This document shows, piece after piece, positions 1 to 43,006 of a stretch of DNA of 43,006 nucleotides; position 1 is the first letter of the stretch; every line of letters begins with the position of its first letter. A program made the translations under genes and the position numbers. A model generated the notes under the pieces. It made no database searches and was not told the origin of the DNA. It worked only from the letters and a program-made list of their open reading frames with translations. The stretch lies in IMG/VR virus record IMGVR_UViG_3300046463_000423, positions 1 through 43,006 of that record; one strand, given 5' to 3'. The stretch comes from a virus.

Positions 1-608
1 GCGCTGCCAATGCCGCCAAGTACGCGGCCCCCTTGCAAGCCGCATGCGATCGCTACTCGGTCAACACGCCTCAGCGTCTCGCGGCCTTCTTGAGCCAGGT
101 GGGCCACGAGAGCGCAGGTCTGTCGGCTAGTCAGGAGTCGTTCAACTACGGCGTGCCGGGCTTGATGGCGACGTGGCCGCGCAAGATGCCGTTCGCGCTC
201 GCCAACACGCTAGGCCGGCAGCCGAACGAGCCGTTTGTGCCCGTCGCTCGCCAGCAGCGCATCGCGTCGATCGTGTACGCGAACCAGTACGGCAACGGCG
301 ACAGCATGACGGGCGACGGATGGCGATACCGCGGCAGCGGCCTGATCCAGCTAACTTTTCACGACAACTTTGCCGCATTCGGCCATGACATTTCGCTCGA
401 TCTGGTGACGGCGCCTGACAAGCTGCGCGCCGATCCTGCGCTCTGCGCGTTGTCGGCCGGCTGGTTCTGGGTCGAGCACGGTTGCAACACGCTGGCCGAC
501 GCCGGCGCGCTCGATTCGATCACGCGCCGCATCAACGGCCCGGCACTCAAGGGCGCAGCAGAGCGCGCGGCGCTGTATGAGGCCGCAAAGCATGCGCTTG
601 GTATTTGA
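1..608 (+). CDS. Endolysin, GH19 chitinase/lysozyme-like (5' partial)
   Basis: The reading frame is open from the left edge (codons in phase from base 3), so the start lies outside the window. The visible ~200 residues carry glycoside hydrolase family 19 hallmarks: an early FLSQVGHESAGL segment with the catalytic-type Glu, and the RYRGSGLIQLTF segment typical of the substrate cleft. Family members cut the beta-1,4 glycan bonds of peptidoglycan at the end of the lytic cycle. A Rho-independent terminator follows directly. The holin-like and lipoprotein genes downstream fit a lysis region. No signal peptide can be judged because the N-terminus is missing. Confidence 0.9.
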   Translation, partial: AANAAKYAAPLQAACDRYSVNTPQRLAAFLSQVGHESAGLSASQESFNYGVPGLMATWPRKMPFALANTLGRQPNEPFVPVARQQRIASIVYANQYGNGDSMTGDGWRYRGSGLIQLTFHDNFAAFGHDISLDLVTAPDKLRADPALCALSAGWFWVEHGCNTLADAGALDSITRRINGPALKGAAERAALYEAAKHALGI

Positions 609-644
609 TCGGCTGAAAACGACCGTCAAATAGCCATCAAACAG

Positions 645-666
645 ACCGCCTTCTGGCGGTTTTTAT
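645..666 (+). terminator. Rho-independent terminator after endolysin
   Basis: Six-base stem ACCGCC/GGCGGT (645-650 with 655-660), loop TTCT, followed by a T-rich tail. It ends 12 bases before the next ATG, a layout repeated at many late gene boundaries here. Confidence 0.75.
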
Positions 667-677
667 ATCTTTCAAAA

Positions 678-1247
678 ATGACCGAGAACGCGCCAATCAT
701 CCCTCACGAACATCTGGTGCGCGCCACCGATGTTGAGATCGAGTATTACCCGGACCACTCGCCGCGTACCGAGTCGGCGACATTCCGCCATACCAAGGCG
801 GCGGGCCACAAGGCGGGGCTGCGTTGCGCGATCAGCGGTCAGCCGAACCCGGAATACCACCATCTATGGTGCGAATGGGCCGACGCGGACGCCGTTGATT
901 GGGTAGCCGTGAAGGCTATAGCTGTTGGCGAGATCACGGAGATTCCTGTTCTCGACCCAGTCACCGACCAGCCGACCGGCGAGACTTTCCCTGCCGAGCA
1001 ATCGGCCATTTGGATGATCTGTCGTATCACGGAACTACGCGGCTTCGACTGGCATGCGTTCGACCCGTCCAAGCCAGAGACATTCATCGATAGCCCGCAA
1101 AACATGCTTCCGCTGTCAGCGAAGTTCCACCGCTCTGCAGAACACGGCATTCATCACCGCAGTTTCCCAACGTTCGTTTTCCAAGGCTATCCTCGTCAGG
1201 CCGGATTCATTTTCTCGCCAGACGAGATCGTTTCTAGTCCGAAATAA
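678..1247 (+). CDS. HNH-like phage protein (hypothetical)
   Basis: A 189-residue protein with a treble-clef/HNH look: a Cys followed by an EYHHLWCEWAD block (about residues 50-73), then a NMLPLSAKFHRSAEHG block (about 138-155) with conserved-type Asn and two His. In HNH nucleases such His and Asn residues coordinate metal and activate water, but the order here is degenerate and activity is uncertain. No clear Shine-Dalgarno precedes the ATG, which lies just after the upstream terminator. It sits between endolysin and holin-like genes, where phages often carry inserted nuclease-like genes. Calling it an HNH-like structural relative is safer than calling it an enzyme. Confidence 0.6.
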   Translation: MTENAPIIPHEHLVRATDVEIEYYPDHSPRTESATFRHTKAAGHKAGLRCAISGQPNPEYHHLWCEWADADAVDWVAVKAIAVGEITEIPVLDPVTDQPTGETFPAEQSAIWMICRITELRGFDWHAFDPSKPETFIDSPQNMLPLSAKFHRSAEHGIHHRSFPTFVFQGYPRQAGFIFSPDEIVSSPK

Positions 1248-1252
1248 TCTGC

Positions 1253-1296
1253 TAAAATGAGCGAGCCGCAAAGGTGCTGATACACCAATGCGGCTC
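1253..1296 (+). promoter_or_regulatory. -10 element plus two-tier hairpin leader
   Basis: A TAAAAT -10-like hexamer (1253-1258; only a weak -35 at 1231) is followed at once by a perfect hairpin: 8-bp stem (1263-1270 with 1289-1296), a symmetric AA/AA internal loop, a 4-bp GGTG/CACC stem and a CTGATA loop. If transcription starts near 1264, the hairpin caps the mRNA for the zinc-ribbon/HNH-like gene at 1329. There is no T-run, so it is not a terminator. Confidence 0.6.
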
Positions 1297-1328
1297 TAAC
1301 CACCATCACTTTACTGGAGAAAGAAACG

Positions 1329-1946
1329 ATGGCTGATCGTCAGTATATCGCACCGGGCACCCCAATCAATTCATTCACGTATCTGGCTGAAGCGCCGGAT
1401 ATTGGGAAGGAGCGCGCCGTTTTAGCGCGATGTGCGTGCGGCAACGAGAAGGTCTTCCGTCTGACCTACTTGCGCAACGGGCACACGAAATCGTGCGGAT
1501 GCGCCCGAGGCAACGCAAATCGAAAAAGGACCACGCATGGGCATACGCCGCGAGTGGGTCGCAATTCGACGTATGCAGTCTATCGGGACATGCTAAGGCG
1601 CTGCACGAATCGAAATTATCGTGAGTTCCATCTTTACGGCGGTCGCGGCATAACAGTTTGCGACCGATGGATGGAAAGCTATGAGAATTTCTTGGCCGAT
1701 ATGGGCGAGCGACTAGATGGCATGACGCTTGAGCGGGAGCGCGTCAATGACGGCTATGGCCCTGACAACTGCAAATGGGCCACCTTGGAAGAGCAGGCCA
1801 ACAACAAACGAAATAGCGCATTCATTGAGCATGACGGGCGACGCATGACGGTCGCCCAATGGGCGAAGGAATTGAACGTCAATCCCTTCAAACTGTATTA
1901 CAGGCGCGGCAAAGGCTGGCCACCAGAGAAAATCCTCGCCCCGTGA
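1329..1946 (+). CDS. Zinc-ribbon plus YGGRGI-type HNH-like protein
   Basis: A 205-residue protein. The N-terminal half has CxCG (about residues 35-38) and CGC (about 56-58) cysteine pairs, giving a probable zinc ribbon. The middle has the phage signature YGGRGITVCDRW, then a DMG and a GYGPDNCKWAT..EQANN block; this family is commonly labelled HNH or homing-endonuclease-like. The C-terminus (MTVAQWAKELNV) resembles a small helix-turn-helix DNA-binding module. This order, zinc ribbon, nuclease-like core, DNA-binding tail, suggests a free-standing mobile endonuclease. A GGAGA ribosome site precedes ATG. It has its own leader hairpin and its own terminator, so it is a self-contained unit between lysis genes. 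Confidence 0.7.
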   Translation: MADRQYIAPGTPINSFTYLAEAPDIGKERAVLARCACGNEKVFRLTYLRNGHTKSCGCARGNANRKRTTHGHTPRVGRNSTYAVYRDMLRRCTNRNYREFHLYGGRGITVCDRWMESYENFLADMGERLDGMTLERERVNDGYGPDNCKWATLEEQANNKRNSAFIEHDGRRMTVAQWAKELNVNPFKLYYRRGKGWPPEKILAP

Positions 1947-1953
1947 AAGACAG

Positions 1954-1978
1954 AACCCCGCTTCGGCGGGGTTTTTTA
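1954..1978 (+). terminator. Strong Rho-independent terminator
   Basis: Eight-base stem AACCCCGC/GCGGGGTT with a TTCG tetraloop and a T6 tail. It closes the YGGRGI gene unit and lies 25 bases before the holin-like start. Confidence 0.9.
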
Positions 1979-2002
1979 TTGCCTATCCACTTTGGAGCAT
2001 CC

Positions 2003-2215
2003 ATGACCCAGAACTCAGCAGTTATCACAGGCGGCGTCGCTATCTCGACCGCTACTCTCATGCCCGCAGTTGAATGGGCGCTTGGCCTTGCATTTCATGT
2101 GCCGGTGCCCGCCAGCGTTTCGTCACTCGTTGCCGGCGTGGTGGTAGCTGGCGCTCACGCAGCCATCAACTACGTGAACGCGCGTTTGTCGTCCAAGCAG
2201 GCAGCCGCGCAGTAA
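2003..2215 (+). CDS. Small membrane protein, putative holin
   Basis: A 70-residue protein starting at the ATG preceded by GGAG (1994-1997). Hydrophobic segments at about residues 8-32 and 38-55 are separated by a short turn, and the C-terminus (NARLSSKQAAAQ) is polar, as in two-span class II holins that open the inner membrane for the endolysin. Its position downstream of the endolysin and just before a lipoprotein gene supports a lysis role. No family motif was recognised, so holin is an inference from size, topology and location; another small phage membrane protein is possible. Confidence 0.65.
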   Translation: MTQNSAVITGGVAISTATLMPAVEWALGLAFHVPVPASVSSLVAGVVVAGAHAAINYVNARLSSKQAAAQ

Positions 2216-2253
2216 CCATCCCGCCGCGCCGCGGCACTCTCTGGAACAATCCC

Positions 2254-2706
2254 ATGAAGAAGATTTTCGCCGCTCTCGCGGCAGGACTCGTTGCGCTCGC
2301 TCTCTCCGCATGCGCTGGCGCTCCGACGCTCACGTTCGCTCAACAGGTAAGCATCGCATGCGGCGCCGCCAACGGCGAGATTGCCATTCTGAAGGGCGAT
2401 GGCGTATTCACTGGCGGCGCAGAAAAGACGCTGACCGAGACCGTTCAGCCCGCAGTCGACAAGGTTTGCTCTGCCGGCGCGTCGGTTGCCAAACCGGACC
2501 TTCAATCGATCGTCAATGCGACGCTGCCGCTCGTGAAGTCGCTGGTAGATTCATCGTCGCTGTCGCCTGACAAGATCAGGGCTGCCGACGCCGCAATTGA
2601 TACTGGCGTGCTGGCGTTCAATATCGCGATCAGCCTTGCGCCGGCTGCCGCCGTTACGGCACCGGTCGCCGCATCGACACCGCTCGCTGGTGCGCCGCTG
2701 CAATGA
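2254..2706 (+). CDS. Phage lipoprotein
   Basis: A 150-residue protein with a classic lipoprotein signal peptide: MKK start, hydrophobic stretch and lipobox LSAC with the acylated Cys at residue 20. The mature part is Ala/Val/Thr-rich with two further cysteines (about residues 36 and 72) that might form a disulfide. It should be anchored in the envelope. Similar lipoproteins occur near lysis genes; a spanin role is possible but there is no Rz-like partner with a membrane anchor and coiled coil. Its stop overlaps the next gene's ATG (ATGA), implying co-translation with the DUF1353 gene. Confidence 0.75.
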   Translation: MKKIFAALAAGLVALALSACAGAPTLTFAQQVSIACGAANGEIAILKGDGVFTGGAEKTLTETVQPAVDKVCSAGASVAKPDLQSIVNATLPLVKSLVDSSSLSPDKIRAADAAIDTGVLAFNIAISLAPAAAVTAPVAASTPLAGAPLQ

Positions 2707-3092
2707 GCAAGTTCCTGACCGAATTGCAAGTCGAACTCATCAGTGACGCCACGAACAGTGGGCGAGGGACGTGGCGCCTGACTGCGCCGCTGATCTATGA
2801 CTCGGACGTAGCGGGGCGCGTGTTCGTCGTGCCGACTGGCTTCGAATCGGACTTTGCCTCAGTGCCTCGGCTGGCTATCGCGTTCGCACTGTGCGGCGAT
2901 AGCGCTCATGCTGCAAGCGTGGTGCATGACGCGATCTACTCCTATCATTGGGTCGATCGCGCAACCGCTGATGCGGTGCTTCGAGAAGCTGCGCTAGTCT
3001 CGGGTGTCCCGGCTTGGCGGGCCGCGCTTTTGTATTATGGGGTGCGGGTCGGCGGTGGCGGCTCTCACTGGAATGGCTCGGTCTCGGTCTAG
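2703..3092 (+). CDS. DUF1353 family phage protein
   Basis: A 129-residue protein with the signature of DUF1353: VPTGFESDFASVPR at about residues 43-56 and VHDAIYS at about 74-80, followed by an RATADAVLREA helix and a YYGVRVGG segment. The conserved His-Asp pair in the VHD motif suggests a metal- or catalysis-related site, but the family function is unknown. It is frequently found near phage tail/lysis ends. ATGA overlap with the lipoprotein gene shows translational coupling. Its last ~100 bases overlap the end of a leftward gene, so this is the rightmost gene of the late transcript before the strand switch. Confidence 0.85.
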   Translation: MSKFLTELQVELISDATNSGRGTWRLTAPLIYDSDVAGRVFVVPTGFESDFASVPRLAIAFALCGDSAHAASVVHDAIYSYHWVDRATADAVLREAALVSGVPAWRAALLYYGVRVGGGGSHWNGSVSV

Positions 3093-3332
3093 CGCCTCGC
3101 GCACAGCCTCCGGCACGCCAGCATGGATCGGCAGACCGTCAGCCTCATAGCTGACCATCTTGCCGATCTGTTCAAGTGCTCTTTGTGCCTTGATAGCCTT
3201 GTCGCGCCAGTAATCGTGCCGCTCCTGCAATTCTTCGAGAGAGCGCACGTATTCAACGCGCGAGTCGATCAACTGGCTGTTGACCAGCTCGCAGCGCGAA
3301 CTTAGCGGGCATTCATGCTCGGGCGGTTTCAT
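2994..3332 (-). CDS. Hypothetical protein with helical N-terminal half
   Basis: A 112-residue protein; the ATG at 3332 is preferred because GAGAGG lies 8 bases upstream. The first part has a CxxxxxC pair (residues 7-13) and then a long charged helix (LEELQERHDYWRDKAIKAQRALEQIG). The C-terminal third overlaps the DUF1353 gene tail to tail by about 100 bases, so either the two genes share coding sequence on both strands or the true stop region is tolerated late-gene read-through. No family recognised. It is the last gene of the leftward accessory cassette. Confidence 0.6.
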   Translation of the reverse strand: MKPPEHECPLSSRCELVNSQLIDSRVEYVRSLEELQERHDYWRDKAIKAQRALEQIGKMVSYEADGLPIHAGVPEAVREALDRDRAIPVRAATADPHPIIQKRGPPSRDTRD

Positions 3333-3371
3333 TGTCAATCCTCTCGCCATTGGCGACGATCAATCCGTACA

Positions 3372-3710
3372 TCAGTACGAGCACCACGCTCCTTTCCCGA
3401 TCACCGAAGTCTTCGTGACGAATTCTCGAATTGCCGCAATATCGTAGTCGTCCAGTTCGGCCGCCTGTTTCTCGCCAAGGATCTTGACGCAGTAGCAGCG
3501 GAATGCTTCGGCGTCGGTCGGCGCTTCAGCGTGCAATGCAGCGATGGCCGATGCGTCGATGCGATGCTGATCGTTACAATCATCGCAGTCCCGGCTTGCA
3601 ATCAGCCAACGTGATGTCAATGCCATAACGGCGTATGCGGCGCTTGACCAGTTCAGTTCGACCTTGTCAGCATCATCGCTAGCCCCATACGCTCCAACGT
3701 CGCAACCCAT
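3372..3710 (-). CDS. Hypothetical protein
   Basis: A 112-residue protein. The ATG at 3710 is chosen because GGGAGGAAGG lies immediately upstream; an in-frame ATG at 3734 lacks such a site. The sequence is acidic and cysteine-containing (CDDCND about residue 41; CYCVKILG in the middle), with a C-terminal DDYDIAAIREFV helix. No family recognised. It is one of six small leftward genes with strong individual ribosome sites between the lysis genes and attP, a typical place for non-essential or lysogeny-related genes. Confidence 0.6.
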   Translation of the reverse strand: MGCDVGAYGASDDADKVELNWSSAAYAVMALTSRWLIASRDCDDCNDQHRIDASAIAALHAEAPTDAEAFRCYCVKILGEKQAAELDDYDIAAIREFVTKTSVIGKGAWCSY

Positions 3711-3760
3711 CCTTCCTCCCGCGCTCTCGCGCACATCAATCAGCCCGCACTAGCGGCGCG

Positions 3761-3922
3761 TCAAGACCTGTTGCACCAAATCCAAATTACAACCGATGCG
3801 ACGATCACGATACCTGCGATAACCAGCGCGTCACCGGCCAATTCTCGCCCATCGGCCTTAGCACCTCCAACACGCACGGCTGCAGTCGCCGCCACTATTG
3901 CTGCTGTTGCCGCTGCGCTCAC
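3761..3922 (-). CDS. Small single-span membrane protein (53 aa)
   Basis: GTG start at 3922 preceded by a near-perfect GGAGGAAGG. The 53 residues have an Ala-rich N-terminus, a polar middle (GGAKADGRELAGD) and a C-terminal membrane span ALVIAGIVIVASVVIWIW ending in CNRS. The strong ribosome site and clean hydrophobic pattern argue for a real gene although it is very short. No family recognised. A single-span inner-membrane phage protein could serve in superinfection exclusion or lysis timing, but nothing in the sequence decides this. Confidence 0.55.
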   Translation of the reverse strand: MSAAATAAIVAATAAVRVGGAKADGRELAGDALVIAGIVIVASVVIWIWCNRS

Positions 3923-3957
3923 CCTTCCTCCTATCCTGCCATCCGGCAGTGCGTCAG

Positions 3958-4140
3958 TTAGCCCGCAGTCTGCGGCGCGTCCCTATCCTCAAATGTCAGC
4001 TTGAAGACAACTTTGCGCTTTGATGTGTCGACAAACGATTCGTGCGTCCATAGTTTGCCGTGTTTCTTGCTGCTGTAGCTCTTAGCGAAGTAGGCGAGCA
4101 CATCATCAAGCGACACTTCCTGATACACCGTTTCCATCAT
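3958..4140 (-). CDS. Hypothetical protein (60 aa)
   Basis: A 60-residue basic protein starting at 4140 (or the adjacent ATG at 4137), with GGGAGAG upstream. It reads as one alpha/beta unit: VYQEVSLDDVLAYFAKSY followed by KRKVVFKLTFEDRD. No family recognised. It lies between the membrane-protein gene and the DNA ligase in the leftward accessory cassette. Confidence 0.55.
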   Translation of the reverse strand: MMETVYQEVSLDDVLAYFAKSYSSKKHGKLWTHESFVDTSKRKVVFKLTFEDRDAPQTAG

Positions 4141-4171
4141 CTCTCCCGTTTATTCGAGCACCACTGGGGCG

Positions 4172-4780
4172 TCACTTCCTACCCCACCCCAAAGCAGCCG
4201 GCCTGCCGTACCCGGCATATTTTATCTTCAACCAATCTCGCGATCGACCCCGCTGATATGGTGAGTCCAACCGCTTTGCCACCATTCCTTCAAGGTCAAG
4301 GCTCTGCGCCTGCCCAAAGACAAAGTCTCCCGCACCCTGTATCCCACTTGCGTAAATCAGCGTTCGCGTATCGTCGAACGAGTCTCGCAGGCACTCCTTG
4401 CGCGCTAGCAGTGGCAGGGCTCGCAAGTCCTCATCGCCGATCGACAGCGCATCAAACACGTAGAGTCTGGCCGGGTCCGATCTTGCCGCCGCGCGGACGT
4501 TCTTCGGCGTCTTCGTGACGGCGCGCTGGCGAAGCCGTTCAAATGACGACCGGCCAGTGTCATCGTCGACGGTCAGTTCCGCGTCCCATACGAAGTCGCC
4601 GGGCACGCTTTCGACCGCCTTCACGACCTCGAAAAACGATCCGTTGAACAGGTTTCCATTGCGGCTCCAAAGCTTCACGTCCGCGCCAGCTTTGACGATC
4701 AGGCATCTAAACCCGTCGTACTTGAGTTCAAACAGCCAGTCAGGATCGGAGAACGGTCGCGGGTGCAGAGTCGCCAGCAT
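4172..4780 (-). CDS. ATP-dependent DNA ligase, adenylation domain only
   Basis: A ~202-residue nucleotidyltransferase of the LigD/phage ligase type. All core motifs are visible: FELKYDGFR with the AMP-accepting Lys20 (motif I), LWSRNG (Ia), WDAEL (III), LYVFDAL (IIIa), EGMVAKR (IV) and WLKIK (V). It should seal DNA nicks through enzyme-AMP. It ends soon after motif V, so the C-terminal OB-fold normally present is missing. The start at 4780 gives the usual PMLA-like N-terminus with GGA upstream; in-frame GTG 4801 and ATG 4852 are alternatives but overlap the preceding gene. Confidence 0.88.
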   Translation of the reverse strand: MLATLHPRPFSDPDWLFELKYDGFRCLIVKAGADVKLWSRNGNLFNGSFFEVVKAVESVPGDFVWDAELTVDDDTGRSSFERLRQRAVTKTPKNVRAAARSDPARLYVFDALSIGDEDLRALPLLARKECLRDSFDDTRTLIYASGIQGAGDFVFGQAQSLDLEGMVAKRLDSPYQRGRSRDWLKIKYAGYGRPAALGWGRK

Positions 4781-4793
4781 CAAATCCGAGGCG

Positions 4794-4982
4794 TCAATCA
4801 CGGTAGCGAGACGTCCATGCCCACGCAAGCGCCAGCCTGGCCCATGCATCATCTTTGGGACAGCCGGTCACGTCACATAAGTGCTCGAAGTCCTCGTCAA
4901 GAGTATGTCCGTGCTCGTTGCGCTTGCCCGGGTCAGGCAAAACGACTTCAAGGATCGCTTCAGGGTTGCGGTACTCGAACAT
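4794..4982 (-). CDS. Hypothetical acidic protein (62 aa)
   Basis: Starts at the ATG at 4982 with GGAGG seven bases upstream. The sequence MFEYRNPEAILEVVLPDPGKR.. is rich in Asp/Glu and ends with an aromatic helix (ALAWAWTSRYRD). No family recognised. Its stop lies 14 bases upstream of the preferred ligase start, so it is probably co-transcribed and co-translated with the ligase. Confidence 0.55.
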   Translation of the reverse strand: MFEYRNPEAILEVVLPDPGKRNEHGHTLDEDFEHLCDVTGCPKDDAWARLALAWAWTSRYRD

Positions 4983-4986
4983 GGCG

Positions 4987-5199
4987 TCACCTCCTTGTTC
5001 GCGGACCAGCATGAATCGGACCTTCGTCGTCGGCACCGATCGCGCGAATCCAATGGACACAGCCGCGATCCGGCATCGCCTGCACATACGGCCTACCTTC
5101 GTGCATGCAAAGGATGACCGCACCGCCTGCGCGCCACTCGGCGAAGTGCTCGCAGCCGATGCAATGGCGGTCGGTTGATTCGGTATTGAAAAGTCCCAT
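4987..5199 (-). CDS. Hypothetical small four-cysteine protein
   Basis: A 70-residue protein (ATG 5199; ATG 5205 also possible). It contains a CIGC pair (about residues 13-16), a Cys in VILCMHEG and a Cys in RGCVHW, spaced as in a small zinc-binding domain of the kind found in phage proteins of the C-x2-C...C...C type. Function unknown. It is the first gene of the leftward accessory cassette and lies just downstream of a promoter-like element at 5256-5284. Confidence 0.55.
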   Translation of the reverse strand: MGLFNTESTDRHCIGCEHFAEWRAGGAVILCMHEGRPYVQAMPDRGCVHWIRAIGADDEGPIHAGPRTRR

Positions 5200-5255
5200 T
5201 TGCATCCCGCTTCTGCGTTCTTGAGACAAGATACCACGGAGGAATCCGCGAGCCA

Positions 5256-5284
5256 ATAAAAATCCTGCTGCGGTATTGGTGCAA
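5256..5284 (-). promoter_or_regulatory. Leftward promoter for accessory cassette
   Basis: On the minus strand TTGCAC (5284-5279), 17-base spacer, TTTTAT (5261-5256). The spacer contains a degenerate copy of the phage operator (AATACCGCAGCAGGATT). A second degenerate copy, GATACCACGGAGGAATC, lies at 5230-5246. The spacing matches the early promoter modules elsewhere. Confidence 0.5.
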
Positions 5285-5463
5285 ATGACGTGTACCAGGC
5301 GCATTTGCTCGAAATGCTTGTCTGGCGCTGGTTTGCGAACGCCGGTACACTGGACCTGTACCAGAGACGGTATCTATCGATTGAGTGTGATGCAGAAGCG
5401 CGCCCATGTGCTGAGCGGCGTAAAAAGAGGGGTGCCGGAAAACTTCAGAGAGCAGATACAATT

Positions 5464-5492
5464 AAGCCGGCAACGGGTGCCGGCTTGCATGT
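5464..5492 (+). terminator. Hairpin in attachment region, possible terminator
   Basis: Nine-base stem AAGCCGGCA/TGCCGGCTT (5464-5472 with 5478-5486), loop ACGGG, followed by a moderately T-rich stretch. It could stop rightward read-through into the attachment region. Confidence 0.45.
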
Positions 5493-5566
5493 TTTCTTGC
5501 CTGATTTAATGCGACTGTACCAAATTCGTACCAATAGCCCGCAGAGCCTTATTCTATAAGGGTGCT

Positions 5567-5584
5567 TGGTGCCCAGGAGAGGAC
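5567..5584 (-). other. attP: attP core, identical to tRNA-Leu 3' end
   Basis: The minus strand reads GTCCTCTCCTGGGCACCA, the T-stem 3' strand, acceptor stem and CCA of a bacterial tRNA-Leu of the GCCCAGG...CCTGGGCACCA type. No tRNA body precedes it, so it is not a tRNA gene but the fragment an integrating phage carries to rebuild the tRNA. It lies beside the integrase and between two groups of repeated GTACCA motifs. Confidence 0.75.
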
Positions 5585-5635
5585 ACTTATCCGGTATCCG
5601 TTGACCGTCAAACCCTGATGTAACCGTGCTTTACG

Positions 5636-5652
5636 GATACTATCATGGTATC
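5636..5652 (+). promoter_or_regulatory. Operator upstream of integrase
   Basis: GATACTATCATGGTATC, a perfect-arm copy of the phage-wide 17-bp palindrome. Its right arm overlaps a TATCAT -10-like hexamer (5649-5654) for rightward transcription toward the integrase; the matching -35 is weak. Confidence 0.65.
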
Positions 5653-5729
5653 ATTTGGTCGAATTTAGAGTGCGACTGTACCAACTGCTGTACCAGGTGC
5701 AGTCGCCAAACAAAAAGGAACCGGAAAAC

Positions 5730-6740
5730 GTGGCCACATACCAGAAGCGCGGCGAGAGCTGGCGCGCAATCGTGCGCAAGGCGGGGCACAAGCCTGTGAG
5801 CGCATCATTCAACACCAAGCCCGAGGCGGTGGCGTGGGCGACCGCTACCGAGGCAAAGCTGAATGAGGGCGGTCAGGTTGTCGACGACAACACCGTGACC
5901 CTGCCGACAGTCTCAAAGCTATTGACTCGCTATGCCCTTGAGGTTAGCCCGACGAAGCGGGGCGAGCGGTGGGAGGTGATGCGGCTTGAAATGCTTGCCC
6001 GGAATTTTCAGGTCTTCCAGAAGCCGCTTTCCCGATTCTCTCCGCAAGATGTGGCTGATTGGCGCGATGACCGATTGCGCGTCGTTTCCGCTTCGTCCGT
6101 CAATCGCGAACTCAACCTTATTTCGGCCGTGTTCACGACTGCAATCAAGGAATGGCGCATGCCGCTCAAGGAAAACCCGGTGCATCTGATCCGCCGGCCA
6201 AAGAGCGCGCGCCCGCGCAAGCGCCGCGTCGATAACACAGAAATCCAGACGATGTGCAATGCGCTCGGTTGGGACATGAAGGCCACGCCGGAGATTTCCA
6301 AGCACCTGATCGCTTGGTCATTCGTCTTCGCCGTCGAAACGGCAATGCGCCGCGGCGAGATCCTGAACATTCGGCATCGCGACGTCAACATCGCCGAGCG
6401 CTATATCCATCTGCCTCAGACGAAGAACGACGACGCGCGCAACGTTCCCCTGTCCACGCGTGCCGTTGATCTGCTTTCGCTGCTTGCGAAGGGCCGGCCA
6501 GATGATTTTCTGGTGCCAGTGAATGCCGGATCATTCGATACCCTGTTCCGTGAGGCGAAAAAAAAGGCCGGATTGACCGACCTGCATTTCCACGACTCCC
6601 GCCGTGAAGCCGCGACGCGCATGTCCAAGTTGCTGCCGAACGTTTTAGAACTGTCGGCGGTGACAGGGCACAAGACCCTCAAGATGCTGCAAATCTACTA
6701 TGAGCCGAAGGCGACGGACATCGCCGCCAAGCTCGGCTAG
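5730..6740 (+). CDS. int: Tyrosine-family site-specific integrase
   Basis: A 336-residue tyrosine recombinase that would recombine attP with a chromosomal tRNA-Leu. Visible catalytic set: Arg in ETAMRRGEIL (about 207), Lys in LPQTKNDDARN (about 232), HxxR in HFHDSRRE (288-291), GHK His (about 314) and Tyr in QIYYEP (about 323). The N-terminal 60 residues (YQKRGESWRAIVRKAG) are the small arm-binding domain. The GTG at 5730 is preferred, with AAGGAA upstream; an in-frame ATG-less extension to 5655 reads through the repeats. Its stop overlaps the stop of the leftward excisionase-like gene. Confidence 0.93.
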   Translation: MATYQKRGESWRAIVRKAGHKPVSASFNTKPEAVAWATATEAKLNEGGQVVDDNTVTLPTVSKLLTRYALEVSPTKRGERWEVMRLEMLARNFQVFQKPLSRFSPQDVADWRDDRLRVVSASSVNRELNLISAVFTTAIKEWRMPLKENPVHLIRRPKSARPRKRRVDNTEIQTMCNALGWDMKATPEISKHLIAWSFVFAVETAMRRGEILNIRHRDVNIAERYIHLPQTKNDDARNVPLSTRAVDLLSLLAKGRPDDFLVPVNAGSFDTLFREAKKKAGLTDLHFHDSRREAATRMSKLLPNVLELSAVTGHKTLKMLQIYYEPKATDIAAKLG

Positions 6741-6964
6741 ACCACGGTGGGCGTCCTGCGCGGGCGCCCACGCTGCGCGGGTGCTGGCTGCGTGCTCTGC
6801 GCTATCACCCAATCTCTAACCACTGACGGGACCCAACGCGGCCGGCCAAGACCGGCGACACGCGGCGGCAGGCTTGCCGGCTTCTTCGTAACCATCGTTT
6901 GCACTGATGCCGGGCTGTAGCCTAAAAACTTCGCCAGTTCCTTGTGCGTCCAGAGTTCTTCCAT
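6737..6964 (-). CDS. AlpA/excisionase-like DNA-binding protein
   Basis: A 75-residue protein with a MerR/AlpA-type helix-turn-helix: LWTHKELAKFLGYSPASVQTMV followed by a wing-like RVAGLGRPRWVPSVVRDWV. Such small proteins bend DNA as excisionases or act as regulators. ATG 6964 has GGGAGAGG upstream; ATG 6976 overlaps the previous stop and is possible. It lies tail to tail with the integrase, sharing four bases, the classic place for a directionality factor expressed on the opposite transcript. Confidence 0.7.
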   Translation of the reverse strand: MEELWTHKELAKFLGYSPASVQTMVTKKPASLPPRVAGLGRPRWVPSVVRDWVIAQSTQPAPAQRGRPRRTPTVV

Positions 6965-6975
6965 CGCCTCTCCCA

Positions 6976-7485
6976 TTATGCCGCCTGCCGTATCTCGAAT
7001 CGCTTGTTTGGCTGCCCTTGCTTGACCCGCATCGCCTTGCCCGCCTTCAGGTCGCTCGTGTACTTAGCGCAAGCCTGCACGTATTGGCGGCGGCTGACCG
7101 TTGCGACGATCATCTCGAAAACGTGAATCCCGCCGTTCACCGTGGCAAGCTCGTCGCCAATGAACACGAACCGGCCGATCTCGTACGATCGCTCGCGCAT
7201 GTTGATGAGCGCGTTCCGTGCCTCGTTCACCGCAGACAGGCCGATATGCGCATTGTTTGCCATCGCGCAGACGTTGACGGCGATGTTGAACGCGACAATC
7301 AGCTCGTCCCATTGTGCTGCTGCTCCGAAGCCTCTGGATAGGGCGAGTGCTGCCATGTGAACCTGAGTCAGAACCTCGTTGCGCTCTTTCTCCTGCATCG
7401 GCTCGTCTGCGTTGAATAGGGTCGACACGATGTCCTTTCGCGTCACTAACTTGCGCGCCTTGCGTGGCTTCTTAGGGGTTGGCAT
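6976..7485 (-). CDS. Hypothetical phage protein
   Basis: A 169-residue protein with a very basic N-terminus (MPTPKKPRKARKLVTRKD), suggesting nucleic acid binding, followed by a largely helical body. No family recognised. It is followed by the excisionase-like gene with a TAATG overlap at an alternative start. The ribosome site is weak (GGAT). Confidence 0.65.
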   Translation of the reverse strand: MPTPKKPRKARKLVTRKDIVSTLFNADEPMQEKERNEVLTQVHMAALALSRGFGAAAQWDELIVAFNIAVNVCAMANNAHIGLSAVNEARNALINMRERSYEIGRFVFIGDELATVNGGIHVFEMIVATVSRRQYVQACAKYTSDLKAGKAMRVKQGQPNKRFEIRQAA

Positions 7486-7550
7486 ATTCAGATCATCCAG
7501 TAAGTGCGGGTCAATTCGATGATCCGCTGTGCTGCTGCTTCAATCACTTG

Positions 7551-7805
7551 CTATTCCTTTTGAGACAGAGCGCGGATAGCGCGATACAAGGCCGACGCAC
7601 AGGCTTCTGCTCCGTCTGACTTGCCTTCCATGTAGGTCGGGTTATCGCTAGTCCGGCGGCGTTTGTTGTAGTCTGTGCTGAGTGCATCGCACGTCTTGGC
7701 CGCTTCCTCCAGCGCCGAGCGGTGGATTTCCCGGGCGAGTGCAAGTCCGCTGTATGGCCCTACGCCGTACTTTGCGGAAATCGCAATCAGATCGTCGTCA
7801 GTCAT
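7551..7805 (-). CDS. Hypothetical protein (84 aa)
   Basis: Starts at ATG 7805 with GGGAGAAGG upstream. The sequence MTDDDLIAISAKYGVG... contains ALAREIHRSALEEAAKTCDAL, a pattern seen in many short phage early proteins of unknown function. Start overlaps the end of the upstream gene by 8 bases, so translation is coupled. Confidence 0.6.
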   Translation of the reverse strand: MTDDDLIAISAKYGVGPYSGLALAREIHRSALEEAAKTCDALSTDYNKRRRTSDNPTYMEGKSDGAEACASALYRAIRALSQKE

Positions 7806-8403
7806 CCTTCTCTCCCGTGTGTTGGGACAGGGCGGCAATCTCCCTGGCGCAAAATATCGCAGCATCAGCCGCTTCCCGGCTCCGCTTCGGATTCACGTCC
7901 GATACATATCCGTTAGCAATTGCCTGACAGAGCGCGCTCGCTTGCTCCAGCGCCTCGCGCCGCTCCGCATCCTTCCTCAATCGCTCTGATTGCGCGGATG
8001 CGCATGCGTCGATAGATTCTTGAAGCGTTTCCGGGAGAGGGTTGCATCGACCTCCGAAGTCCAGCTTTTCAATCTCGGCTGTCCGCTGTCCCATGTAGTG
8101 ATCCCAACGGATAAACCGGACGCGGCCGTAATATTTGGTATTGAACTCCTGTCCCGGCTTCAGGCTTTCGACACATACACGCGCCACCGGCTGCGCATCG
8201 ACGGCTGGCGCTACGGTGGCGATCTGCGCTTCGAGTTCGGCGATGCGGGCGTTCGCGGCTTCGAGGGCGTGGCGTGCATCGTCTCGGTCGTCAAGTGCAT
8301 GACTCCATGAGCCGGCCGACCATTTCGCATGGTTCACTATTTCGCCTGCTTCGTCGGTTGTTACGTCTCGGAACACGGCGGTGAATATTTTGGGCTTGCT
8401 CAT
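7798..8403 (-). CDS. Hypothetical protein with coiled coil
   Basis: A 201-residue protein. Residues ~40-62 (DARHALEAANARIAELEAQIA) form a short coiled coil; a middle domain (VCVESLKPGQEFNTKYYGRVRFIRWDHY) looks like a small beta barrel, and the C-terminus (LEQASALCQAIANGY...AADAAIFCAREIAAL) resembles tails of other phage early proteins. ATGA overlap with the large upstream gene. No function can be assigned. Confidence 0.65.
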   Translation of the reverse strand: MSKPKIFTAVFRDVTTDEAGEIVNHAKWSAGSWSHALDDRDDARHALEAANARIAELEAQIATVAPAVDAQPVARVCVESLKPGQEFNTKYYGRVRFIRWDHYMGQRTAEIEKLDFGGRCNPLPETLQESIDACASAQSERLRKDAERREALEQASALCQAIANGYVSDVNPKRSREAADAAIFCAREIAALSQHTGEKDD

Positions 8404-9971
8404 TTCCCCTCCGATGCGCTTGCGGATTGAGCGGCGGTCAGGGCGCGTTCAGCCTGCTCATACATGCGCTCTAGAGCCTCAATCTCGTGCTTCCAGTACG
8501 TCATGTCGTCGCTGTTCTCGCTGACCGTCGCCTCGTTTAGCTGGAACGCAAGGCCCGCGTACAGTGCGCGATAGTGGCTGACGACATCGGCAAGGCATTC
8601 GCGCGCGGCATCCGTGGTCGCTGTCTGTGCTGGCGGGGCGGCGTAGAGCCTCGTGCGCTCCTCAATGTTCGAGTCCAGCAGCGCGCCGTACTTCTCGCCC
8701 TTATCGTTCGTCAGGACAAGTCCGACTGGCTCTTGATTGCCGCTCGCGGGCTTTTCCAACGCTGCTGCATGCCCGAGATTCCAGATGAACTGCTCACGCT
8801 CAGTCAGGCCCGCCGGTGACATTTCGCTAATCGACTGCAATACATCATTTGCGGCGCGGGTCATTTTCTCCGCCACCCATTCGACGTATTCGATTGGCAG
8901 ATCGACGCCGTCAATTTCACAAAGCTGGACGACTTGCTCATAGGTCCATGCCTCATGCGTCCCAGATTGCGCCTCCGCACCCTGCGCCACATTGGCGAAC
9001 ATCGAATAAATCGCGTCGCGCGCTTTCAGTACCGCATCAACGTCTTTCGCTGATGCGGCATGCGAATGGTCAACCAGCAATGCGGAAAGCGCTTCGTTTC
9101 GATACTGCGCCACATTGGCGGAAGTTGATGCAGCGCGGGCCATAATCCGGCGTGCGACTACGGGCAATTCTTCCGGTATACAATCTGGTTCGCCGAGAAT
9201 CCCCAACGTCTCAATGCAAATGTCCCGCATCCATTCAACTGCCCCGCGCTCGTCCTGCTCGACGGATGGCGCGGCAGGGTGATAGCGCGGGCTCGCGAGC
9301 ATCTTGCCAAGCCATGCCTGCACCGATTCCTCGCGTACAACCTCGTTTTCGCAGTTGTCGATCAGATAGCATGCGAAGAACTGCGCGCCATCCGATAGCG
9401 TCTGTTGCGCGGCAGGCTTGCTTGCTTCATTGGCGAGATGGGCGGCTTTACCAGTTCCCCTACAATAAACGCAGGTTTCGTTAAATGCTCCTTCACCTGT
9501 CGCCGACATGGCAGTGCGGTATCCGTGCCCATTGCAAACTCGGCACTCCACCGCCTCTTGCGCTCCGCCAGCAGCTATCGCGGCGCGGGCGTATTCGCGC
9601 ATCTGATCGGCAGTGAAGATTTCCTCGGGCACGCGCTCTGCCGCCCTGTCTACGCCGTCCTGCCAGCCGTATTCAGCGGCCTCGTATCGGTCGTGAATGC
9701 CGCGATCCTCTACTCCGCAGCCAAGCGCCTGCGAATGCAGTTCGGGCCATTCGATTTCAAGCGGCGCTGGCAGCGGCGGCAATCCATCAACCAGCGGCGC
9801 GGCGTCTGCCTGCGGGGTGGCGATGGAAAGAGCAACAGAGATTGCTGCACGCATAGCATCAATGATGTGCGATACACGAGGAACGCCCTGATAGTTCCAG
9901 TGCTCATTCAAAATGTCGTCCAACTGCTCATCGCTCAGACTCGCTGCGCCTGTATTCATGGTGGTGTTCAT
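8400..9971 (-). CDS. Large mosaic early protein with DnaJ-like zinc finger
   Basis: A ~523-residue protein built from blocks. Residues around 140-175 contain CRVCNGHG and CVYCRGTG, two CxxCxGxG repeats as in DnaJ zinc fingers. The rest alternates unique segments with short blocks (ANEASKPAA, SVEQDERGA, ASTSANVAQY, ANVAQGAEA, YAAPPAQTA.TDAAR, ALTAAQSAS) that recur in the same order in the protein at 22099-23280, with nearly identical DNA. The architecture resembles Ea22-like mosaic proteins of lambdoid phages. Function unknown. Start at 9971 chosen from the sequence context; no good ribosome site is visible. Confidence 0.65.
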   Translation of the reverse strand: MNTTMNTGAASLSDEQLDDILNEHWNYQGVPRVSHIIDAMRAAISVALSIATPQADAAPLVDGLPPLPAPLEIEWPELHSQALGCGVEDRGIHDRYEAAEYGWQDGVDRAAERVPEEIFTADQMREYARAAIAAGGAQEAVECRVCNGHGYRTAMSATGEGAFNETCVYCRGTGKAAHLANEASKPAAQQTLSDGAQFFACYLIDNCENEVVREESVQAWLGKMLASPRYHPAAPSVEQDERGAVEWMRDICIETLGILGEPDCIPEELPVVARRIMARAASTSANVAQYRNEALSALLVDHSHAASAKDVDAVLKARDAIYSMFANVAQGAEAQSGTHEAWTYEQVVQLCEIDGVDLPIEYVEWVAEKMTRAANDVLQSISEMSPAGLTEREQFIWNLGHAAALEKPASGNQEPVGLVLTNDKGEKYGALLDSNIEERTRLYAAPPAQTATTDAARECLADVVSHYRALYAGLAFQLNEATVSENSDDMTYWKHEIEALERMYEQAERALTAAQSASASEGK

Positions 9972-9988
9972 AATTGGTCTCGGGGAGG

Positions 9989-11041
9989 TTAGGCAAACTC
10001 GAAGCCGCGCTCGCGAATACGATCGCGCTGCAGGGCTTCGTACGCCTGGTTCAGTTCGCATCCAATGAATTTGCGGCCGAGGCGCGCAGCGACCTGTCCG
10101 GTGGTGCCGCTGCCGAAGAACGGATCGAACACGATGTCGCCGGCGCGCGAGCCAGCCATGACGCAAGGTTCGACGAGTTCCTGCGGAAAGGTGGCAAAGT
10201 GCGCGCCTTTGTACGGCGTCGTTGCGATCGTCCACACTGATCGCCGGTTTGCGCGGCCGCTGTCTCCGGTCCATTCGTTGCCGGATTTCGTTCGCGATTC
10301 TTCGCGTTCATCGTCGCCGTATTTGTTTCCGCCGAACCGCGGCCCGACAGCCTTCATTGATCCGTTAGTTTTTCCTGGGACGCGATCGCTTCCCGCCTGA
10401 CTCGGCAAGCCGGGTTGCGAGAGCCGCTCGACGCTTGTTTCTGCGAGTGGTTGCGCAATTGCTTCCGCGTCATAAAAATACCGCTCTGACTTTGCCAATA
10501 GGAACAGCGATTCGTGCGCCTTGGTGCAGCGGTCCCGAACGCTCTCTGGCATGGGATTCGGCTTGTGCCAGATGATTTCCTGCCGCAGATACCAGCCATC
10601 GGCACGCAGGGCGAACGCGAGCATCCACGGAATGCCGATCAGGTCTTTCGGTTTTAGCCCCGATCCTTCGGGAATAGCGCCTGTCCGAGACGCTTTCTGA
10701 GGATGCGCTTCGATCTGCCGTGCACTAATAACGGATCGTTCTGCCATTTGCCCGGTACGCCCCTGTGCGCCCCACGATCCGGCATAGCTGTCGCCGATGT
10801 TCAGCCACAGGGTTCCGTCGTCGGCCAGAAGGTCGCGTGCAGCACGGAAGACGTCGATCATTGCCGCGATGTACGCGTCAGGGGATTCCTCAAGGCCGAG
10901 TTGCCCCGGATGTCCGTAGTCGCGCAGACCGTAGTAGGGCGGCGACGTGACGATCGTCTGCACCTTCACGCCGTCGGCAATCATCGCGCGCATCGTGTCG
11001 CGGCAGTCGCCAAAGTGGCAGCGATCAATCCAGTTGCTCAT
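9989..11041 (-). CDS. DNA methyltransferase (beta class), copy 1
   Basis: A 350-residue SAM-dependent methyltransferase with the permuted beta-class order: catalytic TSPPYYGLRDYG (residues 32-43) first, SAM-binding DPFFGSGTT (about 306) last. TSPPY-type motifs are usual in N4-cytosine and some N6-adenine enzymes. No restriction gene is adjacent, so it is an orphan enzyme, likely for protection against host restriction. A close paralogue is at 13855-14886. A terminator lies just upstream, so expression needs read-through or an unseen promoter. Confidence 0.9.
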   Translation of the reverse strand: MSNWIDRCHFGDCRDTMRAMIADGVKVQTIVTSPPYYGLRDYGHPGQLGLEESPDAYIAAMIDVFRAARDLLADDGTLWLNIGDSYAGSWGAQGRTGQMAERSVISARQIEAHPQKASRTGAIPEGSGLKPKDLIGIPWMLAFALRADGWYLRQEIIWHKPNPMPESVRDRCTKAHESLFLLAKSERYFYDAEAIAQPLAETSVERLSQPGLPSQAGSDRVPGKTNGSMKAVGPRFGGNKYGDDEREESRTKSGNEWTGDSGRANRRSVWTIATTPYKGAHFATFPQELVEPCVMAGSRAGDIVFDPFFGSGTTGQVAARLGRKFIGCELNQAYEALQRDRIRERGFEFA

Positions 11042-11075
11042 ACTCGCCTCAATAGAAGGGTTTCAGGTTTATTCG

Positions 11076-11103
11076 AAAAAGAGCGGCCGGAGTTTCGCCG
11101 CTC
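11076..11103 (-). terminator. Leftward Rho-independent terminator
   Basis: On the minus strand GAGCGGC...GCCGCTC (11103-11097 with 11087-11081) followed by T5. It ends the one-gene unit at 11112-11444 and separates it from methyltransferase copy 1. Confidence 0.75.
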
Positions 11104-11111
11104 AACGCTCG

Positions 11112-11444
11112 TCACGCAGCTACGCTTGCATTCGGCTTGCGGGTTATTGCCGGTATGTTGCCGATGCGAATGCTTACCTGGTCGTGGTTATCCCGCGCGA
11201 GGATGGCTGCGGTTGCCGCGATCAGGTTGTGCGTCAGTTGACTTGTCGGCGTGATAGAGCGCAGGTATGCGTCTGTCGCCTGGGCGAGCGCGCGGGCAAG
11301 TTGGTCTTGTTTCACCGTGCGGGTTCCGATGTGGCGCTTTGAGGCGGCCGCCCGGCGCGCAATGACTGAGCATGCGCTTACACGAGCGGCCATGATGGCG
11401 TTCGCGGGCGTGCGTAATAATGCTGAGAATTTCGTGTAGAGCAT
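11112..11444 (-). CDS. Hypothetical basic protein
   Basis: A 110-residue Ala/Arg-rich protein; GGAAC lies just before the ATG at 11444. Sequence has repeated small-residue helices (LARALAQATDAYLRSITPTSQL, LIAATAAILARDNHDQVSIRI). No family recognised. It forms its own unit: strong operator/promoter module upstream (11495-11523) and terminator downstream, which argues that it is real and repressor-controlled. Confidence 0.55.
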   Translation of the reverse strand: MLYTKFSALLRTPANAIMAARVSACSVIARRAAASKRHIGTRTVKQDQLARALAQATDAYLRSITPTSQLTHNLIAATAAILARDNHDQVSIRIGNIPAITRKPNASVAA

Positions 11445-11494
11445 GGTTCCGTTCCGTTTGTTGTTGATTATTGGTGTGTGCTGCTATTGGCGTA

Positions 11495-11523
11495 ACGATA
11501 CCGCAACAGTATCTGTAACGCAA
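11495..11523 (-). promoter_or_regulatory. Early promoter with operator in spacer
   Basis: Minus strand TTGCGT (11523-11518), 17-base spacer, TATCGT (11500-11495). The 17-bp operator GATACCGCAACAGTATC (11497-11513) lies across the spacer and -10. Nearly identical to the module at 20180-20208. Confidence 0.8.
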
Positions 11524-11526
11524 TAC

Positions 11527-11886
11527 CTAATTTCGTGTTTGCATGCATAAATCACGGAAGCGGCGCTGTTCAGCCTCGTATCCGATGAGATTTCGGTGCA
11601 TCCAGACTGGCGACGCACTCCGTTTTGTCTTTCGTTCGATAGCTTCGCGCAGTGCATCGCCTTCGAGCAATGCATAGCGCACGCGTGATGTCGTGGCGTC
11701 GCGCCAGATGACGCCTTTCGCGACCAGTGAATGCAGCGTGTCGCGTACAGCAGCGCGCGGGCGGTCGTTGAGTAGGGCGAATATCTCGTCGAGCGTGTAG
11801 GAGTAGCTTGCAATCATTGCTGCGATCATGTCTTCGTGAGCGACGGTCTCGGCGGTGCGTGTACTGCTGATGGCGATGTTTCTCAT
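11527..11886 (-). CDS. Winged-helix-like hypothetical protein
   Basis: A 119-residue protein; ATG 11886 overlaps the stop of the upstream gene (ATGA). The middle, TLDEIFALLNDRPRAAVRDTLHSLVAKGVIWRD followed by a RVRYALLEGD wing, fits a winged helix-turn-helix. It may bind DNA and regulate early genes, or be a replication accessory. Last gene of the block that begins at 15946. Confidence 0.6.
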   Translation of the reverse strand: MRNIAISSTRTAETVAHEDMIAAMIASYSYTLDEIFALLNDRPRAAVRDTLHSLVAKGVIWRDATTSRVRYALLEGDALREAIERKTKRSASPVWMHRNLIGYEAEQRRFRDLCMQTRN

Positions 11887-12218
11887 TTTGTGTTTCGTGC
11901 CTCGTCGATGGCTTCGCGGCAACTTGCGACCGCATTGGTACCGCTATTCGCGTCGTTCAAATCGATGTCCCCGCAGTAGCCGCCCCACTGGCGACCGGTC
12001 ATCAGTCTGGTGATGTTCTGACTCAATATCACCTTCCACTGGTAGGTAGTGCCGTAGTGCCGATTGAGCGCGGCGTTCTGCTGGTCGAGCCAGTCGAGCC
12101 GCGCCTTATCCGCTCGTAACCGCTCGCACTCAGCCTCAAGCGCTGCATAGTCGGAGTGGCGAACGTAGACGCCGTTGGGGCAGGGCGCCGAGCTGGTGCC
12201 GAATCGCTGAACTGTCAT
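11883..12218 (-). CDS. Hypothetical phage protein (Lys/Arg helix plus DNA-binding-like tail)
   Basis: A 111-residue protein; ATG 12218 has GGAG upstream and overlaps the previous stop. A coiled-coil-like EAECERLRADKARLDWLDQQNAAL segment is followed by a conserved-looking YQWKVILSQNI..TGRQWGGY block and ends with CREAIDEA. This pattern recurs in many early phage proteins of unknown function. Confidence 0.6.
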   Translation of the reverse strand: MTVQRFGTSSAPCPNGVYVRHSDYAALEAECERLRADKARLDWLDQQNAALNRHYGTTYQWKVILSQNITRLMTGRQWGGYCGDIDLNDANSGTNAVASCREAIDEARNTK

Positions 12219-12649
12219 GCTGTCTCCATCTGTGGTTGTGTGATGCCTAGCTTCGCTGCGCGGTCTGCGCTCCATCGCTCGAATGCTGCGTTCCACATGT
12301 CCCGCTTCTGCTGGCGAACGAATCGCTTTCCCTGATCGAATTCGGTGTGACATGTGAAGCACGCGGGCAGCGTAAAAAAGTCAGCGTTTTTCAGGCCAGC
12401 GCCTTTCCCTTCGTTCCGGTGCGCCGGCACGCATGTTCGCCAGTCGCCATTGCAGACGCCGGGGATTTGCAGGTAGCACGGCTCATTGCGGCAGGCGTCT
12501 CGCATGCGTCTGTCATCGCCAGGCTTGGCCTTGCGCGCGCGCTTCTTCATCGGCTTGCGCTCCAGTTCCTTAGTCGCGCTGCGAAAGCTGCTGAACGACG
12601 CGCCGGGCTTGCGCTTGAATGCGCTAGGCTTCAGTGCAGAGCGCTTCAT
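12215..12649 (-). CDS. DUF1364/YbcO-like putative nuclease
   Basis: A 144-residue protein matching the YbcO/DUF1364 pattern: basic N-terminus, ARNEPCYLQIPGVCNG-like block (here CRNEPCYLQIPGVCNG), PAHRNEG and LPACFTCHTEFD. The Cys/His set forms a zinc site and the family has been described as HNH-related endonucleases in lambdoid nin-type regions. ATG 12649 has GGAG eight bases upstream. Neighbours NinB and RusA fit a recombination cluster. Confidence 0.8.
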   Translation of the reverse strand: MKRSALKPSAFKRKPGASFSSFRSATKELERKPMKKRARKAKPGDDRRMRDACRNEPCYLQIPGVCNGDWRTCVPAHRNEGKGAGLKNADFFTLPACFTCHTEFDQGKRFVRQQKRDMWNAAFERWSADRAAKLGITQPQMETA

Positions 12650-13041
12650 CGTGCCGACTCCAGCAATCCGGCGAACGGATGCGCGCGCCCATCGCAAGCA
12701 GTCCTACGCGCCTTGAATACGCCGGAATATTTGCGGTAGTGGCGAGCCGATGCCTGTTGGCGTGCCTCGGTGCGATCCGGCTCCGGCTTGTCGCGCTTGT
12801 TGCCGGCAACGTAGACGGCGCCCCACAAGCCGCTCTTGCCGACCATGCGGTGCCAGTCGCAGATGTAGACCTGCTTCGGCGTCTGACTGCGCAAGATGCG
12901 CAGATGGCGACGCACGCCTGTCTCGGCGATGCCGACGATTGCTTGAAGCTCGATCGCAGTCATCGGCTCCTGTGCGAGCAGTTCGATGATCTTGCGTCGC
13001 GTGTCGTTGCGCACGCTGTTTGGATTGAGCTTGCCGGTCAT
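12646..13041 (-). CDS. Winged-helix DNA-binding protein
   Basis: A 131-residue protein whose first 70 residues form an ArsR/MarR-like winged helix: TRRKIIELLAQEPMTAIELQAIVGIAETGVRRHLRIL followed by a VYICDWHRM strand. The basic C-terminus (KRDKPEPDRTEARQQASARHYRKYSGVF) may add DNA contacts. ATGA overlaps at both ends place it in one translational chain with NinB and YbcO-like genes. Probably a small regulator. Confidence 0.65.
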   Translation of the reverse strand: MTGKLNPNSVRNDTRRKIIELLAQEPMTAIELQAIVGIAETGVRRHLRILRSQTPKQVYICDWHRMVGKSGLWGAVYVAGNKRDKPEPDRTEARQQASARHYRKYSGVFKARRTACDGRAHPFAGLLESAR

Positions 13042-13484
13042 GCTGCCAGTCCCTCATATCCGGCCGGCGCGGGGTCTTTCCACTTGACATCGTGTTCGGC
13101 GCCAAAGGCATAAAGGAATTCGATGAACTCCGACGCGTGGCGCTTGCTGAACTTGCGCGTCTGCACGCCAAGCTGCACGAAGCCGGTTCCGTCGAGATTG
13201 GGGATGATCGCGCCGACGCCTTGCACCGGATCGCCTTCGGCGGCTTTTACGCGCGCGAATGCGTCGACCAGGAGGCGCTTCCATGTTTCAAGGTCGCGCA
13301 TTGATCCCATGAACGGAACCTGAGCGGCGACATCCGCGAACATCGCGTGATACTTGGCCTGCTGATCGCGAGATTTCGTCGGCGGCTTGATCTCGACTAT
13401 GAAGCCGTCTGGCGCGTGGATGCATGCGCGGCTCGCTAACTGGCGCGCGGTAGGATGCACAAGGCGGTAGAGTTGCTTATCCAT
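13038..13484 (-). CDS. ninB: NinB-like recombination protein
   Basis: A 148-residue protein resembling lambda NinB/Orf, a recombination mediator that binds ssDNA and SSB and can replace RecFOR. Recognised from the SRDQQAKYHAMFADVAAQV segment, the MRDLETWKRLLVDAF segment, and the terminal KRHASEFIEFLYAFGAEHDVKW block. Start ATG 13484 has GGGGG upstream and sits in TGATG with the RusA gene stop. Placement beside RusA, ERF and SSB supports a recombination role. Confidence 0.8.
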   Translation of the reverse strand: MDKQLYRLVHPTARQLASRACIHAPDGFIVEIKPPTKSRDQQAKYHAMFADVAAQVPFMGSMRDLETWKRLLVDAFARVKAAEGDPVQGVGAIIPNLDGTGFVQLGVQTRKFSKRHASEFIEFLYAFGAEHDVKWKDPAPAGYEGLAA

Positions 13485-13858
13485 CACGCCCCCATGACCA
13501 TGACGTGACACCGGCCGCCCTTGACGATCTCGCCGCGCGCGACGAATAGCTCGTCGATCTGGCTGTCGTCGTCGTAGACGCCAGCATGCGTCAGCGCATC
13601 GAGCGCGGCCTTGACACGGTTATCAATGTCGGCCACGCGCCGATCTCGCATGCTGACGTGCATCGCCACGCACAGGCGCGCATCGCCGAACTTGATGGCT
13701 TGGCGCTCGGCGACGATCTCGGCGACGCGCTGGCGGAAGTCTTTGCCTTCCTTCGTTATGTACATCCCCTTGGGGGACTTACGCCAATAGCTGTTAATCG
13801 ACGGCGGGAGGGGGAGGGTTAGAAATTGGGCAACGCCGGATAATGGATGGTCTGTCAT
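13484..13858 (-). CDS. rusA: RusA-family Holliday junction resolvase
   Basis: A 124-residue endonuclease. N-terminal TLPLPPSINSYWR and GKDFRQRV, then the acidic active-site block VADIDNRVKAALDALTHAGVYDDDSQIDEL with catalytic-type Asp77/Asp79 and Asp96-98 cluster plus Lys83. It resolves four-way junctions made during phage replication and recombination. ATGA overlap with methyltransferase copy 2 upstream. Confidence 0.9.
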   Translation of the reverse strand: MTDHPLSGVAQFLTLPLPPSINSYWRKSPKGMYITKEGKDFRQRVAEIVAERQAIKFGDARLCVAMHVSMRDRRVADIDNRVKAALDALTHAGVYDDDSQIDELFVARGEIVKGGRCHVMVMGA

Positions 13859-14886
13859 GCGATCTCCAGCATCAGGCCGGGCTGGCGCAGGCGTTCGCGC
13901 TGTAGGGGCTCGTAAGCCGGGTTCAGCTCACAACCGATGAATTCGCGCCCGAGAGCAGATGCAACTTGCCCCGTCGTGCCGGATCCGAAGAACGGGTCTA
14001 GCACGATGTCACCCGGCTTGCTGCCAGCAAGTACGCATGGCTCGACGAGCGCTGTCGGGAACGTCGCGAAATGCGCGCCTTTGTATGGTGTCGTCGCAAT
14101 GGTCCAGACCGATCGCTTATTAGCGCGACCACTTTCCCCGATCCACTCCTTGCCGCTCTTCGTGCGCGACTCTTGGCGATCGTCATCGCCGTACTTGTTG
14201 CCGCCGAAGCGCGGACCGGAGGCCTTCATCGCACCGTTGGTTTTTCCCGGCACGCGATCGCTTCCGGCTTGATTGGATAGATTCGGCTGGCTTAGGCGCT
14301 CAACACTTGTCTCGGCGAGCGGCTGCGCAATCGCTTCCGCGTCGTAGTAGTAACGGTCGCTCTTTGCTAATAGGAACAGTGATTCGTGCGACTTCGTGCA
14401 TCTGTCGCGGACGCTTTCCGGCATCGGGTTCGGTTTGTGCCAGATAATTTCCTGTCGCAGATACCATCCATCGGCGCGAAGAGCGAAGGCGAGCATCCAG
14501 GGAATTCCAATCAAGTCCTTCGCCTTGATGCCATCGCAAACGCCTTTGCTCGCAGCGACTTCGGCAGTGTGACGGCGGTCAGATCGCTGGCCGGTTGATC
14601 CCTGCTTCCCGTTGCCACCTGCCGTTGCGTAGCTATCCCCGATGTTAAGCCACAGGGTTCCATCGTCGGTCATCACATCGCGCACTGCGCGGAACACGTC
14701 GACCATCTCGGCGATATAGCGGTCTGGCGTTTCTTCGAGTCCGAGTTGCCCTTCGTGACCGTAGTCGCGCAGGCCGTAATAAGGCGGTGACGTTACGCAC
14801 GTTTGCACCTTCACGCCATCGGCGGCCATTGCTCGTAAGGTGTCGCGGCAATCGCCGAAGTGGCAGTTGTTCGTCCAGTTCGTCAT
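13855..14886 (-). CDS. DNA methyltransferase (beta class), copy 2
   Basis: A 343-residue close paralogue of the enzyme at 9989-11041: same TSPPYYGLRDYG (32-43) and DPFFGSGTT (about 297) motifs and almost the same target-recognition-like middle. The two differ mainly in a 30-40 residue loop between LNIGDSYA and KDLIGIPW, and at the termini. Start ATG 14886 has GAGAG upstream. It is the only methyltransferase embedded in the recombination block, ATGA-coupled to RusA. Confidence 0.9.
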   Translation of the reverse strand: MTNWTNNCHFGDCRDTLRAMAADGVKVQTCVTSPPYYGLRDYGHEGQLGLEETPDRYIAEMVDVFRAVRDVMTDDGTLWLNIGDSYATAGGNGKQGSTGQRSDRRHTAEVAASKGVCDGIKAKDLIGIPWMLAFALRADGWYLRQEIIWHKPNPMPESVRDRCTKSHESLFLLAKSDRYYYDAEAIAQPLAETSVERLSQPNLSNQAGSDRVPGKTNGAMKASGPRFGGNKYGDDDRQESRTKSGKEWIGESGRANKRSVWTIATTPYKGAHFATFPTALVEPCVLAGSKPGDIVLDPFFGSGTTGQVASALGREFIGCELNPAYEPLQRERLRQPGLMLEIA

Positions 14887-15059
14887 GCTCTCTTTTCGCT
14901 TTTTATATAGGCCCACAGTTCTTTCTTCGCCCGCTCTGCCGCTTCATCACCGGCCTTGCTGCGAACGCTCTCGACGATCTGCTTCGCGCGCTCGAACGAT
15001 CCGCTGCGACCGTCGCGCACCGCGGCCATAAAGCGGGCTAAGCATTCGGCTTGCGTCAT
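14883..15059 (-). CDS. Small helical protein (58 aa)
   Basis: ATG 15059 overlaps the lipoprotein stop (ATGA), which decides the start; ATG 15089 is in frame but overlaps more. The sequence MTQAECLARFMAAVRDGR..ERAKQIVESVRSKAGDEAAERAKKEL is highly charged and helical. Function unknown. Confidence 0.5.
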   Translation of the reverse strand: MTQAECLARFMAAVRDGRSGSFERAKQIVESVRSKAGDEAAERAKKELWAYIKSEKRA

Positions 15060-15304
15060 TCGAAACGGATAGTCGCGCCCTTCATCCATCCGGAGCAGAC
15101 GACTCCTTCGACGAACTGGCCTTTTGGATTGCGCGCCTCGAATCCGGTGCTGAACGTGTCATGCTTGTCGCATCCAAAGTACGAATAGCCGGTGATCTTG
15201 ACGTCTGAGAAACCGGAGTACTCTAGGGCTCGCCGAGCAGCGGTTTCATCGGTGCAGCCTGCAGCAGCAAAGACCGCAAGTAGGCAAAGTAAGCATCGCT
15301 TCAT
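15056..15304 (-). CDS. Small lipoprotein
   Basis: An 82-residue protein with a lipoprotein signal: MKRCLLCLLAVFAAAGC, acylated Cys at 17. The mature part carries AARRALEYSGFSDVKITGYSYFGC and ends with a VCSGWMKGATIRF strand, a pattern seen in short phage/host lipoproteins of unknown function. AAGGA precedes ATG 15304. An envelope protein made from an early transcript could act in superinfection exclusion; this is inference. Confidence 0.7.
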   Translation of the reverse strand: MKRCLLCLLAVFAAAGCTDETAARRALEYSGFSDVKITGYSYFGCDKHDTFSTGFEARNPKGQFVEGVVCSGWMKGATIRFE

Positions 15305-15318
15305 GGTTTTCCTTTTAG

Positions 15319-15432
15319 TCAGCACCAGCACACGCTCGCGTATGCGACCGTTCGCCGGATGAACCATGCGCCACCATCGACGCAGCCGTATTCGCTGTAA
15401 CTATCGAACTTCAGGCGTAAGGCGGTGTGCAT
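15319..15432 (-). CDS. Possible small ORF (37 aa)
   Basis: ATG 15432 to TGA 15319, filling the gap between Gp157 and the lipoprotein. The product MHTALRLKFDSYSEYGC.. ends SVCWC. No clear ribosome site. Kept because the block is otherwise gap-free. Confidence 0.3.
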   Translation of the reverse strand: MHTALRLKFDSYSEYGCVDGGAWFIRRTVAYASVCWC

Positions 15433-15445
15433 GGCGGGTCTCGAC

Positions 15446-15946
15446 TTAGCGAATATCCAAACGCTGGCCGCGAACAAGTCGGCAGCCCGGCACTTCAAAG
15501 CCGTCTTTCAGCGCGGCGGCGATCAACTTCTTGTCTGGCGCCGGAACTGGCGGCAGTGGATCGGTCTTGTACTCGGCAGGGATCAGGGATTCGTCGTCGA
15601 TCTGCACCGCAGCCGGGTTGTCGCGAATCGCGAGCTTGAAAAACGGCGTGTCGATCTTCGGCACGTTCGCCAGCTTCATGCCGTCGAACAGGTATTGCTT
15701 GACCGACGTTGCACGGTTCTCCAGCGCCTTCGCCCGGTCGAGCATCGCCTTGGCGTGCGCCTTAATCTGCTCTGCGCTCGCCTCGATGTTCTTGATGACG
15801 AAGCCGATGTTCTGCGCCTTCGTCGTCAGATCGCCGCTGATGGATTCCAGCGTGTCGCGCACGGTTGTTTCGTCCAGATCCATCTCTACTAGCGTGTCGG
15901 CTGCTTCGCGGTACTCGCGGGAGATTTCGAACAGGTTGAGTGACAT
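15446..15946 (-). CDS. Siphovirus Gp157-family protein
   Basis: A 166-residue protein of the Gp157 family (Sipho_Gp157), recognised by the long N-terminal coiled coil followed by VKQYLFDGMKLANVPKIDTPFFKLAIRDNPAAVQIDDESLIPAEY. The family was linked to phage resistance in Streptococcus thermophilus but usually sits with SSB and ERF-type recombination genes, as here. AAGGAACC precedes ATG 15946. First gene of its block, behind the operator at 15997. Confidence 0.85.
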   Translation of the reverse strand: MSLNLFEISREYREAADTLVEMDLDETTVRDTLESISGDLTTKAQNIGFVIKNIEASAEQIKAHAKAMLDRAKALENRATSVKQYLFDGMKLANVPKIDTPFFKLAIRDNPAAVQIDDESLIPAEYKTDPLPPVPAPDKKLIAAALKDGFEVPGCRLVRGQRLDIR

Positions 15947-15996
15947 TTCGGTTCCTTTTTTGTTGATCTGCGCTGCGGTATCGGTACATGCATAAA

Positions 15997-16025
15997 GATA
16001 CCATGACGGTATCCTTAGCGGTCAA
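15997..16025 (-). promoter_or_regulatory. Early promoter with perfect operator
   Basis: GATACCATGACGGTATC (15997-16013), full consensus arms. Minus-strand TTGACC lies at 16025-16020; TATCTT (16000-15995) is the better -10 with a 19-base spacer. A further half-site CGGTATC is at 15975. Serves the Gp157 block. Confidence 0.75.
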
Positions 16026-16264
16026 ATTTTTTTGCGTCGCAGCCCGCGCCATTCGAAGCCGCCTTCGCGCTCCGCTTCACTGCTTGGCTTGTGCTTGCAG
16101 GACTCGGCGCCGTGTGGCGTCTGCGCCGTGTAAGACCAGCGCTTGCCGGTCCAGTAGCTGAACAGGCGAAAGATCGTCTTGCCATTCGGCTTGCGGCGCA
16201 CTTCATAGACGCCAATGTGTATCGGCTTGGTGCTCTTGTCGAACCAGTCTGTGAACTCTTGCAT
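16022..16264 (-). CDS. GVYEV-type hypothetical protein
   Basis: An 80-residue protein: WFDKSTKPIHIGVYEVRR...FRLFSYWTGKRWS..., clearly related to the protein at 21124-21366 (WFSADVKPVNVGVYEAH...YAHWDGKVW). Both look like one small beta-rich domain with conserved Trp and GVYE. AGGAG precedes ATG 16264. Function unknown; the stop codon lies inside the next promoter. Confidence 0.6.
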   Translation of the reverse strand: MQEFTDWFDKSTKPIHIGVYEVRRKPNGKTIFRLFSYWTGKRWSYTAQTPHGAESCKHKPSSEAEREGGFEWRGLRRKKI

Positions 16265-16318
16265 GGGAGGTCTCCTGGCTGACGCCGGCGCGGGCCGGCG
16301 ACGCGTTCTAGTGCATGG

Positions 16319-16762
16319 TCAGAACGGCGGCAAGTCGTCGTCCATGTCGTTTGCTGCATCGTTTTGAGTCTGGCGCTGCGAACGACCTTGCGGCTTCGGC
16401 TGTCGTGCAGTCTGTTCGCCGCCATCGCCGCGGCCACCAAGCATCTTCATCTGGTCTGCAACGATCTCAGTCGAGTAACGGTCGGTTCCGTCTTGCGCCT
16501 GATATTTGCGCGTGCGAATTCGGCCTTCGATATAGACAGAAGCGCCTTTCTTCAGGTACTCGATAGCGATCTCAGCAAGGCGGCCGAAGAAGTTGACCCG
16601 ATGCCATTCGGTGACTTCCTTCATCTCGCCGGAGGCCTTTTCCTTGTAGCGCTCGGTAGTCGCCAGGCGGATATTTGCCACGGCATCGCCGCTAGGCAGG
16701 TAGCGCGCTTCGACGTCCGCGCCGAGGTTGCCAACTAGAATTACGCGATTTACGGATGCCAT
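16319..16762 (-). CDS. ssb: Single-stranded DNA-binding protein
   Basis: A 147-residue SSB with a complete OB fold: [72 protein letters not shown] disordered Gln/Arg linker leads to the acidic tip DDDLPPF that binds repair and replication proteins. It should coat ssDNA at the phage fork and recruit ERF. It lies four bases from the ERF gene. Confidence 0.95.
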
Positions 16763-16765
16763 GTC

Positions 16766-17380
16766 TTATGCCTCTACGGGGGAAAGTTCAGCCTTGCGCG
16801 CGTCGTATGCGGCCTTCAGCTTGGGTTGTTGTTCTTTGCTCGTGCGCTTCCATGCGCCGGCGAAGATGCCTTGCAATTGCTCCAGGTCTTCGCATTCCTT
16901 CAGCGCTGTGATGCACTCGTCTAGCTCGCCGTCGTTGACGGGCTTTGCTGCCGGCTTAGCGGTCGGCTTTGCTGCCGGACGATCTCCGACACCCGATCCC
17001 GCATTGCCGTCGTCGTCGGCCTGATACAAGCCAGTTACAGCGGACAGCGAATAGCGGCGCAGGTAGGTGAGCGTCGAGCCAAACCCTTGCGGATCTTGCT
17101 TCGGTAGCGGAGCGACGGCGGTGTCTTCCATCCACTGGCCGGACTCGTGCATCAGTCGCGTCGTCAGGTGGAGCTTCCCGTCATCAGAAGGCGATGGGAG
17201 TTGCAGAAACACAATCCCGTTGTCGTTCAGCGGCGCCTTGATCGCATCGATCACTGATTCCAGATCCGCATACGAGTTTTTGAAGTGCGGGTTCTTGGAG
17301 TCCTTCGCTGCAAAACGGATCGCCTGTTGTGCCTTCAGCAGTGCTGATGCCAGCTTGTCGATACTTTCGCTCGTCTTCAT
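16766..17380 (-). CDS. erf: ERF-family ssDNA annealing protein
   Basis: A 204-residue recombinase of the P22 Erf family, which anneals complementary single strands. Recognised by LLKAQQAIRFAAKDSKNPHFKNSYADLESV, the GIVFLQLP strand and the signature GFGSTLTYLRRYSLSAVTGL. A Lys/Pro/Ala repeat linker (AAKPTAKPAAKPV) separates the core from a helical C-terminus. ATG 17380 has GGGAG upstream; a longer frame to 17425 overlaps the preceding gene more. Confidence 0.9.
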   Translation of the reverse strand: MKTSESIDKLASALLKAQQAIRFAAKDSKNPHFKNSYADLESVIDAIKAPLNDNGIVFLQLPSPSDDGKLHLTTRLMHESGQWMEDTAVAPLPKQDPQGFGSTLTYLRRYSLSAVTGLYQADDDGNAGSGVGDRPAAKPTAKPAAKPVNDGELDECITALKECEDLEQLQGIFAGAWKRTSKEQQPKLKAAYDARKAELSPVEA

Positions 17381-17468
17381 GGTGCTTCTCCCGTTGATGA
17401 AATAGGTACTGCTGCTGTTCTTCAAGCTCGGCTTGCCACTGCCAGCCGTCGTCGTCTGGCCCGTACAT
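17184..17468 (-). CDS. Doubtful ORF overlapping ERF start
   Basis: ATG 17468 directly follows the upstream stop (TAGATG) with AAGGTGAG before it, and begins MYGPDDDGWQWQAELEEQQQ, which looks protein-like. After about residue 30 it runs inside the ERF gene in another frame and reads like a shadow. Either a real small gene whose tail overlaps ERF, or only a coupled start remnant. Confidence 0.3.
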   Translation of the reverse strand: MYGPDDDGWQWQAELEEQQQYLFHQREKHHEDERKYRQAGISTAEGTTGDPFCSEGLQEPALQKLVCGSGISDRCDQGAAERQRDCVSATPIAF

Positions 17469-17705
17469 CTAGCTCACCTTGACGTGCAGGAAATGTTTTG
17501 CGATGTAGTGGGGCACGTAGCCGCTGCCGATCGCTACGCGGGGATGCACACCGCGACGAGCGAGATCGGCTTTGGCTGCACGCTGGCGCTGCTCAGTGCG
17601 CGCGCAGAGTGCTTTGTATTCGGCGTCAAGAATCTCGGATTGCGACAGGCGCACGTTCGTCTGGACGTGGCGAAGGTCATTCAACGATTTGGCGATCAGT
17701 TGCAT
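17469..17705 (-). CDS. Hypothetical protein (78 aa)
   Basis: ATG 17705 has GGAG seven bases upstream and overlaps the previous gene's end. Two helices (MQLIAKSLNDLRHVQTNVRLSQ, ILDAEYKALCARTEQRQRAAKADLARR) are followed by a GSGYVPHYIAKHFLHV tail. No family recognised. Confidence 0.55.
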   Translation of the reverse strand: MQLIAKSLNDLRHVQTNVRLSQSEILDAEYKALCARTEQRQRAAKADLARRGVHPRVAIGSGYVPHYIAKHFLHVKVS

Positions 17706-17923
17706 TGCAGGCTCCGGGAGAAAGTCAATACGATCATCACGGCGAGAGCCATTGCGCACGCGCCAGCAGAGAAAGCGAGAAAAAGGTCGTTGACCTTGCA
17801 AGCGCTAGCTACTACGGTATCCGTCACGTACAAATTTTTTTCCGCGGCGTCATGCCGACGTGCGCGGAAAATCGTTGCGGAGCGTAATAATAACGCGTTC
17901 TTCAGGCTGCAGGCTATGTTCAT
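17696..17923 (-). CDS. Small membrane protein
   Basis: A 75-residue basic protein with a single membrane span near the C-terminus (FLAFSAGACAMALAVMIVLTF). It is the first frame behind the operator at 17976-18004, with GGAAG before ATG 17923. A second operator-like half-site (GATACCGTAG on the minus strand, 17822-17813) lies inside it, so a shorter product from an internal start is possible. Confidence 0.45.
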   Translation of the reverse strand: MNIACSLKNALLLRSATIFRARRHDAAEKNLYVTDTVVASACKVNDLFLAFSAGACAMALAVMIVLTFSRSLQCN

Positions 17924-17975
17924 GGTCTAATCTTCCGTTCGTGGGTTTGGTTTGTGTTTTGTGCTGCTGAGATAA

Positions 17976-18004
17976 AGGATACTAAAATGGTATCCGTAAC
18001 GCAA
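17976..18004 (-). promoter_or_regulatory. Early promoter with operator in spacer
   Basis: Minus-strand TTGCGT (18004-17999), 17-base spacer, TATCCT (17981-17976); operator GATACTAAAATGGTATC at 17978-17994. Serves the block 17923-16022 (SSB, ERF). Confidence 0.8.
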
Positions 18005-18032
18005 GTGCCAACGCAAAAATATTTGTGCGTGT

Positions 18033-18593
18033 CTACGCTGCCTCTAGGACTTCTAGCGGCAGGGAAGACTGTCGGGGGCATTGCGTCATTACCGCGCCAA
18101 GCTCTGACAGCGGGCTAAGGTCGACGTTGAATCCGAATACGGCCGATCCGTGGCTTGCCGCTTCCTGACGCCGGTTCTCGCGGAGAACGCCAAACTTCAG
18201 CCGGCCTTTGATGAACAAGACCGTCGAGCAGGCTGACATGGCCCGCTGAAAAGTGCGCGTGTCGGGATGGGCGGGGATGAGCAAAGCAACCTTGCGCCCG
18301 GTGGCCGCGACTTCGATGCAGCGATCAACCCAACGGTCGCGGGCTTCGCCGTAGGGCGGATTGCAGAAGATAGACGGGGCATCCCAAGGCAACGAGCAGC
18401 CGTCCTGCGGCAAGCAATAGAACTTGTCGGCGCGTGTCGGATTATCCGGTTCGGTGCATGGATCTAAACCGATTCCACCGAGCACGGAGCGGATCGGCTC
18501 AAGAGCATAAGCGGGCGTCAGCATTGCTTGCCGCGCGTGATGGTCAGGTCGACGACGCTTTTCGTTGTCGAATCGATGTGACGCGACGCTCAT
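18033..18593 (-). CDS. dam: Phage DNA N6-adenine methyltransferase (Dam type)
   Basis: A 186-residue protein of the phage Dam family: LTPAYALEPIRSVLGGIGLDPCTEPDNPTRADKFYC, then FCNPPYG with the N6-adenine catalytic NPPY, VALLIPAHPDTRTFQRAM and LFIKGRLKFG. It methylates adenine in a short target, protecting phage DNA or affecting gene control. ATG 18593 has GGGAG upstream and a TAATG overlap with the previous gene. Confidence 0.88.
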   Translation of the reverse strand: MSVASHRFDNEKRRRPDHHARQAMLTPAYALEPIRSVLGGIGLDPCTEPDNPTRADKFYCLPQDGCSLPWDAPSIFCNPPYGEARDRWVDRCIEVAATGRKVALLIPAHPDTRTFQRAMSACSTVLFIKGRLKFGVLRENRRQEAASHGSAVFGFNVDLSPLSELGAVMTQCPRQSSLPLEVLEAA

Positions 18594-18880
18594 TAATGCA
18601 CTCCCGTTACATGAAACGTACGATGCGTCTGGCCGGCGATCTGCACGGATTCTTGCAGGGCAGAGGCGGCTTTCAGGCATTCAGCGGCAAGCGTTCCGGT
18701 CTCGATTTGCTCGCCTTCAATCCACCGTGATTCGCCGCCAATGCATGGGCCAGCATGTGCGCGGTGATCGCCGCGTGAGCACTTGTCGTACTCGACTCCA
18801 TGTGGAACGGAAAGCAGCGCGTCAGCAGCAGCCTTCAGTGCGGCGATGGCGTCGATAACCTTGTCGAGCGATACGTTCAT
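18593..18880 (-). CDS. Hypothetical protein (95 aa)
   Basis: A 95-residue protein: helical N-terminus (MNVSLDKVIDAIAALKAAADALLS), a Cys-containing centre and a helical C-terminus (LAAECLKAASALQESVQIAGQ). ATGA overlap with the upstream gene, TAATG with Dam. No family recognised. Confidence 0.55.
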   Translation of the reverse strand: MNVSLDKVIDAIAALKAAADALLSVPHGVEYDKCSRGDHRAHAGPCIGGESRWIEGEQIETGTLAAECLKAASALQESVQIAGQTHRTFHVTGVH

Positions 18881-19572
18881 GATTGCTCCTTATCACCGGA
18901 AAGTGAAAGGACTGGAAGTTCGCCACCATCGCCGCCAAGTGCGTTGACGCCAGCGCGCATTACGGCATGCGTCGCGTAAGCGTTGATCTCGATCTTGGCC
19001 TTCTGAACTGTCGTCTCCATGTGCTCTGCGAATTGCTTCTCGACGAATGGGATATTCGAGATCAGTTCCTGACGCGCCATTCGCAGATGACCGCGCAAAG
19101 CGCTCTTCTGCTTCTCGCTAGCGTTCATCGCATCAATTGCTTCGCTGAGCTTTTCGAGGTGCGCAAGGGAATCGACCATCGTTTCGCGAACCTCATCGCG
19201 GAACTGGTCGGCACGCCGTTTGGGAGCAGGAAGGCCAGGGATTTCTCTGTTTTCGCGGCGGCGTAGGGTGCATTGCACGCCAGAACCAACGTTCATACTG
19301 CTGACGAACTCCGCCCATTGCGCCTCGCTCAGATCCACTTCGACGAACCCGGACATAGTGCTTCCCATTGGCCAGTCGTTCGAGAGCCTACGCCGCAGCG
19401 TAGATTCGCAGATTCGGATCGTCACGTAGTGCTGATGCTGGAAGTCGGAGCCATATAGGTACGCTCCACCGCTGACACGGTTTGCACTGATCTGTGCGAA
19501 TGCTGGATGCCGCACCGTTGTTTCGCCGCTGCCAACATTATCAAGCGTCGGCTGTTCGATATGTCGGCTCAT
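18877..19572 (-). CDS. Hypothetical phage protein (231 aa)
   Basis: A 231-residue protein. The first 100 residues look like a beta-rich domain (YVTIRICESTLRRR, MSGFVEVDLSEAQWAEFVSSMNVGSGVQCTLRRRE), followed by a long helical region (REIPGLPAPKRR, DSLAHLEKLSEAIDAMNASEKQKSALRGHLRMARQELISNIPFVEKQFAEHMETTVQKAKIEINAYATH) suggestive of an oligomer. Such proteins occur in early operons of other proteobacterial phages without known function. ATGA overlaps at both ends. Confidence 0.6.
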   Translation of the reverse strand: MSRHIEQPTLDNVGSGETTVRHPAFAQISANRVSGGAYLYGSDFQHQHYVTIRICESTLRRRLSNDWPMGSTMSGFVEVDLSEAQWAEFVSSMNVGSGVQCTLRRRENREIPGLPAPKRRADQFRDEVRETMVDSLAHLEKLSEAIDAMNASEKQKSALRGHLRMARQELISNIPFVEKQFAEHMETTVQKAKIEINAYATHAVMRAGVNALGGDGGELPVLSLSGDKEQS

Positions 19573-19820
19573 TGCTCACCCCGTGCTTTCGCAAGGGCAG
19601 CGCGCGCACGCACGAAGCCGCCTTTGCCGCCAATCCACGGCGTGTTGATGATCTCTTGCAGCGCTTCGTACAGGTCAGGAGCCGCCGCGAACAGGTTGCC
19701 AATTTGTCCGTTATTCGGGCCATACACGGTCACGACGTCGTAGCCATTGCTGTTGATAACATCAACAGGGCCATGCGGTGCACGCACCGCCGCCCACGGC
19801 ATATTCTCGATCTCGCTCAT
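19569..19820 (-). CDS. Hypothetical 'AAAPDLYEAL' protein
   Basis: An 83-residue protein carrying the widespread early-phage motif IGNLFAAAPDLYEALQEI...ARAALAKARGEQ. ATG 19820 is chosen because GGAGG is six bases upstream; ATG 19823 is equally in frame. Overlaps neighbours by ATGA-type junctions. Function of the family is unknown. Confidence 0.6.
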   Translation of the reverse strand: MSEIENMPWAAVRAPHGPVDVINSNGYDVVTVYGPNNGQIGNLFAAAPDLYEALQEIINTPWIGGKGGFVRARAALAKARGEQ

Positions 19821-20119
19821 CATTCACCTCCTGCCAGACGGCGCTTAACGATGACTTCCTTTGCATCGGTAAGCAGCGTGTGAATCGTGTGCAGGTCGTC
19901 TTTCTCACCGCGCGCCAGTGCCTGCATGAATTCCTCGCGCTGCACGCTGTTCAGCTCGACCAGCAGTTCCATCAGGTCGTCGAACGTGACTTCTCGCTCG
20001 ATCTGTTCGCGGCGGTCGTGTGCGGCTAGAGCTGCGTTGTCGGCCGCTTCCAGATCGCGGTCGAACAGCCAATTGCCGTATGCTTGCGTGCGGGAAACTA
20101 ACTGCGGTACGTGGCTCAT
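19820..20119 (-). CDS. Hypothetical protein (99 aa)
   Basis: A 99-residue helical, acidic protein (REQIEREVTFDDLMELLVELNSVQREEFMQALARGEKDD). AAGGACGG precedes ATG 20119. First gene behind the operator at 20180-20208, heading the block that ends with Dam. No family recognised. Confidence 0.6.
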   Translation of the reverse strand: MSHVPQLVSRTQAYGNWLFDRDLEAADNAALAAHDRREQIEREVTFDDLMELLVELNSVQREEFMQALARGEKDDLHTIHTLLTDAKEVIVKRRLAGGE

Positions 20120-20179
20120 GATTTCCGTCCTTTTTGTTTGTTTGGCTACGAATACTGCTGTGGTGTGTCGATGAATTGA

Positions 20180-20208
20180 ACGATACCGTAACAGTATCCG
20201 TAACGCAA
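20180..20208 (-). promoter_or_regulatory. Early promoter with operator in spacer
   Basis: Minus-strand TTGCGT (20208-20203), 17-base spacer, TATCGT (20185-20180); operator GATACCGTAACAGTATC at 20182-20198. Its flank GTATCCGTAACGCAA is shared with the 17976 module and differs by one base at 11495. Confidence 0.85.
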
Positions 20209-20216
20209 GCGAAAAT

Positions 20217-20816
20217 TCACTGTTGCGTTTCTGCCTCGCGGGCTATCCAGTTGCGTCGCTCAAACGCCGGCCGTAACTTCTCGTGTGTCGAGCGGCGTAA
20301 GTCGGCGATTGCAGGCGTGACCTTGGCCGCCGTGCGCGTGACGGTCTGCGGATGAATGCCGAATTCGCGCGCGATCCGGTTCAGGCAAGGACAATACGAC
20401 TGGCCGAAAACGAACTCGCGCGCGATCAGGGCGCGGACCACTGACCGATTGCGGTGCGCTCCATCGAGCAGGCATACAAGCCGCTCAACGCCCGCGTGGC
20501 GCTCTCCGCGCTCACCGCCATAGGTGGCATCCAGCAGGGCGCGCTGATCGAGCGAGAGGTGCGATTCGATGACATCGTGCACGTATTGCGCCTGCGCTTT
20601 CTTCTCATGCACAGACAGAAGCAGGGCGGCGCCATCCGGCCCGGTGTACTCGCCAATCTGCCCGATCTTGACGCCGGGCCGCGCGCGCCAGGTGTAGGCA
20701 AAGGACAATGCCGCCTCCATCGAGCGGAACATCGGCGCGCGACTGTCGTCTTCCGGCTTAGGAGTGCGAAGGGTGAGTCGACCAAGTGAGCTTTCGTGTG
20801 CGGTGCATACTTGCAT
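20217..20816 (-). CDS. HTH DNA-binding protein, possible late regulator
   Basis: A 199-residue protein. The C-terminal third has a helix-turn-helix (CLNRIAREFGIHPQTVTRTAAKVTPAIADL) preceded by an arm (RSVVRALIAREFVFGQSYC) with a Cys-x-Cys; the N-terminal half is a beta/helix domain (APMFRSMEAALSFAYTWRARPGVKIGQIGEYTGP). The layout recalls Q-like antiterminators or late activators, but no specific motif proves this. AAGGACC precedes ATG 20816. Last gene of its block. Confidence 0.55.
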   Translation of the reverse strand: MQVCTAHESSLGRLTLRTPKPEDDSRAPMFRSMEAALSFAYTWRARPGVKIGQIGEYTGPDGAALLLSVHEKKAQAQYVHDVIESHLSLDQRALLDATYGGERGERHAGVERLVCLLDGAHRNRSVVRALIAREFVFGQSYCPCLNRIAREFGIHPQTVTRTAAKVTPAIADLRRSTHEKLRPAFERRNWIAREAETQQ

Positions 20817-20827
20817 ATCGGTCCTTG

Positions 20828-21127
20828 TCAGTGGAGCGGGGCGGTCAGCAGATCGGGAGCGGCTTGGATGGGTTTCACCAGTTGCCCTGTATGCGGGCAT
20901 CGGCGCTTCGGCAGCTCGATCACCAAGCCATCGTCTTTCAATTCGCCGATCCGGCCGCAAACGCTCTGGATCGGATAACCGAAGATTTTCGACAGGTCAG
21001 TGCGCGAGAACGATGCAGTCGGGACCGTGCGCAGAAAGTTGAGAATCGCGAGCCGTTGAACGGCTGCTGTGCCATCCTCTTTCTTTGCGAGGAAGGATAA
21101 GAACGACGTTTCGGATTGACCTCTCAT
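20828..21127 (-). CDS. Winged-helix protein with zinc-like tail
   Basis: A 99-residue protein: VQRLAILNFLRTVPTASFSRTDLSKIFGYPIQSVCGRIGELKDDGLV is a winged helix-turn-helix; RRCPHTGQLVKP looks like a short metal/turn motif. Start ATG 21127 overlaps the previous stop. This domain is common in early phage proteins that modulate transcription or replication; target unknown. Confidence 0.6.
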   Translation of the reverse strand: MRGQSETSFLSFLAKKEDGTAAVQRLAILNFLRTVPTASFSRTDLSKIFGYPIQSVCGRIGELKDDGLVIELPKRRCPHTGQLVKPIQAAPDLLTAPLH

Positions 21128-21366
21128 GCCGCTGGCTCCGTCAGGCCGCGCCACACTTTGCGCTGATGGCCATAATCATTCTCCCTGTACCGCTTCCGAA
21201 ATTCCGCGGCGCTCTCTGCTGTTCGGCGGACATTCCCCCAGACTTTGCCGTCCCAATGGGCGTAACCTCTAGCCCATACCTTCCCGTCGCCCCAAACATT
21301 GTGAGCCTCGTACACGCCAACATTGACGGGCTTTACGTCAGCCGAGAACCATTTAGTTTTATTCAT
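21124..21366 (-). CDS. GVYEA-type hypothetical protein
   Basis: An 80-residue paralogue of the 16022-16264 product, sharing WF..(D/S)..KP..(V/I)GVYE and Y.HWDGK.W, with a different C-terminus (AEFRKRYRENDYGHQRKVWRGL). Start ATG 21366 overlaps the previous stop. Function unknown. Confidence 0.6.
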   Translation of the reverse strand: MNKTKWFSADVKPVNVGVYEAHNVWGDGKVWARGYAHWDGKVWGNVRRTAESAAEFRKRYRENDYGHQRKVWRGLTEPAA

Positions 21367-21758
21367 TGCCGCACCCCCATTCGCACGATTGCATTGACAG
21401 CGTTGAGCAGCGTCGGATCAGCTTTCGGCCACCACTTCGCGCGCGGGCGGTGCAGGGCGTCCAGTTGCTCGTCCGACATTTCTTCTTCGGGAATATGGCT
21501 ATCGCTGACCGGGCAGGCCCGCAGATAGGTGTTATCGCCTTTGCCAATCACATAGCGCACTGCGCCGTGATTGCCGCCACGGTCCATCGCGTGCAACTCC
21601 TGATGCCGGCCGGGTGCGCGCGCCAGACGCAGGAAGTCATTCACCTTGCTAACGTCGCGGTCGACTGCTGCGGCGATTTCCTGCGCGGTGCGCGGCTTGC
21701 CGTCAGCCATCAGAGTGCGGACTAAGCCGGCCAGCATCGATGCTCGGGTAATGGTCAT
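21363..21758 (-). CDS. HTH-containing hypothetical protein
   Basis: A 131-residue protein with a helix-turn-helix at residues ~8-40 (GLVRTLMADGKPRTAQEIAAAVDRDVSKVNDFLRLAR), then a DRGGNHGAVRYVIG strand pair as in a wing. The C-terminal half (MSDEQLDALHRPRAKWWPKADPTLLNAVNAIVRMG) is charged. ATG 21758 overlaps the preceding stop. Confidence 0.55.
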   Translation of the reverse strand: MTITRASMLAGLVRTLMADGKPRTAQEIAAAVDRDVSKVNDFLRLARAPGRHQELHAMDRGGNHGAVRYVIGKGDNTYLRACPVSDSHIPEEEMSDEQLDALHRPRAKWWPKADPTLLNAVNAIVRMGVRQ

Positions 21759-22090
21759 GCGGTCTCCAGAAGGCGCTCGGCCTTTTCGCGATAGATAGAA
21801 ACGGCGATTGAACTGAACGCCCAGAATGCGGCGAAGTCGAACTGGCCGTACCAGGCGAAAAGGATGACGACAGCGACGTCGCCAACTCCCGTCACCCATC
21901 TGGTGATTCGCGGAAGCGGTTCGATATGCTTTGCAGGCTCGGCAAACAGCGTCACTACGCCGCATGCAAGCGATGCATACACCCAGAAGCGGATGACGTT
22001 GCGCGCTCCCTCTATGCCGAAGCCGTACCACGCGACAGCGAGGGCAGCGAATAACGCCACAGAGGCGATGTGTTTGATCGAGCGCTTCAT
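21755..22090 (-). CDS. Multi-span membrane protein
   Basis: A 111-residue protein with a basic start (MKRSIKHI) and about four hydrophobic segments (SVALFAALAVAWYGFGI, VYASLACGVVTLFAEP, GDVAVVILFAWYGQFDFAAFWAFSSIAVSIY). GAGG precedes ATG 22090. An early membrane protein in a phage may modify the host envelope or exclude other phages; no family evidence. Confidence 0.6.
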   Translation of the reverse strand: MKRSIKHIASVALFAALAVAWYGFGIEGARNVIRFWVYASLACGVVTLFAEPAKHIEPLPRITRWVTGVGDVAVVILFAWYGQFDFAAFWAFSSIAVSIYREKAERLLETA

Positions 22091-22098
22091 GCTTGACC

Positions 22099-23280
22099 TC
22101 AGCTTGCAGATTGAGCGGCGGTCAGGGCGCGGCGGTCCAATCGCTCGATTTCGGCGAGGATCAGCGCGCCAGCCTTGATGAGGTCGCGACGGCCGTAAGC
22201 TGGCTTCCACCACGACAGGCTCCAAGGCCAGATAGGCGGCGTTTGGCCCTTGGCATAACCGCCTGCCGCCATCGCATAGCAAGCAGCCGCAAGTGCCATT
22301 TCGGCTTCCGTGTGATCGTCATCATGCTCCGGCGTCCAGCCCTCTGCTCTCACCTGACGCTTACGCTCGGCCAGCACGTCGCGCGCGGCATCCGTGAGCG
22401 CTGTCTGTGCTGGCGGGGCGGTGTAGAGCGGAACCGTCCTAGCGCCGTGCGAGTAGCGGCGAAGACGCATCTTATGCGATTCCTGATTGGTCGCCAGCAC
22501 GTCAAGATCAAACTGAGCGGCATATGCCACCGCCTCCGCACCCTGCGCCACATTGGCGGAACGCTCGAACAATTCCCGCACTTCGTATACGTCTGAATAC
22601 TTCTCCCGAGCGGTGCGCGCGCCTTCCTCGCTGACGTTTATCCACACGTCGCACTCAGGAAGAATCGGATTGCGCAGCTTCGTTTGATACTGCGCCACAT
22701 TGGCGGAAGTTGATGCGGCGCGGAACAGAAGCGCGGTCAAATCTTCGATAGCGGGATGCTCCGTGCCCAAGGCGCTGACCAACATCGCCATGAGTCGCTT
22801 ATCGCCTTCTTCAAGATGGATTCCCGCGAACGTGTAACCGAAATCTGTCGCGCCATACTCTGCCCCGCGCTCGTCCTGCTCGACGGTTGGCGCAGCATTC
22901 CATGCTTTCGACGGGCATCCGATCTGATCCTGACATTTGCCGATACAGCCGCATTCGCTCGCGGCAGGCTTGCTTGCTTCATTGGCGAACGTCGTCTGCC
23001 ATGCTTCGTACAGCGCCTCGGCATCCGTCTGCGGTGCCTCTTTGTCGATAGCGGCAGGCTGGCGGGCGTCGGCCCGGCGTACATCGCAATCTGCGATGAA
23101 TCCCTTTATTTGAGCAGCGGCGAGCCGGATTTCCTCGGCCGCTTGTGCCGGATCGGACCCGTTATCGAGCCATCGAGCCGTGCATTCCAATGCGAATACC
23201 GAGCGCTCAAGGTCCGTTTTTTCAGTCGTACTGTATGTTTGTACAGTACTTTGTACTAAAGATGCCTCGTTAGTGTTCAT
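22099..23280 (-). CDS. Mosaic early protein sharing six blocks with 8400-9971
   Basis: A 393-residue protein. N-terminal helices (ERSVFALECTARWLDNGSDPAQAAEEIRLAAAQIKGF) are followed by unique segments joined by the blocks also found in the 8400-9971 product. A Cys-rich piece (CGCIGKCQDQIGC) could bind zinc. The C-terminal 100 residues (ERKRQVRAEGWTPEHDDDHTEAEMALAAACYA...WPW..WWKP..RRDLIKAGALILAEIERLDR) match a domain common in phage proteins of unknown function. AAGGAACTG precedes ATG 23280. Confidence 0.7.
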   Translation of the reverse strand: MNTNEASLVQSTVQTYSTTEKTDLERSVFALECTARWLDNGSDPAQAAEEIRLAAAQIKGFIADCDVRRADARQPAAIDKEAPQTDAEALYEAWQTTFANEASKPAASECGCIGKCQDQIGCPSKAWNAAPTVEQDERGAEYGATDFGYTFAGIHLEEGDKRLMAMLVSALGTEHPAIEDLTALLFRAASTSANVAQYQTKLRNPILPECDVWINVSEEGARTAREKYSDVYEVRELFERSANVAQGAEAVAYAAQFDLDVLATNQESHKMRLRRYSHGARTVPLYTAPPAQTALTDAARDVLAERKRQVRAEGWTPEHDDDHTEAEMALAAACYAMAAGGYAKGQTPPIWPWSLSWWKPAYGRRDLIKAGALILAEIERLDRRALTAAQSAS

Positions 23281-23343
23281 TCTCAGTTCCTTTTTTTATT
23301 TGTTCATATGAAAGATTTCTAGGCAATTTCGGACCTAAAAACC

Positions 23344-23379
23344 GATACCGTAAGTATAAACAGATACCGCCACGGTATC
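23344..23379 (-). promoter_or_regulatory. Operator upstream of mosaic-protein block
   Basis: GATACCGCCACGGTATC (23363-23379), nearly perfect arms, with a shortened partner GATACCGTAAGTATA at 23344-23358. Minus-strand promoter hexamers are less clear than at other modules. Confidence 0.65.
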
Positions 23380-23404
23380 CATAAAATTCGCAAAAAAGAT
23401 GTGC

Positions 23405-24214
23405 TTAGGCGCGAGCCCTATGTGATTCCCAATCGAACGCCAGAACGCGACCACCACCTTCCCGCAATCGATCAACGACTCGCGCTGACAAATACTTCTC
23501 GATTCCGCCTAGATCCTCGTTCGAGGCAATGATGGTGGGTCGGCGCGCGTCGTACCGCCCATTGAGTATCGCAAACAGAATCATCTGCTCGTTGTCGCCG
23601 CCACCCTGAACGCCGACTTCATCGAGAATCAATAGATCCGGGTCGACCATCCTTTGAATCGCTTCGCGCTCAGACATTCGCGAATCTCGGCGGTACGCCT
23701 CGCGCACAAACTGGACCGCCTCATACGTGCGCGCAAACATCGGCAGGGCGCCGCGGCGAGCAACGACGCGCGCAATCGAGATCGCAAGATGCGTTTTTCC
23801 TGTTCCGAACAGCCCGCACATGATGAGGTTCCGGCCGCTCGTGATGACGTCATCCCATTGGGCGGCGTACTCGCGGCAGGCGTCAAGCACCTGTTGCTGA
23901 GCAGGAGTTTCCGCCCGATACGTTTCGAACGATGCCGACTCGAAGCGCTTAGGGATGGCCGCGCCTTTCCACCCGCTCAGCAGAGCATCGCGCCGAGCTG
24001 TACGCGTTTGTTCTTCCTGCAACTTCAGGTTTTCTGCCTTCCGTCGATCATCGTTACACTTCTCGCAACCGGGCCAGCGCATAGCTCCTGCGAGAAATCC
24101 GCCCCTCTCTTTGTATTCTCCGTGAGTAGGGCAGATCGAGTCGCGTTCCTCGAATCTGATGTGCCCCATGAGCGCGCCGATTGCTTGCGGGTGCCTAGAA
24201 CGTTCCGTCTGCAT
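23405..24214 (-). CDS. DnaC-like helicase loader ATPase
   Basis: A 269-residue AAA+ protein. N-terminal zinc-binding CPTHGEY / CEKCN (about 28-54), Walker A CGLFGTGKTHLA (132-143) and Walker B LLILDEVG (194-201), then a sensor-type IIASNEDL and an arginine-rich VVDRLREGGG. It would load the host DnaB helicase at the phage origin, like lambda P or DnaC. GGAGGGG precedes ATG 24214. It overlaps the O-like gene by 20 bases, forming a replication pair. Confidence 0.9.
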   Translation of the reverse strand: MQTERSRHPQAIGALMGHIRFEERDSICPTHGEYKERGGFLAGAMRWPGCEKCNDDRRKAENLKLQEEQTRTARRDALLSGWKGAAIPKRFESASFETYRAETPAQQQVLDACREYAAQWDDVITSGRNLIMCGLFGTGKTHLAISIARVVARRGALPMFARTYEAVQFVREAYRRDSRMSEREAIQRMVDPDLLILDEVGVQGGGDNEQMILFAILNGRYDARRPTIIASNEDLGGIEKYLSARVVDRLREGGGRVLAFDWESHRARA

Positions 24215-25082
24215 TGATACCCCTCCGATAGTCGATGCCCTTGAAGTCCGCAGCCGTTACCGGCTTGCGGTATTGCATGGGCACGGTTGCCTTATGTAGT
24301 GAGTTCCAGACCTTTTGCAGATCGGTCAGAAGCACGCCGACAGGATGCTGCGCCTGCTCATAGAATCCACCGAGCGTCAGGTAATGCGTCACGACAGCCG
24401 GTGCATTGTCGGCACCGACTTGATCCACGATGCTTTTCAGTGAGGCGTTGACCTTCGCGTTTCGCAAAGGCTCTACGCCATAACGCTTGAAATACGCCAC
24501 GCTGTAAGCATCCCAGGATGCAGACGATGCAGCCGGATCTTTCTTTGCGGCGCACTTCTTTTTCTGCGCGACCGGAGGCGCGTCAGCGTCGCCGGAAGGT
24601 GTTAAGTCATAGCTAAGAGTCAGTTCTTTCTTAGAGTCAGTCTTTACTTGTGTCGGATTAGGCGGCGACGGTTCAGCCGTCGACGGCTCAACCGTAGACG
24701 GTTCAGCCGGTGACGGTTTATCCTGCGATGGTAAAAGTTCGGCCACTGCTTTCATCGGTGCGTCTGACACGATGTAGTCATATCCGGCAAAGCTCCCGTC
24801 TGCGTTGTGCTTCGGCTTATCGCTGCGCGAGAGATAGCCGGCCGTCATCAACTCGGCGAGAATGGCCTTCACACCGTCTCGCTTTGTGTGGCCGCCAGCA
24901 CCGCGCACGCAATCTGCCGTTTCATTTACGAGCGCGGCGACCGACACCTCCCAATGGTCGGGCTTGCTGAGAAGGAAAATCAGCAGCCCGCGCGCGGGCC
25001 ACGAAAGGCGCTTGTCTCCGCTGATAGCGTTGCTAAGTACGTAGAAACATGACTCGGGGCGCGCCCCGCGAACGATCGCCAT
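24195..25082 (-). CDS. Replication initiator-like protein (O analogue)
   Basis: A 295-residue protein. Residues 1-110 hold a winged helix (KRLSWPARGLLIFLLSKPDHWEVSVAALVNE, DGVKAILAELMTAGYLSRSDKPK) typical of phage replication initiators. A Pro/Ser/Thr/Glu linker (about 115-150) is encoded by 15-bp repeats. The C-terminus (WDAYSVAYFKRYGVEPLRNAKVNASLKSIVDQ...VGVLLTDLQKVWNSL) looks like a protein-interaction domain. Order initiator then DnaC-like loader mirrors lambda O-P. Start ATG 25082 directly follows the Cro-like stop. Confidence 0.8.
   Translation of the reverse strand: MAIVRGARPESCFYVLSNAISGDKRLSWPARGLLIFLLSKPDHWEVSVAALVNETADCVRGAGGHTKRDGVKAILAELMTAGYLSRSDKPKHNADGSFAGYDYIVSDAPMKAVAELLPSQDKPSPAEPSTVEPSTAEPSPPNPTQVKTDSKKELTLSYDLTPSGDADAPPVAQKKKCAAKKDPAASSASWDAYSVAYFKRYGVEPLRNAKVNASLKSIVDQVGADNAPAVVTHYLTLGGFYEQAQHPVGVLLTDLQKVWNSLHKATVPMQYRKPVTAADFKGIDYRRGINADGTF
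24666..24725. repeat. Four 15-bp tandem repeats, candidate origin iterons
   Basis: CGACGGTTCAGCCGT (24666), CGACGGCTCAACCGT (24681), AGACGGTTCAGCCGG (24696) and a half copy TGACGGTTT (24711), exact 15-base period, inside the initiator gene's linker. Lambda's ori lies at the same place in O, which suggests initiator-binding iterons; a simple coding repeat is the alternative. Confidence 0.55.
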
Positions 25083-25421
25083 TTACGCTTCCTCGTCTTT
25101 CATATCCACTTCCTGTTCTGTTGGTTCCGGCGCGACGGCCGGCAGATCGGGGATTGCTTCGATGACGGCCGGGCCGCGCGCTTTGCCGACGAGCTTCGGC
25201 ATTTCGTGGCGCAGGCCGATCATGTCGATGACGGTCAGGTGCGGCTTGTTCGGTCCAACTAACTGCGCGCTGACTCGCGCGAATTCGAGCGCGCGTTTCT
25301 TGCCGACCACCTTGTGACCGTTGCGGATGTTGCTCCAGTAGATCGGGCCAATGCCGATGTGGTCGAGCAGCTGGTTCACTACCTTCGCCCCGTATGCATC
25401 ATGAAATTCTTGTGCGTTCAA
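25083..25421 (-). CDS. Cro-like early regulator
   Basis: A 112-residue protein starting at TTG 25421, with AGGAG seven bases upstream; a longer frame would cross the operator. The helix-turn-helix reads VVNQLLDHIGIGPIYWSNIRNGHKVVGKKRALEFARVSAQL. The C-terminus is Pro/Glu-rich and flexible. It is the first gene of the leftward replication block and divergent from the CI-like gene, the place of Cro in lambdoid switches. Confidence 0.7.
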   Translation of the reverse strand: MNAQEFHDAYGAKVVNQLLDHIGIGPIYWSNIRNGHKVVGKKRALEFARVSAQLVGPNKPHLTVIDMIGLRHEMPKLVGKARGPAVIEAIPDLPAVAPEPTEQEVDMKDEEA

Positions 25422-25447
25422 GTTATGGCTCCTTTGCCGGGTTATAA

Positions 25448-25485
25448 TTGCAATACAGTATAGCATCGGATACCGTGATGGTTAG
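25448..25485. promoter_or_regulatory. Divergent switch operator/promoter region
   Basis: Operator GATACCGTGATGGTTAG (25469-25485) and palindrome ATACAGTAT (25453-25461). Rightward TTGCAA (25448-25453), 17-base spacer, TACCGT overlaps the operator; leftward TATACT-type -10 lies at 25459-25464 on the minus strand. One site can therefore control both directions. Confidence 0.65.
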
Positions 25486-25519
25486 CAAGTCACACGAAAT
25501 TTTGTCGGGAGATAACCCT

Positions 25520-25639
25520 ATGAACTTATTGAAAAATGATGCCGTTACGGTTGCACTGGCAGCCGTAAACCTTCAATATTTCACGAACGGATGCCGCGAT
25601 TTAATCGGGACTGGCATTCGACCAAGTGGCGTGCCTTGA
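25520..25639 (+). CDS. Small ORF before repressor gene (39 aa)
   Basis: ATG 25520 with GGGAG upstream; product MNLLKNDAVTVALAAVNLQY.. of 39 residues with one amphipathic helix. In-frame ATG 25478 is possible but lies in the operator. May be a leader peptide of the repressor transcript. No family recognised. Confidence 0.45.
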   Translation: MNLLKNDAVTVALAAVNLQYFTNGCRDLIGTGIRPSGVP

Positions 25640-25672
25640 CGCGCCCTATACGACTAAGGAATTGGGAATCAC

Positions 25673-26110
25673 ATGGCTATCGAAACGATCGACGCAGTGC
25701 GCGCGCGGAACTTCCACCTGCTTTTCGAGCAGTTCAAGGAGGGGGTGAGAAGGGACGACCCGACCGCGCCGGATCGGGGAATGTTGAGGCGCTTCGCCGC
25801 GCACTTGGAAATGAACCCCGTCTACCTGTCGAACCTGAACACAGGCTCGAAGACGATCGGACTACGAACGGCGCGCGAGATTGAATCCCGGCTGAAGCTT
25901 CCCGAAGGCTGGATGGACACGGACCACAGCAACAACGAAGCCGAGATGAGCGATGACGACCTTGCGTTCAGGGATTCGGTGATGGCGATGTACCGGCAGG
26001 CGCCTGAGGCGTCGCGAGCGGCCGTTCTCAGGGTGCTTCAGGCGCTGGTATTGGGTAAGCCGATCGAAGATGTACTTCCTACCGACAAATCGCGCAAGAA
26101 AGTGAATTAG
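25673..26110 (+). CDS. CI-like repressor (XRE-type, no S24 domain)
   Basis: A 145-residue protein. The HTH region (GMLRRFAAHLEMNPVYLSNLNTGSKTIGLRTAREIESRLKLPEGWMD) is typical of repressors in proteobacterial prophages. The C-terminus is a short helical segment (FRDSVMAMYRQAPEASRAAVLRVLQALVLGKPIEDVLP) for oligomerisation; the S24 autocleavage domain of lambda CI is absent, so induction must be by another route (anti-repressor or small protein). It is the best candidate for binding the dispersed GATACC palindromes. Confidence 0.75.
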   Translation: MAIETIDAVRARNFHLLFEQFKEGVRRDDPTAPDRGMLRRFAAHLEMNPVYLSNLNTGSKTIGLRTAREIESRLKLPEGWMDTDHSNNEAEMSDDDLAFRDSVMAMYRQAPEASRAAVLRVLQALVLGKPIEDVLPTDKSRKKVN

Positions 26111-26174
26111 CCTCTCGCAAACATTTGCGGATTGTTGCAAGTTGCGAAAATGTAAAAATTTGTATCGAAACTTG

Positions 26175-26213
26175 TTGCGCGAGCGGGACCGGTCCGGATA
26201 CTCTTACGTACAC
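26175..26213 (+). promoter_or_regulatory. Rightward promoter with degenerate operator
   Basis: TTGCGC (26175-26180), 16-base spacer, GATACT (26197-26202). The -10 opens a degenerate operator GATACTCTTACGTACAC (26197-26213). The spacer contains the perfect palindrome GGACCGGTCC (26186-26195). A further half-site GATACC is at 26235. Confidence 0.5.
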
Positions 26214-26266
26214 CGCTGATCAGTTGCGGGAAAAGATACCGGTTTCGCAATCCAGAGAGGCATGAC

Positions 26267-26473
26267 ATGACGAGTTTTGGCACTGCTGGCAGTACAGAAA
26301 AAAACAATACTGCCGCTGGTGTACTGGCGGAAGGCTTACGCAGCGAAGATGATGAGTACCGCATTGCCGCGGCTGCTGCCGCCATCCCCGCGCACATGCG
26401 CCGGGAGGTTCTGGCTCACTTGCGTGAGCTTATTTGCGCCGACGCAACGCACACCGTGACGGTATGCAAATAG
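26267..26473 (+). CDS. Hypothetical protein (68 aa)
   Basis: A 68-residue protein preceded by AGAGAGG at a good distance. N-terminus Gly/Ser/Thr-rich, then a helix (AAGVLAEGLRSEDDEYRIAAAAAAIPAHMRREVLAHLRELICA). It lies right after the CI-like gene behind its own promoter. Its last codons (HTVTVCK) are encoded by an operator-like sequence. Function unknown; an anti-repressor or immunity accessory is conceivable. Confidence 0.55.
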   Translation: MTSFGTAGSTEKNNTAAGVLAEGLRSEDDEYRIAAAAAAIPAHMRREVLAHLRELICADATHTVTVCK

Positions 26474-26505
26474 TGCTTGCGATACTGTGAAGGTTTTGAT
26501 ACGAT
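26450..26505 (+). promoter_or_regulatory. Double-operator promoter for candidate sRNA
   Basis: CACACCGTGACGGTATG (26450-26466) and GATACTGTGAAGGTTTT (26481-26497) are two operator-like sites. TTGCGA (26477-26482), 17-base spacer, TACGAT (26500-26505) form a good rightward sigma70 promoter overlapped by the second. Confidence 0.6.
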
Positions 26506-26511
26506 TTATCT

Positions 26512-26615
26512 AACGTGTCGTTTTTGCGTCTAGCGAGGCGATGTGTTCATGTTGGTTCCGTTCGTAGATCCCCAGATCTACTTTCCGCTCTCCTGATGGA
26601 TTGAGCGGCTTTTTA
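26512..26615 (+). ncRNA. Candidate ~104-nt small RNA
   Basis: Begins about 7 bases after a TTGCGA-17-TACGAT promoter and ends at a Rho-independent terminator. It contains a 7-bp hairpin GTAGATC/GATCTAC with a 4-base loop (26564-26581), then CCGCTC/GAGCGG (26585-26590 with 26603-26608) and CTTTTTATT. No convincing ORF beyond 8-15 codons. The form resembles Hfq-type sRNAs. Confidence 0.5.
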
Positions 26616-26623
26616 TTCGACAG

Positions 26624-26654
26624 GCCGTCGCAAGAGAGATCTGCGACGGCTTTT
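26624..26654 (+). terminator. Second tandem terminator
   Basis: Nine-base stem GCCGTCGCA/TGCGACGGC (26624-26632 with 26642-26650) followed by TTTT. Backs up the terminator of the candidate sRNA. Between here and 26790 no gene or further clear structure was seen. Confidence 0.75.
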
Positions 26655-26789
26655 GCGTTTCTAGGGGCGCGAAACCGGCTGCTTCAAGTGAGCGATAGCC
26701 GGCGTAGGAGCGCAGCAGATGACTTGACTCTGCTTCGCGCGAAACCTCCTGTTGAGTCTAGGTCCGCGCAAGCGTTGATCTAGCTGGCG

Positions 26790-26969
26790 GCGCCGGAAAG
26801 ACCGGCGCTTTCATTGCTGGCTCTTCGCCGCGCAACCGGTGAAAAGTCCCATCCCGTCCTTGCGCAAAGGGCAGCGAGGGGTCAGCCATGAGAGCGCAAA
26901 CCCGATACACCCTAGCCGCCGCTGGTTAGAGACTGGGATAGCCGAAAGGTGCAGAAAGCGGGCGCTCTC
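26790..26969 (-). ncRNA. Structured region, candidate C4-type regulatory RNA
   Basis: Perfect or near-perfect stems are packed together: GCGCCGG/CCGGCGC (26790-26796 with 26802-26808); GCGCAA/TTGCGC (26830-26835 with 26860-26865) inside flanking CTC/GAG and GCC/GGC pairs; GAGAGCGC/GCGCTCTC (26890-26897 with 26962-26969) enclosing CACC/GGTG and CTAGCC/GGTTAG. On the minus strand a 43-codon frame (26885-26754) reads MADPSLPFAQGRDGTFHRL, wording recalled from frames that cover P4-type C4/Icd leader RNAs. Strand and identity are inference. Confidence 0.4.
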
Positions 26970-26973
26970 AACC

Positions 26974-26997
26974 AAAAAAGCCAGCGCAAGGCTGGCT
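26974..26997 (-). terminator. Leftward Rho-independent terminator
   Basis: Minus strand AGCCAGC...GCTGGCT followed by T6 (stem 26997-26991 with 26985-26979). Ends the leftward transcript carrying the two tiny genes at 27058-27315. Confidence 0.8.
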
Positions 26998-27057
26998 CTC
27001 TGCGATCTATAACCGCAGCACAGGATTTCTCTGCAGGCGCGCCATCATGGCGACCGC

Positions 27058-27150
27058 CTACAAGCAGATGCGTTCTATTTCTCGCCGATCGGTTGGTGAT
27101 CTACTGACCGGCTGACGTAATAAGCGGCGATGCAAGTTAGTCGAGTTCAT
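27058..27150 (-). CDS. Possible 30-residue peptide
   Basis: ATG 27150 with AAGGA and GGAAG upstream; product MNSTNLHRRLLRQPVSRSPT.., very basic. It follows the acidic 42-residue gene by 36 bases and precedes a terminator, so a two-gene mini operon is plausible. Too short for family recognition. Confidence 0.35.
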   Translation of the reverse strand: MNSTNLHRRLLRQPVSRSPTDRREIERICL

Positions 27151-27186
27151 GGCTTCCGTTCCTTATGGTTGTGACTTCGTGGTGAT

Positions 27187-27315
27187 TCAGTCGCTGTCGG
27201 CGTCGCTATCGTCTGCGTCGTCGTCCAGTTCAGGCTCGCCATAGCTCTCGTCGCAATAGCGAGCGGCAACACGCGCAAGGTCGGATTCGACCGCGGTGTC
27301 GAAAGCTGTTTTCAT
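27187..27315 (-). CDS. Small acidic protein (42 aa)
   Basis: ATG 27315 with AGGAG seven bases upstream. Product MKTAFDTAVESDLARVAARYCDES.. ends in a run of Asp/Ser/Glu, a strongly acidic tail. Such DNA-mimic-like tails occur in anti-restriction and other inhibitor proteins, but the length is minimal and no family was recognised. It is behind the operator at 27450. Confidence 0.6.
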   Translation of the reverse strand: MKTAFDTAVESDLARVAARYCDESYGEPELDDDADDSDADSD

Positions 27316-27449
27316 GGCGCACTCCTAATGATCCTGAGATACGTTGAAGAAGGCCCCCGGTGCTTCTGGTGTGCGCGCCCGCTGAACGGACGTCGTTGCT
27401 GCGATCCTGACGACAAACTCGATTGACGTAGATCAGCACATGGCCGAAT

Positions 27450-27466
27450 GATGCCATAACGGTATC
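27450..27466 (-). promoter_or_regulatory. Operator for the tiny leftward genes
   Basis: GATGCCATAACGGTATC, one arm mismatch to consensus. A ~135-base leader separates it from the ATG at 27315. Confidence 0.6.
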
Positions 27467-27547
27467 TTTGAGTGCGAGAAGTTTTTGTTACAGGTTGTAT
27501 TCGTGGATACTGTTGCGCGTTTTGTGTTCGTTGGCGCACATTTCACG

Positions 27548-27564
27548 GATACCGTGAAGGCATC
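27548..27564 (+). promoter_or_regulatory. Operator for the small rightward genes
   Basis: GATACCGTGAAGGCATC, with a half-site GATACTGTTGC at 27507. Together with 27450 it makes a divergent operator pair about 100 bases apart. Confidence 0.55.
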
Positions 27565-27587
27565 TCGAATGGCTAGACGGAGGCCGC

Positions 27588-27731
27588 ATGAAGTTTGCCG
27601 CTTACATGGTTTGCTGGCCGCTGCTTGGCGTGTTCGCTGTGATGGCATTCGTCACGGACAGCATGATCGACGTGTGTGAAGGTCTGGATTGCTTGCTGTC
27701 GAAGCTTGAGGATTACGTGGAGGCGGAATGA
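27588..27731 (+). CDS. Small membrane protein (47 aa)
   Basis: ATG 27588 with GGAGG upstream. N-terminal membrane span (FAAYMVCWPLLGVFAVMAFV) and a Cys/acidic C-terminus (DVCEGLDCLLSKLEDYVEAE). Ends in an ATGA overlap with the next gene. No family recognised. Confidence 0.55.
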   Translation: MKFAAYMVCWPLLGVFAVMAFVTDSMIDVCEGLDCLLSKLEDYVEAE

Positions 27732-27928
27732 AGTTAGCTGAAGCTATCGCCATTGCTCGCCGCGTGATGATCGAGCACGGTGGCATCGAGTTATCGACCG
27801 TCGATATGCGCCCGCATGCGCAGCCAGTGAATCCCGACAATGCGCAGCAGGCGGAAACCGCAGCGGCATACAACGCAATGTATGCGTTCACGTCGATGCT
27901 GAACACGATTTCGCCGGAGTCGGCATGA
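27728..27928 (+). CDS. Hypothetical protein (66 aa)
   Basis: A 66-residue protein (MKLAEAIAIARRVMIEHGGIE..) coupled by ATGA overlaps on both sides. Helical, with a polar middle; no family recognised. Part of a three-gene unit 27588-28140 just before the non-coding region. Confidence 0.55.
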   Translation: MKLAEAIAIARRVMIEHGGIELSTVDMRPHAQPVNPDNAQQAETAAAYNAMYAFTSMLNTISPESA

Positions 27929-28140
27929 GTTCCGGCGCGCGCGATCCGCATGCCGATATTCAGGCGTTGTGCGATGCGCTGGCGTGCGCGCTCAGCGTGA
28001 TTGAGCGGCAAGGGCTTGAGAATCCGCCAGAGTGGCGCGAGACGATTGACGCTATCTCCGTACGGCTCGAAGGCCAGCACGAGCAGGAAGTGATCGCCGC
28101 GGCCGTCGCCATCATGGCGCGCAACCGCGTTATGCACTGA
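27925..28140 (+). CDS. Hypothetical protein (71 aa)
   Basis: A 71-residue helical protein (ADIQALCDALACALSVIERQGLENPPEWRETIDAISVRL...EVIAAAVAIMARNR). ATGA overlap with the previous gene. The motif of a short helix pair followed by EVIAAAVAIMARN recurs in early phage proteins. Function unknown. Confidence 0.55.
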   Translation: MSSGARDPHADIQALCDALACALSVIERQGLENPPEWRETIDAISVRLEGQHEQEVIAAAVAIMARNRVMH

Positions 28141-28560
28141 CAAACCGAATTCTCTGTGTGGGAATGGCGTCGCACGATGTTCCTCGCATCTGCGCGCAAC
28201 CAAGGGACCGCTCAAGGCAGCTAACCGGCCAACGCCGGCTCTGTGCCGCGAGCGGATCTCTACACACTCCATTTGCGCATGAGCGCTGCTCAGCAGTTGG
28301 CACTGCGGCCGAGTCCCGGCCTGTACGGGGCAGCGTTCAGCCGCAAATGATTCCCCGCGCTGCTCCCGGAGACATGCCCGCATTGCTGTAAGCGGTAGCC
28401 GGTGAGCGCGCACCTATAGCGAACATCGACCTTGCGGTCACGCGCCTGGCCGTGGAGTGGCGCGAAGCATCACGAGTAACCCCGGCAGGCCACGATAGGA
28501 CGTAAGCCCCACCTCCGCCTCATCTTCGGATGAGGTTTCAAGGCGCTAGGCGTGGTCAAC
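28141..28560 (+). ncRNA. Inverted-repeat-rich non-coding region, candidate structured RNA
   Basis: About 440 bases without a convincing gene. Helices seen: CCGCTC/GAGCGG (28208-28213 with 28250-28255) enclosing CCGGC/GCCGG; CATTTGCG/CGCAAATG (28270-28277 with 28342-28349) stacked, across a 3x3 internal loop, on GAGCGCTG/CAGCGTTC (28281-28288 with 28331-28338), which encloses two hairpins (28293-28306, 28307-28321); CGCGCC/GGCGCG (28441-28446 with 28459-28464); CCTCATC-TTCG-GATGAGG (28518-28535). A CGGGG/CCCCG pair (28326, 28353) could form a pseudoknot. Lies shortly before the terminase genes. Confidence 0.5.
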
Positions 28561-28580
28561 CCATACACACAGGAAGTGTA

Positions 28581-28853
28581 ATGAACAGTGTGCACGCATC
28601 CGGCGCCACCATCACGATCACGCCGCACGAGGGCGAGCCGATAACGCTAGAAGGCCGGCTCCACATACCGAACGAGCACATCAACCGCAACGATTGCGAA
28701 GCATGGCCGAATAGCCTGAGTGGAGCGATCACGGTTACGTTCGACGTGCGCTGCAACGGATGGCGCGTGTACGACACGCTGTCGAAGTTGCCACGTGCGC
28801 CGCGCAAGGTGGCGCAATGGAAGCGGGAGCAAACGCCACTGCGTTACCGATAG
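28581..28853 (+). CDS. Hypothetical protein (90 aa)
   Basis: ATG 28581 with AGGAAG upstream. Product begins MNSVHASGATITITPHEGEP and contains SGAITVTFDVRCNGWRVYDTL, a small beta-rich domain, then a basic tail. No family recognised. It lies between the structured region and the terminase small subunit. Confidence 0.55.
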   Translation: MNSVHASGATITITPHEGEPITLEGRLHIPNEHINRNDCEAWPNSLSGAITVTFDVRCNGWRVYDTLSKLPRAPRKVAQWKREQTPLRYR

Positions 28854-28919
28854 TAAGCTGAGCGGTTTCCGCTCGACGCTCGCGCATCTGAGCGCAAGAA
28901 TTCACTCAACAGGACCGAT

Positions 28920-29708
28920 ATGGCGCTGACAGACAAGCAGCGCCGCTTTGTGGACGAGTATCTGGTGGACTTGAACGCCACGCAAGCGGCGATTCGGGCG
29001 GGATACAAGCCCAAGTGGGCAGATTCGCAGGCATACCAGCTACTCCATAAAACTCCAGTCACGAAGTATTTGGAGCAGCGCCGCAAAGAGTTGGCCGAGG
29101 CAACCAAGATCACGCCAGAGGTGGTGCTCAAGCAATGGTGGGAACTCGCCAATGTCGATGTCAACGATCTCGTTGAGTATCGGCGTTCGAACTGCCGCCA
29201 TTGCTGGGGCAACGACCATGAATACCAGTGGACGCATGGCGAGTTCGAGAAGGCGCAGCGTGAAGCTGAGGACGAGGGCAAGCCTGAGCCGTCGATGAGT
29301 GGCGGATTCGGTTTCGACCACAACCGCGAGCCCAATCCTGAGTGCCCTGAGTGCGGCGGAGAAGGCAAGGGGAAAATCCATGTGCACGACACGCGCCGAC
29401 TGAAGGGCGCCGCCCGGCTGCTTTATGCCGGCGTGCACCAGGGTAAAGATGGCCTGAAGGTGCTGATCGACGACCGCATGAAGGCGCGTGAGCACGTAGG
29501 CCGCCACCTCGGCATGTTTAACGACAAGCGCGACGACGTGATCAAGGAGTTGGCCGCCGAGAAGATGCGGCTGGAAATTGAGCGGATGCGAATCGAGAAC
29601 GAGCGGCTCCGCAAGGAAGTCGAGGACGATGACGATGCGCCGCCCGAATCGCGCAAGTTCGTGATCGAGGTCAAGGACGCACGGAAGCGCAACGATGCCG
29701 AGTCTTAA
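28920..29708 (+). CDS. terS: Terminase small subunit with zinc-finger insert
   Basis: A 262-residue protein. N-terminal HTH (LTDKQRRFVDEYLVDLNATQAAIRAGYKPKWADSQAYQLLHKTPVTKYLEQRR) is the usual Terminase_2-type DNA-binding module. C92-x2-C95 and C142-x2-C145 bracket an acidic insert and form a DnaJ-like zinc finger (CPECGGEGKG). The C-terminus is a coiled coil (MRLEIERMRIENERLRKEV). It recognises the packaging site and recruits the large subunit. AGGACC precedes the ATG. Confidence 0.9.
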   Translation: MALTDKQRRFVDEYLVDLNATQAAIRAGYKPKWADSQAYQLLHKTPVTKYLEQRRKELAEATKITPEVVLKQWWELANVDVNDLVEYRRSNCRHCWGNDHEYQWTHGEFEKAQREAEDEGKPEPSMSGGFGFDHNREPNPECPECGGEGKGKIHVHDTRRLKGAARLLYAGVHQGKDGLKVLIDDRMKAREHVGRHLGMFNDKRDDVIKELAAEKMRLEIERMRIENERLRKEVEDDDDAPPESRKFVIEVKDARKRNDAES

Positions 29709-30969
29709 CGTACCGCAGGCTCAGTTCCTGTCGATGGAGCACAAGTTTCGCGCCTACGTTGCCGGTTTCGGATCGGGTAAGACGTGGGTTGGTTGTGGTG
29801 GCCTGATGCAGCACTTCTGGGAGTATCCGCGCATCAATGCGGGGTATTTCGCGCCGTCGTATCCGCAGATTCGTGACATTTTCTATCCGACCGTTGAAGA
29901 AGTGGCTGCCGATTGGGGGCTGAAGACTCGCATCAACGAGTCGAACAAGGAAGTGCACATCTTCGAGGGACGCAAGTCGCGCGGCACGATCATCTGCCGC
30001 TCGATGGAGCGTCCGGAGACGATCGTCGGCTTCAAGATCGGCAAGGCGCTGTGCGACGAGCTCGACGTGATGAAGTCCGACAAGGCCCGGCAGGCGTGGC
30101 GCAAGATCATCGCGCGGATGCGGTACAAGGTCGATAACCTGAAGAACGGTGTCGACGTCACGACCACGCCGGAAGGCTTCAAGTTCGTGCACGAGCAGTT
30201 CGTCAAGCAGCTCGGTTCCAAGCTGAATCTCGAACGGCTGTATGGGCTGATCCAGGCGAGCACGTATGACAACGAAGCGAACCTGCCTGACGATTACATC
30301 GACTCGCTGTTCCTGACGTATCCGCCGCAACTGATCGACGCATATCTGCGCGGCCAGTTCTGCAACCTGACGAGCGGCAGCGTCTATCCGAACTTCGACC
30401 GCAAGCTGAACCACACGAACGCCGAGATCGCCGCCGGCGAGCCGCTGCACATCGGCATGGACTTTAACGTTCTGCGCATGGCCGCGGTTGTCTACGTGAT
30501 CCGCGACGGTGCGCCGCACGCGGTGGATGAACTGGTCGACGTGCGCGACACGCCAGATATGGCGCGGCTGATCGGCGAGCGCTGGCGCGACAACGGCCAC
30601 GCGATCACGATCTATCCCGATGCGAGCGGCCAGAACACGAGCAGCAAGAAGGCGTCCGAGTCCGACATTTCGATTCTCAAGCAGGCGAAGTTCACGATCA
30701 ACGTTGGATCGACAAACCCGGCTGTCAAGGATCGCGTGCTGTCGACAAACGCCATGCTGCTGAACGGCCAGGGCGAACGCCGCATGAAGGTGAACACGCG
30801 GCGCTGCCCGAAGTTCACCGAAGGTCTCGAACAGCAGGCATACGACGAGCGCGGAGAACCGGACAAGTCGAGCGGCGTGGATCACGTCAACGACGCCGGC
30901 ACGTATCCGATCGTCCGCATGTATCCCATCGTGAAGCGCCAGACGACCGTCCGCCCGCTCCACATGTAA
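29695..30969 (+). CDS. terL: Terminase large subunit
   Basis: A 424-residue packaging motor/nuclease. Walker A GFGSGKT (24-30), Walker B-like ALCDELDVM (118-126) with catalytic-type Glu, and nuclease domain Asp in HIGMDFNV (about 256) and in IYPDASG (about 305). It pumps DNA into the prohead and makes the headful or end cut. The start overlaps the small subunit by 14 bases. The general form resembles Sf6/P22-related terminases, in line with the P22-type coat protein. Confidence 0.93.
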   Translation: MPSLNVPQAQFLSMEHKFRAYVAGFGSGKTWVGCGGLMQHFWEYPRINAGYFAPSYPQIRDIFYPTVEEVAADWGLKTRINESNKEVHIFEGRKSRGTIICRSMERPETIVGFKIGKALCDELDVMKSDKARQAWRKIIARMRYKVDNLKNGVDVTTTPEGFKFVHEQFVKQLGSKLNLERLYGLIQASTYDNEANLPDDYIDSLFLTYPPQLIDAYLRGQFCNLTSGSVYPNFDRKLNHTNAEIAAGEPLHIGMDFNVLRMAAVVYVIRDGAPHAVDELVDVRDTPDMARLIGERWRDNGHAITIYPDASGQNTSSKKASESDISILKQAKFTINVGSTNPAVKDRVLSTNAMLLNGQGERRMKVNTRRCPKFTEGLEQQAYDERGEPDKSSGVDHVNDAGTYPIVRMYPIVKRQTTVRPLHM

Positions 30970-30987
30970 CCGAACAACACACAAGGA

Positions 30988-31006
30988 AGCCCGCCGCGCG
31001 CGGGCT
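30988..31006 (+). other. Hairpin between SD-like site and start codon
   Basis: Seven-base stem AGCCCGC/GCGGGCT, loop CGCGC. AAGGA lies just 5' of it (30983-30987) and ATG 31015 follows 8 bases after. Weak T-richness 3' (TATTTG) means partial termination is an alternative role. Confidence 0.5.
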
Positions 31007-31014
31007 ATTTGCAC

Positions 31015-31749
31015 ATGCGCGAACAGATCGACCTTCGACTCGGCGATTGCCTGGAGGTGATGAAGGCAATACCCGATGCGAGCGTTGATTTGATTCTGTG
31101 CGATTTGCCCTACGGAACGACGGCTTGCAAATGGGATTCGGTTATCCCCTTCGAACCGCTATGGGCGCAATACAGGCGCATTGCAAAGCCGAACGCGGCG
31201 ATTGTGCTGACGGCGAGCCAGCCGTTCACGACGGCGTTGATCGCGTCGAACCTGAAAGACTTCCGCTATTGCTGGGTGTGGGAGAAAGAGCAGGGCGTCA
31301 ATTTCCTGATGGCGAAGAAGCAGCCGATGAAGGTGCACGAGGACGTTTGCGTTTTCTCTGTCGGGCAGACGTTGTATGTCCCGCAGATGACCGTCGGAAA
31401 GCCGTACACGAGCGGTAAGGGCGACAGCGGCGATGTGAGCGGCAACGTCAAAAAGGTGCAGACGAAGAACTTCGGCGCTCGATACCCGCGCTCAGTCATT
31501 CGCATCAACCGAGAAACGGGCTTGCACCCCACACAAAAGCCCGTCGCGCTGATGGAGTACCTAATCCGCACGTACACGAACGAAGGCGACACGGTGCTCG
31601 ATAACTGCATGGGGTCGGGCACAACCGGCGTCGCATGCGCCAACACCGGCCGCAAGTTCATAGGCATTGAGCGCGATCCCGGCTACTTCGCCATCGCAAC
31701 GAACCGCATCGCAGAGGCGCAATCTCGCGACCTGCTGAGCGCAGCATAA
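31015..31749 (+). CDS. DNA N6-adenine methyltransferase (beta class)
   Basis: A 244-residue enzyme with catalytic DLPYGTTACKWD (30-41) first and SAM-binding LDNCMGSGTTG near residue 200. The DLPYG variant of DPPY is typical of phage adenine methyltransferases of this type. An orphan inside the late operon between TerL and portal genes, so it would be made late and could modify DNA before packaging. No ordinary ribosome site is adjacent to the ATG. Confidence 0.88.
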   Translation: MREQIDLRLGDCLEVMKAIPDASVDLILCDLPYGTTACKWDSVIPFEPLWAQYRRIAKPNAAIVLTASQPFTTALIASNLKDFRYCWVWEKEQGVNFLMAKKQPMKVHEDVCVFSVGQTLYVPQMTVGKPYTSGKGDSGDVSGNVKKVQTKNFGARYPRSVIRINRETGLHPTQKPVALMEYLIRTYTNEGDTVLDNCMGSGTTGVACANTGRKFIGIERDPGYFAIATNRIAEAQSRDLLSAA

Positions 31750-31762
31750 ACACGACACACAC

Positions 31763-33163
31763 ATGACGACAACAGTGCGCGACCAGTCCGCCGCAGTCGC
31801 TTCGATGGCTGAGAACTGGCCGATTATCGACGCACTGCTCGGCGGCACGCCTGCCATGCGATCGGCAGGCACCACATATCTACCGCAGTGGCCCGGCGAA
31901 TCCAGCGACGCATACAAGGCGCGCAAGGACACGGCGACGCTGTTCCCTGCGTTCCCTCGCACGGTCGAGGTGCTGGCAGGCAAGCCATTCAGCAAGCCTG
32001 TCACGCTGACCGACGATGTGCCGGCGCGCATCAAGGACTGGTGCGACACGGACATTGATCTGCAAGGGCGCAACCTGCATGCGTTCGCTGCGAGCGTGTC
32101 TGAGGAAGCGCTGTCGCACGGAATCACTGGCATTCTGGTCGACTGTCCGCCAGCGAATGGCGTGCGGACGCAGGCAGAGGAACAAGCCGCGGGCATCCGG
32201 CCGTATTGGGTGCATATCCATGCTGGCAACATTCTCGGCTGGCGCTCGCAGCGCATCAACGGCGCGGAAGTGTTCACGCAGCTTCGACTGCTCGAACAGG
32301 TGATCGAGGATGACGGCCAGTTCGGCGAGAAGCTGATCGAGCAAGTGCGCGTGCTGTATCCCGGCAAGTGGCAGACCTATCGCGAGTCGGAGAAGCCTGA
32401 TCCGACGACCGGCAAGCCCGAATGGATTCTGCACGAGGAAGGCACGACGACGCTCGACGTGATCCCATTCGTGCCGATCTACGGCCGGCGCACCGGGTTC
32501 ATGACCGCGGTCCCGCCGCTGCTCGAACTGGCGCACATGAACGTCGAGCACTGGCAGAGCAAGAGCGATCAGCAGACGATCCTGCACGTCGCGCGCGTGC
32601 CGATCCTGTTCGGCAAAAAACTCGGCGAAGCGCCAATCGTTGTCGGTGCCGGCTCAATGGTTACGTCTGACGACGAAAAGGGCGATCTGAAGTACGTCGA
32701 GCACTCTGGCGCAGCAATCGAAGCAGGGCGGCTCTCGCTGCTTGATCTTGAAGACCGCATGCGTCAGGTTGGCGCCGAACTGCTCGTCATCAAGCCGGGC
32801 AAGACGACCGTCGCGCAGACCGTCGCCGAGAACGAAGCGGGCATGTGCGCGCTGCAACGGCTCATCGAGGACGTCGAGGATGGCATCGACGCCGCGCTCG
32901 CGCTGACCGCGCGCTGGATCAAGGAAGCGAAGGGCGGCAACGTCCAGATCTTCAAGGACTTCGGCGTAGCGACGCTTGCTGAGGCATCGATCGACCTGCT
33001 GCGAGACATGAACGTCGACGGCACGTTCTCCGACGAATCGCTGTTCAACGAAGCGAAACGCCGCGGCTACATCAGCCCAGAAACGACGTGGGATGACGAG
33101 AAGCTGCGCATCAAGCAGAACACGCCGAAGGGCGAACTTGGCGCGGTCGGCATTACTGATTGA
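31763..33163 (+). CDS. Portal protein, DUF4055 family
   Basis: A 466-residue protein matching the DUF4055 portal pattern: WPIIDALLGGTPAMRSAGTTYLPQWPGESSDAYKARKDTATLFPAFPRTVEVLAGKPFSKPV at the N-terminus and LLELAHMNVEHWQSKSDQQTILHVARVPILFGKKLGE in the middle. Portal dodecamers form the DNA gate at one capsid vertex. The location between terminase and scaffold/coat genes is the canonical portal position. No clear ribosome site. A terminator follows. Confidence 0.85.
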   Translation: MTTTVRDQSAAVASMAENWPIIDALLGGTPAMRSAGTTYLPQWPGESSDAYKARKDTATLFPAFPRTVEVLAGKPFSKPVTLTDDVPARIKDWCDTDIDLQGRNLHAFAASVSEEALSHGITGILVDCPPANGVRTQAEEQAAGIRPYWVHIHAGNILGWRSQRINGAEVFTQLRLLEQVIEDDGQFGEKLIEQVRVLYPGKWQTYRESEKPDPTTGKPEWILHEEGTTTLDVIPFVPIYGRRTGFMTAVPPLLELAHMNVEHWQSKSDQQTILHVARVPILFGKKLGEAPIVVGAGSMVTSDDEKGDLKYVEHSGAAIEAGRLSLLDLEDRMRQVGAELLVIKPGKTTVAQTVAENEAGMCALQRLIEDVEDGIDAALALTARWIKEAKGGNVQIFKDFGVATLAEASIDLLRDMNVDGTFSDESLFNEAKRRGYISPETTWDDEKLRIKQNTPKGELGAVGITD

Positions 33164-33258
33164 CGCTTGACATTTGATCGCAAGTAGCCGTTACGAATTC
33201 GTGATTCGCGAATAGCGAACGCAAAGATCACAGATTTACGGGATACGCAAGACCACGA

Positions 33259-33289
33259 GCCGCACAGCTAACCCTGTGCGGCTTTTTTA
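33259..33289 (+). terminator. Rho-independent terminator after portal
   Basis: Eight-base stem GCCGCACA/TGTGCGGC (33259-33266 with 33275-33282) with T6. The gap 33164-33358 also has TTGACA at 33168 and an imperfect inverted repeat near 33195-33215; no gene seen there. Confidence 0.8.
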
Positions 33290-33358
33290 TTGCCGGTTCC
33301 TCGGATGAGGGGCGGCGCAACACGGCCGGATGGCCTAACAGCTCGGGTTGGATGACCT

Positions 33359-34114
33359 ATGAAACTCAAACTGAATGATGATGGATTCGCAGTCGTGCAA
33401 GACGGCAAGCCGGTTTACCTGAACGACGAAGGCCGCGAGATTGCTTTCGACGTCGCAGGCACCGTGCAAACCATCTCGCGACTCAATTCCGAGGCAAAGG
33501 GGCACCGCGAACGCGCGGAAGCGGCCGAGAAGGTTGCCAAGGCATTCGAGGGCATCACTGACGCCGCCGCAGCACGCAAGGCGCTCGAAACCGTCGCCAA
33601 TCTCGACGCGAAGAAACTCGTCGATGCCGGCGAGATCGAGAAAGTGCGCTCGGAAGCCATCAAGGCTGTCGAGGACAAGTACGCGCCGATCGTTGCCGAA
33701 CGCGACACGCTTCAGCAGTCGCTCGTCAACGAGAAGGTCGGCGGCAGCTTTGCGCGCTCGAAGCTCATCGCGGAAAAGCTCGCGATCCCGGCTGACCTCG
33801 TACAAGCGCGCTTTGGCGACGCGTTCAAGCTGGAAGGCAATGAAGTCGTCGCCTATGACAAGGGCGGCAACAAGCTTTTCAGCCCGAGCAACCCCGGAAA
33901 GGTCGCCTCGTTCGACGAAGCACTCGAACTCATCATCGATCAGTACCCGTATCGCGATTCGATCCTCAAGAGCACCGGCGCATCTGGCGGCGGCGCAACG
34001 GGCGGGTCGGGTGGCGCATCTGGCGGCAAAACCATTACGCGCGCGGCGTTCGACGCTCTCCCGCCTCACAAACAGGCGGAAGCGGCTCGCAGCGGCGTGT
34101 CTATCTCTGATTAA
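33359..34114 (+). CDS. Scaffold-like protein
   Basis: A 251-residue, highly charged helical protein: after a short N-terminal strand region, HRERAEAAEKVAKAFEGITDAAAARKALETVANLDAKKLVDAGEIEKVRSEAIKAVEDKYAPIVAERDTLQQSLVNEKV forms a long coiled coil. A Gly/Ser/Ala linker precedes a KTITRAAFDALPPHKQAEAARSG tail. This architecture between portal and coat genes is typical of scaffolding proteins that shape the prohead. No conserved motif proves it. Confidence 0.7.
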   Translation: MKLKLNDDGFAVVQDGKPVYLNDEGREIAFDVAGTVQTISRLNSEAKGHRERAEAAEKVAKAFEGITDAAAARKALETVANLDAKKLVDAGEIEKVRSEAIKAVEDKYAPIVAERDTLQQSLVNEKVGGSFARSKLIAEKLAIPADLVQARFGDAFKLEGNEVVAYDKGGNKLFSPSNPGKVASFDEALELIIDQYPYRDSILKSTGASGGGATGGSGGASGGKTITRAAFDALPPHKQAEAARSGVSISD

Positions 34115-34128
34115 CAAGGGGTTCATCC

Positions 34129-35256
34129 TTGAACACGCTTACCTCCCTCATCCCTGACCTGTACGCATCGCTCGACATGGTGTCGCGCGAACTGGTCGGC
34201 TTCATCCCCGCAGTCACGCTCGACGCCAGTGTCGACCGAGCCGCGCTGAATCAGCCGGTCCGCGTTTTCCAGACGCCGGCATCGGCTGCTGAGGACGTGT
34301 CGCCGGGCCAGTTGCCGCCCGATGACGGCGATCAGTCGATCGGTAACACGGTCGTCACGATCTCCAAGTCGCGCGCTGTGCCGTTCCGCTGGACCGGCGA
34401 AGAACAGAAGGGCGTCAATTCGGGCGCTGGCTATGCCAACATCCGCCGCGACCAGATCGCGCAGGCGTTCCGCACGCTGACGAACGAAATCGAAGCGAAC
34501 GTCGCAACGCTCGCATCGACCGCATCGCGCGCATGGGGCACGGCTGGCACCACGCCGTTCGCATCGGATCTGAGCGACCCGGCGCAGGTTCGCAAGATCC
34601 TTTCGGACAACGGCGCGCCGCTGTCGGATATGCAAATGGTCATCGATACGACTGCTGGCGCCAAGGTGCGCTCGCTGGCGCAACTGACCAAGGCGAACGA
34701 AGCGGGCACCATCGCCATGCGCGAGCAAGGCACGCTGCTCGACATTCACGGCTTCAAGCTGCGCGAGTCGGCTGGCGTCGGCCAGCACGTATCGGGCACC
34801 GGCGCAAGCTACGTGACCAACGGCGCATTGGCTGTCGGCGCTACGACCATCCCGGTTCAAACCGGCACCGGCACGATCCTGGCGGGCGACGTCATCACCT
34901 TCGCGGGCGACACCAACAAGTACGTTGTCGCGACGGCACTGACTGGCGGCAACGTCGTGATCGCCGCGCCTGGTCTGCGCAAGGCTGTTGCATCGGGCAC
35001 GGCAGTTACTGCCGGCGCCGCATACACCGGCAACATGGCGTTCAGCCGCTCGGCAATCGTGCTGGCGACCCGTATGCCGGCCCTGCCGGAAGAAGGCGAT
35101 ATGGCCGACGACCGTATCACGCTGGTCGACGATCGCAGCGGCCTCGCCTTCGAAGTGGCGATGTACAAGCAATATCGCCGCGTGCGGTATGAGGTGAGCA
35201 TCGCTTACGGTTGGGCGAACATCAAGCCGCAGCACACGGCTCTGTTCTTGGGCTGA
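34129..35256 (+). CDS. Major capsid protein, P22 coat family
   Basis: A 375-residue protein starting at TTG 34129 with AAGGGG upstream. The sequence (MNTLTSLIPDLYASLDMVSRELVGFIPAVTLDASVDRAALNQPVRVFQTP... and RAVPFRWTGEEQKGVNSGAGYANIRRDQIAQAFRTLTNEIEANVA) is typical of the P22 coat protein family (HK97 fold with an inserted domain, here the Gly/Thr-rich ~200-300 region). It forms the icosahedral shell. A strong hairpin terminator follows. Confidence 0.88.
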   Translation: MNTLTSLIPDLYASLDMVSRELVGFIPAVTLDASVDRAALNQPVRVFQTPASAAEDVSPGQLPPDDGDQSIGNTVVTISKSRAVPFRWTGEEQKGVNSGAGYANIRRDQIAQAFRTLTNEIEANVATLASTASRAWGTAGTTPFASDLSDPAQVRKILSDNGAPLSDMQMVIDTTAGAKVRSLAQLTKANEAGTIAMREQGTLLDIHGFKLRESAGVGQHVSGTGASYVTNGALAVGATTIPVQTGTGTILAGDVITFAGDTNKYVVATALTGGNVVIAAPGLRKAVASGTAVTAGAAYTGNMAFSRSAIVLATRMPALPEEGDMADDRITLVDDRSGLAFEVAMYKQYRRVRYEVSIAYGWANIKPQHTALFLG

Positions 35257-35275
35257 TAGGCGCACGCAGCACCTG

Positions 35276-35307
35276 AAAACGCCCGCGGATTCGTCTGCGG
35301 GCGTTTT
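35276..35307 (+). terminator. Bidirectional-type terminator after coat gene
   Basis: Eleven-base stem AAAACGCCCGC/GCGGGCGTTTT (35276-35286 with 35297-35307). Ends 14 bases before the next ATG. Partial termination here would give the high coat to tail ratio usual in phages. Confidence 0.85.
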
Positions 35308-35321
35308 GCATTGGAGAACGC

Positions 35322-35483
35322 ATGGCACGACCGAAGAAAGACGCAGAAGCGCCGCAAAACGACGGCGACATCGCATACGTCACGATGACGCGCGACGCGG
35401 AGCAGTACCCCGAGCCGCACACCGCGCAGGTTCATCCCGACGAAGTGGACAACTACCGCCCAGGCGGTTGGGAGATTGCATAA
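35322..35483 (+). CDS. Hypothetical small head/connector protein (53 aa)
   Basis: ATG 35322 with TTGGAG upstream. Product MARPKKDAEAPQNDGDIAYV.. is polar and ends HPDEVDNYRPGGWEIA, a form typical of short proteins downstream of coat genes. TAAATG junction with the next gene. Confidence 0.6.
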   Translation: MARPKKDAEAPQNDGDIAYVTMTRDAEQYPEPHTAQVHPDEVDNYRPGGWEIA

Positions 35484-35879
35484 ATGCTGACCGCTCAACA
35501 ATTGGCCGACGTCAGAAGATTTTGCGGATACCCATTGTTGGGCGATACCGTTGCCGACGACTCGCGAGACTTCGCCTATGGGTGGGTATCGTCCGGTACG
35601 TGGCAGACGCTTCAGCACCGGTTGACGAGTTTGCGACCGGAGGAAGAGACAACGCTGATTTCGGTGTACCTCACGCCGCTCTATACGCTGGAAACGGCGA
35701 TTTACGGGGCCGGCGCGAATCTGGACACCGATCAGGCCGCGGTATGGACGCGCAACAAGACGGAAGTAGCCGATCGGGCGAAGCTGTTTGACCAGTGGCG
35801 GCGCCGCATGTGCTATTTCATCGGCGTTGCGCCCGGCCCGTCGCTCGGCAATGGCGGCTCGCAAGTAATTCGGGGCTGA
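35484..35879 (+). CDS. Head-tail connector-like protein
   Basis: A 131-residue helical protein (LTAQQLADVRRFCGYPLLGDTVADDSRDFAYGWVSSGTWQTLQHRLTSLRPEEETTLISVYLTPLYTLETAIYGAGANLD..). Length, helical content and position directly after the coat cluster match gp6/gp15-type connectors that join the portal to the tail. No named motif. Confidence 0.6.
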   Translation: MLTAQQLADVRRFCGYPLLGDTVADDSRDFAYGWVSSGTWQTLQHRLTSLRPEEETTLISVYLTPLYTLETAIYGAGANLDTDQAAVWTRNKTEVADRAKLFDQWRRRMCYFIGVAPGPSLGNGGSQVIRG

Positions 35880-35880
35880 T

Positions 35881-36525
35881 ATGGACGGCACGAAGGCACA
35901 GAGCCTCGTATATCGGGGCTACGCAATCGCGGCGTCGAAGCTCGGCACCGCATACAGCCAGTATCGCCCCGCGTCAGCCGATCTGACCGGCCTCGCGCCG
36001 ATTTCGACGTCATTGCTCGCCAGTTTCAACGCTGAGGACATGACGTACAGCCGGCCGAACAAGTACGCGAAGCCCACATGGTACGCGCTGGTCGACGGCA
36101 CGCAGACGCAGGTCGGTGATTACCTGATTGGTGCGGCCGGAACGTTCTTCATCGCTGCGCAACAGCCGCTTCTGCCGATTCTGGCGGTCGAGTGCAATCG
36201 CACGCTGTCGTTTGCGCGACCGCAGACGCAGGCGCAATTCGGCGCGGTGACGAATTACGAAGGCAACACGCCAACGACGCAAACGCCGCTCGCGACGGGC
36301 TGGCATGCGTCTGTGCTGCAAGGCACGAAGGGCGAAAAGAACGAGGTCGGCTTGCCTGGCGACACGCGTAATCCGTGGTGGGCGATTCTGCTGCCTGCTA
36401 TTCCGGGCGTGACGCTGCAAACCGGCGATCTGGCATCTGACGACATCGGGCGCCGATACATTCTGTCGAGCGTTGAATTGACGGATCTCGGGTATCGATG
36501 TACCGCGCAGCAATCACAGGCGTAA
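35881..36525 (+). CDS. Head-tail joining/stopper-like protein
   Basis: A 214-residue protein, N-terminal helical (SLVYRGYAIAASKLGTAYSQYRP) with a beta-rich middle (KPTWYALVDGTQTQVGDYLIGAAGTFFIAAQQPLLPILAVECNRTLSFARP). Position between connector and tail-terminator-like genes suggests a head-completion or stopper protein. No family recognised. Confidence 0.55.
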   Translation: MDGTKAQSLVYRGYAIAASKLGTAYSQYRPASADLTGLAPISTSLLASFNAEDMTYSRPNKYAKPTWYALVDGTQTQVGDYLIGAAGTFFIAAQQPLLPILAVECNRTLSFARPQTQAQFGAVTNYEGNTPTTQTPLATGWHASVLQGTKGEKNEVGLPGDTRNPWWAILLPAIPGVTLQTGDLASDDIGRRYILSSVELTDLGYRCTAQQSQA

Positions 36526-36528
36526 AAA

Positions 36529-37374
36529 ATGGCCGACATTTCAGATGTGCAGGCCACTCTAGTCGGCCTGATAGCCGGCGCGCTGTATCCAAACGGCACC
36601 GGGCAGCCTTCCGCAGTCGCCGCGCAATGTCGCGTTGGCTCTGGCTGGCCGAGCAAGCCGCAGCTCGACGCAGACCTTGCCGCAGGCATCGTCAACGTGT
36701 CGGTCTATCCGACGTCGATCGAGCACAAGACATCGCGCCACATGCAAACGTGGCAGCAGACCAACCACAACGCGCCCACGGTCACGCTGACCGCAGCAGG
36801 GCAGGCGATCACGGTAGGCGGCACGCTGCCGGCGACGTACTTCGCGCAGAACGTTGCCGTATTGATCGGCGGCCACGCCTACGCCTACGCGGTGCAGCAG
36901 AGTGACACGCTGACGACGATTGCCAGCGCGCTCGCAGCGATGATCGCCGCGAACTACGCGGGCACGACGTCGAGCGGGCCGGTTATCACGCTGCCAACGG
37001 GCACGCCGCAGCCAACGCTGCGCACTGGCGGCACGGCGACGATGGGGAAGGAAGTCAAGCGCCAGTCGCGCGTCGTGCGCATCGTCATCTGGGCGCCGAT
37101 ACCGGCGCTGCGCGATGCAGTCGCCAAGGTGCTCGACCCGATGCTAGCGCAGATCAATTTCCTGACGCTGCCTGACGGATTCGCCGGGCGGCTGCTGTAT
37201 CACCACTCGGATCTCGTCGACTTGCAGGAGAAGGCGAATCTGTACCGCCGTGATCTCTGCTACTCGGTGGAGTATCCGACGACCATCACGCAGCAGGCAA
37301 CCGACGTCACGGTGACGGTCACGAACCTGGTCGAGCCGACAACCGGCGCGGTCATCAAGCAAATCATCTATTAG
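36529..37374 (+). CDS. Tail terminator-like protein
   Basis: A 281-residue protein. The two ends (DISDVQATLVGLIAGALYPNGTG...VSVYPTSIEHK and VVRIVIWAPIPALRDAVAKVLDPMLAQINFLTLPDGFAGRLLYHHSDLVDLQEKANLYRRDLCYSVEYPTTITQQATDVTVT) look like the fold of tail-terminator proteins, split by a ~110-residue Thr/Ala-rich insert (APTVTLTAAGQAITVGGTLPATYFAQNVAVLIGGHAYAYAV). The insert may be a surface beta domain. Function by position and pattern only. Confidence 0.6.
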   Translation: MADISDVQATLVGLIAGALYPNGTGQPSAVAAQCRVGSGWPSKPQLDADLAAGIVNVSVYPTSIEHKTSRHMQTWQQTNHNAPTVTLTAAGQAITVGGTLPATYFAQNVAVLIGGHAYAYAVQQSDTLTTIASALAAMIAANYAGTTSSGPVITLPTGTPQPTLRTGGTATMGKEVKRQSRVVRIVIWAPIPALRDAVAKVLDPMLAQINFLTLPDGFAGRLLYHHSDLVDLQEKANLYRRDLCYSVEYPTTITQQATDVTVTVTNLVEPTTGAVIKQIIY

Positions 37375-37382
37375 GAGCCGTC

Positions 37383-37544
37383 ATGGCTGACAAACAGGCT
37401 GCCGCGAAGGCAGATTTCGCGCTCGTCGTGATCCATCCGTTCGGCGACTACGAGCGCGGCGCGCGCATCGAGGATGCGGACGAAGTTGCGCGCGTGCTGG
37501 CGTCGGAAAACGCCTCGCACGTGAACCGCGTCGCCGCGCAGTAA
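37383..37544 (+). CDS. Hypothetical small tail-region protein (53 aa)
   Basis: ATG 37383 eight bases after the previous stop with GGAG upstream. Product MADKQAAAKADFALVVIHPF.. has a charged C-terminus (IEDADEVARVLASENASHVNRVAAQ). Similar short genes sit before tail sheath genes in other contractile phages. A terminator-like hairpin follows. Confidence 0.6.
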   Translation: MADKQAAAKADFALVVIHPFGDYERGARIEDADEVARVLASENASHVNRVAAQ

Positions 37545-37564
37545 TCCACCATCAACGCTGAAAG

Positions 37565-37588
37565 AGCCGCCTCCGGGCGGCTTTTTTC
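37565..37588 (+). terminator. Terminator before tail sheath gene
   Basis: Seven-base stem AGCCGCC/GGCGGCT with TCCG loop and T7 (37565-37587). Ends 17 bases before the sheath ATG. Confidence 0.8.
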
Positions 37589-37604
37589 ATTTGGAGCATG
37601 ACAT

Positions 37605-39161
37605 ATGCCGATTTATCAGTCGGGCAGCTTAAACGTCAGTGCGCTTAATGCGCCGGGCGTCTACCTGCAAATCCAACCGCCGCCGCCCATCATCAACGGC
37701 GTGGCGACCAACCTGCTCGGCCTTGTCGGCGTCGGCTCGTGGGGTCCGGTCAACAGCGCAACGCTGATTGGCTCGGGCAACGATCAAGCCAACTGGCTCG
37801 GCTCGCCGCAGGTTCGCAAGTACGACCTCTCGACCGCCGTGCAAGTAGCGCTCGCTGCTGGCTCGAACGCAATCATGTATGTGCGCGTCACTGACGGCAC
37901 CGACGTCGCCGCATCGTGTCTCGTCAAGGACACAGCGGGCACGGTGACGGGCCTCACGCTGACCGCGCTGTACACCGGCACGATCGGCAACACGCTCACC
38001 GCGGCGATCACGACCGGCACCGCGCCGTCGAGCTTCAAGCTCACGCTGACGCGCCCCGGCTTCACGCCTGAAGTCTACGACAACGTGACCGGCACTGGCA
38101 CGGCGCTGTGGACTGCGTTCGCAAGCGCGGTGAACAACGGCCTGTCTGGCGTGCGCGGCCCGTCGCAATTGTTTGTGGCTACGGTTGGCTCGTCCACCGC
38201 AGCACCGAGCACGTCGGCGACGTTCACGGCCACTGGCGGCACTGACGGCACCGCAAGCATCACTGATGCAGCACTGCTCGGCACTGACGGCACGAGCGCC
38301 ACGCGCAAGGGCATGTATGCGCTGCGCAGCTCGGGCGTTCAGGTAGCAACGCTGGTCGATCACACCGATTCGACGGCGTGGAGTTCGATCGCAGCGTTCG
38401 CGCTCAACGAAGGCATCTATTTCGGCGTGCAAGGCCCGGCTGGCGCATCGTATTCGACGGTATCCACAAGCCTGAACACGGCCGGCGCGGACACATACGC
38501 GCTGAAGGTGTTCGTCGGCGACTGGATCTACTGGCAGGACGGCACGAACAACGTGCAGCGACTGCTCGGCCCGACGACCTTCTGGGCGCCGAATCAGGCA
38601 GCGATGGCCCCGCACCTGTCGAGCCTGAACGACGCGATCTTCGGCATCGCGAGCACGCAGCGGGTTTCGCAGAAGAACGCCTACAGCATGGCGGAAATCG
38701 GCCAGGTGGCGACCTCGCGCCTTGACGTCATCACCAACCCGTCGCCGGGCGGCAATTACTACGCCTGCCAGACCGGCCGCAACGCATCGAGCAATCCGGC
38801 GATCTGTGGCGACAACTACACGCGCATGACGAACTACCTTGCGCTCACGTTGGCTGCTGCATTCGGCTACGTCATCGGCAAGCCGCAGACGACCGACCTG
38901 CGCAATCAGGCGAAGTCGGCGATCCAGTCTTTCCTCGGCAACCTGTGGAGCATTGGCTACATCGGCGACGTGAACAACCCCGGCGCGGTGCCGTACACGG
39001 TGGTGATCGACAAGTCGAACAACACCGATCAGGCAGTCGCCACCGGCTACATGACGGCGAACGTGACGGTCAAGTACCTCTCGATCGTCTTCTACTTCGT
39101 CATCAACCTGCAAGGCGGCCAGACGGTCACGATCCAGTCGTCGAGCAGCGCGGTCGCGTAA
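37605..39161 (+). CDS. Tail sheath protein
   Basis: A 518-residue contractile sheath subunit. Recognised by the N-terminal NAPGVYLQIQPPPPIINGVATNLLGLVGVGSWGPVN, a variable Thr/Ser/Ala-rich middle domain, and the C-terminal core (KNAYSMAEIGQVATSRLDVITNPSPGGNYYACQTGRNASSNPAICGDNYTRMTNYLALTLAAAFGYVIGKPQTTDLRNQAKSAIQSFLGNLWSIGYIG). It wraps the tube and contracts on infection, defining myovirus morphology. TTGGAG precedes the ATG. Confidence 0.92.
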   Translation: MPIYQSGSLNVSALNAPGVYLQIQPPPPIINGVATNLLGLVGVGSWGPVNSATLIGSGNDQANWLGSPQVRKYDLSTAVQVALAAGSNAIMYVRVTDGTDVAASCLVKDTAGTVTGLTLTALYTGTIGNTLTAAITTGTAPSSFKLTLTRPGFTPEVYDNVTGTGTALWTAFASAVNNGLSGVRGPSQLFVATVGSSTAAPSTSATFTATGGTDGTASITDAALLGTDGTSATRKGMYALRSSGVQVATLVDHTDSTAWSSIAAFALNEGIYFGVQGPAGASYSTVSTSLNTAGADTYALKVFVGDWIYWQDGTNNVQRLLGPTTFWAPNQAAMAPHLSSLNDAIFGIASTQRVSQKNAYSMAEIGQVATSRLDVITNPSPGGNYYACQTGRNASSNPAICGDNYTRMTNYLALTLAAAFGYVIGKPQTTDLRNQAKSAIQSFLGNLWSIGYIGDVNNPGAVPYTVVIDKSNNTDQAVATGYMTANVTVKYLSIVFYFVINLQGGQTVTIQSSSSAVA

Positions 39162-39189
39162 GCGGCGGGTTCCGTTCTCTAGCACACAG

Positions 39190-39210
39190 AGCGCCTTCGG
39201 GCGCTTTCTC
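39190..39210 (+). terminator. Hairpin after sheath gene
   Basis: Six-base stem AGCGCC/GGCGCT, TTCG loop, T-rich tail. Ends 18 bases before the tube ATG; likely partial terminator. Confidence 0.65.
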
Positions 39211-39227
39211 TTTTTCATAGGTGCGAC

Positions 39228-39659
39228 ATGCCTGTAAATGGCTTTAACGTCGGCCGCGACTATGCGGTCAACGTGCAGACGCCGAGCGGCCCGCTGCAAT
39301 TCAACCTCGTGACGAAGTTCACGAAGAAGCAGGACCTGATCGACAAGAAGATCAAGGGACTGGACGGGCGCACGCGCCACGTCGTGTTCCCTGACGGCTG
39401 GAATGGCACGTTCGAGATCGAGCGGCAAGACAGCGCGGTCGACGACTACTTTGCAGCGCAGGAAGCCGCGTATTACGCCGGTCAGAACACGCTGCCGTCG
39501 ACGATCACCGAAACGATCACGGAAGTGAACGGCTCGATCACGCAATTCCAGTACACGAACGTCATGCTGAAGTTTCCGAATCCGGGTGACGCAGCGGGCG
39601 ACGAGACGGTGAAGATGACCGTCGACTGGCTGGCTGAGCGTCGTATCAAGTTGGCGTAA
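39228..39659 (+). CDS. Tail tube protein
   Basis: A 143-residue beta-rich protein: VGRDYAVNVQTPSGPLQFNLVTKFTKKQDLIDKKIKGLDGRTRHVVFPDGWNGTFEIERQDSAVDDYF...VNGSITQFQYTNVMLKFPNPGDAAGDETVKMTVDWLAERR. Length and position after the sheath are typical of tube (FII/gpM-like) proteins that form the DNA channel. Called from position and pattern. Confidence 0.85.
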   Translation: MPVNGFNVGRDYAVNVQTPSGPLQFNLVTKFTKKQDLIDKKIKGLDGRTRHVVFPDGWNGTFEIERQDSAVDDYFAAQEAAYYAGQNTLPSTITETITEVNGSITQFQYTNVMLKFPNPGDAAGDETVKMTVDWLAERRIKLA

Positions 39660-39664
39660 GCCGC

Positions 39665-39687
39665 GCGGCCGGAGAAAAACCGGCCGC
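39665..39687 (+). other. GC-rich hairpin before chaperone gene
   Basis: Eight-base stem GCGGCCGG/CCGGCCGC with loop AGAAAAA, no T-run. Probably an mRNA processing/stability hairpin rather than a terminator. Confidence 0.5.
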
Positions 39688-39714
39688 ATCCCGAATAACC
39701 TCACCTAAAAAGTC

Positions 39715-40098
39715 ATGGCGAAATTAACTGTCAAGCCGCAGGAAGCAGGCGATACGCCGAGCGCCGCGATCGTCAAGCAAGCTGCATCGCGCGTTGTCGT
39801 TGAATCGGCCAACGGCCACACGATTGTGCTGCAAAAGCCGGGCGTGCTGGCTCAGTTCCGGCTCGTAAAGATCCTCGGCAAGTCCGCGGAGAACACGGTG
39901 TACGTGCAGATGGTTCTGCCGATGACGTATGTCGTCGAGGTCGACGGCGTGCCGGTCAATCAGCCGAACAGTGAGCGCGAGATCGAAGCGCTGATTACCC
40001 GTCTGGACGAAGAAGGCGTTGCTGCTGTGATGCAGGGCGTTAGCGAGAATTTCGGCGCGCAAAGCGCTGACGACGTGCGAGACGAAATAAAAAACTAG
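39715..40098 (+). CDS. Tail assembly chaperone, short (G-type) form
   Basis: A 127-residue protein (begins MAKLTVKPQEAGDTPSAAIV) with a C-terminal helix (SEREIEALITRLDEEGVAAVMQGVSENF). Position between tube and tape measure genes is that of lambda G-type chaperones that bind the tape measure. The last sense codons ATA AAA AAC precede TAG and form a canonical -1 slippery heptamer, so a fraction of ribosomes would make the longer GT-type form. Confidence 0.85.
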   Translation: MAKLTVKPQEAGDTPSAAIVKQAASRVVVESANGHTIVLQKPGVLAQFRLVKILGKSAENTVYVQMVLPMTYVVEVDGVPVNQPNSEREIEALITRLDEEGVAAVMQGVSENFGAQSADDVRDEIKN

Positions 40099-40277
40099 TC
40101 CGGTCGGTTCCGATCAGCGAAGCACTCTGGCTCGTGAAAAACGGCGTTCCGTTCGACGTCGCGTTCGCTCTTGACGATGCAACGCGCGCTGCGTTCGCCA
40201 TCAAGTTCTCGGAATTCGAAGGGCACAAGTTCAACTTCGAGAACATGGCATTTGAGGAACCGCCGAAACCATCATGA
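40089..40277 (+). CDS. GT-type extension made by -1 frameshift
   Basis: A AAA AAC (40089-40095) in frame with the G-type gene lets ribosomes slip back one base; reading from 40095 then gives 60 codons (LVRSVPISEALWLVKNGVPFDV..., ending EEPPKPS) to TGA 40275-40277. The fused product is about 187 residues. This region has no start codon of its own with a ribosome site and fills the gap exactly, with its stop overlapping the next ATG. Strand-slippage at this place is conserved in tailed phages. Confidence 0.85.
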   Translation, partial: KKLVRSVPISEALWLVKNGVPFDVAFALDDATRAAFAIKFSEFEGHKFNFENMAFEEPPKPS

Positions 40278-40765
40278 GCGAATTCACCAGTCTAGGACAG
40301 TTCGCGCGGCACCTCGCCACGCTCGAAGTCGCTGTAGCGCTCGAATTGCGCCGCGGGCTCGATGAAGTGGCAACGGCTGTGCGCGACAAGGCGAAAGACG
40401 AAATCGGCTCGTATCAGGCTGCAATCGGTCCTTTCCCGGCATGGGCGCCGCTCGCTGAATCGACGGTCGAAGATCGCGTAGCAAAAGGGTATTCGCCCGA
40501 CGAGCCGCTGTTGCGGTCGGGGGAAATGCGCGATTCGATCGGGAAGGATGTTTCTGGAACAGAGGCGACCATCGGCTCAACGAGCGATAAGGCCGTCTAT
40601 CAGGAACTCGGGACCGACAAGATCCCGCCGCGCCCATTCCTCGGGCCGGCTGTGCTGCATAACGAAGCGCTCATCAAGCGCATCCTCGGCAAGGCGTTCG
40701 TTGCCGGGTTGTTGGGGCGCGGAAACCTGCCGCGTTCGCTCGGATATGACACGAAGATCGACTAG
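40274..40765 (+). CDS. gp10-like / minor tail completion protein
   Basis: A 163-residue protein. TSLGQFARHLATLEVAVALELRRGLDEVATAVRDKAKDEIGSYQ followed by PLLRSGEMRDSIGKDV and YQELGTDKIPPRPFLGPAV is the pattern of HK97 gp10-like or Mu gpG-like virion morphogenesis proteins. ATGA overlap with the chaperone extension. Position after the chaperone is slightly unusual. Its stop shares CTAG with the reverse gene. Confidence 0.75.
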   Translation: MSEFTSLGQFARHLATLEVAVALELRRGLDEVATAVRDKAKDEIGSYQAAIGPFPAWAPLAESTVEDRVAKGYSPDEPLLRSGEMRDSIGKDVSGTEATIGSTSDKAVYQELGTDKIPPRPFLGPAVLHNEALIKRILGKAFVAGLLGRGNLPRSLGYDTKID

Positions 40766-41004
40766 CCGGTAATGAGCGACCAGGCAATCAGGCCGAGCAG
40801 GGAAAGCACGATTACGCTGATTGCCAAACCGCCAAGACTGATCAGGATGATGTCGATGCGACTCCAGAGCGGCATTGCGTGAGCGAACCGGATCGGCGCC
40901 TGCAATTTTCCGGCGTTGGTGGTCGCCCGTACAGACGGGTACTGGACGGAATCAAATCGATCCGCCGCCCACTCATGCAGGCGATATTTAAGAGAGCGTT
41001 TCAT
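40762..41004 (-). CDS. Reverse-oriented small membrane protein (80 aa), moron-like
   Basis: An 80-residue protein on the opposite strand within the late operon. N-terminal basic/aromatic part (MKRSLKYRLHEWAADRFDS) and a long hydrophobic span (DIILISLGGLAISVIVLSLLGLIAWSLITG). The stop shares CTAG with gp10-like gene and the start shares CATG with the tape measure gene, so it fits the gap exactly. Ribosome site weak (GGA). Single reverse genes between tail genes are often lysogenic-conversion genes expressed from the prophage. Confidence 0.6.
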   Translation of the reverse strand: MKRSLKYRLHEWAADRFDSVQYPSVRATTNAGKLQAPIRFAHAMPLWSRIDIILISLGGLAISVIVLSLLGLIAWSLITG

Positions 41005-42892
41005 GTTCGAAGCATTCCGCATCGGGGTAAAAATTAGCCTGATCAACCATGCCGCATTGGGCTTGGCTGCGTTAGGCAAGGATTTCATGCGTACGGAGGC
41101 GCAGGCTGCTGCACTCCAGAAGCGTATCGATAGTATCAACAAACAGGCCATGAAGGGCGGCCTGATGCTCGGCTTGGGTGCGGGCATCGCCGGGATGCTG
41201 AAAGGCCCGTATGAGCAGGCGAAAAAGCTAGAGCAGGAGCGCCAGAAGTTCGCCGTGCTGAACCTGTCCGCCTCAGACAATGCGATGGCATTCTCCAAGG
41301 CGCAGGAACTGGCACACAAGAATCTTGGCTCGACGATCGGAGACAACATCGCTCTGATCCGCGATCTGCATACGGCACTAGGCGATCTGCCTGGCGCGCT
41401 GCGCATGAGCGAAGATTTTCAGAAGTTCAGCATTGCGGCCCGCGTGCAGAACGATGGAAAGCCCGTCGAAGGCCTCGTCTACAACGCCGTGAAGGCGCTT
41501 GAACATCGCGGAGACAAGGTTGCACAGAATCCGGCCGAAATGCGCCGCGAACTCGACATGATGTCGAAAGTGTATTTCGGCACCGGCGGCAAAGTCAGTC
41601 CGAGCGATTATTTCCATGCGTCGCAGACCGGCAAGTTAGCCTACACGCTGTTCGACCCTGAATTCCTGTACGGCCAATTCGGTGCCTTCATGCAGGCTAA
41701 GACCGGACCGACCGCCGGCACCGAGGCAATGACGTATATCAGCAGCCTACTCGGCGGCCACATGGACAACAAAGGCAAGGGGTTCATGACGAGCCTTGGC
41801 CTATGGGACATGTCTGTTAGCCCTCAAGCAAAGCTCGTGCAAAAGGCGATCAACGACGCGATCAACAAAGATCCGTCGATTAAGGGCACGCTGAAAAAGA
41901 TGCACATGCTGACGCCGATCGTCGGCGGCTTGCCTGCTGAGTACGTCGATATGGCCTCGCACCGTCCTGACGAGTTCATTCAGAAGGTTGTCGCGCCGCG
42001 CATCCGCAAGCGTTTTGGCATGGACCTGACTGACGATCAGGTTGCCGGCATCATCATGCGGAACCTCAACCGCAGCACATCCGACTTCATCGGCTCATTC
42101 ATTACGAGCCAGCACAAGTACGAGAAGGACGCGCGCATTTTTGGCGGCGACAAAGGATTCGGCGCGGCGTATCAGCAGTACATCAAATCACCAGAAGGCG
42201 CGGAGATTGCCGCAGAGGCAGCATGGAACAACTTCCTCGCCATGTTCGGCTCTGTTTATCTTCCCGTCATCACTGGCGGGTTGCTAAAGCTGGCGGGTGC
42301 GCTCGATAGCCTGTCGCAAATGGTCGAGAAGCATCCGGCTATGTTCCGCGCGCTGTCTTATGCGCTGATCGGCCTGTCTGGTGCGCTGATGTTTCGCGGC
42401 ACGGTTCTGGTGCTCACAGCGGCGCTGCGAGGTCTCGGCCTAGCAATGACGATGCAGGCTGCCGGCGGTGCTGTCGGTCTGGCGCGCATCACGGCGATGA
42501 TCGGCGGCGCAAGCAAGTTCTCGCTGTTCGGCGCGATTGGCATGCTGGCGAACCCGATCGGCATTGCGGTGCTGGCAATCGGTACGCTTGCCGCGGCGGC
42601 GTATGCGTTCCGCCCGCTCAGTCAATCTGAAGTCGACGGCGTGAAAACTGATGGCGGGGTCAAGCTTTCGGCTGGCGCGCAGGCTCGCATCGATGCTGGC
42701 GCGCTCGGCAACGGCCCGAATGTGCGCACAGGGGGCGGCGCCCCGAACGTCACGGTTCATGCCGTCATGGACGGCACGCCGATTCATACGAAGGTCGTCA
42801 ACACCATTGTGCGCAAGACAAGCTCGTCGCTCGGAACCGGCTTCTTCGACCCGAACGCGTCGCCTATGACGCAATTCAATACCGGACACTGA
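41003..42892 (+). CDS. Tail tape measure protein
   Basis: A 629-residue protein starting at ATG 41003 with AAGAGAG upstream. N-terminal amphipathic coiled coil (SLINHAALGLAALGKDFMRTEAQAAALQKRIDSINKQAMKGGLMLGLGAGIAGMLKG), Gly/Ala-rich hydrophobic segments (GLSGALMFRGTVLVLTAALRGLGLAM and LFGAIGMLANPIGIAVLAIGTLAAAAYAF) near the C-terminus. It sets tail length and may help DNA cross the membrane. Position before further tail genes is canonical. Confidence 0.85.
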   Translation: MFEAFRIGVKISLINHAALGLAALGKDFMRTEAQAAALQKRIDSINKQAMKGGLMLGLGAGIAGMLKGPYEQAKKLEQERQKFAVLNLSASDNAMAFSKAQELAHKNLGSTIGDNIALIRDLHTALGDLPGALRMSEDFQKFSIAARVQNDGKPVEGLVYNAVKALEHRGDKVAQNPAEMRRELDMMSKVYFGTGGKVSPSDYFHASQTGKLAYTLFDPEFLYGQFGAFMQAKTGPTAGTEAMTYISSLLGGHMDNKGKGFMTSLGLWDMSVSPQAKLVQKAINDAINKDPSIKGTLKKMHMLTPIVGGLPAEYVDMASHRPDEFIQKVVAPRIRKRFGMDLTDDQVAGIIMRNLNRSTSDFIGSFITSQHKYEKDARIFGGDKGFGAAYQQYIKSPEGAEIAAEAAWNNFLAMFGSVYLPVITGGLLKLAGALDSLSQMVEKHPAMFRALSYALIGLSGALMFRGTVLVLTAALRGLGLAMTMQAAGGAVGLARITAMIGGASKFSLFGAIGMLANPIGIAVLAIGTLAAAAYAFRPLSQSEVDGVKTDGGVKLSAGAQARIDAGALGNGPNVRTGGGAPNVTVHAVMDGTPIHTKVVNTIVRKTSSSLGTGFFDPNASPMTQFNTGH

Positions 42893-42893
42893 T

Positions 42894-43006
42894 ATGGCTG
42901 TAGTTTTGCAGCTCGGCGACTTCACGTTTTCCGAGTACGAAATCCCCGAGCGCATCACTATGGTGACGGCAATCCGCACCGTCGTCCGCAAGATGGTCGG
43001 CGGTGC
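42894..43006 (+). CDS. Tail/baseplate protein, 3' partial
   Basis: The ATG at 42894 follows the tape measure stop by one base; 37 codons remain in the window (MAVVLQLGDFTFSEYEIPER...). LGDF.F at the start recalls P2 gpU-like or Mu-like proteins that follow the tape measure. The gene continues past the edge. Confidence 0.6.
   Translation, partial: MAVVLQLGDFTFSEYEIPERITMVTAIRTVVRKMVGG

Follow-up and report, generated by a model that had tools for sequence, protein, structure and literature searches.

A predicted row of separable structured RNA modules upstream of the terminase genes in a temperate-type phage

The region at 28141–28560 (+ strand) of the virus record IMGVR_UViG_3300046463_000423, whose full 43,006 nt constitute the window analyzed here, is shown by comparison with related phages to consist of at least four adjacent predicted RNA modules of the + strand (A, B, C, and D), which can be separated, and not of one RNA. 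The sequences show structure that is conserved and covaries in A, in D, and in the frame of a further, widespread element type (E), together with an absence of coding and + strand polarity; they likewise show modular gain, loss, and reordering in company with small ORFs and tRNAs, and a preferred seat upstream of the terminase genes. We favor, with a probability of roughly 0.55, an accessory RNA-gene island of small RNAs that would act in trans and be processed as tRNAs are. We infer that the phage is of a temperate type and related to Burkholderiales phages, the hosts being taken from loci L081 (Paraburkholderia) and L082 (Cupriavidus).

Folding, coding potential, and modular arrangement

The region is flanked by two small ORFs (27728–28140) and by a 90-aa ORF and the genes for the terminase small (TerS) and large (TerL) subunits. 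Its + strand folds to −187.6 kcal/mol (z = −2.91; 0/100 dinucleotide shuffles as low), with z = −2.36 for the minus strand by the same comparison of minimum free energy with shuffles. Among 1144 overlapping 150-nt scan windows over both strands, the one at 28201 (+) has the greatest excess folding of the record (z = −7.04), and that at 26776 (+) ranks fourth (z = −4.6). The structured region extends to ~28568, beyond 28560. No protein frame is conserved through it: the nominal 77-aa (+) and 253-aa (−) ORFs do not stay intact in relatives, where they are rearranged, interrupted by stops, or split into pieces that lie apart. These results bear out a preliminary description of the region as unusually structured, non-coding, and devoid of a credible gene. 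Counted on the + strand, every module has more G-U than A-C cells (21:9 in D, 16:5 in A, 15:0 in B, 34:0 in C, and 46:4 in E), which makes the terminase strand the functional one.

Relatives, numbered as loci (L), are for the most part metagenomic contigs. A TerL search gave 80 viral loci, and patterns from homologous pieces added more; this pattern-based collection biases conserved positions, and E-values from models built here are rough. By blastn, the homologous pieces are colinear yet interrupted in L001, L002, L004–L007, L010, and L011; in L001, L002, and L007, gaps of as much as several hundred nt part the pieces of the window's element. Insertions lie between C and D in L001 and L010, inserted ORFs keep B and C apart in L002 and L108, and the B position in L007 is occupied by a tRNA-Trp-like gene and an ORF. 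The order C-D of the window is replaced in L109, L126, and L140 by D (the tail of D) before C. In relatives generally, small ORFs or tRNAs come between modules, the order changes, or a module stands alone, so that the region is a row of separable modules as opposed to one RNA.

The helices had initially been fitted to one nested plan, that of a single large RNA, and this does not survive the comparison with relatives. Such an RNA, large and ornate in the manner of GOLLD or ROOL and looping out the inserted ORFs and tRNAs, would suit the good folding of the full 28141–28560 stretch and has a comparable setting, as phage GOLLD and ROOL occur near tRNA islands and tRNAs can sit in a GOLLD linker (PMC12286853); nevertheless, it is very improbable given the changes of order, the occurrence of D without A, B, or C in L004, L011, and L101, and the association of C with other partners. 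No conserved helix joining modules was found. The earlier impression of no evident GOLLD or ROOL match agrees with Rfam, which returned none at the gathering threshold for the record or at E ≤ 10 for 28000–28700. A proposed pseudoknot of 28326 with 28353 must likewise be abandoned, as its sides belong to B and C, respectively, which ORFs part in L002 and L108, and its GGGG reads GGAG in L001 and L002. A single closing helix (28153–28160 with 28560–28567) was ruled out, since the UGUGU it would use forms the loop of a hairpin and changes in its flanks are compensatory.

Structure and covariation of the modules

Module A (28146–28267, +) contains a hairpin at 28149–28165, a stem-loop at 28167–28197, and a long stem at 28203–28261. 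Across 13 distinct homologues (alignment A2), eight pairs carry two-sided changes, some of them around the loop of the first hairpin, whose UGUGU is invariant. In A, as in D, the helices have been kept through many two-sided changes.

Module B (28270–28349, +) has two stems across a 2×2 internal loop, with hairpins at 28293–28306 and 28307–28321 inside, in what is likely an E-type frame. The stems, symmetric loop, and two hairpins initially described here are thus present. As for the compensatory change proposed for these helices, alignment A3 has 23 pairs, no breaks, three G-U variants, and one two-sided change (U-A/G-C), but the change is confined to that pair; covariation support for B, drawn from near-identical sequences, is modest. 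Module C (28350–28414, +) is predicted as a hairpin whose closing strands are GCGC(U)GCUCCCGG/CCGGUGAGCGCGC and whose tip varies. Its 28 homologues, gathered by an exact 3′ motif, include some in phages with other terminases; alignment A4 contains no two-sided change, and nearly all stem variation consists of C-to-U changes facing a G (wobble).

Module D (28427–28568, +) combines an H-type pseudoknot, a closing stem, and a UUCG hairpin. The loop of its 6-bp hairpin P1 (28441–28464) carries the 5′ side of the pseudoknot, GCCG (28449–28452), which pairs with CGGC at 28483–28486; this is where a pseudoknot is supported, as opposed to the site first proposed. The closing stem (28488–28494 with 28551–28557) encloses an inner stem (28506–28508 with 28542–28544), and exchanges in the two include CG/UA, AU/GC, CG/UG, and GU/GC/AU. 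Adjoining the tetraloop hairpin, an anti-Shine-Dalgarno-like CCUCC (28512–28516) is predicted to be single-stranded; CUCC is found in 19/20 and CCUCC in 14/20 of the D-type sequences examined. The UUCG-capped hairpin of the preliminary description is that at 28518–28535, and its whole stem is swapped in relatives with compensation (CUGAC-CUCG-GUCAG, CUUUCGG-UUCG-CCGGAAG, and CCGGCGC-UUCG-GUGCCGG among the replacements), while loop and flanks stay.

In alignment A1 (17 sequences), 91% of D cells are paired, compared with 23–44% in slid controls, and nine pairs comprise 28 cells with two-sided change, a level that 0/500 shuffles reached. For the pseudoknot, 105/115 cells are paired over 14 D and 9 Rfam-model sequences (20–46/115 with the loop slid), and position 2 takes four pair types (CG, GU, UA, and AU) in D and Proteo-phage-1; these counts, with arms placed by hand, are supportive and not blind, and an automatic finder chose wrong arms in several sequences.

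Compensatory changes, stem swaps, and G-U bias of this kind would not arise from homology alone. They stand against the view that the modules are recombination linkers, boundary sequences kept for their homology and enabling swaps of small-gene cassettes rather than functioning as RNA. That view draws on the match between module edges and cassette edges and on the unrelated ORFs that follow the same module; we consider it highly unlikely.

D also appears to be a divergent relative of Proteo-phage-1 (RF03044), and not a member of that family; the kinship (28427–28490) did not figure in the preliminary description. RF03044 scores 17.2 bits on D (E = 0.56 for 201 nt), below its gathering threshold of 42, and aligns over its full length (1–82) to 28429–28490, with the hairpin and then AAC.CCGGCAG present. 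The two have in common the D hairpin, the loop motif GCCG..AGUG, an A-rich stretch, CCGGCAG, and a covarying pseudoknot from loop to 3′ side; the core they share is a hairpin loop that pairs with a CCNNC-like arm before AG. D differs on its 3′ side, where it carries a closing stem, CCUCC, and a tetraloop hairpin, none of which is part of the 82-position Rfam model. In turn, the D model R1 gives weak matches (E = 4 and 6.8) that fall in register on the Proteo-phage-1 loci L175 and L181. Further R1 matches in L186, L188–L193, and L205 were not accepted as D, with E only 0.0002–0.01 per genome; those in L188 and L191 have strong terminator-like hairpins alongside, and that in L205 lies inside an apparent bacterial regulator gene. 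One genome (L177, L182) carries two tandem Proteo-phage-1 RNAs, which have a capsid-like gene on one side and on the other a gene resembling a P27-type small terminase. Among the papers covered by the literature search, none names Proteo-phage-1.

At the gathering threshold of Rfam 15, none of the loci scanned gave a match to A, B, C, or E, except a tRNA in one E frame. Rfam matches to twister-sister, xrRNA, snoRNA, and miRNA families (E > 1) were taken as chance. A DNA similarity search of annotated phages with the region as query gave no match; with the longer relative L002 as query, it matched only a short piece that belongs to an inserted ORF.

E-type elements and their link with tRNA genes

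Neither the second, E-type element of the window nor a link with tRNA genes was part of the preliminary description. The element lies at 26.8 kb (26808–26894, +), in the stretch covered by the fourth-ranking scan window (26776, +), and is a long helix, imperfectly paired and variable in its interior, in a B-like frame. It matches model R2 at 40.9 bits; both it and the B of the window are in the R2 seed, so that their R2 scores are not independent. B fits the same plan of two stems and a 2×2 loop, with B copies outside the seed scoring only ~14 bits (E 0.5–0.8). Given their place in the seed, kinship of both to E is likely and no more. A terminator-like hairpin follows the 26.8-kb element near 27000, and the element itself lies between repressor-like genes and the terminase side.

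The frame of E, CYUUCACGCAUGGCGRYU...AGYCGCCANYCGUGAGRG, was recovered in 36 stretches with unrelated interiors, by a pattern from L002 and L082. It covaries, with eight pairs comprising 34 cells of two-sided change (0/500 shuffles as high); its core is fixed by the search pattern and its outer pairs are not. In L144 (2226–2317, −), the frame surrounds a complete tRNA-Gly (GCC), and this case suggests that the E frame is a scaffold resembling a tRNA precursor. E elements adjoin tRNA genes in L144, L158, L161, L166, L173, and L210; the order in L161 is E, tRNA-Met, D, and in L166 a full Proteo-phage-1 RNA (57.6 bits) shares the array with E. Between A and C, at the B position, there are tRNA-Trp-like genes in L007 (4417–4489) and L010 (4263–4334). 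These have a very short D loop; ARAGORN calls both, and neither reaches the Rfam threshold. The window's own record contains no tRNA by ARAGORN or Rfam cloverleaf search.

Behind the E arrays of L082 and L157 there are terminator-like hairpins, which would suit separate transcripts there. Separately, tails consisting of UGUCUCCUCC plus a terminator occur after E arrays in L082 and L144 and resemble L163 225–280.

Terminase neighborhood, proposed mode of action, and known systems

Directly 3′ of D is the 90-aa ORF (28581–28853, +; no PHROGs match), followed by TerS (28920–29708, +; phrog_51, E = 1.8e-45) and TerL (29695–30969, +; phrog_2, E = 1.2e-56). A DNA methyltransferase gene (phrog_67; 31009–31749) is inserted between TerL and portal, and two more methyltransferase-like ORFs, mutually similar and identified by eye, lie at 9989–11041 and 13855–14916 (−). 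In relatives, D-type matches mostly precede TerS and/or TerL from at least five unrelated lineages, with exceptions such as L204, where the match precedes a tail fiber gene; all D copies tied to terminase are oriented as the terminase is.

Placement upstream of TerS in most D-type loci might indicate a packaging element, either a packaging RNA or a pac/cos DNA site read by the terminase, and a special tie to packaging had been entertained. Beyond position nothing supports it. D is 96.5% identical between the window and L083, where TerL is 50.8% identical; between L083 and L086 the values are 53.6% for D and 99.5% for TerL. Such uncoupling in both directions argues against a cognate packaging RNA or a pac/cos site. 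Moreover, the G-U polarity indicates RNA, and Proteo-phage-1 relatives occur beside capsid or other genes (named by eye), leaving this reading with only a slight probability. In the close relatives L083, L086, L092, L095, and L104, TerL has been cleanly swapped as a module for a 51–52% identical type while portal is still 86–96% identical.

A more serious alternative, although one we consider rather unlikely, is that the modules are cis-acting leaders, each lying in untranslated RNA ahead of a small ORF or the terminase genes and controlling translation, mRNA processing, or late-operon read-through. A ribosome-binding site and start codon follow D by 18–28 nt in 12 to 13 of 17 copies and, in several copies, follow C by 14–22 nt and B by 21–28 nt; overall, D, B, and C often lie 14–28 nt before the start codon of non-homologous small ORFs, or abut another module. 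This constant nearness to start codons and terminase, the latter in one orientation across unrelated lineages, keeps a cis-leader role in contention. However, the downstream ORFs are non-homologous (other D copies have unrelated small ORFs at a distance similar to that of the 90-aa ORF), copies in L004, L086, and L088 have no ORF nearby, modules occur in tandem, terminators follow E arrays elsewhere, and short distances are expected anyway in compact phage genomes.

Trans-acting RNAs are favored by the tandem array, the company of tRNAs, the terminator-like hairpins after E arrays, the copies lacking a nearby ORF, and a relative of sRNA type, Rfam classing Proteo-phage-1 as an sRNA gene. Weighing against the island reading, a promoter scan of 26300–29000 gave nothing above chance level, no good terminator was found 3′ of D, and a ribosome-binding site and start codon lie close 3′. 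Under the trans-acting interpretation, A–D would evolve independently and be read the same way as the terminase genes, presumably transcribed within an operon leading into these; processing of the kind that frees phage tRNAs might then release them as stable accessory RNAs that act in trans in infection or lysogeny. The likeliest working parts of D would be the pseudoknot, as a core for stability or binding, and the single-stranded CU-rich patch, which could, as a guess, pair with Shine-Dalgarno sequences; in B and E, it would be the tRNA-acceptor-like frame with its variable interior. More speculatively, and with rather low confidence, the locus may represent an undescribed, widespread kind of island made of shuffled cassettes, some of them pseudoknot RNAs and others tRNA-like frames whose interiors are hypervariable, maintained beside the terminase genes and acting against functions of the host or of rival phages, for example as ribosome-binding inhibitors or as decoys for tRNA-cutting defense enzymes.

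Phage islands that carry structured RNAs along with tRNAs are already known as a general kind. What appears new is that A, B, and C of the four modules match no described RNA family. The locus provides alignments and models that can be used for three or four undescribed families, adds a 3′ domain to the Proteo-phage-1 core, and offers modules whose shortness allows them to be expressed, probed, and deleted directly. The E frame, with a tRNA inside in one phage and other structures in relatives, joins tRNA islands and ncRNA islands.

Among known systems, the CU-rich toxic sRNAs of Burkholderia, of which the CUCC(UCC) of D is reminiscent, are reported to be toxic in Escherichia coli and to have no known function (PMC5688073, PMC4603805). 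The Betaproteobacteria toxic small RNA (RF02278) shares with D a CU-rich unpaired stretch; however, it is a short double hairpin with a terminator, whereas D is a pseudoknot RNA without one. A near-threshold RF02278 copy (41.6 bits versus a threshold of 50) lies between E and D in L163 (225–280). Phage tRNA gene clusters resemble the locus as a kind of island, in the intermixed tRNAs, and in the E frame around tRNA-Gly; they differ in that A, C, and D are not tRNA-like and most E interiors are not tRNAs. GOLLD and ROOL are phage and prophage ncRNAs found near tRNA islands, with function unknown (PMC12286853), from which the island modules differ in being much shorter, shuffled, separable, and without an Rfam match. 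GOLLD, ROOL, and Proteo-phage-1 are conserved yet unexplained, and the present locus presents several putative phage ncRNAs as exchangeable cassettes in one place.
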